A stretch of 54,257 nucleotides of DNA, taken from positions 1 through 54,257 of the forward strand of contig CANJCO010000034.1 of the NCBI GenBank assembly GCA_947473045.1, given 5' to 3'. Both the position numbers and the translations under genes were made by a program. The notes below the pieces were generated by a model. That model worked only from the letters and a program-made list of their open reading frames with translations, did not search any database and was not told the origin of the DNA. Positions 1 to 54,257 of the stretch are shown here, in pieces. Within the stretch, counting starts at the first letter, position 1; each line of letters begins with the position of its first letter. The stretch is from Myxococcales bacterium. GTDB lineage: Bacteria > Myxococcota_A > Polyangia > Polyangiales > Polyangiaceae.

Positions 1-147
1 GCAGGGTGTTGAAAAACACCCTGATAGTAATTGGCGAAGCCAATTGCGTGGGGTGGGGACCCCGAAAAACCGCGTTTTTCGGGGCGGGGAGGTGCATACC
101 TCCCCGAGATGAAAGGCTAGCAGGCCGTTCTTCAACGGCCTGCTAGC
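1..147. repeat. Array of five tandem hairpins (structured intergenic element)
   Basis: Five near-consecutive inverted repeats fill this stretch. Arms 2-10/15-23 (CAGGGTGTT, loop GAAA) form the first. Arms 29-35/39-45 (AATTGGC, loop GAA) form the second. Arms 60-70/74-84 (CCCCGAAAAAC, loop CGC) form the third, arms 86-93/98-105 (GGGGAGGT, loop GCAT) the fourth, and arms 116-129/134-147 (14 bp, loop CTTC) the fifth. All arms are perfect. The last hairpin contains the stop codon of the desaturase gene on the minus strand, so that gene's transcript would end in it. No T-run follows any stem, so it is not a classical intrinsic terminator. It could be a dispersed palindromic element, a Rho-independent stop without a U tract, or a structured RNA. 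The element may continue left of the window. Confidence 0.8.
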
Positions 148-1243
148 GCAAGGCCAGCGCGAAGCCTCCCGCGAGCGTCGCGAGGCGCACGAGCTCGAGC
201 GGCGCAGCCCAGCGCCTTCGCTCGAGCAGCCCACCGAGCGACACGAGCCCGGCGCCGATGCCCACGCACACCACGATGAGCGAGGCGCGGGGCAGCAGCC
301 CGCGTGCGAGGATCACGACCGACATCGCCGCGAGCAGCACCGCGAACTGCGCGCCGACGTAGCGCCGCCGCGCGGGCGTGAGCGCGACGTCATACTGTGG
401 ACGTCCCAAGTCGACGGGCCCTGATTCCTCGGCGCCGCGCGGCTTCCAGGCTGGCGACGCCACCCAAACGCGAAGCCTGTCGGCGCCGCGCAGCGCGAGC
501 GTCCGCTGAGCGAGCTCCATGAAGAAGTGCACTTGCGCCCACAGCGGGTTGAAGCTCGCGAGCGGCTTCGTGATGCCGTAAACGCAGGGCTCATTTTCCT
601 CGGCATACGTACCGAACAGGCGGTCCCACACGATGAGCGTCGCGCCGTAGTTTTTGTCGAGGTACTGCGGATTAATGGCGTGATGCACCCGGTGGTGATG
701 AGGGAGATTCACCACATAGTCGAGCACTCCGCGCACCTTACCGACGAGGCGGGTGTGGAACCAGAACTGGTAGACGATCGACAGCGCGTGAATGAACGCG
801 AAGATCTCCGTAGAGACGCCAGCGAGCGCGAGCGGGAGGTAAAACGGCAGCGCCGACCATCCGGTCGTGATCGACTGCCGGAGCGCGACGGCCAGGTTGT
901 AGTCCTCGCTCTGGTGGTGAACCACGTGCGCCGCCCACAGAAAGTTGACCTCGTGCGAGAGCCGGTGCCACCAGTAGTAGAGAAAGTCGACGCCCACGAA
1001 CGCGACCGCCCACGCGAGCCAACCTTGCAGCGACGTTACCCGGTGCGCGTAAAACCACGCATAAACGCCGAGCTGCGCCGCCATGAAGGCGACGCCTTCA
1101 AGCTGTGAGGCCACGCCGCACGACAGGTCGGTGATGGTGTCGGCGAGGCGGTAGGCGCGAATTCCGCGGCGATGGGCGACGGCAGCCTCTACGCCGATGG
1201 CGACGACGAAGAGCGGAACCGAGACTGCGATCGGGTCGAACAT
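143..1243 (-). CDS. Sterol desaturase / fatty acid hydroxylase family membrane protein
   Basis: The 366-residue protein carries the three histidine clusters of the membrane di-iron fatty-acid hydroxylase superfamily: HRLSH at residues 93-97, HVVHH at 106-110 and HRVHH at 184-188. Further conserved sequence, NPQYLDKNYG, follows the third cluster. These ligate a di-iron centre used for O2-dependent hydroxylation or desaturation of lipids or sterols. Hydrophobic segments surround the clusters, and extra hydrophobic stretches after residue 285 form a C-terminal extension. The overall pattern resembles the bacterial relatives of alkylglycerol monooxygenase and sterol desaturase, but the substrate cannot be read from sequence. 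It stands alone on the minus strand, divergent from the lipoprotein-FadL pair. No strong ribosome site is visible before the ATG. Confidence 0.85.
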   Translation of the reverse strand: MFDPIAVSVPLFVVAIGVEAAVAHRRGIRAYRLADTITDLSCGVASQLEGVAFMAAQLGVYAWFYAHRVTSLQGWLAWAVAFVGVDFLYYWWHRLSHEVNFLWAAHVVHHQSEDYNLAVALRQSITTGWSALPFYLPLALAGVSTEIFAFIHALSIVYQFWFHTRLVGKVRGVLDYVVNLPHHHRVHHAINPQYLDKNYGATLIVWDRLFGTYAEENEPCVYGITKPLASFNPLWAQVHFFMELAQRTLALRGADRLRVWVASPAWKPRGAEESGPVDLGRPQYDVALTPARRRYVGAQFAVLLAAMSVVILARGLLPRASLIVVCVGIGAGLVSLGGLLERRRWAAPLELVRLATLAGGFALALR

Positions 1244-1354
1244 GACAGAAGTCGCAGCTTACCGCGACACGCGGCGCGCATCACGCCTCGAGGCGGCGCA
1301 GGACGCGCGATAAACGACTGCCGCGATTGCTGCGGCTCAAGTAGCGTAGCGTGC

Positions 1355-2488
1355 GTGAATCGATTTCGCCCCGCCGCGCGCGCGGTCTTCATCGCCGCCA
1401 CCATTTCAGGCTGCGCCCACGACGTCGTGCTGCCCGATGAGTCCGCCGGCGCAGTGTGCGGCGACGGCGTCGTGCAGAACGGCGAAGCGTGCGACACGCA
1501 GAGCGGCGGCTGCGCCGAGTGCCGCGTCGTGCCCACGTGGGCCTGCCCGGCCAACCATTGCGCCCCGATCTGCGGCGATCCCGTCGACGGCGTGGTCGGC
1601 GACGCGCCCGGATGCCAGAACCCCCGCAAAGACACCGACTGCGACATGACCGGCTACTGGATGTCACGCGAGACCGCATTTTCCCGCGACACCGTCATTG
1701 GCGCCGTTCAGTCGACGAGCGCCTGGGCGCTCTACCGCTTTTCGCAATCGGGAGACGTGTTTCAAGTCGAAGAGCACCTCGCGTGCGGCAATCACTCCTC
1801 CGGCAGCGCCACGATCGACCCTACCTCGGGCGCCCTGCGCGGCTTCCTCGCGCACAACCATCAGGATCCGACCGGCCTCCACGGGCCCCGGAAAGGCACG
1901 TTCAAGCCGCTCTCGGGCGCGTGCAGTTTCAGCTTCGACCGCTGGTACGAGATTCACGGGGCCACCGAAGACCTGCTCCCTGCGGACTTCTCCCAGCATC
2001 CGGACCTGGCGTCGCTGCCGAAGCTGCCGAGCGAGAGCGATCCGGTACATCCCACGAAGCAGAGCCTCACCGGCGCGATCGATTTCGACGGCGACGGGAC
2101 GCTGGGTTTCGGGGCGCTGGTGACCGGGGTCGCGTCCGGCACGCGCTACATGGTGGGTCGCCAGTGGGTCGAGTTCGCGACCACGCCCGGAAAGTTGATA
2201 CCTCCCAAATCGCTGGCGTTGATCGCGGCCGGCGCGTGGGATTTGCAGGAGAGCGTCATCAGCGTGACCGACTGTGGCACGGCCTGCGCGCTCATCGCCG
2301 CCGGCGCGTATGCGGCCAAAGACCTCGCCACGCGCACGACGCTGGTGTTCTTGGGCAGGAGCCTCGCCTCTCCCCGCGTAGCGTCGGTCGTTCAGGCGGC
2401 GCCGCGCAAGGACGTAACGACCGACCTCGCGACGTGCGCCCGCGTGCGCAGCGCCCTTCCCCACGAGACCTCGCTGACGCCGCCATGA
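1355..2488 (+). CDS. Lipoprotein with myxobacterial Cys-rich (disulfide) repeat
   Basis: I place the start at GTG 1355 because it gives a clean lipoprotein signal (basic start, hydrophobic core, lipobox ISGC with Cys20). The frame is open further upstream but that sequence is not signal-like. The mature 377-residue precursor begins with a myxobacterial disulfide-repeat motif (CGDGVVQNGEACD, then more Cys pairs). The remainder is predicted globular and contains an Asp-rich DFDGDGT stretch that could bind calcium. The function is unknown; lipid anchoring to an envelope membrane is inferred from the lipobox. Its stop overlaps the start of the FadL-like gene (ATGA), implying translational coupling and a shared envelope role. 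Confidence 0.75.
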   Translation: MNRFRPAARAVFIAATISGCAHDVVLPDESAGAVCGDGVVQNGEACDTQSGGCAECRVVPTWACPANHCAPICGDPVDGVVGDAPGCQNPRKDTDCDMTGYWMSRETAFSRDTVIGAVQSTSAWALYRFSQSGDVFQVEEHLACGNHSSGSATIDPTSGALRGFLAHNHQDPTGLHGPRKGTFKPLSGACSFSFDRWYEIHGATEDLLPADFSQHPDLASLPKLPSESDPVHPTKQSLTGAIDFDGDGTLGFGALVTGVASGTRYMVGRQWVEFATTPGKLIPPKSLALIAAGAWDLQESVISVTDCGTACALIAAGAYAAKDLATRTTLVFLGRSLASPRVASVVQAAPRKDVTTDLATCARVRSALPHETSLTPP

Positions 2489-4014
2489 CCACTGCCCATC
2501 GCCATCTGTGCCTCGCCGCCATGCTCAGCTTCGGCGCAGGCGCTTCGCTCACGACCCGCGCGGAAGCCTCGCCGCTGTTCGAGACCATGGGACCGGTGGG
2601 CTCCGACGGCGCCATGAGCCCCTCGGCAGCAGGCGCGTCGGCGGCGTCCACCTACTTCAATCCCGCCCTGCTCATCGACGCGGAAGACAGCGCGCTGTTC
2701 GGCTTCGCCGTGCTGTCGGAGCAAATCGCGCTCACGCTCGACGGCAGGAAGGGCGGCGCCGATGTGCCGCTCGCCGTGGCCGGGCGCGACGTTCTGGGAG
2801 GCGACGGCCAGCCGATCTCGAACGCTACGGTACCGACGCAGTGGCTCGATCAGGGGTGCGATGAGGGCACGCGCAAGGGGCAATGCAGCGCTCCGGCGTT
2901 TGGCGCCCGACCCAGGCAGTCGCGCGGATCGAGCGGCAACACCCGCGCCTACCTCGCGCTGGGGCTTGTCCGCGAGCTCATTCACGATCGTCTCAAGCTG
3001 GGGCTCTACGGACTCGTGCCCGTGTCGCGCCTGACGACCGCATCGACGTTCTACAACGACGAGCGCGAGGCGCTGTTTTCCAACAGCCTGCACCCCGAAT
3101 TGTATGGCGATCGCCTCACCGCGATCTCGCTCTCGGCGGCTGCTGCGTTCAAGCTCCTCGACACCTTCTCGGTCGGCGTCGGCGTCTCGCTCGGTCTCAC
3201 CAACGCTGCGTCGAGCGCCACCTACATTCGAGACTCCTCAAACTATGACTCCCTGCTCATCAACAATCAGGTGGGAGTCACGGTCGCAGCCTCTCCGCAA
3301 ATAGGTGTATCCTACAAGCCATTTTCCGGGCTGCGGTTCGGCGGCGCGCTGCACGCGCCCGAGGCGTTCGTCATCGACACCACGATCGGCGCGACGCTTC
3401 CCTCGGGCGCGCAGTCGGGAGCCACCAAGAGCGAGGTGCACGATTTCATGCCCTGGCGCGCCTCGTTCGGCGTCGAGGCTGACGTCGTCAAGCAGGCGCA
3501 CTGGGGGCTCGGCCTCGCCGCGAGCGCGAAATACGGCTTCTGGTCGGCCTACCTCGACCGCCACGGCGCGTCGCCGTCGACGTATGGAACCGATCTCGCC
3601 TGGAAAGATACGATCACGTGGGCGGCCGGCGTGCGACCGAAATACGGGCCGGCGCGAGGCTGGATCGACATGCAGTACGCGCCGTCGCCGGTGCCCGAGC
3701 AGAGCGCGCGCTCGAACTACGTCGATAACGACCGCGTCGGCATGGCGGTCGGCACCGACGTGACCGTTGAGGTCGGCGGGGCGAGGCTGCGGCCGGGGTT
3801 GTCGCTCGTGGGCTACAGGCTCATCCGACGCCACAACACCAAGATCGACGCGCGCATGGTCGACGAGCTACCCGACGGCGCGATTTACGCGGGTTCACGC
3901 GAGCCGGTGCCGGGAGCCGCCGGCCTGCAGACGAACAATCCGGGTTGGCCCGGATTCGCCAGCGAAGGCTGGGTGTACGGCGGCACGTTCACCCTCGATG
4001 TGCTGCTGAAGTAG
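2485..4014 (+). CDS. FadL/OmpP1/TodX-like outer-membrane channel
   Basis: This 509-residue protein starts at the ATG that overlaps the stop of the preceding lipoprotein gene. Residues 1-28 form a Sec signal peptide ending near TRAEA. The mature N-terminus has the family pattern of an Ala/Ser-rich segment followed by a tyrosine-phenylalanine-asparagine-proline-alanine (YFNPA) motif. In FadL relatives this is the N-terminal plug of a 14-stranded barrel that passes hydrophobic molecules across the outer membrane. The rest shows alternating amphipathic strands and ends in a hydrophobic beta-signal-like LDVLLK. Length fits the family. The substrate is probably a fatty acid or other hydrophobic compound. 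The coupled lipoprotein is a possible partner, which is inference. Confidence 0.8.
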   Translation: MTTAHRHLCLAAMLSFGAGASLTTRAEASPLFETMGPVGSDGAMSPSAAGASAASTYFNPALLIDAEDSALFGFAVLSEQIALTLDGRKGGADVPLAVAGRDVLGGDGQPISNATVPTQWLDQGCDEGTRKGQCSAPAFGARPRQSRGSSGNTRAYLALGLVRELIHDRLKLGLYGLVPVSRLTTASTFYNDEREALFSNSLHPELYGDRLTAISLSAAAAFKLLDTFSVGVGVSLGLTNAASSATYIRDSSNYDSLLINNQVGVTVAASPQIGVSYKPFSGLRFGGALHAPEAFVIDTTIGATLPSGAQSGATKSEVHDFMPWRASFGVEADVVKQAHWGLGLAASAKYGFWSAYLDRHGASPSTYGTDLAWKDTITWAAGVRPKYGPARGWIDMQYAPSPVPEQSARSNYVDNDRVGMAVGTDVTVEVGGARLRPGLSLVGYRLIRRHNTKIDARMVDELPDGAIYAGSREPVPGAAGLQTNNPGWPGFASEGWVYGGTFTLDVLLK

Positions 4015-4028
4015 ACAGCGCAGGCCGC

Positions 4029-5966
4029 TCAGAACCAGGAGCCGGCGCCCATGAAGTCGCCGACCGATTCCTTGGGAATGCGCATCGAGTAGATCAGCGC
4101 GCCTACCGAGCCGGCCCGCGGCCCGGCTTCGACGATCGAAAATGGGATGATCGCTCCGACGTTCGCCCCGATGATCGCATCGAGGAGATTGGGAACCGTG
4201 CCCCCTTCGCTCACGGCGGCGGCCAATGGCGCCCACTTGAGCGGTCCGTCGAGCCGCAACGCGCCCGAGGCGAGGAACCCGCCCGCGTTGCCACGCGCGC
4301 TCCTGACACTCCCGAGGTCGGCGCGCGATGCGAGCGTCCCCGCAGCCGAGGCCCCCGGGAGCAGTCCCTTCGCCTTCGCCACCGCGATCGGGAGGTCGAG
4401 GGCCTCGACCACCCAGGTATGGTCGCCGTCGGCCACGATCACAAAGTGCACTGGCGCCGCTGCGGCCGGCGAGGCTCCTTTTTTGGGCTGCCCGGCGTGC
4501 ACGCCAAGCTCATAGTGAAGCGTGCTCGCCGGCAGGCCCGCGATCGCGGCCCCTGCCTTGACAGTGAACGCGCTGTCGTCCGCCTTCGCTTTCGCGAGCT
4601 GCTGCGCGACCGCAACGTAGGCCTTCACGTTCGGACCGACCTCACTGATCGGCCGCTGGATTCCGAAAATCTCCCAACCGGCCGCTTGCGCGATCGCGGC
4701 CCGCGCGAGCGCCATGGTGGGCTTCGGCTTGGCTGATTTCAGGGCCTCCGCTGCTGCGCGCGCCTTCGGCAAGTCGATGCCGCGCCCAAAGACCATCGGC
4801 GCCGCCGCGAGGCCGAGCGTCTTGCCGACGGCCGCGCCAAGCGCCGAGCCCGTCGCGGCGTCCACATCCGCAGCCAGCGCGAACTCAAGCAGCGAGGGCA
4901 CGAGCGCCCGCGCCTTTTCGAGATCGACCGCGTCGAAGCCGTGGGCGTAGTTGGCGGCCACTGCGTCGTCGGGGAGCTTCAAAAAAGCAGCCGGGGGCAC
5001 GTCCGCAAGCTCGGGATGGGAGATGAACGCGCGCGTCCAGGTCGACTTGCGATCGCTGAACGACAGCGCGAGGGCGGCCTCGGCTCCGGCGTCGTCGAGG
5101 CGGACGTCGAGCGTGAGCTTGCCCATGTCGAGCGCGAAGTCGAACGGGTCGTAGGCGACGAACAGCTCGCGCGCGCCGGGCACCATGTCGATCGCCTGCA
5201 GCAGCTTCTTTTCCGACTTGGCACGCACCGCGACAATCAAAGGGGCCACCGCTTCCGACGACGCCTCTACGTGAAGATCAGAGCGCAGCTCCATGCGGGT
5301 GACCCCGCGCGTGACGTAAGGAAGCAGGCGGCTGACCGAAGCTTCGCTGTCGCTGCACACGAGCCTGTAGGGCGCCGCGCCGAACGCAGGCGCGAGGGCG
5401 CAGTTGCGGGCATCATCCTGGCCCTGGCGCTCATCGGACGCGTCATCCGGAGCGTCCTTGTCGACCTCGGACGACGCCGCGGGCGCGTCTTTCTTCTTCG
5501 GAGCGAGCCGAAATACGCCGTTGCCGAGCGCAATGAGCTCACCGCGTTTGGCCGCCGCCGCCTTCGCCGCATCGAGCGATTGGACGGCGATGCTGACGAC
5601 GAGCAACGGTTTCGGATCGCGGCCGTCGCCGTCGACGGCGAGCACGAAGTCGATCGGCTTCGTGAGGTCGAGCACGTCCGCCGCGCCCTTGCTGTCAAAA
5701 ATGGTGGCCGCGCTGATCGGCATCTTCGTCCAGCGCGACACCTTCTCGAGCGCAGCAGCCGGATCCGCGAGCCGCGCCACGACCGCGACGCTCTTCGGCG
5801 CGTCGACTGCGCTCACGTCGAGGTCCAGCGAGGAGACGGGCGCGCCGGGTGCGGCGGCCGGCGCGGACGCAGGCGCAGCGGGTACGGGCGCCACGGCGGG
5901 CGGAGCCGCGCCGCAGGCAACGAGCGGGGCGAGAGCAACGAGGGACGCGAAGCGGCGGCGGATCAT
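4029..5966 (-). CDS. Large lipoprotein of unknown function
   Basis: The chosen ATG at 5966 gives MIRRRFASLVALAPLVAC, a lipoprotein signal with lipobox LVAC (Cys18). An in-frame ATG 60 bases upstream would bury the signal. An Ala/Pro-rich linker of about 25 residues follows, then roughly 600 residues of alternating helix and strand with a charged low-complexity insert (KKKD ... DKDAPDDASDERQG) near residues 150-185. Two segments, near residues 50-150 and 330-430, both begin with patterns like 'AVDAPKSVAVVARLADP' or 'GFDAVDLEKARALVP', suggesting an internal duplication, but this is by eye. I do not recognise the family. It converges on the FadL gene 14 bp away and is divergent from the esterase gene. 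Confidence 0.65.
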   Translation of the reverse strand: MIRRRFASLVALAPLVACGAAPPAVAPVPAAPASAPAAAPGAPVSSLDLDVSAVDAPKSVAVVARLADPAAALEKVSRWTKMPISAATIFDSKGAADVLDLTKPIDFVLAVDGDGRDPKPLLVVSIAVQSLDAAKAAAAKRGELIALGNGVFRLAPKKKDAPAASSEVDKDAPDDASDERQGQDDARNCALAPAFGAAPYRLVCSDSEASVSRLLPYVTRGVTRMELRSDLHVEASSEAVAPLIVAVRAKSEKKLLQAIDMVPGARELFVAYDPFDFALDMGKLTLDVRLDDAGAEAALALSFSDRKSTWTRAFISHPELADVPPAAFLKLPDDAVAANYAHGFDAVDLEKARALVPSLLEFALAADVDAATGSALGAAVGKTLGLAAAPMVFGRGIDLPKARAAAEALKSAKPKPTMALARAAIAQAAGWEIFGIQRPISEVGPNVKAYVAVAQQLAKAKADDSAFTVKAGAAIAGLPASTLHYELGVHAGQPKKGASPAAAAPVHFVIVADGDHTWVVEALDLPIAVAKAKGLLPGASAAGTLASRADLGSVRSARGNAGGFLASGALRLDGPLKWAPLAAAVSEGGTVPNLLDAIIGANVGAIIPFSIVEAGPRAGSVGALIYSMRIPKESVGDFMGAGSWF

Positions 5967-6058
5967 GGTCGCGTAGGATAGCGCTGGATCGGGCGCGCTA
6001 CCATCGATCGAGGCCCCGACCCGCAACCGACCGCGCGATCTGCGATACGCTGAAAACC

Positions 6059-6586
6059 ATGAGCGCAGCGCCCCCCACCATTCACTTCAACCACGGAAAA
6101 GAGAGCGGCCCATGGGGCTCGAAGATCAAGGCGTTGGCCGAGGTCGGGCGGCTGCGCGGGCTGAAGGTGTCGAGCCTCGATTACAGCGACCTGGCCGATC
6201 CCTCCCAGCGCGTGGAGCGCCTTGTTCAATCGGGCGCGGCCCGCGGCGACATCCTCGTCGGCTCGAGCATGGGCGCCTACGTCGCCACCGTGGCCTCAGA
6301 ACAGCTTCTGCCGCGAGGCCTGTTTTTGCTCGCGCCAGCGTTTTTCGTCGCCGGTTTCCCCGTCGCTGCGCCGGTGCCGCATGCTCCCCGGGTGAGCCTC
6401 GTGCACGGCTGGAGCGACGACGTCGTGCCGGTGAGCGGCAGCCTTCGCTTCGCCGAGGCCTTCCGCGCGTCCACGCATTTCGAGCTGCACCTCGTTCCGG
6501 ACGATCACCGGCTCGGCGCGCAGCTGCCGCTCATCGAAATGCTCTTCGGCCGGTTCCTCGATCAGGTGCTCGCCGACGGGGGGTAA
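6059..6586 (+). CDS. YqiA/YcfP-like alpha/beta-hydrolase
   Basis: This is a 175-residue single-domain hydrolase. It opens with the HFNHGKESGPWG segment typical of YqiA/YcfP-like esterases. The nucleophile elbow is GSSMG with Ser70. An HGWSDDVVP segment supplies the acid, and DDHRL near the C-terminus supplies the histidine. No signal peptide is present, so it should be cytosolic. Members of the family act on small acyl esters but the physiological substrate is unknown. The start is the ATG at 6059, which matches the usual family N-terminus. Longer upstream frames overlap the divergent lipoprotein start and are not hydrolase-like. It converges on the MscS gene with a 25-bp gap. Confidence 0.75.
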   Translation: MSAAPPTIHFNHGKESGPWGSKIKALAEVGRLRGLKVSSLDYSDLADPSQRVERLVQSGAARGDILVGSSMGAYVATVASEQLLPRGLFLLAPAFFVAGFPVAAPVPHAPRVSLVHGWSDDVVPVSGSLRFAEAFRASTHFELHLVPDDHRLGAQLPLIEMLFGRFLDQVLADGG

Positions 6587-6611
6587 CCTCCCCAATGCGC
6601 AGCGCAGCTCG

Positions 6612-8207
6612 TCACCCGCTCGAGACGCTCTCGCTGCGGGCGCGCACGAGGTGCCTACCCCCTCCGAGCGTCGCCACGAAGCCGACGAGCCGCTCGCGGA
6701 CCAAACAGCGCAGGTCCCACAGGGCATCGGCGTTGGCCGCCGAAATCACGGCGCGCAAGGTCATTCCCCGCTCCGTAGCCTCGGTCATCTCAAGCCGGCA
6801 CACGCGCCGATCCCACTGGGGTGCGCCCTCGCACACGCGCTGCAGCTCGGCTCGAATCGCGTCGATCGGAGCCAAAAAGTCGAGGTGCAGGAGCACTTCT
6901 CCCTTGAGGCGCGTGCCCTGCCGCGACCAGTTTTCGAACGACTGATCGAGAAACTTTCCGATCGGAACGATAAGGCGCCGCTCGTCCCAGAGCTTGACGA
7001 CCACATACGTCAGGTGGAGCTCTTCGACCGAGCCCGCCTGCCCGTCGACCGAGACGGTGTCGCCGATGCGAACAGGCTGCGCGAGTGACAGCTGAACGCC
7101 GGCGATGATGGCGCCGAGCGACTTCTGCGCCGCCAAACCAAGGACGATTCCGGCGACGCCCGCCGAGGCGAGGAGGCTCGTCCCGACGCTGCGAACCAAC
7201 TGAAACTGAAGCAGCACCGCGGCGAGCGCGATGACTCCCACGAGAATGGAGGCGATGCGATACAGAATGGTGAGCTGGGTTCGCAGCCCGCGCGTCTTGA
7301 GCTCGTCCTGCTCGCCTTTGAGCGTGGCTTCTTCGACGAGCCGCGCGACGACGTGCAGCATGCGCACGACCAGCCACGCGGTCGCAAAGATCAAGGCGAT
7401 CGTGGTGCCTTGCCGGGTGATGGCGTCGACGTCGACGGTGAGCAGCAGTTGGCGAGCGAGCAAGCGAAAGGCCACGATCGCGGCTGCCATGCGCAGCGCC
7501 GGCGTGGCCGCGGCGAGCATGGCGTCATCGGCCTCGGCGCGGGTGCGGCGCACGATGCGACGGGCCGCGGCGATCGACAGACGCGCCCCCAGGCGGCCGA
7601 GCGCCACGGCGACCAGCGCGGCTGCGACGAGGCCGATCCACTGCCACGGGGCGTTGCCGAGAACGTAGGGCGAGCGGAGGCGCTTCGGCATTCGCTCCTC
7701 CCACGGCTTTGGCCCAAAGGCAGCGTCGAGCTCCGGTATCTGCGCGACGGTGCTGCGCGCAATTTGCCAGCGCGCGACGCCGTCGGCGAAGCGCACGCGG
7801 GTGAGGTTGATGTAGACGGGCTCTTCGGCGACGTACAGGCTCGCCACGGTTACGGTGGCCTTGGCATCGCCCGCGTCGGGCACGTCGGGCACCGTGGCGG
7901 GGTCGACCGCCGCCCGCCGATCGATGACGTAGGCGAGATCGCGCGCGAGGTCGGGCCCGTCGGAGTCGGCCTTCGCGCGGCCGAGCGTCCGCAAATCGAG
8001 GTACTGCGCTGCGCGCTCGAATTCACCCTGCGCCGCGGCACGGCGGAAGCCTTCGAACGCGCGTCGGGGCGTCGTGCGGTCGAGGCCGTCGTCGACCGCA
8101 GCCGCGGGCTGGGCCGCAAAGGCCAGCGGCAGCATGGTGAACATCACAAGGACCAGGGCGACCAGCCCTGCAAACCACACCTTCAATCGACCCTGCACGC
8201 GGCGCAC
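6612..8207 (-). CDS. MscS-family mechanosensitive ion channel
   Basis: I take GTG 8207 as start: a GGGAGG ribosome site lies six bases upstream, and the choice leaves 44 bp to the divergent aminopeptidase gene. An in-frame start 45 bases further upstream is possible. The 531-residue protein has an N-terminal hydrophobic signal or anchor, a periplasmic region of about 150 residues, several transmembrane helices, then the MscS pore helix (Gly/Ala-rich: SAGVAGIVLGLAAQKSLG). The beta domain follows (QPVRIGDTVSVDGQAGSVEEL). Such channels open under membrane tension and release osmolytes on osmotic downshift. The long periplasmic N-terminal domain makes it larger than E. coli MscS. Confidence 0.85.
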   Translation of the reverse strand: MRRVQGRLKVWFAGLVALVLVMFTMLPLAFAAQPAAAVDDGLDRTTPRRAFEGFRRAAAQGEFERAAQYLDLRTLGRAKADSDGPDLARDLAYVIDRRAAVDPATVPDVPDAGDAKATVTVASLYVAEEPVYINLTRVRFADGVARWQIARSTVAQIPELDAAFGPKPWEERMPKRLRSPYVLGNAPWQWIGLVAAALVAVALGRLGARLSIAAARRIVRRTRAEADDAMLAAATPALRMAAAIVAFRLLARQLLLTVDVDAITRQGTTIALIFATAWLVVRMLHVVARLVEEATLKGEQDELKTRGLRTQLTILYRIASILVGVIALAAVLLQFQLVRSVGTSLLASAGVAGIVLGLAAQKSLGAIIAGVQLSLAQPVRIGDTVSVDGQAGSVEELHLTYVVVKLWDERRLIVPIGKFLDQSFENWSRQGTRLKGEVLLHLDFLAPIDAIRAELQRVCEGAPQWDRRVCRLEMTEATERGMTLRAVISAANADALWDLRCLVRERLVGFVATLGGGRHLVRARSESVSSG

Positions 8208-8251
8208 TTTAGCCTCCCTTCGCCGCGCGTGGCGTGCTTTGGTCACATGCA

Positions 8252-10804
8252 ATGAGCAAGCGTCACCATGAGCGCTGCGGCTGCGCTGCCCTGCGCGAAA
8301 GCAGCCTCGGAGCCTCCGCCCGCCCGTTTACCTTCGCCGGCAGCCCGCGGCACTTCGAGCGCGACCGCCCGTTTCGCGTGACGCACACGGCGCTCGAGCT
8401 CGAGCTCGAGCTCGCGAAAAAGAGCGTTCGCGGCGTGGCGAGCCTGTCGTTCGAGCGCGTCGATGCAGCGGCTACCGAGATCGCCCTCGACGCCATCGCC
8501 TTCGCTGTGGCGAGCGTGAAGCTGGGCGGCAAGGCGTGCAGCTACCGCTATGACGGCCACACCCTCACCGTCGACGTGGGCCGCACGGTGAGCAAGGGCG
8601 TCATCGAGATTCGCTACGCAGCCACGCCCCGCCGCGGGATGTACTTCCTCGAGCCCGACGAGCACTACCCGGCCCGCCCGCGCCAGGTCTGGACGCAGTG
8701 TCAGGAAGAAGACGCACGGCACTTCTTCCCCTGCCATGACAAGCCCCACATGAAGATGACCTTCGAGGTCGTCGCGAAGGTCCCCGAGGGCATGCGCGTG
8801 CTGTCGAATGGGGCGCTCGTCAGCGAAAAGACGCCGAAAGGCGCGCCGTGGACGTTTCACTGGAAGATGAGCGATCCGCTGCCGAGCTACCTCGTCACCC
8901 TCGTGGCAGGCGAGTTCGCGGTGCACGAAGAGAAGGCCGGAAAGCTGCCGATCTCGTACTGGGTGCCCACGGCGGAGGCCGAGGCCACCCAGCGAACGTT
9001 CGGGCGCACGCCCGCCATGATCCGGCATTTTGGGGAGCTCCTGGGTACTGCCTATCCGTGGAACAAGTACGCGCAGGTGGTGGTCAGCGACTTCATCTTC
9101 GGCGGAATGGAAAACACCACCGCCACCACGATGTACGAGCACATCATGCTCGACGCGCGCGCAGCGGTCGACGTGACGAGCGACGACCTCATCGCCCACG
9201 AGCTCGCGCACCACTGGTTCGGCGATCACGTCACGTGCCGCGAGTGGTACGAGGGCTGGCTGAATGAGGGGTTCGCGACCTACATGGAGCACGCGTGGCG
9301 CGAGGAGCACCTCGGCCACGACGAATACGAATATGGCCTGAAGACCGACCTCGACGGCTACGTGGGCGAGGCGCACGGCCGCTACCGGCGGGCGATCGTC
9401 TGCCAGGACTACGACTCGCCGCTCGATCTCTTCGACCGCCACCTGTACGAAAAGGGCGCGCTGGTGCTGCACACGCTGCGGGTGACGCTCGGAACGGATG
9501 TATTCTACAAGGGCGTCGCGCACTACCTGAAGCGCCACGGCGGTGGCAGCGTCGAGACGCGCGATCTGGTGCGCGCGCTCGAAGACGTGAGCGGCAAGAG
9601 CCTCGGTCGCCTCTTCGATCAGTCGGTGTACAAGCCCGGCCACGTCGAGCTGGAAGTGGTGGTCAGCTGGGAGGCCGGCGTGCTCTCCGCGGTCGCGAGG
9701 CAGGTGCACCAGGCGACCGACGGTGTTCCGCAGACGTTCGAGGTCCCGCTCGAGTTGCTCGTCGTCGGAGCCCGCGGCGAATCCCATAAACACGTCCTGC
9801 GATCGAGCCAGCGAAGCGAGACGTTCGCGGTGCCCTGCCCCGAGCGACCCGCGTTCGTGGTGATCGACCCCGAGATGCGAATTCTGGGAGAGGTGACGGC
9901 GAAGGCGCCCACCGACATGCTCCGCGCGCAGCTCGAAAAGGGAGCGACCGCCCGGGCGCGCTGGCTGGCCGCGCTCGCGCTCAGCAAGAGCGACGATCCG
10001 GTTTCGATCGCAGCCCTCGTTTCGCGCATGAACGACGCACGAGAGTTTTGGGGTGTGCGCGTAGAGGCGGCCGGCGCGCTCGGCAAGCTCCGCCGTCAGG
10101 AGTGCTTCGACGCGCTCAGCGCCGCGCTCACCACGAAGCACCCCAAGGTGCGCCGCGCGATCGTCGAGGCGCTCGGCGCCTTCAGAACGCCGCAGTCGGC
10201 GCTCGCGCTCAAGCCTGTGGCGCTGGCCGATTCGAGCTACCTCGTGCAGGCCGAGGCGGCGCGCGCGCTCGGCAAGACACGTCAGGCCACCGCGGTCGAC
10301 ACCCTCGTCGAGCTGATGAGCCGTAAATCGTGGGCCGAAGTGGTGCGCATCGGCGCCCTCGAGGGCCTCGCTGCGTCGCGCGACGAACGCGCCACGCCTC
10401 ACGTGATCGCCGGCACGAAATACGGCCACGCGACGCGGGCGCGCCGGGCCGCGATCATGGCGATCCCCAAGCTGTCGCAAGACCGCAGAGCGCGCGAGCT
10501 GCTCGAAGAGCTTCTCGACGACGCCGATCCCTATCTGCGCATCGACGTCGCGCGGGCGCTGCTGGAGCTCGGTGATCCCCGGGCGCGGGGCGCCCTGCGC
10601 GCACGCCTCGAGGTCGACCTCGACCCGCGCGTACGCAGGCGCCTGCGCGAGGTGCTGCGCGATCTCGGCGAGGGCAGCAAGCGCGCCACCGACGCGCTGC
10701 GCGACGAGCTCGACAAGCTGCAGGCCGAGCACGAGAGTCTCAAGGCGCGCTTGACGAAGCTCGAAGCAAAGCCGGTCGCAGCAAAGCCGCGCAAGGCCCG
10801 ATAA
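8252..10804 (+). CDS. M1-family zinc aminopeptidase with C-terminal HEAT-like repeats
   Basis: The 850-residue product contains the M1 exopeptidase signature GGMEN (residues 284-288). It also has the zinc motif HELAHH (ligands His316 and His320, catalytic Glu317) followed 18 residues later by Glu339 in NEGFATY. It removes N-terminal amino acids from peptides. No signal peptide is visible, so it should be cytosolic. From about residue 560 the protein turns into helical Ala/Leu/Arg-rich HEAT/PBS-like repeats (for example VRRAIVEALGAF), ending in a short coiled coil and a basic tail. The ATG at 8252 is preferred over one 18 bases upstream because it clears the divergent mscS start. A (GAGCTC)n-like run near 8390-8415 encodes an ELELELEL segment. 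Confidence 0.9.
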   Translation: MSKRHHERCGCAALRESSLGASARPFTFAGSPRHFERDRPFRVTHTALELELELAKKSVRGVASLSFERVDAAATEIALDAIAFAVASVKLGGKACSYRYDGHTLTVDVGRTVSKGVIEIRYAATPRRGMYFLEPDEHYPARPRQVWTQCQEEDARHFFPCHDKPHMKMTFEVVAKVPEGMRVLSNGALVSEKTPKGAPWTFHWKMSDPLPSYLVTLVAGEFAVHEEKAGKLPISYWVPTAEAEATQRTFGRTPAMIRHFGELLGTAYPWNKYAQVVVSDFIFGGMENTTATTMYEHIMLDARAAVDVTSDDLIAHELAHHWFGDHVTCREWYEGWLNEGFATYMEHAWREEHLGHDEYEYGLKTDLDGYVGEAHGRYRRAIVCQDYDSPLDLFDRHLYEKGALVLHTLRVTLGTDVFYKGVAHYLKRHGGGSVETRDLVRALEDVSGKSLGRLFDQSVYKPGHVELEVVVSWEAGVLSAVARQVHQATDGVPQTFEVPLELLVVGARGESHKHVLRSSQRSETFAVPCPERPAFVVIDPEMRILGEVTAKAPTDMLRAQLEKGATARARWLAALALSKSDDPVSIAALVSRMNDAREFWGVRVEAAGALGKLRRQECFDALSAALTTKHPKVRRAIVEALGAFRTPQSALALKPVALADSSYLVQAEAARALGKTRQATAVDTLVELMSRKSWAEVVRIGALEGLAASRDERATPHVIAGTKYGHATRARRAAIMAIPKLSQDRRARELLEELLDDADPYLRIDVARALLELGDPRARGALRARLEVDLDPRVRRRLREVLRDLGEGSKRATDALRDELDKLQAEHESLKARLTKLEAKPVAAKPRKAR

Positions 10805-10808
10805 CGCC

Positions 10809-11768
10809 TCAGCGACAGCAGAGCGTCGCGGCGTCTGCGAGATCGACCGTCGGGACCGACGCGCCCGGCGTGAACGTGGCCGCTCCAGTCGCTGTGTAGC
10901 GGAAGCTGCGGTGGGGCCCGGTCGCGTTCTGCACGCCCGTGCAAGAGCCGTCGGACACGAAGTCGTCGGTGAGCTTGGCGCAGCTGTCGTCTTCGTAGAG
11001 CCGAAAGTGCGCATTGGTGCACTTCTGGCCACTGACGGCGCACGAGCACGCGCCGCACGTGACGCTCGGAGCGCTGCCCAACGTGCGCTTGCGGGCGCCG
11101 AATCCAGCCGGACAGTCGACCTGCCCAGGATGGGTGACGCAGCTCAGAAAGCCGGCCGGGGCCACTCCGCTGCACAGATCGCCCGCGCAGTCGCGGGGCT
11201 CGCACGTGGTGGCCGTGCTGACCAGAACGGCCGAGGGATCGGCCGTGGGCGCAGCGGCGCACGATCCGGCCGTGGGCGCGATCGGCTGCTGGCTGCCGTG
11301 CTGAAAGTAGCCGATATCTCGCTTGTTGCACGCGCCCCCGGCCACGCTGAAGGTCGCGCCGGGGGAGTAGCAGTAGGCGACGAAGAGGTCGACATCGTAG
11401 CGGGTCGTGACCTGTCCTGTTTGGCAGTCGGGCGGCACCGTGGCGGTTACGTTGCAAACGCACGCCGCGGGCGTCGGCGAGGGATCCGCGACGGGATGCT
11501 GCTCGCTGCCGTAGCCGGCGGGGCACGCAAGCGCGCTCTCGGCGTAGGCCACAGGCGTCCATCCAGCACCCATCACCGCAGCGCAGCTCTGGGCGTCGTA
11601 GCCGCACGCGGGCGCGGAGTCTCCCACCGCACCCGTGCCACCGTCGCTATCGCCCGCGGCGCTCAGCAGTCCGCCCTGCTCGAGCCCGCACGCGGCGAGC
11701 CCGATGCATCCGAAGCTGAAAACGGCACTGAAAAAGCGCGGTGAATCACCCGGGAATCGAAGGCCCAT
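10809..11768 (-). CDS. Cys-rich lipoprotein, paralogue of its upstream neighbour
   Basis: This 319-residue precursor has a lipobox LAAC (Cys27) followed by CGLEQGG and an Asp/Gly/Ala linker. The mature part has many paired cysteines. It aligns along its length with the product of 11772-12800, sharing CGLEQGG, ACPAxxG, PxxxACVC, PPDCQ(T/S)G, TTCEP, PAGF and a closing cysteine pair (CCR here, CCQ there). The function is unknown; an extracytoplasmic disulfide-stabilised lipoprotein is inferred. It follows its paralogue by 3 bp on the same strand, so the two are surely co-transcribed. It converges on the aminopeptidase gene 4 bp away. Confidence 0.75.
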   Translation of the reverse strand: MGLRFPGDSPRFFSAVFSFGCIGLAACGLEQGGLLSAAGDSDGGTGAVGDSAPACGYDAQSCAAVMGAGWTPVAYAESALACPAGYGSEQHPVADPSPTPAACVCNVTATVPPDCQTGQVTTRYDVDLFVAYCYSPGATFSVAGGACNKRDIGYFQHGSQQPIAPTAGSCAAAPTADPSAVLVSTATTCEPRDCAGDLCSGVAPAGFLSCVTHPGQVDCPAGFGARKRTLGSAPSVTCGACSCAVSGQKCTNAHFRLYEDDSCAKLTDDFVSDGSCTGVQNATGPHRSFRYTATGAATFTPGASVPTVDLADAATLCCR

Positions 11769-11771
11769 GGC

Positions 11772-12800
11772 TTACTGGCAACACACGGTTTTCGGCTTCG
11801 CGAACGCGGCCGTGGGCGTCGACGTGCCCGGATCGTAGTTGGCAGTCGCCATTGCCGAATATTTGTACGACTTCACCCCTCCCTTCGACACGGTTTGGCA
11901 CGATCCGTCTGCGTTTACTTCGGTTATCTTGTTGTTTGGATTGCAGTTCGGATCCGAGAAAAACGCGAGCTTCGCGCCAGTGCAGGCCGTGTTCGTGACG
12001 ACGCACGCCGAGCATGCGGTGCACGCGGTGATCGTCGCGCCGGCGCCCACGAGGCTCTTGTTCGGAAACCCCGCCGGGCAGACCTCATCGTTGTCGTGCT
12101 GCACACACGCAGCAAATCCCGGCGGAGGCTGGTTCGCGCAGAGCTTCTCGGGGCAGAGCGTCGGTTCGCAGGTCGTCGCGACCGTGGTCGTCACCTTGTT
12201 CGCATCGAGCTTCACCGCCGAAGTGCAGCTGCCGCCCATGGGCGCGAGCAGCGATGCGCTCACGTGATCGCCGTCAAGCAGGAACGTGCGCGGCGCGCAA
12301 TTGCCCTGGTTGCCGACGAAGGGACTCGAGGCCAGATTGCATGTGGCCGCCATCCCGTAATCGAACGACACAGCGGAGTTGCCTGATTGGCAGTCGGGCG
12401 GAGTCTGCTTCGTTGTGCTGCAAACGCAGGCTCCGGCGCTGGGCGTCGGGTTGACTTCGGGGTGCGCGTCCTTGCCGAAGTCGGCAGGGCACGCCGTCTG
12501 CGTGGGAGCGTACGCCACCGACTTCCACCCGGCCGGCAAGCTCAGCTTCGCGCACGCGTTTGGGTCAACCCCGCACGGAAACCCCGAGTCGGCGCCCGCA
12601 TCGGCTGGTGGTATAGCCGTGTCGGCGGAGACCGCGGCGTCGGAGGCGTCGACCTCGACGGCGCCGTCGGGCGTGACGCTCGCGTCCGCAGGCGCCGATC
12701 CGTCGTCGCCGGCGCGCAGACCAGGATCGTAGCTCCCGCCCTGCTCGAGGCCGCACGCCACGGTTAGAGCGAACAGACCAACGAGGGGCACAAAACGCAT
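11772..12800 (-). CDS. Cys-rich lipoprotein, first of a tandem paralogous pair
   Basis: The ATG at 12800 gives a short, clear lipoprotein signal with lipobox TVAC (Cys16). The longer frame upstream is Arg-rich and not signal-like. The 342-residue precursor then has CGLEQGG, a roughly 55-residue Asp/Ala/Gly/Pro linker and a Cys-rich domain homologous to the next gene downstream. The spacing of cysteines, the TTCEP motif and the final CCQ are conserved between the copies while intervening sequence has diverged strongly, so the duplication is not recent. No known family is recognised. It starts 53 bp from the end of the radical SAM gene on the same strand, so it may belong to that transcript. 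Confidence 0.75.
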   Translation of the reverse strand: MRFVPLVGLFALTVACGLEQGGSYDPGLRAGDDGSAPADASVTPDGAVEVDASDAAVSADTAIPPADAGADSGFPCGVDPNACAKLSLPAGWKSVAYAPTQTACPADFGKDAHPEVNPTPSAGACVCSTTKQTPPDCQSGNSAVSFDYGMAATCNLASSPFVGNQGNCAPRTFLLDGDHVSASLLAPMGGSCTSAVKLDANKVTTTVATTCEPTLCPEKLCANQPPPGFAACVQHDNDEVCPAGFPNKSLVGAGATITACTACSACVVTNTACTGAKLAFFSDPNCNPNNKITEVNADGSCQTVSKGGVKSYKYSAMATANYDPGTSTPTAAFAKPKTVCCQ

Positions 12801-12853
12801 CTGCCGATAGTGCGTCAATCGCGCACCGGGATCAACGGGCGGAGCCGCGCGCG

Positions 12854-14701
12854 TTATTCGAGGAGCCGAAGCTTGCGTCGATCCATGAGCGATTTCTGGC
12901 TTCCTTCGACGTCGGGCGTCTTGACGAACGCTTCGCCTGCGACCGCCGCCGAGCCCCCCGTCCACAGCGCAAAGTCGGTCGGAAGCGGTCCGGGAAGCGT
13001 GGGCTGCAAGGTGCGTTCGAGCAGCTGAAAGTCGTGCCGAACCTCAAGCTCGAGCGGCAGCTTCCGGGCGGGTCCCTCGGCCTTGAACCAAGCGCGTGCA
13101 CTCTGCACGTTCTTGATGAGCGTCCAGTGCTGGGGGTCGAGCTTCGCAGCGGTCGTGAAGTGTTCCATCATCGCGTCGAGGTCGCCCCGCGCCTTGGCAA
13201 TGCACGCGAGGTGGTTGTATGCGAGGCCGGGGCACGGATAGCCAAGCTCGAGCGCGCGGCGAACATGGCGCTCGGCGCCGGCCCAGTCGCGCTCGTGGTA
13301 GAGCGCGCCGCCCAGGTCCATGTGCGCGGCGTGGTGGTCGCCCACCCGCGAGAGCACGGCGCGGAAATCGTCTGCGCCGTCGGTGTGCATCGTGCGCAGT
13401 CCGCTGTTCTTCGCAAACCAATCGTTCATCAGGCGCGTGTCTTCGGGGCTCGCGTCGAACGGGGTCTTGAACTCCTGAAAATCTCCTTCGAAATAGGCCT
13501 GTTTGCTGAGCCATCCGGCCGCTTCGGCGTCGCGAAAGTCTTTGGTGCCCGGGTAGATCGACAAGCACGAAAACACATATTCATGGGGTCGTGCGCGCTC
13601 GAGGAAGGCGAGCGTCTCTCCGAACGACTCCCGGTCGTCGCCGCGATTGCCCAACATCATATAATAGCGAACTTTGATGCCAACCCGTTTGGCCAGCTCG
13701 GTCGACTCGATGATTTCGGCGAGGGTGATCTTCTTGTCAATCGCGTTCAAAATGCGCTGAGATCCGCTCTCGACGCCCAAAGACAGCCGCTGGCAGCCTG
13801 CGAGGCGCATTTCGACGAGCAGCTCCTCGGTGAGCAGGTCGACGCGGGTGTCGCAGCTCCACAGAAACGACAGCTCACGCCGGCGAATTTCGCGACACAG
13901 CTCGAGCACGCGCTTCTTGTTGGTGGTGAACGTGTCGTCCTTGATTTGGAGCATCTTCACCGGCAGGCGCGCCAGCACCTTCTGCATCGCGTCCACGGTG
14001 TAGGCTGTGGTGTTCGAGCGAAAGCCGCGACCCCACGAGCTCTCCGCTCCGCAGAACGTGCAGCTCCACGGGCAACCGCGCGACGTCATAATAATGTGGG
14101 TGTCGAAGTGATCCTGCGGCGACGCGAGCTGGTCGAGGTCTTCGACGTTCTTGCGCGGCGCGCCCATCCCGACGGCTCCGTCGTCGTCGCGCCACGCGGT
14201 GCCGGCCACGCCGCGGAGCGCGAGGCCCTGCGCGCGCAACGCAAGCAGCTCGACGAAGCTCACGTCGCTCTCGCCGATGCAGGCCACGTCGATCGCAGGG
14301 CAGGCCTCGAGCAGCTCGCGAAACAGTGGAGTCACATGGGGACCTCCCACAATGACCGACGCGCCGGAGACGCGCTCCTTGATGGCGCGCGCCAGCATGA
14401 CCACCCCGCGGCGGTTGGCCGTCCAGCAGCTCATCGCGTAGACATCGGCCCCCAGCGCGCCGACCACCTCGAGCGCTCGCGACCACGGATAGGACGAGAG
14501 GTTGATGACCTTAACGTCGTGACCTGCGCGCATCGCCTGAGCGCCGAGCGCGAACAGCCCGTAGGGCGTCTGATGAAAGTCCGCGTCGAGGTCGCCCTCG
14601 CGATAGCCCTCGGGCGGACCCTCGCCCTTCGCATAAGGCGGCTCGGCGGGCGCGGGCGTCTTCCACGGAGGCGGATAGATGAGGGCGACTTTCATGTTCA
14701 C
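12854..14701 (-). CDS. B12-binding-type radical SAM protein with C-terminal TPR region
   Basis: This 615-residue protein has an N-terminal Rossmann-like cobalamin-binding-type domain (residues 1-145, with VIVGGPHVTP at about 117-125). The canonical DxHxxG cobalamin ligand motif is not evident. The radical SAM core follows with CPWSCTFC (Cys210, Cys214, Cys217), which ligates a 4Fe-4S cluster for SAM cleavage. Residues about 440-540 form TPR-like helices (YHERDWAGAERHVRRALELG). Members of this class methylate or rearrange lipids, peptides or natural products. The substrate here is unknown and no biosynthetic cluster surrounds it. The start is ambiguous between ATGs at codons 1 and 3. Confidence 0.85.
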   Translation of the reverse strand: MNMKVALIYPPPWKTPAPAEPPYAKGEGPPEGYREGDLDADFHQTPYGLFALGAQAMRAGHDVKVINLSSYPWSRALEVVGALGADVYAMSCWTANRRGVVMLARAIKERVSGASVIVGGPHVTPLFRELLEACPAIDVACIGESDVSFVELLALRAQGLALRGVAGTAWRDDDGAVGMGAPRKNVEDLDQLASPQDHFDTHIIMTSRGCPWSCTFCGAESSWGRGFRSNTTAYTVDAMQKVLARLPVKMLQIKDDTFTTNKKRVLELCREIRRRELSFLWSCDTRVDLLTEELLVEMRLAGCQRLSLGVESGSQRILNAIDKKITLAEIIESTELAKRVGIKVRYYMMLGNRGDDRESFGETLAFLERARPHEYVFSCLSIYPGTKDFRDAEAAGWLSKQAYFEGDFQEFKTPFDASPEDTRLMNDWFAKNSGLRTMHTDGADDFRAVLSRVGDHHAAHMDLGGALYHERDWAGAERHVRRALELGYPCPGLAYNHLACIAKARGDLDAMMEHFTTAAKLDPQHWTLIKNVQSARAWFKAEGPARKLPLELEVRHDFQLLERTLQPTLPGPLPTDFALWTGGSAAVAGEAFVKTPDVEGSQKSLMDRRKLRLLE

Positions 14702-14753
14702 AGCCCAGCTTAGCAGGGCTCCGCCGCGCCCTCGGTCGACCTGACCTTCGACC

Positions 14754-15209
14754 TCACGGCAGCGCGAAGCGAATCGGAATCGACACGCGGGCGGGGGCCG
14801 ACTCGGGCGGTGCGAACGGGCCGCCGCGAACCACGCGCTCGAGGCAGAGCACCAGATCGGGCGGCAACGTGCTTCGACGCGCGTGCGCAGAGATGACCTC
14901 GCCGCGCGCGCTCACCATCACGTCGAAGGTGACGCCGCCCTCAAGGGTTGGGTTCGCCCGGAGCGATCGATTGTAACATACACGAAATTTGGGACCCATT
15001 CGCGACGCAGCGGCAGCGAGGCTCGCGGCGTCAGCGGTCTCCGGCTCGGGCTCGCCGGCGCCGGCGTCGGCGTCGCGATCCGGAGCTCCGGGCGCGATCG
15101 GGATCGGACGCAATGGCGAAGACGCGGGCAGCGCGGGCGGAGGGGCGACAGCAGGCGCGCAGGCGCCAAGCGCGAGCAGCGCTGAGAAGCGCAGCACCGC
15201 GGGGCTCAC
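14754..15209 (-). CDS. Small lipoprotein with AgmX/PglI-type C-terminal domain
   Basis: The start is a GTG at 15209 that overlaps the SNF2 helicase stop (GTGA). It yields 151 residues with a lipobox LGAC (Cys17), a Pro/Ala linker, and a C-terminal domain of about 85 residues. That domain has the pattern FRVCYNRSLRANPTLEGGV, then ISAH and PARVSIPIRF. This matches the myxobacterial AgmX/PglI C-terminal domain, which is related to TonB-like C-termini and occurs in gliding and envelope proteins. The paired cysteines in CYNR and LCLE are typical. Its exact role is unknown. Co-transcription with the helicase is implied by the overlap. Confidence 0.75.
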   Translation of the reverse strand: MSPAVLRFSALLALGACAPAVAPPPALPASSPLRPIPIAPGAPDRDADAGAGEPEPETADAASLAAAASRMGPKFRVCYNRSLRANPTLEGGVTFDVMVSARGEVISAHARRSTLPPDLVLCLERVVRGGPFAPPESAPARVSIPIRFALP

Positions 15210-17629
15210 TCTTCGAGCGGCGAGAAGAGGTGCTCGACCTCGACCTCGCTGAGGCCGCCCTGCTGCCGCTCGTCGCCAAGCAGCGTGGCCGACAGCCAGC
15301 GCTTGCGCTGCTGCATTGCCATCACGCGCTCCTCGACGCTGCCCGCGGCATACAGCGTGTGCACGAACACGGGCTTCTTTTGTCCGATGCGGTACGCGCG
15401 ATCGGTCGCCTGGGCCTGCGCCGCAGGGTTCCACCACGGATCGAAGTGAATCACGGTGTCGGCGGAGACGAGATTGAGGCCCGTGCCTCCCGCCTTCAGG
15501 CTGATGAGAAATACGTTGGCCATGCCGCCCTCGAAGGCGTCGACGACCTTCTGGCGATCGCGCGTCTGACCCGTGAGCACGAGGTAGTCGGTGCCGCGCT
15601 CGCGGAGCCCCGCGGCCAGCAGCGCCAGCATGCTGGTGAACTGGGAGAACACGAGCACGCGATTTCCCGCAGGCAGGAACGTGCCCATCATTTCGAAGAA
15701 CGCCTCGGTCTTGGCGCTCTCGGTGAGCCCGCGCGCCGCGTCCATGGTCACGAGCCGCGGATCGCAGCAGATTTGCCGCAATTTCATGAGGGCATCGAGG
15801 ATGGTGATGGTCGACGCGGCGAGCCCTTTTTGACGAATGACCTTGCGCACGTTGGCGTGAGCTGCGACCCGGATGTGCTCGTAGAGGTCGCGCTGCTTGC
15901 CGCGCAGCTCCACGGGCCGGGACAGCTCGGTCTTGGGAGGGAGGTCCTTGGCGACCTCGCGCTTGGTGCGGCGCAAAATGTAGGGGGCGACCTGCTCGCG
16001 CAGCGCCATGAGCCGGTCTTCGTCGGCCTCGGCCTCGATGGGCTGCTTGTAGACGCGGCGGAAGGTGAGCTCGTCGCCGAGCAGCTCGGGGTTCAAAAAG
16101 CGCATCAGCGCCCAGAGCTCTCCGAGGTGATTTTCGACCGGCGTGCCCGACAGGCAAACCCGATTCTCAGACGTGATGCGGCTGATCGACTTAAAGGCCT
16201 GCGTGCGCGCGTTTTTGATCGCCTGCGCCTCGTCGAGCACCACCGAGTGAAACTTGTATTGCGCAAGCTTGTCTTCGTCGCGAATGAGAATTGGGTAGGT
16301 CGTGACCACGACGTCGGCGCCGCTGATCTGGTCGTAGAGCGGCTTGCGCTTCGGGCCGTGAATGGTGACGACGCGCAAGTGGGGCGCGAACCGCTCGATC
16401 TCGCGGCCCCAGTTGAAGGCGAGGCTCGTGGGAGCCACCACGAGCGATGGCAGCACCGCGCGCCCCGAGGCCTTCTCGCCCGCGAGATAGGCGATGGTCT
16501 GGAGCGTTTTGCCGAGGCCCATGTCATCGGCGAGAATGCCGCCGACGCCTTCGTCGGCGAGGTGCTTGAGAAAGCCGATGCCCTCGCGCTGGTAGGGGCG
16601 AAGCTCGGCGCGTAGTCCCGGCGGACCGTCGATGCCGACGGGCTTGCGGTGCATCGTGCGGGCGCGCTTGATGATCTGCGCGGGGTCGGTCCACGCGATC
16701 GACGCGCCGTGCTTGACGAGCGTGTCATCGAGCGCCGCGAGTGCCGGCGCGCGCACCCCGGGAAACGAGATTTTCCCGGGCTGCCGGCTGGGCACCCCTT
16801 GGTAGAGCTCGACGACCACGCGCATCAGGCTGCGCAGGAGCGTGGGCGAGACCGTAACGTGCTGCGTCTCGGTGACGGGGATCGCGAACGGTTGGGCCCT
16901 GCGCTCAAGCGCGCTCAGGTCGTCGGACTCGGCGGCGCCGTCGAGCAGGTCCATGATCATGGGCAGCAGGTCGACGCGCTTGCCGTTGACCTCGACGCCG
17001 AGCTCGAGGCTGAACCAGTCGCGCTTTTCGCCGCTGGGAGTGACGGTCGCCACCCAGCCCGGATCCTGCGCGATGACTTGAAACGGGTAGCCTTCGTCGA
17101 TTTCGACCTTGAAACCCAGCGCCTTCAACTGCGGCACGGCCTCGGCCGAAAACGCGCAAAACGCGCTTCGGCCCTGCTCGGGACGAATGACGTAGTCGGC
17201 GTCGCAGTCGGGAGGAGCTGCGGCGTCGCCGAGGCAGTCGAGCTCGACGGCGCCCATGCGCTCGAGCAGCCTGCGGGCCTCGCGCTCGCAGGCGACGTCA
17301 CGCGGCACGACCTCGAGCCCCGACGGACCTTCGCGCAGCACGCGCTGGGCGTCGTCGCCCGCCCGAACCCGCGTGCCCTGATAGTCGAAAGACAGCGCGA
17401 TGAGCGGCATCGTGGACTCGTCGTGCTCGGCGCGGAGGCCCTCGCTTCGCGTGACCAGGATGCGGTCGGCGAACAGGCGAATGCATGGAGTCGGCGCGAT
17501 GGAACGCGCTTTCTGTTCAGCGTCGGCGCGAATGCGTCGTTCGCTGACGGCGTCTCCGACGCCCCAGGATTCGGGGGCCCTGCCATGCGCGGATTGCGCA
17601 TCGGCGTGGGCCGAGCTGCTTATGGACAC
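15206..17629 (-). CDS. SNF2-family DEAD/DEAH-box helicase
   Basis: This 807-residue Swi2/Snf2 ATPase has an N-terminal region of about 340 residues typical of bacterial SNF2 proteins. Motif I follows (DDMGLGKT, Lys374), then the DEAQ box in VVLDEAQAIKN, a SGTPVEN motif, and the C-terminal RecA lobe with VLVFSQFTS, LKAGGTGLNL and DRAYRIGQ. It translocates on duplex DNA using ATP. The start is GTG 17629, with an in-frame stop four codons upstream. Many bacterial relatives carry an N-terminal SWIM zinc finger; none is seen here, so this copy is shorter. A 10-T tract (10 A on the coding strand) lies 15 bases upstream. Confidence 0.9.
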   Translation of the reverse strand: MSISSSAHADAQSAHGRAPESWGVGDAVSERRIRADAEQKARSIAPTPCIRLFADRILVTRSEGLRAEHDESTMPLIALSFDYQGTRVRAGDDAQRVLREGPSGLEVVPRDVACEREARRLLERMGAVELDCLGDAAAPPDCDADYVIRPEQGRSAFCAFSAEAVPQLKALGFKVEIDEGYPFQVIAQDPGWVATVTPSGEKRDWFSLELGVEVNGKRVDLLPMIMDLLDGAAESDDLSALERRAQPFAIPVTETQHVTVSPTLLRSLMRVVVELYQGVPSRQPGKISFPGVRAPALAALDDTLVKHGASIAWTDPAQIIKRARTMHRKPVGIDGPPGLRAELRPYQREGIGFLKHLADEGVGGILADDMGLGKTLQTIAYLAGEKASGRAVLPSLVVAPTSLAFNWGREIERFAPHLRVVTIHGPKRKPLYDQISGADVVVTTYPILIRDEDKLAQYKFHSVVLDEAQAIKNARTQAFKSISRITSENRVCLSGTPVENHLGELWALMRFLNPELLGDELTFRRVYKQPIEAEADEDRLMALREQVAPYILRRTKREVAKDLPPKTELSRPVELRGKQRDLYEHIRVAAHANVRKVIRQKGLAASTITILDALMKLRQICCDPRLVTMDAARGLTESAKTEAFFEMMGTFLPAGNRVLVFSQFTSMLALLAAGLRERGTDYLVLTGQTRDRQKVVDAFEGGMANVFLISLKAGGTGLNLVSADTVIHFDPWWNPAAQAQATDRAYRIGQKKPVFVHTLYAAGSVEERVMAMQQRKRWLSATLLGDERQQGGLSEVEVEHLFSPLEE

Positions 17630-17680
17630 AGTTGCGTTCTACATCTTTTTTTTTTCCATGTCGACTGAAGAGGCATCAGA

Positions 17681-17758
17681 CGTTCAGTGACGCGCGCGCC
17701 CCGTGCATCGGTGACGCGCGTTCAGTCACGCGCGGCCGTGCGCGGCGCTTGACGCGCG
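17681..17758. repeat. Direct and inverted TGACGCGCG-type repeats in a divergent promoter region
   Basis: The 154-bp gap between the SNF2 gene and the STAS-like gene contains a 16-bp direct repeat, CGTTCAGT(G/C)ACGCGCG, at 17681-17696 and 17719-17734 with one mismatch. GTGACGCGCG recurs at 17711-17720 and a TTGACGCGCG variant lies at 17749-17758. GTGAC (17711-17715) and GTCAC (17725-17729) also form an inverted pair. This looks like a multi-site operator for a divergent promoter, but no regulator can be named. The sequence is partly low-complexity CG, which weakens the claim. Confidence 0.45.
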
Positions 17759-17783
17759 CCGCGGAGACCGCGAGTCTCAAGGC

Positions 17784-18224
17784 GTGGGGGCGCGCTCGAT
17801 ATTCGAAAACGACTGCTATTGCGTGGAGGCCGACGCCGAGGCGCAGCTCGTCACGCTGACGCGACGGCGGCGCCCTTTCGTGTCGGCGCAAGACGCCGAG
17901 GGGGCGTGCGCGCCCGTGAACGCTGCGCTCGATGCCCTGGGTCGGGCCCAGCACAGGCTGCTCGTCGACTCGCGCGAGGCGGCCCCCCGCAATGATGCCG
18001 CGTACGAAGACTGGTTCGCGCCGCATCGAAAGAGCCTGCTGTCGGGCTTTGCGCGCACCGCGGTGCTCGTGAAGTCGGCGGTCGGCGTGCTTCAGAGCCG
18101 CCGCCTCGTTCAGCAAGATCGCGGCGACGCGAAAATCTTCACCGATCCCGAGAGCGCGATCGCGTACCTGATGGCGTGCTCGCTGCCGGGCGGCGCGAAC
18201 GGAGCCCCTCGGCACGCGCGCTGA
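17784..18224 (+). CDS. STAS/SpoIIAA-like small protein
   Basis: This 146-residue soluble protein starts with GTG 17784. A later in-frame GTG at the VEADAE segment is an alternative. The pattern is a short beta hairpin, then LVTLTRRRRPF, a helix, LLVDSREAAPRN, a central helix and RTAVLVKSAVGVLQSRRL, ending in a FTDPESAIAYL helix. This matches the small STAS-like proteins common in myxobacterial genomes, which are related to anti-sigma-factor antagonists or SEC14-like domains. No conserved phosphorylatable DSxG motif is obvious, so a regulatory role is only inferred. It is divergent from the helicase and 58 bp upstream of the fusion protein gene on the same strand. Confidence 0.6.
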   Translation: MGARSIFENDCYCVEADAEAQLVTLTRRRRPFVSAQDAEGACAPVNAALDALGRAQHRLLVDSREAAPRNDAAYEDWFAPHRKSLLSGFARTAVLVKSAVGVLQSRRLVQQDRGDAKIFTDPESAIAYLMACSLPGGANGAPRHAR

Positions 18225-18282
18225 CACGACCGCCCGAGCATCGCGGCCTTCTCCCGGGCCCTCACCCTGCTAGGGTCGGCGC

Positions 18283-21102
18283 GTGGATTTACGAACCCTC
18301 GCGCGAGCGCGCAGACGCCTGCGGTCTACCGCCCGCAACGCCCTCGAACTTTTGCGCTTCGGGCGGCTCGGCGATGACTACGGCGCCGCGTACGACGTCG
18401 TCGATCAAGGTGTAATCTACAGGCTTCGGCGGTATCCGCTGCCCGAAGGCGTCACCGAGAAGTCCTCGGTGCTGCTCGTGCCGCCGCTCATGGTGACCGC
18501 AGACGTCTACGACGTCGCTCCCGACGTCTCGGCGGTGGCAGCGCTCGGCGCCCTCGGCATCTCGGTCTTCGTCGTCGACTTCGGCGCGCCCGAGCGCGAA
18601 GAGGGCGGCATGCAGCGCACGCAGGCCGATCACGTGCACGCGGTCGTGCTGGCGATCGAGCGCGTACGTGCGCTCACCGGACGCGACGTCCACGTCGGCG
18701 GCTACTCGCAGGGGGGCATGTTCGCCTATCAGGCCGCCGCGTTTTTGCGCAGCCGCGGGCTCGCGTCGATCATCAGCTTCGGCAGCCCCGTCGATGTGCA
18801 CAAGAATCTGCCCGCGCTGCGCGGCGAGCTCACCGGCGCGCTCGCAGAGCTGGTAGAGCCCGCCGTCGGCCGTTTGGTAGAGCGACTCGAAGGGCTCCCC
18901 GGCGCGCTCACGAGCACTGCGTTCAAGCTGCTTTCGACGCGCAAAGAGATCGAGCAGCGCATCGAGTTTGTGCGCATGCTCCACGATCGCAAGGCGCTCA
19001 TCCGGCGCGAAGCCCGGCGGCGTTTTCTCGGCGGCGGCGGCTTCGTGGCGTGGCCCGGCCCCGCATTTCGCGAGTTCGCGAGCGACTTCGTGGTGCACAA
19101 CCGCATGCTCTCGGGCGGCTTCGTCATCGACGGCCGCACGCTGACCCTCGCCGACATCACGTGCCCAGTGCTCTGCTTTTGGGGCTCCGCCGACGAGATC
19201 GCGAGCCCTGCCTCCGTGCACGCCATCGAGCGCGCGGCGCCCCACGCCGCGGTGTCGTTCGTCGAGGTGCGTGCGGGTCACTTCGGGATCGTGGTCGGCT
19301 CGCGCGCGCTCGCGAAGACGTGGCCCACAGTCGCCGGGTGGCTGCTGCACCGCGAAGGTCACGGCCCGCTTCCCGACGCCCTGGTCGATGCGCAGCGCGC
19401 GCCGGTCGACTACGATCTCGACAGCTCGGAAGTCGACGTCGATTTCGATTTGTTCGTCGGCACGTTCGGCGCCGCTGCGAAAGACGCGTGGCGCAGAGTC
19501 GGAGACGTCGCGGCCAGCGCAACCGACGCGATCGACGCGCTTCGCTACCAGGAGCCGCGCCTGCGCAGGCTCGCCGAGATCGGTCCCGGCACGCCCATCA
19601 GCCCCGCGCGGGCCCTCGCCGAGCAGGCCGCGCGCTCGCCCTCATCGACGTTTTTTCTGTGGCGCGGACGCGCCTTTTCCTACCGCGACGCCGACGCTCG
19701 CGTCACGAACGTGGCGCGCGGGCTGTGGGCGAGCGGCGTGCGCGCGGGCGACCGGGTGCTCGTGGTCATGCGATCGCGTCCCAGCCTCCTCACGATGGTC
19801 ACCGCCCTCAGCCGGATCGGCGCCGCTCCCCTCGTAGCGCCGCCCGAGGCCAGCGGCCGGGCGCTCCTGCACGCAGCGGAGGCGCTTGGCGCAAAGGCGG
19901 TCGCGACCGATCCTGAAAACGGGCCCGCGGTCTGTGCAGCGCTCGGGCGAAGCGTGCTCGTGCTCGGAGGCGGAGGCGGCCCGCGCGTTCTCGCCGCGGG
20001 ACTCATCGACATGGAAGCGATCGATCCGGCGACGATCGAACTTCCCGCCAGCGCGACCGAGTCGATTGGCTTTGCGCGCGAGCTGGCCATGGTGCTTCTG
20101 CGCCCAGGCGATGACGGCCTGCTCCGCGCAGCGCACGTCACCAACCACAGGTGGGCGCTTTCGGCGCTCGGAGCCGCCGCAGCCTGCACGCTCAAGCCGG
20201 GTGACACCGTTTACTCCTGCATCCCGCTGCACCACCCGACGGCGCTCCTCGCGTGCGTCGGTGCGGCGATCGTGGCCGGTACGCGTCTGGCGCTCGCAGA
20301 GACCTTCGACGCCGAGACGCTGCTTCCCGAAACGCGGCGCGCAGGCGCGACCGTCGTATTTTATGCAGGTGAGATGCTGCGGGCGCTGCTCGCGCGCGAG
20401 CCGTCGAGCGCCGATCGCTCGCTGCCGATTCGTCTGTTCGCAGGCAGCGGGCTGCGGGCCGATCTCGCGCGGCGGCTGCGCGATCGGTTCGGCGCCCGCG
20501 CGATCGAGTTTTATGCCAGCACGTCGCTGCGCGTGGTGCTCGCCAACCCGTCGGGCGACAAGCCGGGCGCCCTCGGGCGGCCGCTGCCGGGGAGCGCCGA
20601 CGTCATGCTCGTGCGCTGCGATCTGGCACAAAAGACGGCCCTGCGCGATGCGGGCGGCCGGTTCGAGGCTGCGCGCGACGGTGAGCCGGGGCTCCTCGCA
20701 GTGCGCGGCGACGGCGACGGCGCCTGGGTCGCCACCCGCGACGTCGTGCGCCGCGACGAAGACGGTGACTTCTGGTTCGTAGACGCGCTCTCGGGCTTCG
20801 CGCAGTGCGCCGGCGGACCTGCTTCGCTGCGCGCCCTTGAAGATGCATTCTACACACTTCCCGAGATCACGATGGCGGCGGCGTTCGAGCATGAAGGTGC
20901 CGTGTGCGCCTGCTACTCGTCGCCGGAGCCTGTGAGCCGCGCGCGGCTCGACGACGCGCTGGCTCACGTTGCTGCCCGGCCGACCACCGTCGCGCGCGTC
21001 GCAGAGATCCCGCTGACGGAGGGATTCAGACCCGATCGCGGACGCCTCGTCGCGCTGTGCGCGAACTCTGCCGAGCGAATCGAGCTCCCCTTCGATCGCT
21101 AG
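18283..21102 (+). CDS. Fusion of PhaC/LipA-type alpha/beta-hydrolase and ANL acyl-CoA-ligase-like domain
   Basis: Residues 1-360 form an alpha/beta-hydrolase resembling the class III PhaC core. The nucleophile elbow is GYSQGG (Ser142, where PHA synthases use Cys), with acid Asp304 in GSADE and His333 in AGHFG. Residues about 440-935 follow the fold order of an ANL acyl-CoA synthetase. Its catalytic motifs look eroded. The P-loop position reads RPGDDGLLRAAHVTNH (608-623) instead of a Ser/Thr/Gly-rich loop with Lys. A5 reads FYASTS (743-748) with no Glu. A7 keeps only Asp820 (VATRD). The A10 lysine position is Phe915 (TEGFRPDR). The second half may therefore bind acyl-AMP/CoA ligands without adenylating. 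Start is GTG 18283. Confidence 0.75.
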   Translation: MDLRTLARARRRLRSTARNALELLRFGRLGDDYGAAYDVVDQGVIYRLRRYPLPEGVTEKSSVLLVPPLMVTADVYDVAPDVSAVAALGALGISVFVVDFGAPEREEGGMQRTQADHVHAVVLAIERVRALTGRDVHVGGYSQGGMFAYQAAAFLRSRGLASIISFGSPVDVHKNLPALRGELTGALAELVEPAVGRLVERLEGLPGALTSTAFKLLSTRKEIEQRIEFVRMLHDRKALIRREARRRFLGGGGFVAWPGPAFREFASDFVVHNRMLSGGFVIDGRTLTLADITCPVLCFWGSADEIASPASVHAIERAAPHAAVSFVEVRAGHFGIVVGSRALAKTWPTVAGWLLHREGHGPLPDALVDAQRAPVDYDLDSSEVDVDFDLFVGTFGAAAKDAWRRVGDVAASATDAIDALRYQEPRLRRLAEIGPGTPISPARALAEQAARSPSSTFFLWRGRAFSYRDADARVTNVARGLWASGVRAGDRVLVVMRSRPSLLTMVTALSRIGAAPLVAPPEASGRALLHAAEALGAKAVATDPENGPAVCAALGRSVLVLGGGGGPRVLAAGLIDMEAIDPATIELPASATESIGFARELAMVLLRPGDDGLLRAAHVTNHRWALSALGAAAACTLKPGDTVYSCIPLHHPTALLACVGAAIVAGTRLALAETFDAETLLPETRRAGATVVFYAGEMLRALLAREPSSADRSLPIRLFAGSGLRADLARRLRDRFGARAIEFYASTSLRVVLANPSGDKPGALGRPLPGSADVMLVRCDLAQKTALRDAGGRFEAARDGEPGLLAVRGDGDGAWVATRDVVRRDEDGDFWFVDALSGFAQCAGGPASLRALEDAFYTLPEITMAAAFEHEGAVCACYSSPEPVSRARLDDALAHVAARPTTVARVAEIPLTEGFRPDRGRLVALCANSAERIELPFDR

Positions 21103-21155
21103 CGCCCGTCATCCACGTCTTCGCTTCGCCTGCTGCGGCCCCCACCTGTCAATTC

Positions 21156-21168
21156 ATGTATATTACAT
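21156..21168. promoter_or_regulatory. AT-rich palindrome / -10-like region before ychJ
   Basis: ATGTA-TAT-TACAT forms a perfect inverted repeat inside an unusually AT-rich patch (about 21149-21175) of an otherwise very GC-rich region. TATATT (21159-21164) within it could serve as a -10 element. A GGAG ribosome site at 21182-21185 follows, before the ATG at 21194. The overlap of palindrome and -10 is the layout of a repressor operator. No regulator is identified. Confidence 0.4.
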
Positions 21169-21193
21169 TTAAAAACCGAAATGGAGCTGCGCT

Positions 21194-21676
21194 ATGAAGC
21201 CAGTCCGAGACTGTCCGTGCTGCTCCGGCCTCCGCTACAGCGCGTGCTGCGCGCCCCGCCACACGGGTGCGACGCCCGCCGAGACCCCCGAGGCGCTGAT
21301 GCGTTCGCGCTACGCGGCGTTCGTCGTCGGGCTCGGCGAGTACCTCGTCGACACGCTCGCGAGCGATCACGAAGATCGCGCGATTCCGCGCGCCGCGCTC
21401 GCCCAGGAGCTGTCGAACTCGCGCCACAAGCAGCGCTTCATGGGGCTCGAAATCGTGGCCGCCGAGGGCGACTGGGTGCTGTTCGTCGCGCGGGTGTTCA
21501 CCAAGGGGCGCGACGACTCGTTCGGCGAGCTGTCGACGTTTCGGCGCGAAGACGGCACGTGGCGCTACGCCAGCGGAATGCTGACCGGCGAGTCGAGGCT
21601 GCCGGCCGATCGCAGCCTGCTCACGCGCGAGGCCTTCGTCGAGCTCGCGCGCACCGATCCGAACGCCGGCAAGTGA
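21194..21676 (+). CDS. ychJ: YchJ family protein (SEC-C metal-binding motif)
   Basis: This 160-residue protein has an N-terminal SEC-C-like zinc motif: Cys7, Cys9, Cys10, and the pair Cys18-Cys19 in CPCCSGLRYSACC. The usual family pattern is CPCGS-x-YxxCC, so Gly is replaced by Cys at position 10. The YchJ domain follows (ALMRSRYAAFVVGLGEYLVDT, then HKQRFMGLEIV and an FxRExGxWRYASG-like strand). The family is an NTF2-like fold fused to a zinc-binding motif and its function is not established. The ATG is supported by a GGAG site. It converges on the carbonic anhydrase gene with a 3-bp gap. Confidence 0.9.
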   Translation: MKPVRDCPCCSGLRYSACCAPRHTGATPAETPEALMRSRYAAFVVGLGEYLVDTLASDHEDRAIPRAALAQELSNSRHKQRFMGLEIVAAEGDWVLFVARVFTKGRDDSFGELSTFRREDGTWRYASGMLTGESRLPADRSLLTREAFVELARTDPNAGK

Positions 21677-21679
21677 GCG

Positions 21680-22300
21680 TCAGGCGGTTCGCACGCGAAT
21701 GAACTCGCCCACCTCGGGATCGAAGTCGAAGACCTCGCCTCGGCCGAGGTGAAAGACCCAGGCGCTGAGGTGGAGCTTGCCCGCGTCGAGGCGCTCCGAA
21801 ACGAAATCGTACTCGCGCAGGTTGTCGATTTGCGACAGCACGTTTTCCTCGACGGCCGCCGTCATGCGCGCCTCGCCCTCGAGGTGGCCGTATTTCTCAT
21901 CGATGACGCGCTTGACGGCGTCGGCCTGCGACAGCCACTGCTTGACGTACGGCAGCTCGCCGACGCTCGCGGGGTCGAGGATCGCCTGGACTGCGCCGCA
22001 CTGGGTATGACCGCACACGACGATGTTCTCAACCCCGAGCACGCACACGGCATATTCGATCGCCGCCGAGGTGCCGCCGGGCAGCGTCGGGTGGGGGACG
22101 ACGTTGCCGACGTTGCGAACCACGAACAGATCACCCGGCGCCGCGCTGGTGATCAGGTCGGGCATCACGCGCGAATCGGAGCAGGTGATGAAGAGCGTCT
22201 CGGGCCTCTGACCATCGGTGGCGAGACTCTCGAAGAGCTTCCGGTGCCGCGCGAAGTAGCCCTTTTGGAAGGCGTGAAGGCCTTTGACGAGCTTTTGCAT
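21680..22300 (-). CDS. Beta-class carbonic anhydrase
   Basis: This 206-residue enzyme interconverts CO2 and bicarbonate. The zinc ligands are Cys40 (in ITCSDSR), His98 and Cys101 (in CGHTQCGAV). The catalytic Asp42-Arg44 dyad is in the same first motif. The length matches plant/bacterial-type beta anhydrases. The start is the ATG at 22300; the open frame continues upstream but that sequence is Arg-rich and lacks family similarity. No signal peptide, so it is cytosolic. It provides bicarbonate for carboxylases or aids pH balance. It is divergent from the polytopic membrane protein, with a 99-bp gap. Confidence 0.92.
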   Translation of the reverse strand: MQKLVKGLHAFQKGYFARHRKLFESLATDGQRPETLFITCSDSRVMPDLITSAAPGDLFVVRNVGNVVPHPTLPGGTSAAIEYAVCVLGVENIVVCGHTQCGAVQAILDPASVGELPYVKQWLSQADAVKRVIDEKYGHLEGEARMTAAVEENVLSQIDNLREYDFVSERLDAGKLHLSAWVFHLGRGEVFDFDPEVGEFIRVRTA

Positions 22301-22399
22301 AGCTCTGACAATACCACGCAGGGCGCCGCATTCGCGACCCCCGGGCGCGGCGAGACAGCGTTCACGCGCGGCCCCCGGTAGACTACCCTCCGAGCGCCA

Positions 22400-24163
22400 A
22401 TGGCCGCCGATCCGAGCCGCGACACGCAAACGTCCCGGCGCGCAGGAGTCGCTCGCTCGCCCGTGCGACACCGACCCTTCGCGTCGCACCTGCGCGCGAT
22501 CCTCGCGCCTGCGCTGCTGGCGCTCGTGCCGCTGTTCTGGGTGGTCGACGCGACCTACAGGGCATCGATCGCGACGCTCGGCCGCGATCAGGGCATCTTC
22601 CAGTACGTCGCGTGGGCGCTGTCGCGCGGCGAGGTCGACTACCGCGACCTCCGCGACGTCAACGGGCCGCTGACGCACATGATTCACTGGTCGATGCTCG
22701 TACTCGGCGGCGCCGACGAGCACCGGTTCCGCACGCTCGATCTGCTCTTTACCGGGGTGTCGTTCGCGCTGGTCGGCGCGTGCCTGCCCGGTCTCGTGCG
22801 CGCCCGGGGCCCGCGATGGGTCGAGCGCGCAGCGTGGGCGGCGGCGGCGTGGGTGATTTTGAGCGCGCAGTACGCGATGTATTCGCACTGGGATCAGGCG
22901 CAGCGCGAGAGCTTCTGCGACTGGTTTCTGCTGCCCGCGGTCGGGCTGCTGCTGCTGCCTCCCGCGACCGTGCGCGCCGCCTCGTGGCGTATCAGCGCGT
23001 CCGGCGGTCTCGCGGCGATCGCGTGTTTCGGCAAGCCCACCTTCGCGCTGTTCGCTGCGGCGATGGCGGCGAGTCTCCTGTTCGACGACGCCTCGACGCT
23101 CACGCGGCCGCGGCGCATCGCGCTGTTTTCAATCGGTGGCGCGATCGGCGCGGCCCTGCCGATCGCGTTTCTGCTGCGCTACGGTGACGTGGGCGCCTAC
23201 GTGCAGATCGTGCGGCATGACGTGCCCGCGGTGTACCGCTTCATCTGGGCAAAGTCGGCGCGCGAGATCTTCAGCGACGAAGCGGCGGTCTCCGCGACCT
23301 CGCTGGCAGTCACGGCGAGCGCCTGCGCCAGCGCGATGGTCGCCGCGCGCGCCCTCCCCCGCCGTGCGCTTATCGTCGCGCTGCTGCCGATTTGCGCGAT
23401 CGCCGGCGTGCTCGCGCAGCAGAAAGGCTTCGCCTACCATTTTCATCCGATGACGGCGGCCACGTGGCTCGCTGCGCTCGTCATTTCGGCGGCGCTCTGG
23501 GAACGCTTTCGTCACCACCCGACCGCGAAGCTCGCCGCGCTCGGAGCGTCCGCGGCGATCGCATGGCAGGCGACGACCGCCCTGCGCGCATCGCCCCACT
23601 TGAAAAATGTGTGGGTGCTGGCGCTGGGAGAGACTGCCGAGACGCGAGCGAGCCAGGAGTATCTGGATCGCTACCGATCCGATGATTTCGACCCGTGGGA
23701 GATGCGGCAGGCCGCGCAGCTGATGCGCGAGGCGACGCTGCCCGGCGATCGCGTGCAGTCGTTTGGCATGGACCCGTACCTCCTGTTTCTCGCGCAGCGG
23801 CGGTCGGCGACTCCCTACATTTACGCCTACGATCTCGACGCCACCGCGGCCCTGGCCGGAGGCTATTCGAACACGCCGACGAAAGCGCAAACCACGCACA
23901 TCGGCTGGGTGCGCGACACGCACGAGCGCGACCTGCTGGGGCGCGTCGGCAAGGCGGCCCCCGCCGCGTTCGTGTTCATGGATCATGCGCCCCTCATCGC
24001 GTGGCAGGATGCAGTGATCGCTTTTCATGCCTGCTGCGCCGAGTCGGCCGCGTTCGTCGACGCGCACTACCGCGTCGTCGGCGCGTTCGGGCCCTACCGG
24101 GTGTATCTGCGAAATGACCTGCGGGCGCTGCCTGCCGGGCCACCCCTGCCTCCGCCCGAGTAG
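22400..24163 (+). CDS. Polytopic membrane protein, GT-C/GT39-like glycosyltransferase candidate
   Basis: This 587-residue protein has about ten hydrophobic segments and a soluble C-terminal domain (about residues 420-587). After the first transmembrane helix comes a loop with GRDQGIFQYVAWALSRGE and YRDLRDVNGPLT. These acidic-loop motifs resemble those of GT-C glycosyltransferases of the PMT/ArnT type, which use polyprenyl-phosphate sugars on the outer face of the inner membrane. The donor and acceptor are unknown. The C-terminal domain has DPWEMRQAAQLMRE and GMDPYLLF, typical of this group. The ATG start gives a basic cytosolic tail of about 28 residues. It converges with the OafA gene (3-bp gap). 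An envelope-polysaccharide role for both is inferred. Confidence 0.7.
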   Translation: MAADPSRDTQTSRRAGVARSPVRHRPFASHLRAILAPALLALVPLFWVVDATYRASIATLGRDQGIFQYVAWALSRGEVDYRDLRDVNGPLTHMIHWSMLVLGGADEHRFRTLDLLFTGVSFALVGACLPGLVRARGPRWVERAAWAAAAWVILSAQYAMYSHWDQAQRESFCDWFLLPAVGLLLLPPATVRAASWRISASGGLAAIACFGKPTFALFAAAMAASLLFDDASTLTRPRRIALFSIGGAIGAALPIAFLLRYGDVGAYVQIVRHDVPAVYRFIWAKSAREIFSDEAAVSATSLAVTASACASAMVAARALPRRALIVALLPICAIAGVLAQQKGFAYHFHPMTAATWLAALVISAALWERFRHHPTAKLAALGASAAIAWQATTALRASPHLKNVWVLALGETAETRASQEYLDRYRSDDFDPWEMRQAAQLMREATLPGDRVQSFGMDPYLLFLAQRRSATPYIYAYDLDATAALAGGYSNTPTKAQTTHIGWVRDTHERDLLGRVGKAAPAAFVFMDHAPLIAWQDAVIAFHACCAESAAFVDAHYRVVGAFGPYRVYLRNDLRALPAGPPLPPPE

Positions 24164-24166
24164 CCC

Positions 24167-26101
24167 TCAGCGCGGGAGCGCGAGGATGCCTGCGAGCGTC
24201 CATCGGGCCAGCTCTTCGGTGCCCTTGCCGTCGGGGTGAAGCCCGTCGGGGCGAATGGGTTCGCCCTCACTTAGGAGGTTACAATCGGATGTGGGGCACA
24301 CATGGGAGGCTACGTCGATGACGGGCACGGAGGCTGCCTGCCCGGCGCGGCGAATGGTGGCGTTGAAGCAGTCGACGCGCTCGACGACGTGCGGGTAACG
24401 CCAGCGTCCCATCGGGTAGGGCGCGGTCATCATGACGATCTTCCCGGCGGCGGGTCCCATCTCCCGAAAGAGCTGCAAAAGGCGCCCCTCGTAGGCCTCG
24501 CCCCACGGGGCGTCACAGGCGAACGCGGGCTGCCCGCCCACGGTCATTTTCGCGAAGAAGCCGCCGCCGAGCACGATGAAGGTGACGTCGGGCCGAAGCT
24601 CCGCGACGTCGGTGACCCAGCTCGCCGCGCAGCCGTGGCTCGGGCTCGGGTGCCCGCGCGGGTCAAAGCGCGTGAGCGTCAGGCTCTCCATGATGCTGCA
24701 GTCGCCGACGCCGCGCTCGGCGACGAACGCGTGCAGCTCGTCCTGACGAAAGCGCATCGCGAGACCGAGCTTCGCGGAGACCGAGTCTCCCAGCACCAGC
24801 ACGCGAGGCGTGCCCGGCGCGAGCCGCGCGGGCGGCGGCAGCGTGTGGGCGTCGACCGACATCGCTGTGGCCCAGACCACGGGCTGCCCCATCGCGCTCG
24901 ACGTCGGCGCGGGCAACGGCAGGCTGCCCGCGAGCGGAGCCGGGACGGCGCGCGCGCGCGTGGCGAGCGCTACGATCGCAAACGCCCCTAAAAACGAGGC
25001 GAGCGTGACGAGCACCGGATGCGATGTGCGCAGCCCACGCGCGCGAATCGGCACTTCCACGAAGCGGTACGACGCGAGCGAGAGCGCGAGCGTGGCCGCC
25101 AGGCGCAGCGCGAGGAGCACGAAACGCCCGACATGCACGCGCTCGGGAGTGAGCACGCAGTCGACCGGCCAATGCCACAGATACACGCCGTAGCTGATGG
25201 TGCCGGCCCAAACGAGGGGACGCACCGAGAGCGCGCGCGCCACCCAGCTGCGCTCGCCCGCCGTGCCGCACGCGATGATCACGAGGCAGCCGATTTCAGT
25301 GAGCCAGAAGCCGCCGCGGTACAGACGCGGATCCTGACCATCGAGGCGAAACCACGCGACGCCGAGCAGCGCGATCGCGGCCACGCCGAGGACATCGAGC
25401 GCGCGCACGACGCGGGCGCTCAGCACGCGCTCGGTGCCCAAAACGATGGCAAACAGGGCACCTGCGAGGATCGCGGCCGCCCGCGAATCGGTTCCGAAGT
25501 AGACGCGGCTGGTATTTTCCCCGTCGAACAGGGCGACTGAGGCTGCGACCGAAGCCGCCAGGAGCAGGCCCGTGACCCACGCGAGGCCGCGCCGACCCGC
25601 GCCGAGACCCACCCCCACACCAGTCACGAGCAGGGGCCACAGCACGTAGAACTGCTCTTCGATCGACAGGCTCCACGTGTGCTCGAGCGGCGACGGCGCC
25701 GCGAACAGGTCCCAGTAGCTCTTCTCCGAAAAGATCGCGCGCCAGTTCGCGACGTACGCGAGCGTCGCGAGCGCATCGCCCCGCAGCTGCGAGAGCTCAT
25801 CGGCTTTGGCGACCGTGAGCGCGTAGATCGCGATCGCCGGCATGAGCGCGAGCAGCGCGGGAAACAGTCGACGGGCCCGGCGCACCCAGAAAACAGACAG
25901 ATCGACGCGGCCGGTGCGCTCGATCTCGGCGACCAGAATCGACGTAATCAAGAAGCCCGACAGCACGAAGAACAGGTCGACGCCGAGGTAGCCGCCCTTG
26001 AGCAGCCCGTCGGCGTGGAAGAGCACGACGCCGATCACGGCTACGCCGCGCAGACCGTCGAGCGCAGGCAGATGGCGAATGGAGGCGCGATGCGTAGTCA
26101 C
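24167..26101 (-). CDS. OafA/YrhL-type acyltransferase with SGNH domain
   Basis: The 644-residue protein begins with the acyltransferase-3 signature (LPALDGLRGVAVIGVVLFH, then GGYLGVDLFFVLSGFLITS) and has about ten transmembrane helices to residue 370. A periplasmic SGNH domain follows, with the catalytic-Ser block VLVLGDSVSAK, a GGGFF block and DGLHPDG near the C-terminus carrying the catalytic His/Asp. Such proteins move acyl groups across the inner membrane and transfer them onto surface polysaccharide or lipid. It starts 66 bp after the YHS lipoprotein gene on the same strand and may be co-transcribed with it and ftsH. Confidence 0.9.
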   Translation of the reverse strand: MTTHRASIRHLPALDGLRGVAVIGVVLFHADGLLKGGYLGVDLFFVLSGFLITSILVAEIERTGRVDLSVFWVRRARRLFPALLALMPAIAIYALTVAKADELSQLRGDALATLAYVANWRAIFSEKSYWDLFAAPSPLEHTWSLSIEEQFYVLWPLLVTGVGVGLGAGRRGLAWVTGLLLAASVAASVALFDGENTSRVYFGTDSRAAAILAGALFAIVLGTERVLSARVVRALDVLGVAAIALLGVAWFRLDGQDPRLYRGGFWLTEIGCLVIIACGTAGERSWVARALSVRPLVWAGTISYGVYLWHWPVDCVLTPERVHVGRFVLLALRLAATLALSLASYRFVEVPIRARGLRTSHPVLVTLASFLGAFAIVALATRARAVPAPLAGSLPLPAPTSSAMGQPVVWATAMSVDAHTLPPPARLAPGTPRVLVLGDSVSAKLGLAMRFRQDELHAFVAERGVGDCSIMESLTLTRFDPRGHPSPSHGCAASWVTDVAELRPDVTFIVLGGGFFAKMTVGGQPAFACDAPWGEAYEGRLLQLFREMGPAAGKIVMMTAPYPMGRWRYPHVVERVDCFNATIRRAGQAASVPVIDVASHVCPTSDCNLLSEGEPIRPDGLHPDGKGTEELARWTLAGILALPR

Positions 26102-26167
26102 GCGGCCGTTCGTTACACCATTGAAGCGCTCAGGCGAAGCGTGGCCGGAGACGCGCTCGGTTTGCGT

Positions 26168-26467
26168 TCAGGCGCCGGGCTTGCCGAGGTAGTTCTCGGG
26201 GTTTGCCTGGAACTTTTTCGCGCAACCCGCGCAGCAGAAATAATACGTGCGCCCGGCAACTTCGGCCTTGGGCGACGCGTCGCTTACGGTGAACTCTTCG
26301 CCCGAAATAATGCACTTCTGGCGATCGCCGACCTTCGACTCGCCGAAGGCCTTGAGGCCTGCTTCCGACGGAGCCGCCGCAGGGGCAGCGGCTTGCGGCG
26401 CAGCAGCGCCTCCACAAGCAAACGAAAGCGCGAGGAGCACAGGAGCGGCGACGAAGAGTTTGTTCAT
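26168..26467 (-). CDS. Small YHS-domain lipoprotein
   Basis: This 99-residue precursor has a lipobox SFAC (Cys18), an Ala/Pro linker of about 20 residues and a YHS/TRASH-type domain. The key cysteines are in KCIISGEEF and YYFCCAGCAKKF, followed by PENYL, the usual domain end. The domain binds metals, often copper or related ions, so a periplasmic metal-binding role is inferred. The first position is Cys-Ile-Ile-Ser-Gly rather than the more common Cys-Pro-Val. The ribosome site AAGG precedes the ATG. It sits between ftsH (33 bp upstream) and the OafA-like gene. Confidence 0.85.
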   Translation of the reverse strand: MNKLFVAAPVLLALSFACGGAAAPQAAAPAAAPSEAGLKAFGESKVGDRQKCIISGEEFTVSDASPKAEVAGRTYYFCCAGCAKKFQANPENYLGKPGA

Positions 26468-26500
26468 GGCGGAGTGACCTTTCGGGCAGCAAGAAATCTA

Positions 26501-28339
26501 TCAGCTTATGCCCGCGAGCGCTTCGAGTTCCGGCCTGCGCAAGGTCTCTTTCGTGAGCAGCGCCGAGCCGATGGCCTGAAGCGCCGCGGACCGATCCTTG
26601 AGGATAGCCTGAGCTCTAGCAAGCTGCGCGCCGATGAGGGCTCGCACCTCGGTGTCGATGACCCGCGCGGTCGCTTCGCCATAATCGCGCTCCTCCGCGG
26701 CTTCGCCGGTCAGAAACCGCAGCGCCTGCGGCCGCCCGTAGCGCTGCGCGCCGAGCGCGTCGCTCATGCCGAAACGCGTGACCATCATGCGGGCGAGCTC
26801 GCTGGCTCGAGCCAGATCGTCCTCCGCGCCGGTGGAGGTCTCGTCGCACGCGAGGGCCTCGGCCGTGCGGCCACCGAGCAGCACGCAGATGCGATCGGTG
26901 AGCTCGCTTCGCGTCATGAGATAGCGCTCCTCGGTCGGCAGCTGCAGGGTCGCGCCGAGCGCTCCGGTGGAGCGCGGAATGATGGTCACGCGGTGGACCG
27001 GATCGGCGTGCGCGACCGACAGCGCGACCAATGCGTGACCAGCCTCGTGAAATGCGACGCGGCGCTTTTCGTCGGCCGTCATGATGCGCCCCTCCTTCTT
27101 CAGGCCAAGCTGCAGCCGGTCGACCGCCTCGTCGAAATCGGCCGGCGCGATCGCCGCGGCTGCGCGACGCACCGAGGCAAGCGCGGCCTCGTTGACGAGG
27201 TTCGCGAGGTCGGAGCCAACCATGCCCGGCGTTCGCTGCGCGACCACTTCGAGGTCGACGTTGGGCGTGAGCTTCACCTTGCGCGCGTGCACCGCCAGGA
27301 TCGCCCGGCGGCCCCGCACGTCGGGCCGATCGACGACGACCTGACGATCGAAGCGTCCGCCGCGCAGCAGCGCCTTGTCGAGAATTTCAGGACGGTTCGT
27401 GGCCGCCATGACCACGATGCCAACGCCGGACTCGAAGCCGTCCATCTCGACCAGCAGCTGGTTGAGCGTCTGCTCGCGCTCCTCGTTGGCGACGAACCCG
27501 GAGGCGCCCGAGCGCGCTTTGCCGATCGCGTCGAGCTCATCGATGAAGATGATGCAGGGCGCGCGTTCTCTCGCCTGCACGAACAAATCGCGCACCCGCG
27601 AGGCGCCGACTCCCACGAACATTTCTACGAACTCAGAGCCGGATATCGAGAAGAAGGGCACGCCGGTCTCCCCGGCGACGGCGCGCGCGAGCAGCGTTTT
27701 TCCGGTGCCCGGTGGCCCAACGAGGAGCACGCCCTTGGGCACCCGCGCCCCGACCGCGCGATACTTCTCGGGCTCCTTGAGAAAGCTCACGACCTCGGTG
27801 AGCTCTGCCCGCGCCTCATCGACGCCGGCGACGTCGGAGAACGTCACCGCGATGTCGCGGCTCTTGTCGTAGACCCGCGCCTCGCGTTTGCCGAACGCGA
27901 GCGACCGACCGCCGCCGCGTCGTGAGGCCCACGATGAGAAGAGCCACAGCGCGAGCGGGAGCAGCAAAAAGGGCGCGAAACTCGCCATCGCGGAGAGCAC
28001 GGGTGAGCCCGGCTCCGCTTTGCCGGAAATCGTAACGCCGCCGGCTTCGAGCTTTGCGAGCAGCGCGGGGTCTTCGAGCGCGGGCAGGCGCTTGGCGAGC
28101 AGCCCTTCGGTTCCGTCGGCCGGCGGCTGCTTGAGCCGCGCGAGGAGATCGAGCTCGCGGACTTCAACAGACGACACGCGCCCGCCCTCGACGGCCTTCA
28201 CGAGCTCGGAGTAGGCGACCTCGCGCGGAGCCACCTTGCGCGCGACTGCCTCGCTCCACAGAAAGCCCGCGGCAAGAAGCGCGAGAGCCGCCGGCAGAAC
28301 CACGCGGGCGACCATTGCAGGCTTCGAGCTTTCCCCCAT
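26501..28339 (-). CDS. ftsH: FtsH ATP-dependent zinc metalloprotease
   Basis: This 612-residue membrane AAA+ protease has two transmembrane helices (about 11-30 and 118-136) bracketing a small periplasmic domain. The AAA domain follows with Walker A GPPGTGKT (Lys214), Walker B in [12 protein letters not shown] and the second region of homology ending GGRFDRQV. The M41 zinc site is HEAGH (His431, Glu432, His435) with an acidic third ligand in the [10 protein letters not shown] segment. It degrades membrane and regulatory proteins. The length is near that of other FtsH proteins. The short tail lacks the acidic extension of some. Myxobacteria often carry several copies, so this may not be the sole FtsH. 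Confidence 0.95.
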
Positions 28340-28463
28340 GCCACAAACGTTAACCCGTAGGCGCCATCGTGCGAGTCAGCCGCGCGATGGCGCGGACGCC
28401 CGCGAGGCTCATGCGACGCTCCTCGCCCGCGACGCCGCGGGGTGCGCGCCGAGGTCGCGGTCG

Positions 28464-29261
28464 CTACAGGCCGATCGTCATCATCTCGCCCGGATCGACC
28501 TGGGCGGCGCGGGGCGGGAGCGCGGGCCTCGGTTCGATCGACTTTCCGAGCGCCTCCGAAATTCGACCGCGAACGCGTTCAGCCAATGCGGGGACGTCTG
28601 CAGCGGTGAGCCCCGTCGTCTCGATCGGTTCGAGAATCGTGGCCGAAGCGCGCGCCTTTCCGAACCAGTTCGAGCCCTTCGGCCTGCAATCGCGCGTGCC
28701 GGAAATGGCGATGGGCAGGATGGGCGCGCCGGCGGCGATCGCGAGGTCGAACGCGCCCGGCTTGAACGGCAGAAGGCGACCGTCGGGCGAGCGGGTCCCT
28801 TCCGGAAAGAGCATCACGCTGACGCCGCCTGCGAGGGTCACCCTGCACTCGCGCATCATGTCGATCACGCTGGCGCGATCGCCACGCCGCAGCTGAATAT
28901 CGCCTCCCCATCGGAAGAGGTGCCCGACGACCGGGTTCTTGTAGAGCTCTTCCTTGCCGACCCAGCGCATGTCCCACGGCAGGAACGACAGCAGAAACGG
29001 ATCGGCGGTCGACTCGTGATTCGAGACGACGACGTAGGCGCGTCGATCGATGTCTGCGGGGCGCTCGCCGACGACCGAGAACTTCCACAGCGGCGAGAGG
29101 TTCGTGGTCAGGCGGCCGAGGCGGCGCATCCACCGACCGGGAACCCGCTGCGTGGGATCGGAGCGGTGCAGCAGCTTGGCGACGCCCATGACGGGCGTGA
29201 ACGCCAGGCAGCAAAGACCGAATTCAGCGTACGAATAGGCGCCTAAAATCGCGTTGGTCAC
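28464..29261 (-). CDS. 1-acyl-sn-glycerol-3-phosphate acyltransferase (PlsC family)
   Basis: The 265-residue protein has the acyltransferase block I NHESTAD (residues 81-87, His82 and Asp87 catalytic) and block III FPEGTRS (152-158). Block IV lies around ILPIAISG. PlsC transfers an acyl chain to lysophosphatidate to make phosphatidate, an early step in phospholipid synthesis, at the inner-membrane surface. A hydrophobic N-terminal stretch (about 7-28) could anchor it. Close relatives also act in ornithine-lipid and other lipid pathways, so the acceptor is not certain. It lies 124 bp upstream of ftsH on the same strand. Confidence 0.88.
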   Translation of the reverse strand: MTNAILGAYSYAEFGLCCLAFTPVMGVAKLLHRSDPTQRVPGRWMRRLGRLTTNLSPLWKFSVVGERPADIDRRAYVVVSNHESTADPFLLSFLPWDMRWVGKEELYKNPVVGHLFRWGGDIQLRRGDRASVIDMMRECRVTLAGGVSVMLFPEGTRSPDGRLLPFKPGAFDLAIAAGAPILPIAISGTRDCRPKGSNWFGKARASATILEPIETTGLTAADVPALAERVRGRISEALGKSIEPRPALPPRAAQVDPGEMMTIGL

Positions 29262-29437
29262 GGCGCAAACCTAAGCCCACCCGCCAGGCGGCGGACGTCA
29301 CGATTTCGTCAGCGGGCGCCGATTCCGAAGTCTTGTGGTGATACGCCGCGCCTTCCGATACGATCGAAGCTCATGCTCGGCGCGCGCCCGCTCAGCGCGC
29401 TCCAGATTCAGCGGTAAGGAGCCGCGTATTCATTCTC

Positions 29438-30949
29438 GTGGAAATACCTCCGCGCTCCCGCCCCGCTCCCGAATCGGCTGCCGTTGCCTCGAGCAGAGGC
29501 CGCCCCGACGCCAAGCGCCCTGTGTGCGTGATCGCGCCGCGCATCGTCCAGGAAGCCGTGAGCCCCGACGTCTCGGTCAGCGATCTCGCGACCCTCGCGA
29601 CTTCCGATCCGGGCTTCGCCGCGCGCGTCGTTTCGCTCGTCAACAGCGCGTCGTTCGGACTTGGCAACCGCGTCAGTGACATCCGGCAAGCGTGCATGCT
29701 GCTCGGCGTGCGAGGCCTGCGCAACGTAGCCCTGAGCCTCATCGTCGGAGACATGGTGCCGCTCGGAGCCGACGGAAACGCGCTGCTAACCATCTCGCTT
29801 CGGCGGGCGGCGGCCGCACGGCTCATCGGCGAGGCGCTCGGCGAGCGCGCGCTCGACGACGCGTTTACGGCCGGACTGTTTCTCGAAATCGGATTGCTCG
29901 CCCGCGCGCGCGACGATCTCGCAGGCGCCGCGCAGGTCGCGCGCATGCCGGCCGCGCACAGGCCGATCATCGAGCGCTCCTTTGGCTTCGCCGATCACGC
30001 GAAGGCAGGCGCGAAGCTCGCCGGCGATATGCAACTTCCGCAATCGATCGTCGAGGCGGTGGCGCGTCATCACGATCCGGTTGCCCCTGCCGCCCAGCTC
30101 GCGAAGATCATGTGGGCGGCCGAGCGGGTCGCCGCGGCGTGGGAGGGCGGCGACGTCGAGCGCATCCGCGACGACGCGAGGCGCGCCCTTACGAGCGTCG
30201 GCGTTCCCGGGGCAAAGCTCGAAGGCATCTTTCAGCGCGTGCCGGAGATTCTCACGAGCGCAGCCGTGACCTTCGACCGACCGGTCGACGCGCAGAGCGA
30301 TCTCGATCAGCTCGCGGTCGACGCGCACGCGCAACTGGTCGAGCTCAACGACGGCTACGAAGAGCTCGTTCGGCGCCTCGAGGCGCTGCTCGTCGAAAAG
30401 GAGACCCTCGCCGAAGACCTCCGACGCGCGAACGCTGAGCTCGCCAACCTCGCGACGACCGACGCGCTCACGGGGCTGCCCAACCGCCGCGCGTTCACCG
30501 AGGCGCTCGCGCGCGACCTCGCGCGTGCCGATCGCGCGGGCACGCCGCTGTCGCTCATCATGGTCGACGTCGATCACTTTAAGAGCGTCAACGACACCTA
30601 CGGTCACCAGTCGGGCGACCTCGTGCTGGCCAAGGTCGCGCAGGTGATGCGCTCGTGCATGCGCACCGGCGACGTGCCGGCGCGCTTCGGCGGCGAGGAG
30701 TTCATCGCGGTGCTGCCCGGGGCCGTCAAAGAAGGCGCGAAGGTCGTCGCCGATCGCATTCGGATCGCGCTGGAGGCGACCGACATCGCGTGCGCGGGCA
30801 CCATCATACGGGTGACGGCCAGCTTCGGCGTCGCGATGGTTCGTGGTCCAGGTTGCCGCGACGGCGCCGATCGACTGGTGGCGGGGGCCGATGCGGCCTT
30901 GTACGAAGCGAAGCGTTCGGGCCGCAACCGCGTCGTGATGGCGCCGTAG
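29438..30949 (+). CDS. HDOD-GGDEF diguanylate cyclase
   Basis: This 503-residue signalling protein starts at GTG 29438. An AAGGAG site lies upstream but about 16 bases away, a long spacing, and no other in-frame start fits better. Residues about 25-235 form an HDOD domain (SDPGFAARVVSLVNSASFG, then ARHHDP). A coiled coil at about 285-330 leads to a GGDEF domain with the signature GGEEF at 418-422. The inhibitory I-site RTGD at 409-412 is five residues ahead of it. It should make cyclic di-GMP from two GTP and be product-inhibited. HDOD domains are non-enzymatic regulatory modules whose ligand is unclear. Confidence 0.88.
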   Translation: MEIPPRSRPAPESAAVASSRGRPDAKRPVCVIAPRIVQEAVSPDVSVSDLATLATSDPGFAARVVSLVNSASFGLGNRVSDIRQACMLLGVRGLRNVALSLIVGDMVPLGADGNALLTISLRRAAAARLIGEALGERALDDAFTAGLFLEIGLLARARDDLAGAAQVARMPAAHRPIIERSFGFADHAKAGAKLAGDMQLPQSIVEAVARHHDPVAPAAQLAKIMWAAERVAAAWEGGDVERIRDDARRALTSVGVPGAKLEGIFQRVPEILTSAAVTFDRPVDAQSDLDQLAVDAHAQLVELNDGYEELVRRLEALLVEKETLAEDLRRANAELANLATTDALTGLPNRRAFTEALARDLARADRAGTPLSLIMVDVDHFKSVNDTYGHQSGDLVLAKVAQVMRSCMRTGDVPARFGGEEFIAVLPGAVKEGAKVVADRIRIALEATDIACAGTIIRVTASFGVAMVRGPGCRDGADRLVAGADAALYEAKRSGRNRVVMAP

Positions 30950-31005
30950 TCCGCCGCGCGATACGCAAGGTTGCCCCGCGCTCGGGCCGCGTGCATCCTC
31001 GCCGC

Positions 31006-31431
31006 GTGCCGTTCCTCGCTGAAGCTACACTCGACATCGCCCAACCGCCCGAAGCTGTCTTCGACAAGCTCGCCGATCACGACGGGTGGCCTGCGTGGAT
31101 GCCAGCTTCGTTCGCGCCCACCGGACGATCGCTCGGCGTGCTGAAGGTCGGGCACCGGCCGCGCGTGCGCATCGCCGGCGCGCCGCTCGCGTCGCCGATC
31201 GAGATCAGCATCGTCGATCATCCCACGCAGCTCGCGTGGAGGGGCGCCGCCGGCAAGTGGCTCTTTGCGGAGCACCGCTTCACGTTCGAGGCGATCCGCA
31301 GCGGCACCCGCGTTCGCTCGAGCGAGACGTGGGACGGCCATCTGGCGCAGCTCGCGCGGCCCGCGCTTCGGCGCGTCGCCGAGCGCATCGCCCTCGAAAT
31401 GCTCGAGGCGCTCTCCCGCTCGCTCCGCTGA
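31006..31431 (+). CDS. SRPBCC-family (START/polyketide-cyclase-like) protein
   Basis: This 141-residue protein has the helix-grip pattern: ATLDIAQPPEAVFDKLADHDGWPAWMP at the start, strands through the middle and a long C-terminal helix (LEMLEALSRSLR). SRPBCC proteins bind hydrophobic ligands or act as cyclases or hydrolases. The ligand is unknown. The start is taken at GTG 31006; an in-frame GTG 15 bases upstream is also possible, and neither has a clear ribosome site. It lies between the two diguanylate cyclase genes on the same strand, 56 bp after the first. Confidence 0.72.
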   Translation: MPFLAEATLDIAQPPEAVFDKLADHDGWPAWMPASFAPTGRSLGVLKVGHRPRVRIAGAPLASPIEISIVDHPTQLAWRGAAGKWLFAEHRFTFEAIRSGTRVRSSETWDGHLAQLARPALRRVAERIALEMLEALSRSLR

Positions 31432-31450
31432 CGCGCGCAGGCTTCCGCAG

Positions 31451-31468
31451 CTTGCGTGCTGCCGCAAG
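31451..31468 (+). terminator. Weak hairpin after the SRPBCC gene
   Basis: CTTGCG (31451-31456) pairs with CGCAAG (31463-31468) around a six-base loop, 20 bases past the stop codon. There is no T-run, so termination is only a possibility. Confidence 0.3.
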
Positions 31469-31585
31469 ACCTTCGCCTACTACCCGCCAAAGCCGCGCGC
31501 GCTCGTCCTGTGGGTCGGGGAGTCGCCGCGCGAACCGGTAGCCGCCACGCGGGGAACGCGGCTTGCTTCGTGGGCGCTCATCCCC

Positions 31586-32581
31586 ATGAACACCAGTCAG
31601 CCCCAATCGCAGCGCGGCGTGCCAGACTCGGCCGAGCTCCAGGAGTCGGCCACTCCGCTCACGATTCTCGTGGTCGACGATGACGAGGCAACGCTGAGCG
31701 GGCTGTCGCTCGCGCTCTCAACGCTCGGGCACAAGGTGCTGCGCGCCCGCGACGGGGTCGAGGCGCTCGAGCTGTTCGATCGCGCGCCGCTGGACGTCGT
31801 TTTGTCGGACTGGCGCATGCCGCGCATGTCGGGCATCGAGCTTTGCCGCGAAGTGCGGGCGCGCTCACGCGTCGCGTATTTCATCCTGGTCACGGGGCTG
31901 GGCGACAAGGCGCACCTCCTCGAAGCGATGGCTGCCGGCGCCGATGACTTTCTCGCCAAGCCTCTCGACCTCGACGAGCTTCAGGCGCGGCTGCTCGCGG
32001 CCAAGCGCGTGCTCGGGCTTCACCGTGCGCTGCGCGCGCGCAACCGTGAGCTGCGCCGCGATGGCGAGCGCCTCTTTGCGGCCGCGCGGGTCGACGCGCT
32101 CACGAACGTGCGCAACCGACTCGCGCTCGACGAAGACCTGCTCGCGATCACCAGCAACGCGCGAAGGTACGGCGAGCGGTGCAGCGGAGCGCTGTGCGAC
32201 ATCGATCACTTTAAGCGCTACAATGACGCGTTCGGGCATCTCGAGGGCGATCGCGCACTGCGACGGGTCGCCGAGATCATGAGCCGCGAGCTGCGCCAGG
32301 GCGACGAGCTGTACCGCTACGGCGGCGAAGAGTTCTTCGTCGTCCTTCGTCAGCAATCCGCCGAGACCGCAAAGCTGGCGATGGAGCGCGTACGGCGCGC
32401 ACTGGAGTCGGCGTCGATCGCTCAGCCCGAGGGCGCCGCATGGCCGGTCGTTACGCTGAGCACCGGCATAGCCGAGCTGACAATAAACGATACGCCGGAG
32501 ACGTGGCTGCGACGAGCCGACGGCGCGCTCTACGCGGCGAAGTCACGCGGCAGAAACTGCGTCGAAATCGCGAGCGGGTAG
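31586..32581 (+). CDS. Response regulator with GGDEF output (PleD-like diguanylate cyclase)
   Basis: This 331-residue protein has a CheY-like receiver (residues about 26-140) with the acidic pocket DDDE, phosphoacceptor Asp75 in LSDWRMP, switch Thr103 and Lys125. A GGDEF domain follows with GGEEF at 246-250 and an I-site RQGD at 237-240. Phosphorylation should promote dimerisation and cyclic di-GMP synthesis. No histidine kinase is adjacent, so it is an orphan regulator. The ATG at 31586 is chosen because the receiver begins about 25 residues later; the frame extends upstream without similarity. Confidence 0.9.
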   Translation: MNTSQPQSQRGVPDSAELQESATPLTILVVDDDEATLSGLSLALSTLGHKVLRARDGVEALELFDRAPLDVVLSDWRMPRMSGIELCREVRARSRVAYFILVTGLGDKAHLLEAMAAGADDFLAKPLDLDELQARLLAAKRVLGLHRALRARNRELRRDGERLFAAARVDALTNVRNRLALDEDLLAITSNARRYGERCSGALCDIDHFKRYNDAFGHLEGDRALRRVAEIMSRELRQGDELYRYGGEEFFVVLRQQSAETAKLAMERVRRALESASIAQPEGAAWPVVTLSTGIAELTINDTPETWLRRADGALYAAKSRGRNCVEIASG

Positions 32582-32636
32582 CAGGCGAAGTCGCGCGCGT
32601 CGCGCACCGCCGGCGGGGCGTGCGGCATCGAACGAA

Positions 32637-32666
32637 TTGTCAGCGGCTCTCAGGGGCCGCTATGAT
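32637..32666 (+). promoter_or_regulatory. Sigma70-like promoter with an internal hairpin, before the ABC ATPase
   Basis: TTGTCA (32637-32642) and TATGAT (32661-32666) each match five of six consensus bases and are separated by 18 bp. The expected start of transcription, six or seven bases after the -10, falls on or next to the ATG at 32672, so the transcript may be leaderless. The arms AGCGGC (32642-32647) and GCCGCT (32656-32661) form an inverted repeat across the spacer, a plausible operator position. No Shine-Dalgarno sequence precedes the ATG. Confidence 0.55.
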
Positions 32667-32671
32667 CGCTC

Positions 32672-33457
32672 ATGCTCGCGCCCCTCCCCGATCCCCCCGA
32701 GCCGAAGCGCGGCGTGCGCGTGAGCGCCAGGGGCGTTGAGCGCGCGTTTCGCGGCGTGGGCGGCGCCGTGCTCGGCGGCCTCGACCTCGACCTCGCGGCC
32801 GGGTCGTTCGTGGCGCTGCTCGGACCTTCCGGGTGCGGAAAATCGACGCTGCTGCGGGTGATCGCCGGCCTCGACTCGCCCGACGCCGGCTCGGTAACGC
32901 TCGACAGCACGAGCGGCGCGGCGCGCGTGGCGTTCGTGTTTCAGGACGCTCACCTGCTTCCCTGGCGCGACGTACTGAGCAACGCCGCGCTGCCGCTCGA
33001 GCTTACCGGCACGGGCGCGGCCGAGAGGCGCGCGGCCGCCCGCGACGCGCTGGACGCGGTAGGGCTCGGTGATGCCACGCACAAGATGCCCCACGAGCTT
33101 TCGGGCGGCATGCGCATGCGCGTCTCACTGGCGCGCGCTCTGGTGACCCGGCCCAACCTGCTGCTGCTCGATGAGCCGTTCGCCGCGCTCGATGAGCTCA
33201 CGCGCCAGCGACTCGACGACCAGCTCCGCGCGCTGTGGGCCGAGCTCGGACTCACCGTATTGTTCGTGACGCACTCGGTCGACGAGGCCGCCTACCTCGC
33301 AGAGCGCGCGATCGTATTTTCAGCGCGTCCCGCCCGCATCGTGGCCGATCGCACCCTCGCGCTGCCCCGCGCGCGAACCAGTGCGCTCCGCGCAGAGCCG
33401 GCGTTCGGCGCCGAGGCTCGCGCGCTGCGCGAGGCCCTCGAACAGGGAGGCGGCTGA
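32672..33457 (+). CDS. ABC transporter ATPase (nitrate/sulfonate/thiamine-precursor class)
   Basis: This 261-residue ATPase has Walker A GPSGCGKST (51-59), a Q-loop in FVFQDAHLLPW, signature LSGGM, Walker B LLLLDEPFAALDE and H-loop FVTHSVDEA. The DAHLLPW and VTHSVDEA features belong to the NrtD/SsuB/TauB/ThiZ group. It powers the importer formed with the permease (1 bp after its stop) and the binding lipoprotein. The first 14 residues are Pro-rich and not conserved, so translation could begin at GTG codons a little downstream (RGVRVSARGV). That matters because the promoter seems to abut the ATG. Confidence 0.92.
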   Translation: MLAPLPDPPEPKRGVRVSARGVERAFRGVGGAVLGGLDLDLAAGSFVALLGPSGCGKSTLLRVIAGLDSPDAGSVTLDSTSGAARVAFVFQDAHLLPWRDVLSNAALPLELTGTGAAERRAAARDALDAVGLGDATHKMPHELSGGMRMRVSLARALVTRPNLLLLDEPFAALDELTRQRLDDQLRALWAELGLTVLFVTHSVDEAAYLAERAIVFSARPARIVADRTLALPRARTSALRAEPAFGAEARALREALEQGGG

Positions 33458-33458
33458 G

Positions 33459-34235
33459 ATGCGCGGCTTTCGCACGCTGGCGCCGCCGCTCGTCGCGCTG
33501 GCGCTCATCCTCGCGACGTGGGAGGTGCTCGCGCGCGCCCTGCAGATTCCGGCTTTTCTCCTGCCGCCTCCTTCGGCTGTGGCCCGCGCGACGCTCGCGG
33601 AACTGGGCGATCTCGCGCTCGCGGCGTCGGTCACCGGGCGGGCGGCCCTGTACGGATTTCTCATGAGCGCCTGCGTGGGAACGCTGGTCGCGATCGCGAT
33701 GAGCAGCTCGCGCATATTGGAGCGTGCATTCTACCCGTATACCGTCTTTCTCCAGACCGTCCCCATCGTCGCCATCGCGCCGCTGCTGGTGCTCTGGTTC
33801 GGCGCAGGCTTGCGATCGGTGATGGTCTCGTCGTTCATCGTTTCGGTGTTTCCGGTCATTACCAACGCGCTGTCGGGCATTCGGTCCGTCGAGCCCGCGC
33901 TGCGCGATTTGTTCCGGCTCTACGGAGCCTCGCGCCTGTCCACGCTCACCAAACTCGAGCTTCCCGCAGCGCTGCCCGCGATCGTCACCGGCCTTCGGGT
34001 CGCGGCCGGACTGTCGGTCATCGGCGCGATCGTCGGCGAGTTCGTGGCGGGATTTTCCGAGTCGGGCGCGGGCCTCGGCATTGTCATCTTGTCGTCGTAT
34101 CGTCAGATGCGCACTGACCTGCTCTTCTCCGCGGTGCTGTTCGCCGCGCTGCTCGGGCTGGTTCTCTTCGGCGCGGTCAACCTCGCCGGTCACCTGCTGC
34201 TGTCCCGTTGGCACCCGTCCGCCCGAAACCCCTGA
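33459..34235 (+). CDS. ABC transporter permease (SsuC/TauC/ThiX-like)
   Basis: The 258-residue membrane protein has about six transmembrane helices. It has the BPD permease EAA loop for contacting the ATPase (LFRLYGASRLSTLTKLELPAALPAIVTGLR). PTVFLQTVPIVAIAPLLVLWFG is typical of the SsuC group. A GGGAGG ribosome site lies before the ATG at 33459, which is 1 bp after the ATPase stop. It is the channel subunit of the importer. Confidence 0.9.
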   Translation: MRGFRTLAPPLVALALILATWEVLARALQIPAFLLPPPSAVARATLAELGDLALAASVTGRAALYGFLMSACVGTLVAIAMSSSRILERAFYPYTVFLQTVPIVAIAPLLVLWFGAGLRSVMVSSFIVSVFPVITNALSGIRSVEPALRDLFRLYGASRLSTLTKLELPAALPAIVTGLRVAAGLSVIGAIVGEFVAGFSESGAGLGIVILSSYRQMRTDLLFSAVLFAALLGLVLFGAVNLAGHLLLSRWHPSARNP

Positions 34236-34242
34236 GGCTCCC

Positions 34243-35211
34243 ATGACGCTCTCGAAGCTTGCCCTTGTGTCGCTCTGCGCCCTCGCCGCCGCCCTTCCTT
34301 CCTGCTCGAAGAAGAGCGCTGAGCCCCCGCGCGGCGCAGCCGTCGTGCTCGCGCTCGACTGGGTGCCTGAGCCTGAATTCGGCGGCTTTTACGCGGCGCG
34401 TGAGCTGGGCGCGTTTGGCAGGCAGGGGCTCGACGTCGAGATTCGCGGCGGCGGCGCGGGCGCGCCCGTCGTGCAGTTGGTCGCCGCAGGGCAAGTGCAG
34501 TTCGGCATCGCAGGCGCCGACGAGGTGATCACCGCGCGGGCGCGAGGCGCGGACGTGGTGCCCATCTACGCGACCTTTCAGACCTCGCCGCAGGGGATCA
34601 TGGCGCACGCTGCGAGGGGCTACAAAACGCTCGGTGAAGTGCTGAAATCAGGCACGCTCGCCATCGAGCCCGGCGTCGCCTATTCCGCGTTTTTGAAGAA
34701 GAAGTACGGCGGGTTCGGGGCCACGCTCGTGCCCTACGACGGCGGCGTCGCGAGGTTCATGACCGATCCGGCGCTGGCGCAGCAGTGCTTCGTCACCGCA
34801 GAGCCGCTGGCCGCGAAGAAAAAGGGCGGCGACCCTCAGGTATTTCTGGTCGCCGACGAAGGCTACAACCCCTACGCAGCGGTCGTGATCGTCAAAAAGA
34901 GCACCCTGACCGATCACCCCGATTGGGTGAAGGGCTTCGTCACCGCGGCGCGCGAAGGTTGGACCTCGTACCTCGCGACCCCGGCACCCACCAACGCGGT
35001 GATGCAGAAGCTCAACCCGTCGATGGACGCAGAGACGTTCGCGAGCGCGGCCGCGGCCGAGAAGGTGCTGACCGAGAGCGCCGACACGACGGCCCACGGT
35101 CTGGGCGCGATGACGCGCGCGCGGTGGGAGACGCTCGGCAATCAGCTCGCCGACCTGTCGCTCGTGCTGAAGGCGCCGCCGGTCGACGACTACTTCGTCG
35201 CGCTTCCCTGA
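34243..35211 (+). CDS. NMT1/ThiY-like substrate-binding lipoprotein
   Basis: The 322-residue precursor has a lipobox LPSC (Cys21). The mature protein starts with LDWVPEPEFGGFYAARELGAF, followed by GLDVEI and a GADEV segment. This is the opening signature of NMT1/THI5-like binding proteins, among them ThiY, which carries a pyrimidine precursor of thiamine. NMT1-like proteins also bind sulfonates, nitrate or riboflavin, so the ligand is not certain. No TPP riboswitch is visible upstream. It starts 7 bp after the permease gene, and its 3' end overlaps the convergent kinase gene by 22 bp. Confidence 0.85.
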   Translation: MTLSKLALVSLCALAAALPSCSKKSAEPPRGAAVVLALDWVPEPEFGGFYAARELGAFGRQGLDVEIRGGGAGAPVVQLVAAGQVQFGIAGADEVITARARGADVVPIYATFQTSPQGIMAHAARGYKTLGEVLKSGTLAIEPGVAYSAFLKKKYGGFGATLVPYDGGVARFMTDPALAQQCFVTAEPLAAKKKGGDPQVFLVADEGYNPYAAVVIVKKSTLTDHPDWVKGFVTAAREGWTSYLATPAPTNAVMQKLNPSMDAETFASAAAAEKVLTESADTTAHGLGAMTRARWETLGNQLADLSLVLKAPPVDDYFVALP

Positions 35212-38200
35212 GGCGGCGGAGGCCTGGGAGCGAGCCGGGCATCGGCGAGCTGAAGCAGCGATGCGTGAGTCGCGGTCGCCAGAAAACGCGGGCGGTCCTC
35301 GGGCCCCAGACGACCCGATCGCGACGCGAGCCGATCCCTTGCGCGGCGTAGCACTTCGTCGGCGCGGTCGAACCGCTTCGAGGCCACGGCAGCGCGCGCG
35401 GCGGCGAGCAGTATTTCACTCTCGCCCGAGTCGACGCCTCCCAGACTGTCGAGCAGCGCCATCGCCTCTTCGGCGCGCGAATATCCGCCCTCTGCGTCGC
35501 CGGTCCCAAGACTGGCCATGGCGCTCACGGCAAGCGCATACGCCCGGAGCGGCGGCGCATCGACGAGCGCCGCGAGCGCCTTGTCTGCGTAGCGCGACGC
35601 CTCGGCGACATCGCCGCGCAGCAGCTCCGACAGCGCCATGTAGATGAGCGTACCTCCGAGCATGCGCTTGTGACCGTGCTCGGTAAACGTCGCGAGCGCG
35701 CTCGCGAGCAGAACCTGTCCGTCGGCGATGTGCCCCGACAGAACGGTCGCGTAGCCGAGGTTCTGTTGGGCCAGCGCCACGAGGTTCGGCAAGCGCAGGC
35801 GCGCGGCCTGCTCGATCACCCGGTTCGCCTCGACGATGGCCGCCGCGTAGTCGCCGAGCTCGACGAGCGCATGAACGACGTTTCCGTGCTGCGACAGAGC
35901 GTTGCGCCGATCGCCCGCCAATTCGTAGAGCGTCGCCGACTGACGCAAGCTCGACAGGTACGCGCCCAGATCGCCACACGCAATCGCCAAAATGGCCCGG
36001 CTCGCGACGAACTTCGCGACGATGTGGGGGCTCCGCTCTGCGATGGCCATCACCTGCAACTCGATTGCATCGAGAATTTCGCGTGCCATCCGCGCCTCGC
36101 CCTGCAGCGGCAGAAACGTCGTCGCCGTGCACAGCGCCGCAATCTTCGGGTCGAGGGAGCCGGCAGTCGGCGTAGCGCTTCGAATCGCCTCGGTGATGCG
36201 CAGCACCGCCTGTCGATCGCCGAGGCGCGCGCAGGCGGCGACCCGGTGCTTGACGGCGCGAAACCACATCGGCGAGCCTTCCTCGACGAGCGCCATCGCC
36301 CGATCCGACGCCGCTGCGACGTCGGCAAAGTCGCCGAGCCACGTGCCACACTCGGCCACGATGGTCTCGACCTCACCGAGCAGCGCGCCGTGCGCGCCGA
36401 CCCGTCGCGCGTCAGCGGCGCGCGCCCGCGCCCCGGCGAAGTCAGACGACTCGAGCCCAAGCGCGGCAGCGCGCACGTAAGCGGCAGCCGCGAGCTCGAG
36501 CGCCCCCCCAAGCTCGGCGTGGCGCGCGACGGCGGCGTGGTTGGCCGTTCCCGTGGTGCGGAGCCACTCGGCCGCCAGACGGTGCCCCAGCGCCCGATCG
36601 TCGTCCGTGAGCGTCGCGTACGCCGCATCGCGCAGCACTTTGTGACGAAAAGACCAACGCCGCGCGAGCGGATCGGTCCCCTCACCCACGAGAAATTCAA
36701 GGGCGGTCAGCGCGACCAGCGCGGCCTCGACGGAACGCACCTCCGCGCCTCCGCTCAGCAGCGACGCCACGGCCGATGCGTCGAACGCGCTCCCCAGCAC
36801 GCTGGCGGCGCGCAGCACCCGCCTCGCGTCGGCGCCCAGCGACCCGATCCGCACCGTCACCGCCGTGAGCACCGTGCCCGAGAGCGCCTCTGGAGCGCGA
36901 CCCGCGCGCACCGAGCGCACCAGCTCGTCGAGAAATAGCGGATTGCCGCCACCGAGGTCGAGAAGCTTCGCGACGACGGCGTGCGGGGCTTCACGACCGA
37001 GCTGCTCGCGAACGAGGCGTTCGGCTGCTCTTCGCGGGAGCGGGGCGAGCACCATTCGCTCGACAGCCAAGCCTTCGAACGCTCCGACGAGGTGCTCATC
37101 GACCTCGGGACGCGCGAGCACGACGAGCAAAATTCCGCACGAGGCGAGCTCGCGCAGCGCGCCCTCGAAGAGCCTGAGGCTCGCGCGATCGCACCACTGA
37201 AAGTCATCGATGAGCACGACAAGCGGGCGCCCGGACGCCGCCGCGCGGACCACCTCCGCGAACGCCCTCGAGAGCTGATCGGCCATCGCTGCAGGCGCTG
37301 CCCTGGCCGCGCGAAGCGCTGCGCTGGGTGGGGCGATCGCCTCGGCGCCGATGAGCTCGCCGATGAACTCGCGCGCGGCAGCCGCGTCGGGGAGCGCGGC
37401 GTCCGGAAGCCCGAGCTCGAGCTGCTGCCGCCGAACCGCAGGCGAATCGGCGGCGCTCGTGCGGAGCCCTGCGAGCGCGAGCTGTGCCGCGGCCGAGAGC
37501 GATGAGTCGCGAGAGAGCTCATCGCAGCTCGAAGACCAGACGTCGTCGGCTGACCGCTGCGCACCGAGCCTCGCCACCAGCTCGCTCGCGAGGCGCGACT
37601 TGCCGGCGCCCGGCGGCGCGACAACCAGCGCGATGGCAAGCGTGCGCGCGGTCGAGACGTGCTCGAAGAGCTTCACGAGCGCGGCGAGTTCGGCGTCCCG
37701 GCCCACGAAGATCCCCGCGCGCTCGATCAGCGGATCAGCTGCGCCGAACACGGCCTCACGCAGATCGCCGCGCTGCTCGAACCGAACCGCGGAGCCGACA
37801 AGATCGGCGGTGACGGCGTCGACGAAGACGCCGCGCTCACCGGCCGCGCGCGCCGTCTCCGCGAGCACCGCCGCAGCGTCAACCGCGCTTCCGACCGGTA
37901 GTCGCCCGCGCATCCGCGCCATGCCCGAGGCGACCACGACTCGCGCGCCGCCCGAAAGCTGCGCGAGTGACAGCGCCGCGCGCACCGCACGGGCAGCTCG
38001 CTGCTGCGACGCTCCGTCACCGGTGAGCGCGCCGACCATCGAGCCGTCCGCCAGGCGCTCGATCGCGACCCCGTGCCGCGCCGAAAACGCGCGCAGCTCG
38101 AGCGGTGCTCCGGCGGGCGCGAGCGTCTGGCCGATGCTGTCAGCGGCAGCCTCCTCGCTCGAGGCGAGCAGCACGTGCACGACGCGCTGCTCCTCCGAGG

Positions 38201-39065
38201 TCAACGCGGCCGAAAACGCCGGCTCGCGTGGCTCGGTGGCGGGCGCGGTGGCGCAGGCTGCGAGGAGCGACGCGGCCTGGGATCCATCGATCGGCCGCTC
38301 CGCCGCCGACTTCGAGAGCATCCGTGCCACGAGCGCGTCGAGCTCCGGTGGCGCCGTTCCAAGGAGCGACCGCAGTCGCGGCGGCTCCTCGAGCAGAATT
38401 TTGGCGAGCACCGCCACGGCGTGATCGCCTTCGTAGGGCGTGTGGCCAGTGAGGCACTCGAACAGCACGCAGCCGAGCGAGTAGACGTCGGCGCGCGCGT
38501 CGATGTCCTTGGTGCCGCGCGCCTGCTCGGGCGCCATGTACCAGGGCGTGCCGACCACGAGGCCCGTGCGCGTATTGCGGCTCTTCGTGGCGTTGAACGC
38601 AACGCCGAAGTCGATCAGCATCGGCGCGTCGACCCGCCCTGCCGCCAGCAGCACGTTGCTAGGCTTCAAATCGCGGTGCACAACCCCGAGCGCGTGCGCG
38701 ACCCCGAGCGCGCCGGCGACGCGAGCCGCGAGCGCGACGGCGTCCTCGATCGACAGGGGACCTCGTTCGAGCCTCGCGGCGAGCTCCTCACCTTCGATCC
38801 ACTCCATGACCAGATAGTGCTCGCCCGAACGGGCAACGCCGTGCCCGAGGTAACGCACAATCCCAGGATGGCGCAGCTCCGCCAGCAGCTTCGCTTCGCG
38901 AACAAACCGCGCCTCGTGCGCCTGATCGAGCAGCGCTTTGACGGCAACGAGCTGCCCCGTAACCACGTCGCGCGCCCGGAACACCGCCCCCATGCCGCCC
39001 TCGGCAAACCGGTCGATGAGCTGGTAGCGCTCTTCGATAATCTCGCCCGCGTGCATCGCGACCAT
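35190..39065 (-). CDS. Giant Ser/Thr kinase with cyclase-like, AAA-ATPase and TPR regions
   Basis: This 1291-residue protein starts with a eukaryotic-type kinase (residues about 14-275): AEGGMG, Lys43, HRDLKPSN (130-137), DFG (152-154) and GTPWYMAPE. Residues about 295-460 resemble a class III nucleotidyl cyclase fold (VVHVLLASS, GDG, GMARMRGRLPVG), but the metal-binding aspartates are not evident, so it is probably degenerate. A signal-transduction ATPase follows, with Walker A APPGAGKS (Lys489) and Walker B LVVLIDDFQW. TPR-like helices run from about 800 to the end. This layout matches PknK/AfsK-type regulators of myxobacteria. In-frame ATGs at 39086 and 39056 are alternative starts. Confidence 0.88.
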   Translation of the reverse strand: MVAMHAGEIIEERYQLIDRFAEGGMGAVFRARDVVTGQLVAVKALLDQAHEARFVREAKLLAELRHPGIVRYLGHGVARSGEHYLVMEWIEGEELAARLERGPLSIEDAVALAARVAGALGVAHALGVVHRDLKPSNVLLAAGRVDAPMLIDFGVAFNATKSRNTRTGLVVGTPWYMAPEQARGTKDIDARADVYSLGCVLFECLTGHTPYEGDHAVAVLAKILLEEPPRLRSLLGTAPPELDALVARMLSKSAAERPIDGSQAASLLAACATAPATEPREPAFSAALTSEEQRVVHVLLASSEEAAADSIGQTLAPAGAPLELRAFSARHGVAIERLADGSMVGALTGDGASQQRAARAVRAALSLAQLSGGARVVVASGMARMRGRLPVGSAVDAAAVLAETARAAGERGVFVDAVTADLVGSAVRFEQRGDLREAVFGAADPLIERAGIFVGRDAELAALVKLFEHVSTARTLAIALVVAPPGAGKSRLASELVARLGAQRSADDVWSSSCDELSRDSSLSAAAQLALAGLRTSAADSPAVRRQQLELGLPDAALPDAAAAREFIGELIGAEAIAPPSAALRAARAAPAAMADQLSRAFAEVVRAAASGRPLVVLIDDFQWCDRASLRLFEGALRELASCGILLVVLARPEVDEHLVGAFEGLAVERMVLAPLPRRAAERLVREQLGREAPHAVVAKLLDLGGGNPLFLDELVRSVRAGRAPEALSGTVLTAVTVRIGSLGADARRVLRAASVLGSAFDASAVASLLSGGAEVRSVEAALVALTALEFLVGEGTDPLARRWSFRHKVLRDAAYATLTDDDRALGHRLAAEWLRTTGTANHAAVARHAELGGALELAAAAYVRAAALGLESSDFAGARARAADARRVGAHGALLGEVETIVAECGTWLGDFADVAAASDRAMALVEEGSPMWFRAVKHRVAACARLGDRQAVLRITEAIRSATPTAGSLDPKIAALCTATTFLPLQGEARMAREILDAIELQVMAIAERSPHIVAKFVASRAILAIACGDLGAYLSSLRQSATLYELAGDRRNALSQHGNVVHALVELGDYAAAIVEANRVIEQAARLRLPNLVALAQQNLGYATVLSGHIADGQVLLASALATFTEHGHKRMLGGTLIYMALSELLRGDVAEASRYADKALAALVDAPPLRAYALAVSAMASLGTGDAEGGYSRAEEAMALLDSLGGVDSGESEILLAAARAAVASKRFDRADEVLRRARDRLASRSGRLGPEDRPRFLATATHASLLQLADARLAPRPPPPQGSATK

Positions 39066-39419
39066 GATGCCACGAAGCGCCCCCAACCCGGAGCGACATC
39101 ACCGCCGATGAGGCCGGGGTGCGCGGGACGCCGCTGACAGGAGCGCCCCGATCCGCATCGCGAGCGCCAACCGCCCTCACGATCGCGCGACGGTCTCCAC
39201 AAAACAAAAACGCAGGCAGGCAGGAATTCACCGGGTATTTTCGCGATCCGGCAAAAATTCGGATCTCCGAACTGGGCAAGCGCCCACGCCAAAGGGACTC
39301 CGCGCGAGGCGCGGGGTTGTCAGGAGATTTGCGATTGTACCGAGGCTGGTCGCCCAAGCGAAAGCTACCCGGACGGCCAACCCCAGTCCGCCGAAGCCGG
39401 TGCGTGATAGGATGGTAAG
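39066..39419. promoter_or_regulatory. Intergenic region between kinase and Cys-rich lipoprotein genes
   Basis: This 354-bp divergent gap holds no convincing gene. It contains a TTCGGA-TC-TCCGAA palindrome (39258-39271), a nested pair GATCCG (39245-39250) / CGGATC (39260-39265), a short GCAGGCAGGCAGG run near 39210-39225, and a hairpin CCGCGC-GAG-GCGCGG (39300-39314). The central part, about 39195-39270, is AT-richer than its surroundings and is the likely promoter area for one or both genes. Confidence 0.45.
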
Positions 39420-39956
39420 ATGGTGTCGAACTGCGCCCGCTGGGCTTCGCTCTTCGCTGCGGCTGTGATCACCAGCGTCGCGTGCGGCGGGCAGACGGCG
39501 GGCCTGGCGGGCGACGCGGGCCACGACGCGACGCTGGCCGACAGCGCCGGCTGCATCACGCCCGATCCGGCGGCGGGATCGCCGTGCAGCGGCGGCCAGG
39601 CGGTCTGCGTCGATCCGAACGTCGACGCTTGCTGCCGGGGCTACGTCTGGTCATGCGTTTCAGGCGCTTGGCAGAAGATGGGACTTGGCTGTCCGTGCAT
39701 GGTCGATGCCGCTGCGCCCCCCGACGCCGCGACCTCGTGCGGCCCGCTCACTTGCAGCGGCGCGCAGTATTGCCAGCAGACGTCCGGAGGCCCGCCGCCG
39801 CAAGGAGACGCCGCGCCCTTTGCCTCGTATGCATGCCAGCCGCTGCCGCCCGCGTGCGGCGGAGTGGCGAGCTGCAAGTGCCTCTCAGGTGCGCCTCCCG
39901 GGTGCACCTGCAGCGAGAGCGCGGGCGTGGTGACGGTGCGCTGCTTCGCCCCGTGA
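39420..39956 (+). CDS. Cys-rich lipoprotein of unknown function
   Basis: This 178-residue precursor has a signal with lipobox SVAC (Cys22) and a Gly/Asp/Ala linker. Its mature domain of about 130 residues has 17 or more cysteines in pairs and triples (CGPLTCSGAQYCQQ, CKCLSGAPPGCTC). It is a secreted disulfide-rich protein of the type common in myxobacteria, with no known function. The ATG is preceded by a purine-rich stretch. It converges on the oxidoreductase gene with an 18-bp gap. Confidence 0.7.
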   Translation: MVSNCARWASLFAAAVITSVACGGQTAGLAGDAGHDATLADSAGCITPDPAAGSPCSGGQAVCVDPNVDACCRGYVWSCVSGAWQKMGLGCPCMVDAAAPPDAATSCGPLTCSGAQYCQQTSGGPPPQGDAAPFASYACQPLPPACGGVASCKCLSGAPPGCTCSESAGVVTVRCFAP

Positions 39957-39974
39957 GCGCCGCGCGCGACGCAG

Positions 39975-42299
39975 CTACGCTCTGGCGGTCGACTCCTGCA
40001 CGAACGCGCTGAGCGTCACGACGATGGCCTTGTAAGTGGGCGTGTTGCTCTTCCCGGCGACGCTGCCAATCGGCACCAAAACGTTCGTCTCGGGAAAGTA
40101 AGCGGCGGCGCACCCGACGGGGATGTCGTAGGCCACGAGCATGAACTTCGTCGCGACGCGCTGCTCACCCTGAAAGTGACTCGTGATATCGACCCACTGT
40201 CCCGCTTCAAAGCCAAGCCGCGCAATATCGAGCGCGCTCACGAAGAGCACGCGGCGGCCGTTGGAGATGCCCCGATACCGATCATTGAGTCCGTAAATGG
40301 TCGTATTGAACTGATCGTGACTGCGCACCGTGGTGAGCAGCAGCGCGCCCGGAGGCAACTTCACCGGCTTGAGGGCGTGAACGGTGAACTCGGCTTTTCC
40401 GCTGGGGGTGTCAAACTGCAAACCATCGCGCACGGCGTGAGGCAGGCAAAAGCCCCCCGGCGCGCGGACCCGCTCGCTGAAGCGCTCGAACCCCGGGATT
40501 ACCCGCTCGATGCGGTCACGGATCGCGTCGTAGTCGTTTTGAAACGCGTCCCAGTCTGCAAGGTCGCCGCGCGGCGTACCGGCGAATACGGCCTTCGCGA
40601 GCCCGCACACAATAGCCACTTCGCTGAGCAGGTCTGCGCCCGGCCGGGCGAGGTTTCCCTGACTTCGATGCACGACCCCCATCGAGTTTTCGACCGTGAC
40701 GAACTGCGGCCCTGACTTCTGCACGTCGGCGTCGGTTCGTCCGAGACAAGGCAAAATGAGTGCCTGCCGGCCGTGCACGAGGTGACCGCGGTTGAGCTTC
40801 GTCGAGACATGAACCGTCAGCCGGGTATTGCGAAGTGCGGCGGCGGTATATTCGGTATCGGGCGTAGCCGAGAGAAAGTTTCCGCCCATACCGAAGAAGA
40901 CTCCCACTTTGCCATTCTTCATCGCATGAATGGCCTCGACGGTGTCGTAGCCGTGCGCCCGGGGCGGGTTAAACGAAAACTCGTTACCGAGCGCGTCGAG
41001 AAACGCCTCCGCGGGCTTTTCGTAAATGCCCATCGTGCGATCGCCCTGAACGTTGCTGTGACCGCGCACCGGACAGGCCCCCGCGCCCGGGCGCCCGAAA
41101 TGCCCTCCGAGCAGCAGCAGATTGACCACCTCCTGAATGCATGACACGGCCTCGGGCTGCTGCGTGAGACCCATGGCCCAGCAGCAAATCATCGACTTCG
41201 ACGCTTTGATGACCTCGGCCGCGGCGCCGATGTTTTCGCGCGACAGCCCGCTCTGCTCGGTGATGTCGCTCCAGCTCACCGTACGCAGCGCGGCGATCAT
41301 CGCTTCGAAGCCGCGCGTGTGGCGCCCGATGAAGGCGTGATCGAACACCGTCCCGGGTGCCGCGTCTTCGGCGGCAACAAGCGCCTTCATGATTCCCTTC
41401 AGGGCCGCGACATCGCCGCTCAGGCGAACGGGGAGGTGCAGGCTGGCGATGGGAGTGCCTGCGCCCATCCACGTCCAGAACTCCTGCGGGTGCTTGAAGG
41501 CCGTCGTGCCCGTCTCGAGCAGCGGATTGACGCTGATGATCTTCGCTCCGCGCCTCGCCGCACGCTGCAATGCGGTGAGCATTCTGGGGTGATTGGTGCC
41601 GGGATTCTGGCCGATCACCATGATGCATTCGGCGTGGTCGAAGTCCTCGAGGGTGACCGATCCCTTGCCGACGCCCAGCGTCTCCTTCAGCGCCACCCCG
41701 CTCGACTCGTGGCACATGTTCGAGCAATCCGGCAGGTTGTTGGTGCCGAACATGCGAATGAAGAGCTGATACAGAAACGCAGCCTCGTTGCTCGTGCGCC
41801 CCGACGTGTAGAAGACGGCCTCGTCAGGACTCCCGAGCGCCCGAAGCTCGTGCGCGATGAGCGAGAACGCGTCGGGCCACGATATTGGCTCATAGTGGGT
41901 TGCGCCCGGGCGGAGCACCATCGGGTGGGTGAGCCGGCCCGAACGCCCAATTTCGTAGTCCGACCAGTCGCCCATTTCTTCGACCGGATGCTGCGCGAAG
42001 AACTCGGGCCCCACGCGCTTCGTGGTGGCCTCCTCGGCGACCGCCTTCGCGCCGTTTTCGCAGAACTCGGTCGACTCGCGCCGGCCTTCGGGATCGGGCC
42101 ACGCGCAGCCCGGGCAGTCGAAGCCGTGCTTCTGGTTGACGGCGAGGAGCTCTCTCGTGCCGCGTGCCGGGCCCATTTCGCTCAGCGCGTGCCGGAGACT
42201 GTGCACGATCGCCGGCATTCCGCCGGCCGCGGGCGACGGAGCGCTCACTTGCGGACGCGTCTGCTCAGCGGGCGTGATCTCGGCCTTTTTTCGGCTCAT
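39975..42299 (-). CDS. FdhF/YdeP-type molybdopterin oxidoreductase
   Basis: The 774-residue protein belongs to the molybdopterin (bis-MGD) oxidoreductase superfamily, YdeP/FdhF-like branch. It has PDCSNMCHESSG near the catalytic position, NPGTNHPRML, FGRPGAGACPVRGHSNVQGDRTMG and a C-terminal molydopterin_binding-type domain. It lacks the N-terminal CxxCxxxC 4Fe-4S motif of formate dehydrogenases, as YdeP does; only a CPGC pair (HGFDCPGCAWPDP) is seen near residue 55. The reaction is unknown. The start is the ATG at 42299 (MSRKKAEITP), as the upstream open frame is not family-like. It stands alone with no electron-transfer partner nearby. Confidence 0.9.
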   Translation of the reverse strand: MSRKKAEITPAEQTRPQVSAPSPAAGGMPAIVHSLRHALSEMGPARGTRELLAVNQKHGFDCPGCAWPDPEGRRESTEFCENGAKAVAEEATTKRVGPEFFAQHPVEEMGDWSDYEIGRSGRLTHPMVLRPGATHYEPISWPDAFSLIAHELRALGSPDEAVFYTSGRTSNEAAFLYQLFIRMFGTNNLPDCSNMCHESSGVALKETLGVGKGSVTLEDFDHAECIMVIGQNPGTNHPRMLTALQRAARRGAKIISVNPLLETGTTAFKHPQEFWTWMGAGTPIASLHLPVRLSGDVAALKGIMKALVAAEDAAPGTVFDHAFIGRHTRGFEAMIAALRTVSWSDITEQSGLSRENIGAAAEVIKASKSMICCWAMGLTQQPEAVSCIQEVVNLLLLGGHFGRPGAGACPVRGHSNVQGDRTMGIYEKPAEAFLDALGNEFSFNPPRAHGYDTVEAIHAMKNGKVGVFFGMGGNFLSATPDTEYTAAALRNTRLTVHVSTKLNRGHLVHGRQALILPCLGRTDADVQKSGPQFVTVENSMGVVHRSQGNLARPGADLLSEVAIVCGLAKAVFAGTPRGDLADWDAFQNDYDAIRDRIERVIPGFERFSERVRAPGGFCLPHAVRDGLQFDTPSGKAEFTVHALKPVKLPPGALLLTTVRSHDQFNTTIYGLNDRYRGISNGRRVLFVSALDIARLGFEAGQWVDITSHFQGEQRVATKFMLVAYDIPVGCAAAYFPETNVLVPIGSVAGKSNTPTYKAIVVTLSAFVQESTARA

Positions 42300-42619
42300 G
42301 GCGGGGGTGCCCTTCTCATCGAACGTGCGGTCGCAGGCCGGCGAGCGGCCCAAGGTGACGCGCCGTGCGTGGGCGCGAGGCGGGTCGCCCGGCTGCCGAA
42401 ACGCTACCAGCAAAGGTCGGCGCGGCGCGCGCCCATCTCGAATGGAGCAGCGCCGTCACGCGGGCGCGGGCGAGCGTCGCATGGGGTGCGCGCGGGCCTG
42501 CGCGCGGGCGGCCCGGCGTCTCGTCGTCGTCAACTTCCGCCCCTGCGGGTTGTCGACTATCATCGCGAGAGCGGAGCGTCGGCGTTTTGCTCGCCAACCG
42601 CCCCCGGAAAGTAATTCCC
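42300..42619. promoter_or_regulatory. Intergenic region between oxidoreductase and Cys/Gly-rich lipoprotein genes
   Basis: This 320-bp divergent gap holds no convincing gene. It contains a tandem repeat of TGCGCGCGGGC (42487-42497 and 42499-42509) and other CG-rich runs. Nothing resembling a consensus promoter stands out. The open frame upstream of the 42620 ATG is Arg-rich and not signal-like. Confidence 0.45.
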
Positions 42620-44524
42620 ATGCACGCTGACTTTCATTCCAAACTTCGCGGCGCGCTGGTCGCCGGCGCACTCGCGGCGACCGCCGCCATCGTCGCATGC
42701 TCGGGAAACAGCGCCACGGTCAGCGCCCAGGGCGACGCCGGCCTCAACTGCGGCGACGGGGCGCAAACCTGCGCGGGCGCCTGCACTGCGGTCGCACGCG
42801 ATCCCGCCAACTGCGGCGCGTGCGGCAACGTCTGCCGGGACGGCGAGGTCTGCTCCGCGGGCAAATGCGCCACGAGCTGCGGCGGCGGGAGCACGCAATG
42901 CGGACTGTCGTGCGTAAACCCCTACAGCGACGGCGCGAACTGCGGCGCCTGCGCGACCGCATGCAAGTCGGGTGAGGTCTGTTCCGCGGGCAAGTGCGCC
43001 ACGAGCTGCGGCGGCGGAACCACCCAGTGCGGACAGTCGTGTGTGGACACCCAGGCCGACCGCTCCAACTGCGGCGCGTGCGGCGCCCTCTGCAAAGACG
43101 GGGAGGTGTGCTCCGCCGGCCGCTGCGCGCTCACCTGCCAGCAGGGCCTCACCACTTGCGGCTCGGATGGCGACGGCGGAGCGCCCTACTGCGCCAATAC
43201 GACCACCGACAACGCCAACTGCGGCGCCTGCGGCAACGTGTGCAAGGCCGGGCAGGTCTGCTCGGCGGGCAAGTGCGCGACCTCGTGCGGCGGCGGCACC
43301 ACGCAATGCGGCAACGTGTGCGTCGACACGAGCCTCGACCCGGCCAACTGCGGCGCCTGCAACAACGCGTGCACGGGCGGACAAGTCTGCTCCGGCAGCC
43401 TGTGCGGTCTCGCCTGCACCGGCGGCACGGTCAAGTGCGGCAACGTGTGCGTCGACACCAGGATCGATCCCGCCAACTGCGGCCTGTGCAACAACGCGTG
43501 CGGCAGCGCCAACGGCGTCCCCGTCTGCAACAACAGCACGTGCGTCGGCCTCGTGTGCAACGCCGGCTTCGGAGACTGCGACGCTATCAACGCGAACGGC
43601 TGCGAGACCGCGCTGCTGACCGACAGCAAAAACTGCGGCGGCTGCGGCGTAGTGTGCGCGCTCGGTCCCTGCGCGAGCGGCGCGTGCCCCAACTACTTGA
43701 AGACGGCCACGTTCAGCAACATCAGCACGGGCCGCACGGGCTCGCTGCAGACGTGGGTCGTTCCGGTGGGCGTGACGAGCATCATCGTCGAGGCCTACGG
43801 CGCCCAGGGCGGCGGCTCGCCCACGAGCGGCAGCTGCAATTGCAGCCTCTCCGGCGGCAAGGGCGCGTACGTGAAGGGAACGGTCGGTGTCACGCCCGGC
43901 GAGACCCTCAACATTCTCGTTGGCCAGCAGGGCGGCTCGAACGGCGGCGCCCACGGCAATGAAAACGGCGGCGGCGGCGGCTCATTCGTCGTTCGCAAAA
44001 CCGGCAACGTGCCGCTCGTCATCGCTGGCGGCGGCGGCGGCGCGCCTTCGACCAGCTATGGCACGACGTGCGGGCGCTCAGCACCCGACGCGGACGGGCA
44101 GGCAGGCACCTCGGGCATCGGCTCCAACTGTTTTGCGTTCGCAGCCGGCGGCGTCAACGGCGGCGGCGGCACCACCGCTGGCACCTATGAAGGCGGCGCG
44201 GGGGGCGGGTTCTTCACCGACGGCGCCAACGGCGGCAGCCACTGCGCGCTCGCATACGGCGGCCTGAGCTACTTCAACGGCGGCGCGGGCGGCACCGGCA
44301 ACACCTGCTACACCTCCGACAACTACGGCGGCTACGGCGGCGGCGGAGGCGGAATGCTCAGCGGTCCAGGCGGCGGCGGAGGCTACTCGGGCGGCTCGAC
44401 GGCGGGCCAATGGACCAACTACTCGACTTACGGCGGCGGCGGAGGCTCGTACAACGCGGGCACCAACCAGACGTCGCAGAGCGGCGCGAGGATCGGCATG
44501 GGCCAGGTGATCGTGCGCTACTGA
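42620..44524 (+). CDS. Lipoprotein with tandem Cys repeats and glycine-rich C-terminal domain
   Basis: The 634-residue precursor has lipobox IVAC (Cys27). Residues about 45-350 hold about seven tandem repeats of roughly 38 residues. The pattern is CGxxCVDxxxDxxNCGACGxxCxxGxxCxxGxC, as in a myxobacterial repeat family. From about residue 355 there is a beta/Gly-rich domain, with several GGGGG runs (GGGGGSFVV, GGGGGAP, GGYGGGGGGM) and an IIVEAYGAQGG opening. This resembles the glycine-rich domain of animal ALK/LTK receptors and of bacterial surface proteins. A GGAAAG stretch precedes the ATG. Cell-surface adhesion is inferred. Confidence 0.75.
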   Translation: MHADFHSKLRGALVAGALAATAAIVACSGNSATVSAQGDAGLNCGDGAQTCAGACTAVARDPANCGACGNVCRDGEVCSAGKCATSCGGGSTQCGLSCVNPYSDGANCGACATACKSGEVCSAGKCATSCGGGTTQCGQSCVDTQADRSNCGACGALCKDGEVCSAGRCALTCQQGLTTCGSDGDGGAPYCANTTTDNANCGACGNVCKAGQVCSAGKCATSCGGGTTQCGNVCVDTSLDPANCGACNNACTGGQVCSGSLCGLACTGGTVKCGNVCVDTRIDPANCGLCNNACGSANGVPVCNNSTCVGLVCNAGFGDCDAINANGCETALLTDSKNCGGCGVVCALGPCASGACPNYLKTATFSNISTGRTGSLQTWVVPVGVTSIIVEAYGAQGGGSPTSGSCNCSLSGGKGAYVKGTVGVTPGETLNILVGQQGGSNGGAHGNENGGGGGSFVVRKTGNVPLVIAGGGGGAPSTSYGTTCGRSAPDADGQAGTSGIGSNCFAFAAGGVNGGGGTTAGTYEGGAGGGFFTDGANGGSHCALAYGGLSYFNGGAGGTGNTCYTSDNYGGYGGGGGGMLSGPGGGGGYSGGSTAGQWTNYSTYGGGGGSYNAGTNQTSQSGARIGMGQVIVRY

Positions 44525-44554
44525 GCGGAGCGTCTGCGCGGCGGAGCGGGACGA

Positions 44555-44578
44555 CGCGGTCACCATCAGGCGACCGCG
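44555..44578. terminator. Hairpin between convergent genes
   Basis: CGCGGTC (44555-44561) and GACCGCG (44572-44578) form a seven-bp stem with a ten-base loop, directly between the Cys/Gly-rich gene stop and the GNAT gene stop. It could terminate transcription from either side. There is no T-run. Confidence 0.45.
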
Positions 44579-44579
44579 C

Positions 44580-45107
44580 TCACCCTCGCCGCAGGATCCA
44601 CTCCTCGTCGTACCACGCGCCGACGGGATACTTGTATTGTCCAACCTTCTCGAAGCCGTGCCCGGCGTAGAGGCGCTGCGCTTTTTCGTTGCCGCTCCAC
44701 ACTCCGATCCACAGCGGACCGCCGGTGTGGTCCTGCATCCACGTCAGCGCGAGGCCCAGCAGGCGCGTGCCCAGACCGAGCCCCTGCGCGGACCGCGCTA
44801 CGTACAGGCGCCGCAGCTCCGCGTGCGTCGGGCGCCCGTCGTCGTGCGGAAGCGACATCGGCCCGGCGTTCGCGAAGGCGAGCAGCGCCCCGTCGCGCTC
44901 GGCGACCCACCACGCCTGCGCGCCGTCGAGGAGCGCCGCCTCGACAGGCTCCGCCGCAAACGCCTTGGCGAGATAGGCTGCGAGATCGGCCGCCGGATAG
45001 GGAATTTGAAACCCCTCGACGAACGTCTCTACAAAGGTGCTTCGGGCGAGCGCGGCGAGCGCAGCGGCGTCGCCGAAGCGCGCGGGGCGGATGAGCGCTT
45101 CGGTCAT
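44580..45107 (-). CDS. GNAT-family N-acetyltransferase
   Basis: The 175-residue protein has the GNAT acetyl-CoA-binding motif A (ELRRLYVARSAQGLGLGTRLL, with the Q-GLGLG phosphate loop) and a conserved C-terminal motif B (NEKAQRLYAGHGFEKVGQY). It transfers an acetyl group from acetyl-CoA to an amine. The acceptor is unknown; small relatives act on antibiotics, amino acids or protein N-termini. The ATG at 45107 matches the family N-terminus (MTEALIRPARFGDA). It lies downstream of the beta-helix gene on the same strand, 110 bp away. Confidence 0.88.
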   Translation of the reverse strand: MTEALIRPARFGDAAALAALARSTFVETFVEGFQIPYPAADLAAYLAKAFAAEPVEAALLDGAQAWWVAERDGALLAFANAGPMSLPHDDGRPTHAELRRLYVARSAQGLGLGTRLLGLALTWMQDHTGGPLWIGVWSGNEKAQRLYAGHGFEKVGQYKYPVGAWYDEEWILRRG

Positions 45108-45180
45108 ATCGGGCTCAAGTGTCGAACAAGCGACGCGCAGCCGCAACCCCGGGCTGCGCGCATGACGCTGCGCGTGTGAT

Positions 45181-45217
45181 GTCCAGTCGACTGGAATTTT
45201 TGTACAGGCGACTGGAC
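45181..45217. repeat. Overlapping inverted repeats after the beta-helix gene
   Basis: A 14-bp perfect palindrome TCCAGTCGACTGGA (45182-45195) overlaps a longer inverted repeat whose nine-bp arms are GTCCAGTCG (45181-45189) and CGACTGGAC (45209-45217). It directly abuts the beta-helix stop codon and is 74 bp upstream of the GNAT start. A TTTTT tract lies between the arms. It could be a terminator, an operator for the GNAT gene, or both. Confidence 0.55.
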
Positions 45218-46666
45218 TCAGGTTCGCGCGGGACGGGTCCGGCGGCTGAGCAGACAAAGGGCCATCGCCAAAAGCCACGCGGTCGCGCCTGAACCGCCGC
45301 CCGCCGCGGCGCCAGTCTGAGAGCACGCGCACCCTGCCGGCTCTCCGCTCGGCCCGGCAGGCGCTCCCGCGTCGCCTCCCGCTGGAGCGCTCCCGCCGTC
45401 GCCGCCCGCGCTCGCATCGGGACCGCCGTCTTGCGGAAGCGGGCCCGCGTCCGGCGGCGACGCCACGTTGCCGTACTCGTAGGCGCCGATATCGGGCGCC
45501 GCGCCGACAACGCTGCGGGGCTCCAGCTTCGCCGAATGCACGTACTCGTCGACGATCGCCAGCAGCGATTTCCCCGGACCGGCAACCGGCGCGAGCGCCT
45601 GATCGACGCACGGCGAGCCCTGCGCGAGGTGGTAGTCGAAGGTTGCGGGCGAGGCGAGCATCGGATCGCCCTGGGCGTCAGTCCAGTTGTGGGTGAGCGT
45701 CGCAGTCATGAGCGAGCAGATGGTGCCCTTGCCCTTGAAGATGTTGTTCGCCACGAGGGCGACCGGCGCGCCGGCGAAGTTCAGAAACGTGCCGCCCGCG
45801 GCGCGATCGCTGACGACCGTGTTGTTCACGAAATACACGTGCTGGTCGGCGTTGGTCGCGCCCTCTTCGGCATAGGCAACGACCGTGGGGTTCTGCGACT
45901 CGTTCGACTGCTCGATAAGATTGCCTACAATGATCACCGTGCCGCCGTTCGGCGCGTCGACTTCGTAGCTCGCGGTGGTGCCCGATTCATCGGTGATGCG
46001 GTTATAGGCAATCGTCGATACCTGCGCGCGGGTCTTGATGAGGTGCCCCACCTTCGCGCCGTGCGTATACGAGCCCCGCAGCGTGAACGACGCGTAGTGG
46101 TTCAAGTACATGTTGTGCGAGAAGCCGTCGCCTGCGCCGTTGTTGCCGAACTCGCTCGACTCGATGAGCACGTCGCCCTGGTCGGCCACGGAGGGGGCTC
46201 CGAGAATGCCGTTTTGATTGTCGTGAAAGTAGCAGCCTCGCACCGTGAGATTCACGCCCTGATGGCGAATCCCCGCCCCGTTGTTGCCATCGGCGGCCGA
46301 GATTGCCGCCCCCGCAAACTCGAAGTTTTCAATCGTCGCGTTCGGAGCCGCGATAGTGAAAATACCTTTTTTCTGCGCCGGCGCTCCGCCCTTCAAGTCA
46401 ATCTTCGCGCGGCCGCCAACGCCGCGCACCGTGAGGTTGTCGGTGCTCCACGCGCAAGTGTCACCGTCGTAGCTGGCGGCATCGACCTCAATCACGTCGC
46501 CCGCCTTGGCGGCAGCGATCGCAGCGCACGGCGTCGCGTACGTCTTGCCGGCGCCCGCGGCAAGCGTCGCGGCGAGCGCCGCAGGTGCGCAGGTCAGCGC
46601 GACCAGTACGGGACCCAAAGCGGCAACCATCTGCGCGGGGCGCGCGCGGCGAAAGCGATGCGTCAT
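45218..46666 (-). CDS. Secreted right-handed beta-helix protein with MYXO-CTERM-like tail
   Basis: The 482-residue precursor has a long Sec signal ending near APAALA. A mature region of right-handed parallel beta-helix repeats follows (about 35-415: TVRGVGG, IENFEF, TVRGCYFHDNQNGI, VIIVGNLIEQ), as in pectate-lyase-like and carbohydrate-active or surface proteins. An Asp/Gly/Ala/Pro linker leads to a tail CACSQTGAAAGGG, a hydrophobic helix and a RRTRPART end. This matches the MYXO-CTERM (Cys, hydrophobic span, basic end) signal recognised by myxosortase, which anchors or sorts surface proteins. No catalytic residues can be assigned. The ATG 46666 is chosen because the signal follows directly. 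Confidence 0.8.
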   Translation of the reverse strand: MTHRFRRARPAQMVAALGPVLVALTCAPAALAATLAAGAGKTYATPCAAIAAAKAGDVIEVDAASYDGDTCAWSTDNLTVRGVGGRAKIDLKGGAPAQKKGIFTIAAPNATIENFEFAGAAISAADGNNGAGIRHQGVNLTVRGCYFHDNQNGILGAPSVADQGDVLIESSEFGNNGAGDGFSHNMYLNHYASFTLRGSYTHGAKVGHLIKTRAQVSTIAYNRITDESGTTASYEVDAPNGGTVIIVGNLIEQSNESQNPTVVAYAEEGATNADQHVYFVNNTVVSDRAAGGTFLNFAGAPVALVANNIFKGKGTICSLMTATLTHNWTDAQGDPMLASPATFDYHLAQGSPCVDQALAPVAGPGKSLLAIVDEYVHSAKLEPRSVVGAAPDIGAYEYGNVASPPDAGPLPQDGGPDASAGGDGGSAPAGGDAGAPAGPSGEPAGCACSQTGAAAGGGSGATAWLLAMALCLLSRRTRPART

Positions 46667-46690
46667 CCGATGAGGGTCGGGCAAACCTGA

Positions 46691-46722
46691 GGGGCGCGCA
46701 ATTGCTAACGGTCTTGCGCCCC
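46691..46722. promoter_or_regulatory. Inverted repeat in the divergent beta-helix/VF530 gap
   Basis: GGGGCGC (46691-46697) and GCGCCCC (46716-46722) are perfect seven-bp arms spanning an 18-bp spacer that contains an AATTG stretch. It sits in the 115-bp gap between divergent starts, the position of an operator. Low complexity of the arms limits certainty. Confidence 0.35.
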
Positions 46723-46781
46723 ATCGCCGGCGGCGAAGGGTATGCTCAGGTCTTGCCGCCGCCGCGGACTTACCGGCACCC

Positions 46782-47063
46782 ATGCTCCCCAAACAGCCAA
46801 CTCCCGCACGCGCAGTCGATCCGCTCCACGGAGTGACCCTCAAAGCCGTCGTCGAGCACCTCGTCGAGCGCTACGGATGGGCCGGGCTCGGCGAGCGCAT
46901 CGAGATCCGCTGTTTCACCCACGAGCCGAGCGTGAACTCGTCGCTCAAGTTCCTGCGCAAGACTCCGTGGGCGCGCACCAAGGTCGAGTCGCTCTATGTG
47001 CACTCGGTCGCGCATCCCAGAAAATCAAAGGGTCCGGCGGCCGCCGGCGGCCAGCAGCCGTAA
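46782..47063 (+). CDS. VF530/DUF2132 family small DNA-binding protein
   Basis: The 93-residue protein contains the compact VF530 signature: [21 protein letters not shown], then [27 protein letters not shown], the most conserved part of the family, and [10 protein letters not shown]530 was characterised as a small DNA-binding protein with a histone-like fold; its role is unknown. Family members are about 75 residues; here a Lys/Gly/Ala-rich tail of about 15 residues extends the C-terminus. Its neighbours are the divergent beta-helix gene and the convergent orphan gene. Confidence 0.88.
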
Positions 47064-47128
47064 TTGGTCTCACCGCATCTATGCGCGCGACATCGCGACG
47101 CTGGACATTGCGTGCCTGAAAGAGCCGA

Positions 47129-50100
47129 TCACCCGTCGGGACCTGCGGAGGCCGCCCGGAGGAGCGCCGACTTCGACGGGTGCCTTGCATCGAGGCTGGT
47201 GGCGAATGCCCGCATCCGCGACGACCAGTCGGCTCTCCACGCCACGCGGCCGTAGGTTGCCAAAATCAAGACGTCCATGGCGTCCATCGCAGAGCGTCGA
47301 CCGCTGGGAGAATGGTCCATCCAAAACCCGGGCGGAGCCGCACTGATCAGATATGCGAGACTGCTAAATTCCTTGAGCGAAGCCACATCACCCGAGGGAA
47401 CGCCGAGCCTCTTGAGCAGCATTTGCCAATACCTCCCTTCGAGGCTGTCGTCGTTGAGAAACTGACGATACGCCTCCTGCCCCGCGGCATCTCCACGCGC
47501 ATCCCAAAGCCGCGTGCGGTATGCCACAGCGGAGCGCGCTCCATAGGTGGCGGCGCCCAGCGCGATTGTGGCGATGAGTACAGCGCCCGCTTCCTTCGCT
47601 TTTGGCAGGTCGCGGGAGCCGACGAGCGCGCCGGCCGCCATCGAGCCAAACGTGGTAGCCGCGGCGCCCGCGGCGACACTGACAACGGCCGTGGCCGCCA
47701 GATCCAGGGCCTCCGTGTGGCGGCCCCCACGCACGAGGCCCGGGGCGTCTCTTGCGAGGAGCGCCGCCTTGAACAAGTAGGTCGCAGGCAAGGCGAGGGA
47801 CGCGGCGCCGACCATGGCGAACGCCTTTTCGATCACGAGCGGGCCGACCGCCTCGAGGGTCGCCTCGGCCGCGCTCCCGGCCAGCTCGCGAGCGGACGCT
47901 CCATCGGAGGCTTCGGCGAACAACTGTAGGCCGATCAGCGCCGCGGCCTTTGCGGAACCCGACCACTGCCCCGCGACGGCGCTCATAAAAGGCTCCGAAA
48001 GCGTCAGCGCATGTTTCGCAGCCGTAGGCGCCACCGCGCGAGCGACCTCCCGGGCCGATCCGCCTGCATGCCACTTCATCAGCGCTCTTCCGGCGACCTC
48101 CGCGAGCATGATCGTGATCTGAAGTGCGTCGTCGGAGAGGGTCTCGCGCGCGGTCGGCGCGACCTCGGTCTCGACTTCGGGCTCGACCTCGATCGCCGGT
48201 CCTTCCTCGGCAACAGGCGGCGGCAGTGGCGATGGCGGCGCGACCTCGGGCAACGGAAGCGGGACGTCGGACGGATCGGGATCGGGATCGAGTCCGATGA
48301 GCTCGCGCACTCTGGCTCTGGCCTCTTCGCGCGTGGGTATCTGCTCGCCGATGGCGGTCGCTACGGCGCTCGCTGCGTCGTGAAGGTCGGTCGCGAGTCT
48401 CTCGAAATCGACTTCGAGGCTCACATCCTCCGAGACGCCAACTCCCGCCGAGGCCTTGAGCTTGCCGCGGAAGCGAAGCTTGCTGCCCACGCGCGAAGCC
48501 TCGAAGCGACCACTGCCGCCGACCCCGAAAACGGCGCCGTGCTCCGCGACCATCGTCAAGCCGCTTATGCGCACCTCCGAAGTCACGGTGAGCTCGGCGC
48601 CGACAAACACGTCGACGTGAGCGCGAACTTGATTCTTGGCGATGGCCGCCTCGAGGCGCGCCGACGCGCCACGTTGGGCCTCGATCGTCAACGTCGCGGC
48701 GGCAAGGTCGGCGTCGCTTCCCACGCCCGCACTCGCACTTCGGGTTTCGACGCGCTCAACTGCCAGCACGGCATCGTAGATCGCATCGCTGCGCGACCTT
48801 TGACGCGCGCGCCCGCCGCTCCGCACCCGAGCGCTCGCCGTGGCTATTTTGTGGGTGAGTCGATTGGTACTCTCGCGCGGCCTTATCGCGCCGTTGCTGG
48901 CCGCGTAAAAGCCCGGCCCGCCCCGTCTCGCGGCGCCGATCTCGACGCGCGTTTCGTCAGTCTGAGCGACGTCTCCGGCGGAGCCAGGCGGGTAATCGTC
49001 GACGTCGGCAAGGAACGGCCCTCCTCCCGGTCCCGTGTGTCTTCGTCGCGCCGGCCCCAGTCGCCCAGGGCGCAGCGGCCCGCTTCCAAACGTGCTTGCG
49101 CGCGGCTCCGAATCTTCGAAGAAAGGACTGTAGGATCCCGACGAGGGCAACGAGGGCGACGGCTCCGCGCTCGCGTTACTCGCGGTGGGCGCCGACGAAG
49201 CAGCGGCCAGAGAAGCCGGCGAATCGATGTGCAGGCTCGACTGCGCAAGCATCGAGGCGATGCTGAACGGAGACCCCAGGGCCGTGGGCGACCCTCCGCC
49301 CGGAGCAGGCATCTGCCATTTCATCGCGGCCAGCAGACTGCCGCCGACAAACAAATGGGGCGAGCCGCGGAACCTGCCAGGTCCCCCCAGAATGAGCCCG
49401 GGGGAAAATACCTCTTTTACGCGGTCACGCTCGGACCAAAGATCGGCCTGACCCGCGTATTCGAACCAGCAAACCACCTTCGCAGAAGCGCCGAGGCGGG
49501 AGGGTATCGGCGCGCCGCGCAAGCAAAGGTGCTTCGCCCCGTTGATGCGCCCCAGCTCGTCTCGCGAGGGATAATAGGCGCGCGCAGACGCACCGAACGT
49601 CGACACGAGGCGGGCGAGCCGGCTCGCCGGCACGCCGGAGACGCGAACGGTGAGAAGCTCGATGTCGTGCCCCAGCTCCTGCAACCAGCGCGTCGACTCG
49701 GCGCGCCCCTCCCTCCCGAGCGCACCCAGTTTTCGACCCATGTCGGCGCGCGTCATCAGCTCGGCGTCGAGCGAAACGGAAGGAGGCTCAGAATAGAGCG
49801 ACAGGAGGTCGAGCGTGTCGAACCCGTGAAAGAGCGGCACGACGTCTTCGGCGAGGGCGCCCTGCTCCGGGCACAGGCCCCCGCCGTAGGCGAACGAACG
49901 ATCGGCGACGATCGCGGAGCCATCGAGGGTGAGCGCGCCGCAAGTCGCTTCAGCCTCGAGGCACTGCACGAAAGCGGCCACGTCGCCGTCGCTACCGTCG
50001 CTGTTGAGGGCGGCCACCAGATGCCGCGCGCTGATATAGAAACTCGCCACTTCGGGCGCGACGGTCTCGGCGTCATTGCCAAATAGATGCCAGTCGGCCT

Positions 50101-50356
50101 GTCGCTCCCTCAGGTACTCGGCATAGCTGGTGCACACGCGGATCAGCGCGTGGTTGCTCGTCGACGCACCGCCCTGCAAAACGTTGCCCAGGCGGTTTCG
50201 CAGGTAGCTTCCCCAATCGACAGCGAAAGTCCCCCACGTCTGCGACATCCACTCGCGGCAGCGAAAGTCGAAGTAAACGACGCGGCGCCTCGGGCCAGCA
50301 GGAGAGACAGTGGCAATCACCTTCGCCAGATGGGCCAGCGCTTTTGCTTTGTCCAT
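47129..50356 (-). CDS. 1075-residue orphan protein with Pro-rich linkers and hydrophobic C-terminal domain
   Basis: I do not recognise this protein. A GGAGA site lies nine bases before ATG 50356. Residues 1-340 form a soluble domain (VVYFDFRCREWMSQTWG, WFEYAGQADLW). Residues about 380-520 are Ser/Pro- then Arg/Gly-rich and probably disordered. Residues about 560-680 have alternating strands with a Gly/Val-rich centre (VGAELTVTSEVRISG, FGVGGSGRFE). A Pro-rich linker of about 40 residues follows near 700. Residues about 750-1075 are largely helical with several Ala/Leu/Val-rich stretches that could insert in a membrane. No signal peptide is present. A secreted effector or toxin-like protein is possible, but this is speculation. 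Confidence 0.7.
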   Translation of the reverse strand: MDKAKALAHLAKVIATVSPAGPRRRVVYFDFRCREWMSQTWGTFAVDWGSYLRNRLGNVLQGGASTSNHALIRVCTSYAEYLRERQADWHLFGNDAETVAPEVASFYISARHLVAALNSDGSDGDVAAFVQCLEAEATCGALTLDGSAIVADRSFAYGGGLCPEQGALAEDVVPLFHGFDTLDLLSLYSEPPSVSLDAELMTRADMGRKLGALGREGRAESTRWLQELGHDIELLTVRVSGVPASRLARLVSTFGASARAYYPSRDELGRINGAKHLCLRGAPIPSRLGASAKVVCWFEYAGQADLWSERDRVKEVFSPGLILGGPGRFRGSPHLFVGGSLLAAMKWQMPAPGGGSPTALGSPFSIASMLAQSSLHIDSPASLAAASSAPTASNASAEPSPSLPSSGSYSPFFEDSEPRASTFGSGPLRPGRLGPARRRHTGPGGGPFLADVDDYPPGSAGDVAQTDETRVEIGAARRGGPGFYAASNGAIRPRESTNRLTHKIATASARVRSGGRARQRSRSDAIYDAVLAVERVETRSASAGVGSDADLAAATLTIEAQRGASARLEAAIAKNQVRAHVDVFVGAELTVTSEVRISGLTMVAEHGAVFGVGGSGRFEASRVGSKLRFRGKLKASAGVGVSEDVSLEVDFERLATDLHDAASAVATAIGEQIPTREEARARVRELIGLDPDPDPSDVPLPLPEVAPPSPLPPPVAEEGPAIEVEPEVETEVAPTARETLSDDALQITIMLAEVAGRALMKWHAGGSAREVARAVAPTAAKHALTLSEPFMSAVAGQWSGSAKAAALIGLQLFAEASDGASARELAGSAAEATLEAVGPLVIEKAFAMVGAASLALPATYLFKAALLARDAPGLVRGGRHTEALDLAATAVVSVAAGAAATTFGSMAAGALVGSRDLPKAKEAGAVLIATIALGAATYGARSAVAYRTRLWDARGDAAGQEAYRQFLNDDSLEGRYWQMLLKRLGVPSGDVASLKEFSSLAYLISAAPPGFWMDHSPSGRRSAMDAMDVLILATYGRVAWRADWSSRMRAFATSLDARHPSKSALLRAASAGPDG

Positions 50357-50379
50357 GTTGCCAGTCTCCAGCTTAGCGA

Positions 50380-50395
50380 TGAGCGAAATCGCTCA
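50380..50395. promoter_or_regulatory. Palindromic operator-like site upstream of the orphan gene
   Basis: TGAGCGA-AA-TCGCTCA is a perfect seven-bp inverted repeat 24 bases before the orphan gene's start codon, in a locally AT-richer stretch (50396-50455). A TATGGT-like -10 on the minus strand lies just upstream. The geometry fits a dimeric repressor site overlapping the transcription start. Confidence 0.55.
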
Positions 50396-50469
50396 CTAAA
50401 CCATACACCCTGACGACTTCTCCGATAACAGAGCTACAAGACAATCACGGAGCCCGCCGCCTACGGCAG

Positions 50470-50492
50470 TGAGCGCGGCGAAAATGCGCTCA
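50470..50492. terminator. Hairpin at the 3' end of the TolB-like gene
   Basis: TGAGCGC (50470-50476) and GCGCTCA (50486-50492) are perfect seven-bp arms around a nine-base loop. The right arm contains the TolB-like gene's stop codon. Its half-sites resemble those of the palindrome at 50380. No T-run follows on the minus strand. Confidence 0.45.
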
Positions 50493-52322
50493 GTTCGGAA
50501 TGAAGGCGCACTTGCCGTTAATGCACTGATCGCCCGGATTGCAGCAGTCGGCGGCGGTCACGCACGTCTCGTACTCATTCGCGCAGCCACCCGGGGGGGG
50601 CACGCAGACGAGCGGTCCGCCGTCGGCGGCCGGGCGACAGAAGCCGTTGCAGCACTGGTCGCCCGACGCGCAGCTCTGGCCGTCGGCCTTGCACGGATCG
50701 AGCACCCAGAACCCGCGCAGGTTGTCGGCCTGCAGCTCCTGCCCGTCGAGAAAAAATGCGGGATGGCTCGGATCGGTCCCGGGGGCTGGATTGAGGTCGA
50801 TCGCGCTCACCCACAGCTTGCCGTACTCGTCTTTGTTGTCCTGCGAGGCCAGCGTGTTTCCGTACGATCGGTGGCTGGTGAAAACGACCCAGTAATAACC
50901 GCCGACCGCCTCCGGGAGCACAGTCGGGGCGAAGTTGAGGGCGGGATCCTGCGCAGGCAAGTAAGTCGATCCGCCGCCCGAGTAGCCGTCGAGAGCGTCG
51001 AGTCGGCGCGTCTTTTTGGCGGCGACATCGACCATGAACAAATCGCCCGTCGCGTAGTTGTCAGTCTCGAACTGGGCATTCGACCCGGAGTGAAAGACTA
51101 TCGACTTGCTGTCCGGGGTAAACGCCGGCCAACCGGGGAAATTCTGTTTGTCCGTCGCGACGTCGACGAGCCCGGAGAACGCGCGCTGGGCCACCGCGAA
51201 ATCCATGACCGAGAGCGTGTGACCGTTGTCTTTGTCTTCGTGAATGAACGCGAGGCGCTTGCCGTCGGGGGAGAACGAAGGCGTGCCTGCCTTTTGAATC
51301 GTGTTGTCCCACCCGGTCGCGACCAGCAGCGAGCCCGTCTTCACGTCATACAGACGCGACGGCGCGCCGAGCCACGTGCGGTAGTTCGTCGACGACATCG
51401 AGATCGACCCGTTCGGGAAGATGCCGCCGTAGGTAAACGAGTTGTCGGGCTGCGCCTGAAGGACCGAGGCGTTGCTCTTGAGATCGTAGCTCGCGCTTCC
51501 GCCCGGAAACGCAGTCGAGGCGATCATGGTCGACCCGTCGGCGCTCGCGGTATGGCACACGTTGCCGCAGCCCGATTTCACGACGACGGGCGCGCCGCTG
51601 CCTGGCTGGAGCTTCATGATGCCGACCGAGCCGAGGCCGCCCGCGAGCTGCGAGTCGTAAGTCTCGTAGTAAATTGTGCCGCGAAGGCTCCCCTGCGCGA
51701 CCGACCAGCTTTCGGCGATCGGACCGGTAACCGCGTTGTTGCCGAGCGCCTTGGTGATCTCGACCTTGAGCGCATCTTTGGCGCCCACCGCGTTGGTGAT
51801 CGCGAGCCACGCCGCGGGCGAAACCGCGAGGCGAAGCGGCCCGGCTGAAGTCGGGTAAAAGCCTTTGTAGTCGAGCGTGGGGCTCGTCATGTGCACATAG
51901 ATCGCCGTCGCGCTCGAGCCCGCAAACTGCATTGTGGGCGAGGTGAGTCCGCGGGGGAATACGGTTTTGTCGTAGGGATACGACCACGCAAACTGGGAGT
52001 CGGTCGAGCCGCCCTTTTCGAGCTGCGCCTGCGTGGCCGCGTCGATCTTGCTGCCCGGAACGTCGACGATGGTGCACACGCCGCTTTTGCATACGCCTCC
52101 GGCAGACGTGCACGACGAGTCGCACACGGGCGGCTGCGGGGCCGAGCCGTCGCCCTTGGCGTCGGGCGTCGAAAATATGTTGCCGTCGTCGAGGACGCCG
52201 CCGTCGCCTGCACCGCCGTCGTCGCCGAAGGGCGTGCTCGATCCGCAGCCCTGTGACGCGGCCGCGCCTGCGACCACGAGCCCCGCCGCGAGCAACCAAA
52301 AGCCGTGTCTCGAACGAAGCAT
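50490..52322 (-). CDS. TolB/PD40 beta-propeller lipoprotein with CxxxCH motif
   Basis: The 610-residue precursor has a signal ending in SQGC (Cys26), a Gly/Asp linker and a small Cys motif. A WD40-like/TolB-type propeller follows with repeats such as TPSFSPDGKRLAFI and WPAFTPDSKSIVFH. Residues 252-257 read CGNVCH, a Cys-x3-Cys-His motif directly followed by TASADGSTMIAS, where related TolB proteins carry a CxxCH heme c motif. Here there is one extra residue. The C-terminus has a knottin-like Cys cluster (CCNGFC, CVTAADCCNPGDQC). It is an envelope lipoprotein of unknown role. The start is the ATG at 52322. Confidence 0.75.
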   Translation of the reverse strand: MLRSRHGFWLLAAGLVVAGAAASQGCGSSTPFGDDGGAGDGGVLDDGNIFSTPDAKGDGSAPQPPVCDSSCTSAGGVCKSGVCTIVDVPGSKIDAATQAQLEKGGSTDSQFAWSYPYDKTVFPRGLTSPTMQFAGSSATAIYVHMTSPTLDYKGFYPTSAGPLRLAVSPAAWLAITNAVGAKDALKVEITKALGNNAVTGPIAESWSVAQGSLRGTIYYETYDSQLAGGLGSVGIMKLQPGSGAPVVVKSGCGNVCHTASADGSTMIASTAFPGGSASYDLKSNASVLQAQPDNSFTYGGIFPNGSISMSSTNYRTWLGAPSRLYDVKTGSLLVATGWDNTIQKAGTPSFSPDGKRLAFIHEDKDNGHTLSVMDFAVAQRAFSGLVDVATDKQNFPGWPAFTPDSKSIVFHSGSNAQFETDNYATGDLFMVDVAAKKTRRLDALDGYSGGGSTYLPAQDPALNFAPTVLPEAVGGYYWVVFTSHRSYGNTLASQDNKDEYGKLWVSAIDLNPAPGTDPSHPAFFLDGQELQADNLRGFWVLDPCKADGQSCASGDQCCNGFCRPAADGGPLVCVPPPGGCANEYETCVTAADCCNPGDQCINGKCAFIPN

Positions 52323-52455
52323 GAAGCGCCCTTTCGGCCCCCGAACAATTCGTGACCCTCATGCAAGCACACCAGCGCAGGCGCGGGGCGTCAATGCGGG
52401 CGGCGGAATGCGCGCAGCCCGGAAAATTCGGCGTCCGGAGCGCTTGCCAACGAAT

Positions 52456-52483
52456 GTATCACGACGTATCACAAAGGTGTCAC
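52456..52483 (+). repeat. Three helically phased direct repeats (GTATCAC-type) before the hydrolase gene
   Basis: GTATCAC at 52456-52462 and 52466-52472, and GTGTCAC at 52477-52483, repeat with periods of 10 and 11 bp, one turn of B-DNA. They lie 32 bases upstream of the hydrolase ATG. Such phased short direct repeats are typical of sites for regulators that bind as tandem monomers or dimers on one helix face. No regulator is adjacent. Confidence 0.6.
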
Positions 52484-52514
52484 GCACCTCGCTCCCGAGG
52501 GCGAGGAGGCTCCG

Positions 52515-53462
52515 ATGGAAATGCTTGGCGAGACACGGGTCACAAAGATCGGCGACACGTCCATTGCGTGGACAGAGCTTGGGTCGGGCCCGCCCATCGT
52601 GCTGCTTCACGGGCTCGCCGACTCGCACCGCACCTGGCGCCTCGCCGCCCCCGCGCTGGCCACGCGCTTCCGCGTCGTCATGCCCGATCTGCCGGGTCAC
52701 GGCCTCTCGGGCCGCCCCGACGCGCCGTACACGCTCGAGTGGTACGCCGATACGCTCGTGGCCTGGCTCGACGCGGCGGGCATCGACCGCGCGAGCCTCG
52801 TGGGCCACTCGTACGGCGGCGGCGTCGCGCAATGGATGGCGCTGCGCGCGCGGGCCCGGATCGACCGTCTCGTGCTGGTAGCCGCGGGCGGCCTCGGGCG
52901 CGAAGTCGGGCTCGGTTTGCGCATCGCCGCGACGCCGCATTTGGGCCTGCTGCTCGCGCAGCCGCTGATGGGCCCGTGCACCCGCGTCATGATGCGCGCC
53001 GCGGGCAACGTCGACGCCGCCGAGATCGATCGCGCCGCGTGGATGAACACAGCGCCGGGCGCCGGCCGCGCGTTTCACCGCACGGTGCGCGGCTGCATCG
53101 ACGTCTTCGGGCAACGCCTGCAGACCTGGGATCACATCCACGAAATCGACGAGCTGCCTCCGATGGCCATTTTATGGGGCGATCGCGATCCGATCATTCC
53201 CGTGGGGCACGCGGCGCGCGCCCGCGATCGGCTCGCTTTCGCTTCGTTCGCCGAGTACGCCGGCGTCGGTCACTTTCCGCACCTCGAGGTGCCCGAGCGC
53301 TTTTCGGCCGACCTGCTGTCGTTTTTCGCGACCGACGTCGGCCCTGCGCGCCTTCGCATGCCCCTCGTGACCGCGAGGCGCCCGTCGCGTCTGCGGCGCT
53401 GGCTGACCCGCCTGCGCGAGACGGTGGTGCGTCTGCTTTCGCGGCGACCCGCGCTACCATGA
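52515..53462 (+). CDS. Alpha/beta-hydrolase
   Basis: This 315-residue hydrolase has LLHGLADSHRTW (oxyanion loop), DLPGHGLSGRP, the nucleophile elbow GHSYGG (Ser99), acid Asp in WGDRDPIIP and His in GVGHFPHLE. Such enzymes act on esters, C-C bonds or epoxides; the substrate is unknown. A GAGGAGG ribosome site lies five bases before the ATG. The last about 50 residues are a basic Arg-rich tail. The gene is divergent from the TolB-like lipoprotein gene and is followed by arfB after 73 bp. Confidence 0.9.
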   Translation: MEMLGETRVTKIGDTSIAWTELGSGPPIVLLHGLADSHRTWRLAAPALATRFRVVMPDLPGHGLSGRPDAPYTLEWYADTLVAWLDAAGIDRASLVGHSYGGGVAQWMALRARARIDRLVLVAAGGLGREVGLGLRIAATPHLGLLLAQPLMGPCTRVMMRAAGNVDAAEIDRAAWMNTAPGAGRAFHRTVRGCIDVFGQRLQTWDHIHEIDELPPMAILWGDRDPIIPVGHAARARDRLAFASFAEYAGVGHFPHLEVPERFSADLLSFFATDVGPARLRMPLVTARRPSRLRRWLTRLRETVVRLLSRRPALP

Positions 53463-53535
53463 TCAGGCGCCCCGCCCGCAGCCGGCGCTTGAGCGACGCA
53501 CGCGAGCGCAGAGCGGGCTAAGCTGCTGCGTCGTC

Positions 53536-53961
53536 ATGGGCGAACGCATTGTCATCTCCTCAAGCGTGTTCGTGCCCGAGGACGCCGTCGTGTGGCGCGC
53601 AGTCCGGTCGAGCGGCCCGGGCGGGCAGAACGTGAACAAGGTGTCGAGCAAGGTCGAGCTGCGCGTCGACTTGCAGCGCGTGTCGGGCCTCGACGAAGCC
53701 GCGGGCGGACGCCTGCGCACCCTCGCGCAAAGTTTTCTCGATGCCGACGGGTGGATGCTCGTATCGAGCCAAAAGACGCGCGATCAGCGGCAGAATCTGC
53801 AGGACGCGATCGACAAAGTGCGTCGCGTCATCGAGCTCGCGCTGGTGCGCCCCAAGCGCAGGCGAGCGACCAAACCCACGCGCGGCAGCGTCGAGCGGCG
53901 CATCGGCGAGAAGAAGCGGCGCTCGACCGTGAAGGCCTCTCGCGGCAACCGCGACGACTGA
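53536..53961 (+). CDS. arfB: ArfB (YaeJ) peptidyl-tRNA hydrolase, ribosome rescue factor
   Basis: The 141-residue protein has the class-I release-factor-like GGQ motif (Gly29-Gly30-Gln31) in SSGPGGQNVNKVSSKVELR, the catalytic loop for hydrolysing peptidyl-tRNA. The C-terminal tail is Lys/Arg-rich (from RPKRRRATK), as in ArfB, which inserts its tail in the mRNA channel of stalled ribosomes. It frees ribosomes stalled on non-stop mRNA without a stop codon. The length matches the family (about 140). Confidence 0.95.
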   Translation: MGERIVISSSVFVPEDAVVWRAVRSSGPGGQNVNKVSSKVELRVDLQRVSGLDEAAGGRLRTLAQSFLDADGWMLVSSQKTRDQRQNLQDAIDKVRRVIELALVRPKRRRATKPTRGSVERRIGEKKRRSTVKASRGNRDD

Positions 53962-54000
53962 TTTGAACGCGCCTGCGGGCCCGTGGTTAACCATTGCTGT

Positions 54001-54257
54001 GTGGAGCCCGATCCGGTCGATGAAGACGCGCTGACCCTCGCGAAGAACAGCATCCTCGCGCGGCTCGGCGACGACGTTCGCCGCGAGCTCGTCAGCAACT
54101 TCGTGCAGGTGGCCGTGACGCCCGGCACCATGGTGCTGCGCGAGGGCGACCGCGACGGGCAGTACGCGTTCTTCATTCTCGAAGGCACGGCCCGCGTGCA
54201 GCGGCGCGGGCTCGAGCTGCAGTCGCTCGGCCCGTCGGATCATTTTGGCGAGCTCGC
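54001..54257 (+). CDS. Cyclic-nucleotide-binding domain protein (partial, cut by window end)
   Basis: An open frame from GTG 54001 runs to the end of the window without a stop. It encodes VEPDPVDEDA, a helix (LARLGDDVRRELVSNF), then TMVLREGDRDGQYAFFILEG and LQSLGPSDHFGELA. These match the Crp/Fnr-type cNMP-binding fold, including the start of the FGEL phosphate-binding cassette. The C-terminal part, which would show whether it is a DNA-binding regulator, is beyond the window. It lies 39 bp after arfB on the same strand. Confidence 0.8.
   Translation, partial: MEPDPVDEDALTLAKNSILARLGDDVRRELVSNFVQVAVTPGTMVLREGDRDGQYAFFILEGTARVQRRGLELQSLGPSDHFGEL

Follow-up and report, generated by a model that had tools for sequence, protein, structure and literature searches.

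The usual view of MITEs is that they arise passively, by deletion, from a single IS. Those of the IS5 family are short, free of ORFs and present in many copies, share their terminal inverted repeats with an IS5-family element of their host genome and lie in YTAR targets; in all these respects the element described here is alike. REP/BIME sequences, and REPINs with their RAYT, resemble it in being palindromic, dispersed and located 3' of genes, with termini that often supply a TAG stop codon, as the accessible part of PMC3733652 describes. A third point of comparison is IS711 of Brucella, for which the accessible part of PMC2266754 reports duplication of the TA of YTAR and a preference for palindromic repeats (Bru-RS) as targets. 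Pneumococcal BOX, RUP and SPRITE repeats are small, insert into one another and have an RNA-like structure (PMC10969869, accessible part), a likeness by description. No such element is named among the matches listed in a search of the open-licence literature on MITE/REP, YTAR and myxobacterial repeats, nor in the accessible part of a review of myxobacterial genomics (PMC8538405).

The element differs from IS5-family MITEs in that each of its ends is itself a perfect palindrome, and in that its interior has no match in the IS and consists of a covarying multi-hairpin core which stands between other ends in other genera. It is unlike REP/BIME and REPIN in its YTAG instead of GTAG flank, its five hairpins, its IS5-like ends and the lack of a Y1 match in this genome. 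IS711, in turn, is an autonomous IS, and the likeness to Bru-RS is one of description; copies of the element do nest at the CTAG of other copies, as IS711 reportedly does in palindromic repeats. We consider it likely that the stretch is a MITE-like non-autonomous IS5-type element, often situated at stop codons, with an older core inside. MITE/REP-like elements as such are an already known kind. The part that looks new is a structured core which persists while the ends change, and this departs from the usual picture of MITEs.

The window, meaning the whole stretch of DNA analysed, is an entire contig of 54,257 bases that starts inside a copy of the element, so that base 1 truncates the left target. 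Only the last base of the left YTAR target is kept (G, position 1; the target is CTAG in the commonest copies). The element body covers 2-142, and the right YTAR target CTAG follows at 143-146. No listed ORF (≥80 aa) overlaps 1-142, and the body of 141 bp is too small for a transposase. The initial annotation had described the first 147 bases as consisting entirely of five perfect inverted repeats. All five are present, each with a perfect stem, and they occupy most of the stretch, the exceptions being the unpaired segments 48-59 and 107-115. Five hairpins are obtained on either strand, far beyond shuffled controls: folded as RNA, 1-147 reaches −87.6 kcal/mol where shuffles average −50.2 (z −9.0; 0 of 200 shuffles), and the opposite strand folded as DNA gives z −13.0.

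On the + strand the left terminal hairpin (2-23; CAGGGTGTT-GAAA-AACACCCTG) is predicted to pair 2-10 with 15-23 (9 bp), and its first 12 bases are identical to the left end of the IS5-family element of the genome. Hairpin 2 (27-47; AATTGGC-GAA-GCCAATT plus flanking pairs) has nine pairs, 27-35/39-47, seven of which form the perfect repeat 29-35/39-45. The unpaired segment 48-59 contains GGGGTGGGG at 50-58. Hairpin 3 (60-84; CCCCGAAAAAC-CGC-GTTTTTCGGGG) pairs 60-70 with 74-84 (11 bp) and is joined directly by hairpin 4 (85-106; CGGGGAGGT-GCAT-ACCTCCCCG), pairing 85-93 with 98-106 (9 bp). The right terminal hairpin (116-147), seen in sequence, repeats, fold and copies, pairs 116-129 with 134-147 (14 bp) and holds CAGGCCGTTCTTCAACGGCCTG (121-142) between two CTAG. 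The conserved core, which the covariance models R1 and R2 recognise in other genera, spans 25-111 on the + strand.

A dispersed palindromic element was one of the options offered by the initial annotation, and copies throughout the genome show it. The right hairpin occurs at 63 places in the 5.15 Mb genome (≤3 mismatches; reversed control 0) and the left hairpin at 64 (control 0). We estimate about 60 copies of the element, which is only an estimate because a copy split over two contigs can count twice among the left ends. The same annotation had taken a single copy and unconserved hairpins as arguments against an element; further copies were found, and the core is conserved in relatives. Among the near-identical copies returned by a 200-base query (the best 40 of 267 candidates scored) most lie at contig ends. 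The repeat therefore probably broke the assembly, and the element is the probable cause of its many contigs. That the window itself begins at a contig end could suggest chance or an artefact of assembly, a reading already refuted and to which we attach practically no credence: interior copies exist with unique flanks on both sides, and homologous cores occur in other genomes.

In these interior copies the unit spans CAGGGTGTTG to AACGGCCTG between YTAR-like tetranucleotides. The tetranucleotide before the 64 left ends is CTAG in 33, which in these commonest copies precedes CAGGG, TTAG in 13, CTAA in 7, CTAT and CTGG in 4 each, TTAT in 2 and CCAG in 1. Older, diverged copies are also present, and in some cases one copy has another nested at its CTAG; 13 of 85 flanks were flagged as adjoining the hairpin of another copy, which we read as nested insertion. 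For nine interior copies the flanking tetranucleotides could be compared. They are equal in five (CTAG in C7:78399, C18 and C32, CTGG in C49, TTAG in C104) and differ in four (C19 TTAG/CTAG, C33 TTAG/CTAA, C6 TTAT/TTAG, C82 CTAT/CTAG). The copy at C7:75801 was excluded as ambiguous, with TTAT on the left and, on the right, CTAA, an extra right hairpin and TTAG. A 2-bp TA/TG duplication fits all ten interior copies, a weak test as TA is nearly fixed.

The mover of such an element was sought through its ends. The end motif TAGCAGGSYGYTGAA is present in 13 of 59 genomes searched, with 133 occurrences in the genome of the window, while the reversed motif gives 6 matches over all 59 genomes and none in this one. 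In one of these genomes (G043) the motif stands at both ends of a complete IS, about 1.3 kb long, with CTAG outside on each side. Its protein is an IS5-family transposase (265 bits against NCBIfam IS5_4; Pfam DUF772 and DDE_Tnp_1), and as a query it has one match in the genome of the window, 67-68% identical. This transposase (locus L105) reaches 273 bits against IS5_4, for which the cut-off is 140, and the IS around it reads TTAG|CAGGGTGTTGAA ... CTCAACGTCCTG|TTAG. The ends of the element agree with those of this IS in 12 of 12 letters on the left and 10 of 12 on the right, and both have the YTAR type of target. Shared ends and target type argue that the element is the MITE-like partner of an IS5-type transposase.

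The IS at L105 is without the palindromic form of the ends, and no core match was found in the ISs with such ends (L075 and L105). The element is thus not a simple deletion product of that IS. Ten other genomes were searched with the G043 protein, giving matches in G043, its source, and in G011, where CTAG|CAGGGTGTTGCAGAACACCCTG and CAGGCCGTTCTGCAACGGCCTG|CTAG, palindromic ends of the type of the element, enclose a leftover piece of the same transposase. The other eight, G005 among them, have no related transposase at E≤1e-5; G005 nevertheless has elements with the same type of ends.

IS701 was considered as the mover and rejected, since the sole IS701 element of the genome has different ends (CACTACTTTGACA). 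This IS701-family element (locus L053, contig C54, 1-1540; transposase of 412 aa) has landed in the left-hand CTAG of an element copy, with CTAG on both sides. In G026, elements of about 230 bp (locus L078 on C168, about 1501-1731, and C532:13009-13240) have the same TAGCAGGCTGCTGAA ends and are without the core (best 14 bits); judged by their sequence they are another MITE with these ends. The end motif also has 21 occurrences in G038, a genome from a different family of the same order; at its loci L086, L094 and L099 the ends lead into other DNA (GTACCGAGCCCG...) with no core match.

Hairpins beside TAG, a position 3' of genes and the stop-supplying termini described for GTAG REPs (PMC3733652, accessible part) would also suit repeats of the REP/BIME type, moved by a tyrosine transposase (Y1, RAYT) with specificity for hairpins of single-stranded DNA, and so would the solitary hairpins, flanked by CTAG in G005 and preceded by TTAG or CTAG in G007. 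The ends match a DDE-type IS5 element instead. Y1_Tnp (PF01797) has no match in this genome at E≤0.1, the assembly being 99.98% complete, while the same search was positive in 8 of 14 genomes used as control. Neither a GTAG nor a CGTC tag stands at the foot of the hairpin among the 64 left tags, although a single mismatch would have revealed GTAG. We therefore regard spreading by a Y1 transposase as improbable.

The position of the copies relative to genes is a further characteristic of the element. In the window the CTA of the right CTAG serves as stop codon (143-145, TAG on the minus strand) for the minus-strand gene at 143-1243, which encodes a protein of 366 aa of the fatty-acid-hydroxylase family (Pfam FA_hydroxylase) and has its 3' end inside the right target of the element. 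Throughout the genome 28 of 85 flanks (16 of 47 left, 12 of 38 right) end an in-frame coding-like ORF exactly at the target. In the window, 3 of 52 YTAR sites do so (Fisher p 1e-4); the contrast to CTAG sites alone, with 1 of 8 in the window, is not significant because the window holds few of them. Coding ends were judged here from open length and GC by codon position and not by a gene finder. A YTAR target together with the loss of harmful insertions would explain this pattern.

A second genome (G022) goes further than that, as the stop codon is joined there to one specific end of the element. The left end starts with TGA, and in 23 of 26 copies this codon closes a coding-like ORF in frame, compared to 152 of 1384 CTGA sites; 21 copies were recognised in 27 loci, and 26 under a looser rule. 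By our own reading of the table, 13 of the 21 have a coding-like frame on the opposite strand that ends within 40 bp of the right end. The flank table of the other genomes has 61 rows for 58 distinct places (L180/L252, L181/L240 and L179/L191 were entered twice), and the positions of 20 loci in it (L235-L254) were set by rule and are rough. With these bounds, a coding-like end lies within 90 bases upstream of the core in 35 rows, and a converging one within 110 bases downstream in 38.

Strong GC-rich hairpins and the opposing frames that end near the right end in G022 would suit ordinary intrinsic or two-way transcription terminators. As the initial annotation stated, no T-run follows any of the hairpins 3' on the + strand, and five hairpins are more than a terminator needs. 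A near-identical sequence at about 60 sites, with end motifs shared with an IS, is not expected of terminators either. We consider this explanation unlikely.

The core is not confined to this genome. A covariance model built on hairpins 3 and 4 and the bases around them matches 29 of the 108 family genomes, from 17 of 48 genera, and a wider one matches 43 of the 317 genomes of the class Polyangia, from 27 of 151 genera; copy numbers in these genomes are lower bounds, as 40, 41 or 14 candidates were scored per genome depending on the search. For covariation 41 distinct sequences were used, from 28 genomes and 16 genera of a single family. In this set 97.5% of the cells pair, and 17 of 19 pairs show compensatory changes, among them all 10 modelled pairs of hairpin 3 and 7 of 9 of hairpin 4. 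Such two-sided changes affect 103 cells. Sliding the partner leaves no more than 10 pairs and 23 cells, and neither observed value is reached in any of 500 shuffles. This alignment was fitted to the model and thereby favours the structure. A MAFFT alignment of 15 sequences points more weakly in the same direction, with 5 of 19 pairs changed on both sides (6 of 500 shuffles) and 17 cells (0 of 500); one of the five measures, further pair types, is not above the shuffles there (453 of 500 as high). Hairpin 2 was rejected as a covarying helix and left out of the model, as its pairing differs between genera. It is frequently closed by GC-GAA-GC, as in the window; d(GCGAAGC) is an unusually stable DNA hairpin. 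GGGGTGGGG is unpaired and yet, in the alignments, among the best conserved stretches of the core, and the best conserved of its unpaired parts.

An exact-pattern scan of named genomes, with a pattern that deliberately does not fit the copies of the present genome, gave 48 stretches; records close to the window may be missing from it. By record title 40 of the stretches belong to Polyangiaceae, Labilithrix or 'Myxococcales', and one to Sorangium; the other seven lie in different phyla or groups. Scored with R2, the Sorangium stretch and these seven reach at best 21.6 bits, four of them without a listed match, and we take them as chance. Four G-tracts (GGGGTGGGG ... GGGGCGGGG; 50-58 with 81-84 and 86-89 in the window) are mostly conserved across genera and could form a G-quadruplex competing with hairpins 3 and 4.

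The covariation of the two modelled stems may come from selection that acts either on RNA or on single-stranded DNA in its folded form. On the + strand G-T pairs outnumber A-C cells by 17 to 5, a small excess in related rows which is only suggestive of the + strand as the folded one. Together with the 17 covarying pairs and the fusion of the left end to the upstream stop codon in G022, this excess could be taken to mean that the sequence is a structured non-coding RNA or an mRNA 3'-end element kept for a function of the host, with dispersal being secondary. We see this as possible and rather doubtful. Strict filters, by which weak matches may be lost, left 79 of the 108 family genomes and 274 of the 317 class genomes without a match. 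The core is also absent at the related sites examined, which counts in favour of the MITE-like reading: in G001, G085 and G035 the relatives of the gene next to the element lack a core match at the 3' end, and in G001 the genes around two copies (L009) stand in the same order with no core in the corresponding stretches, where the spacing also differs by other DNA, so that these are not clean empty sites. Absence from most genomes and from related sites indicates that no conserved host gene seems dependent on the element. Rfam covariance models have no match at E≤1 across 1-3000 of the window, and in ten core-bearing loci a tRNA was the only match at E≤0.1, with none for the element.

The ends that surround the core differ between lineages. 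They are of the CAGGGTG/CAGGCTG type in the genome of the window, G005, G001 and G077, those of G001 reading CAGGCTGATGAA, outside the motif TAGCAGGSYGYTGAA. AAGRGCTGTC-like ends surround the core in G022 and G068, and still other hairpins in G085/G090, G023/G102 and G104. Hairpins also occur alone: four loci of G005 (L127, L129, L132, L133) have solitary hairpins without the core, flanked by CTAG or ATAG. A core with different ends in different lineages and hairpins that stand by themselves make the element look modular. The solitary hairpins, which were also seen in G007 (L054, L058), are about 22-35 bp long, have TAG at their feet and resemble two transposon ends placed back to back.

For the MITE-like element that we prefer, the following mechanism can be proposed. 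The IS5-family transposase would act in trans, recognising the ends CAGGGTGTTGAA on the left and CAGGCCGTTGAA on the right (read inwards), and insertion would take place at YTAR with duplication of at least the central TA. YTAR contains TAG or TAA, so that an insertion at a stop codon leaves the gene intact; such insertions would survive and those within genes would be lost. Insertion at stop codons thereby makes the element almost harmless. The core, with its three hairpins and GGGGTGGGG, may have a longer history than the present ends, because other genera carry it between different end hairpins. It could persist by being harmless or useful in the transcribed 3' end of a gene, for instance in protection of the mRNA 3' end or in two-way termination between converging genes. 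From its position we infer, and favour, such a role in transcribed 3' gene ends, or at least harmlessness there. Should the core indeed work on the 3' ends of mRNAs, a single mobile element would re-wire dozens of gene ends.

More tentatively, and with less conviction than doubt, the core may be viewed as a separate, long-lived parasite or helper: a three-hairpin module bearing G-tracts that would swap transposon ends from lineage to lineage, dock at stop codons and act, when transcribed or single-stranded, on the 3' ends of many genes of the host simultaneously, in other words a mobile and portable 3'-end module of Polyangia.

Two single occurrences of the core may be added. In G085 it lies just upstream of the hydroxylase gene's relative, at the end opposite to that in the window (locus L305 on C10, 2663-2750), perhaps by coincidence. 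In a genome of another genus (G006) a copy 99% identical to the element is located at 1-119 of locus L061 (C52), the only match there among the candidates scored. It sits at the start of a contig of 4,965 bases and represents either a recent transfer or a stray contig.
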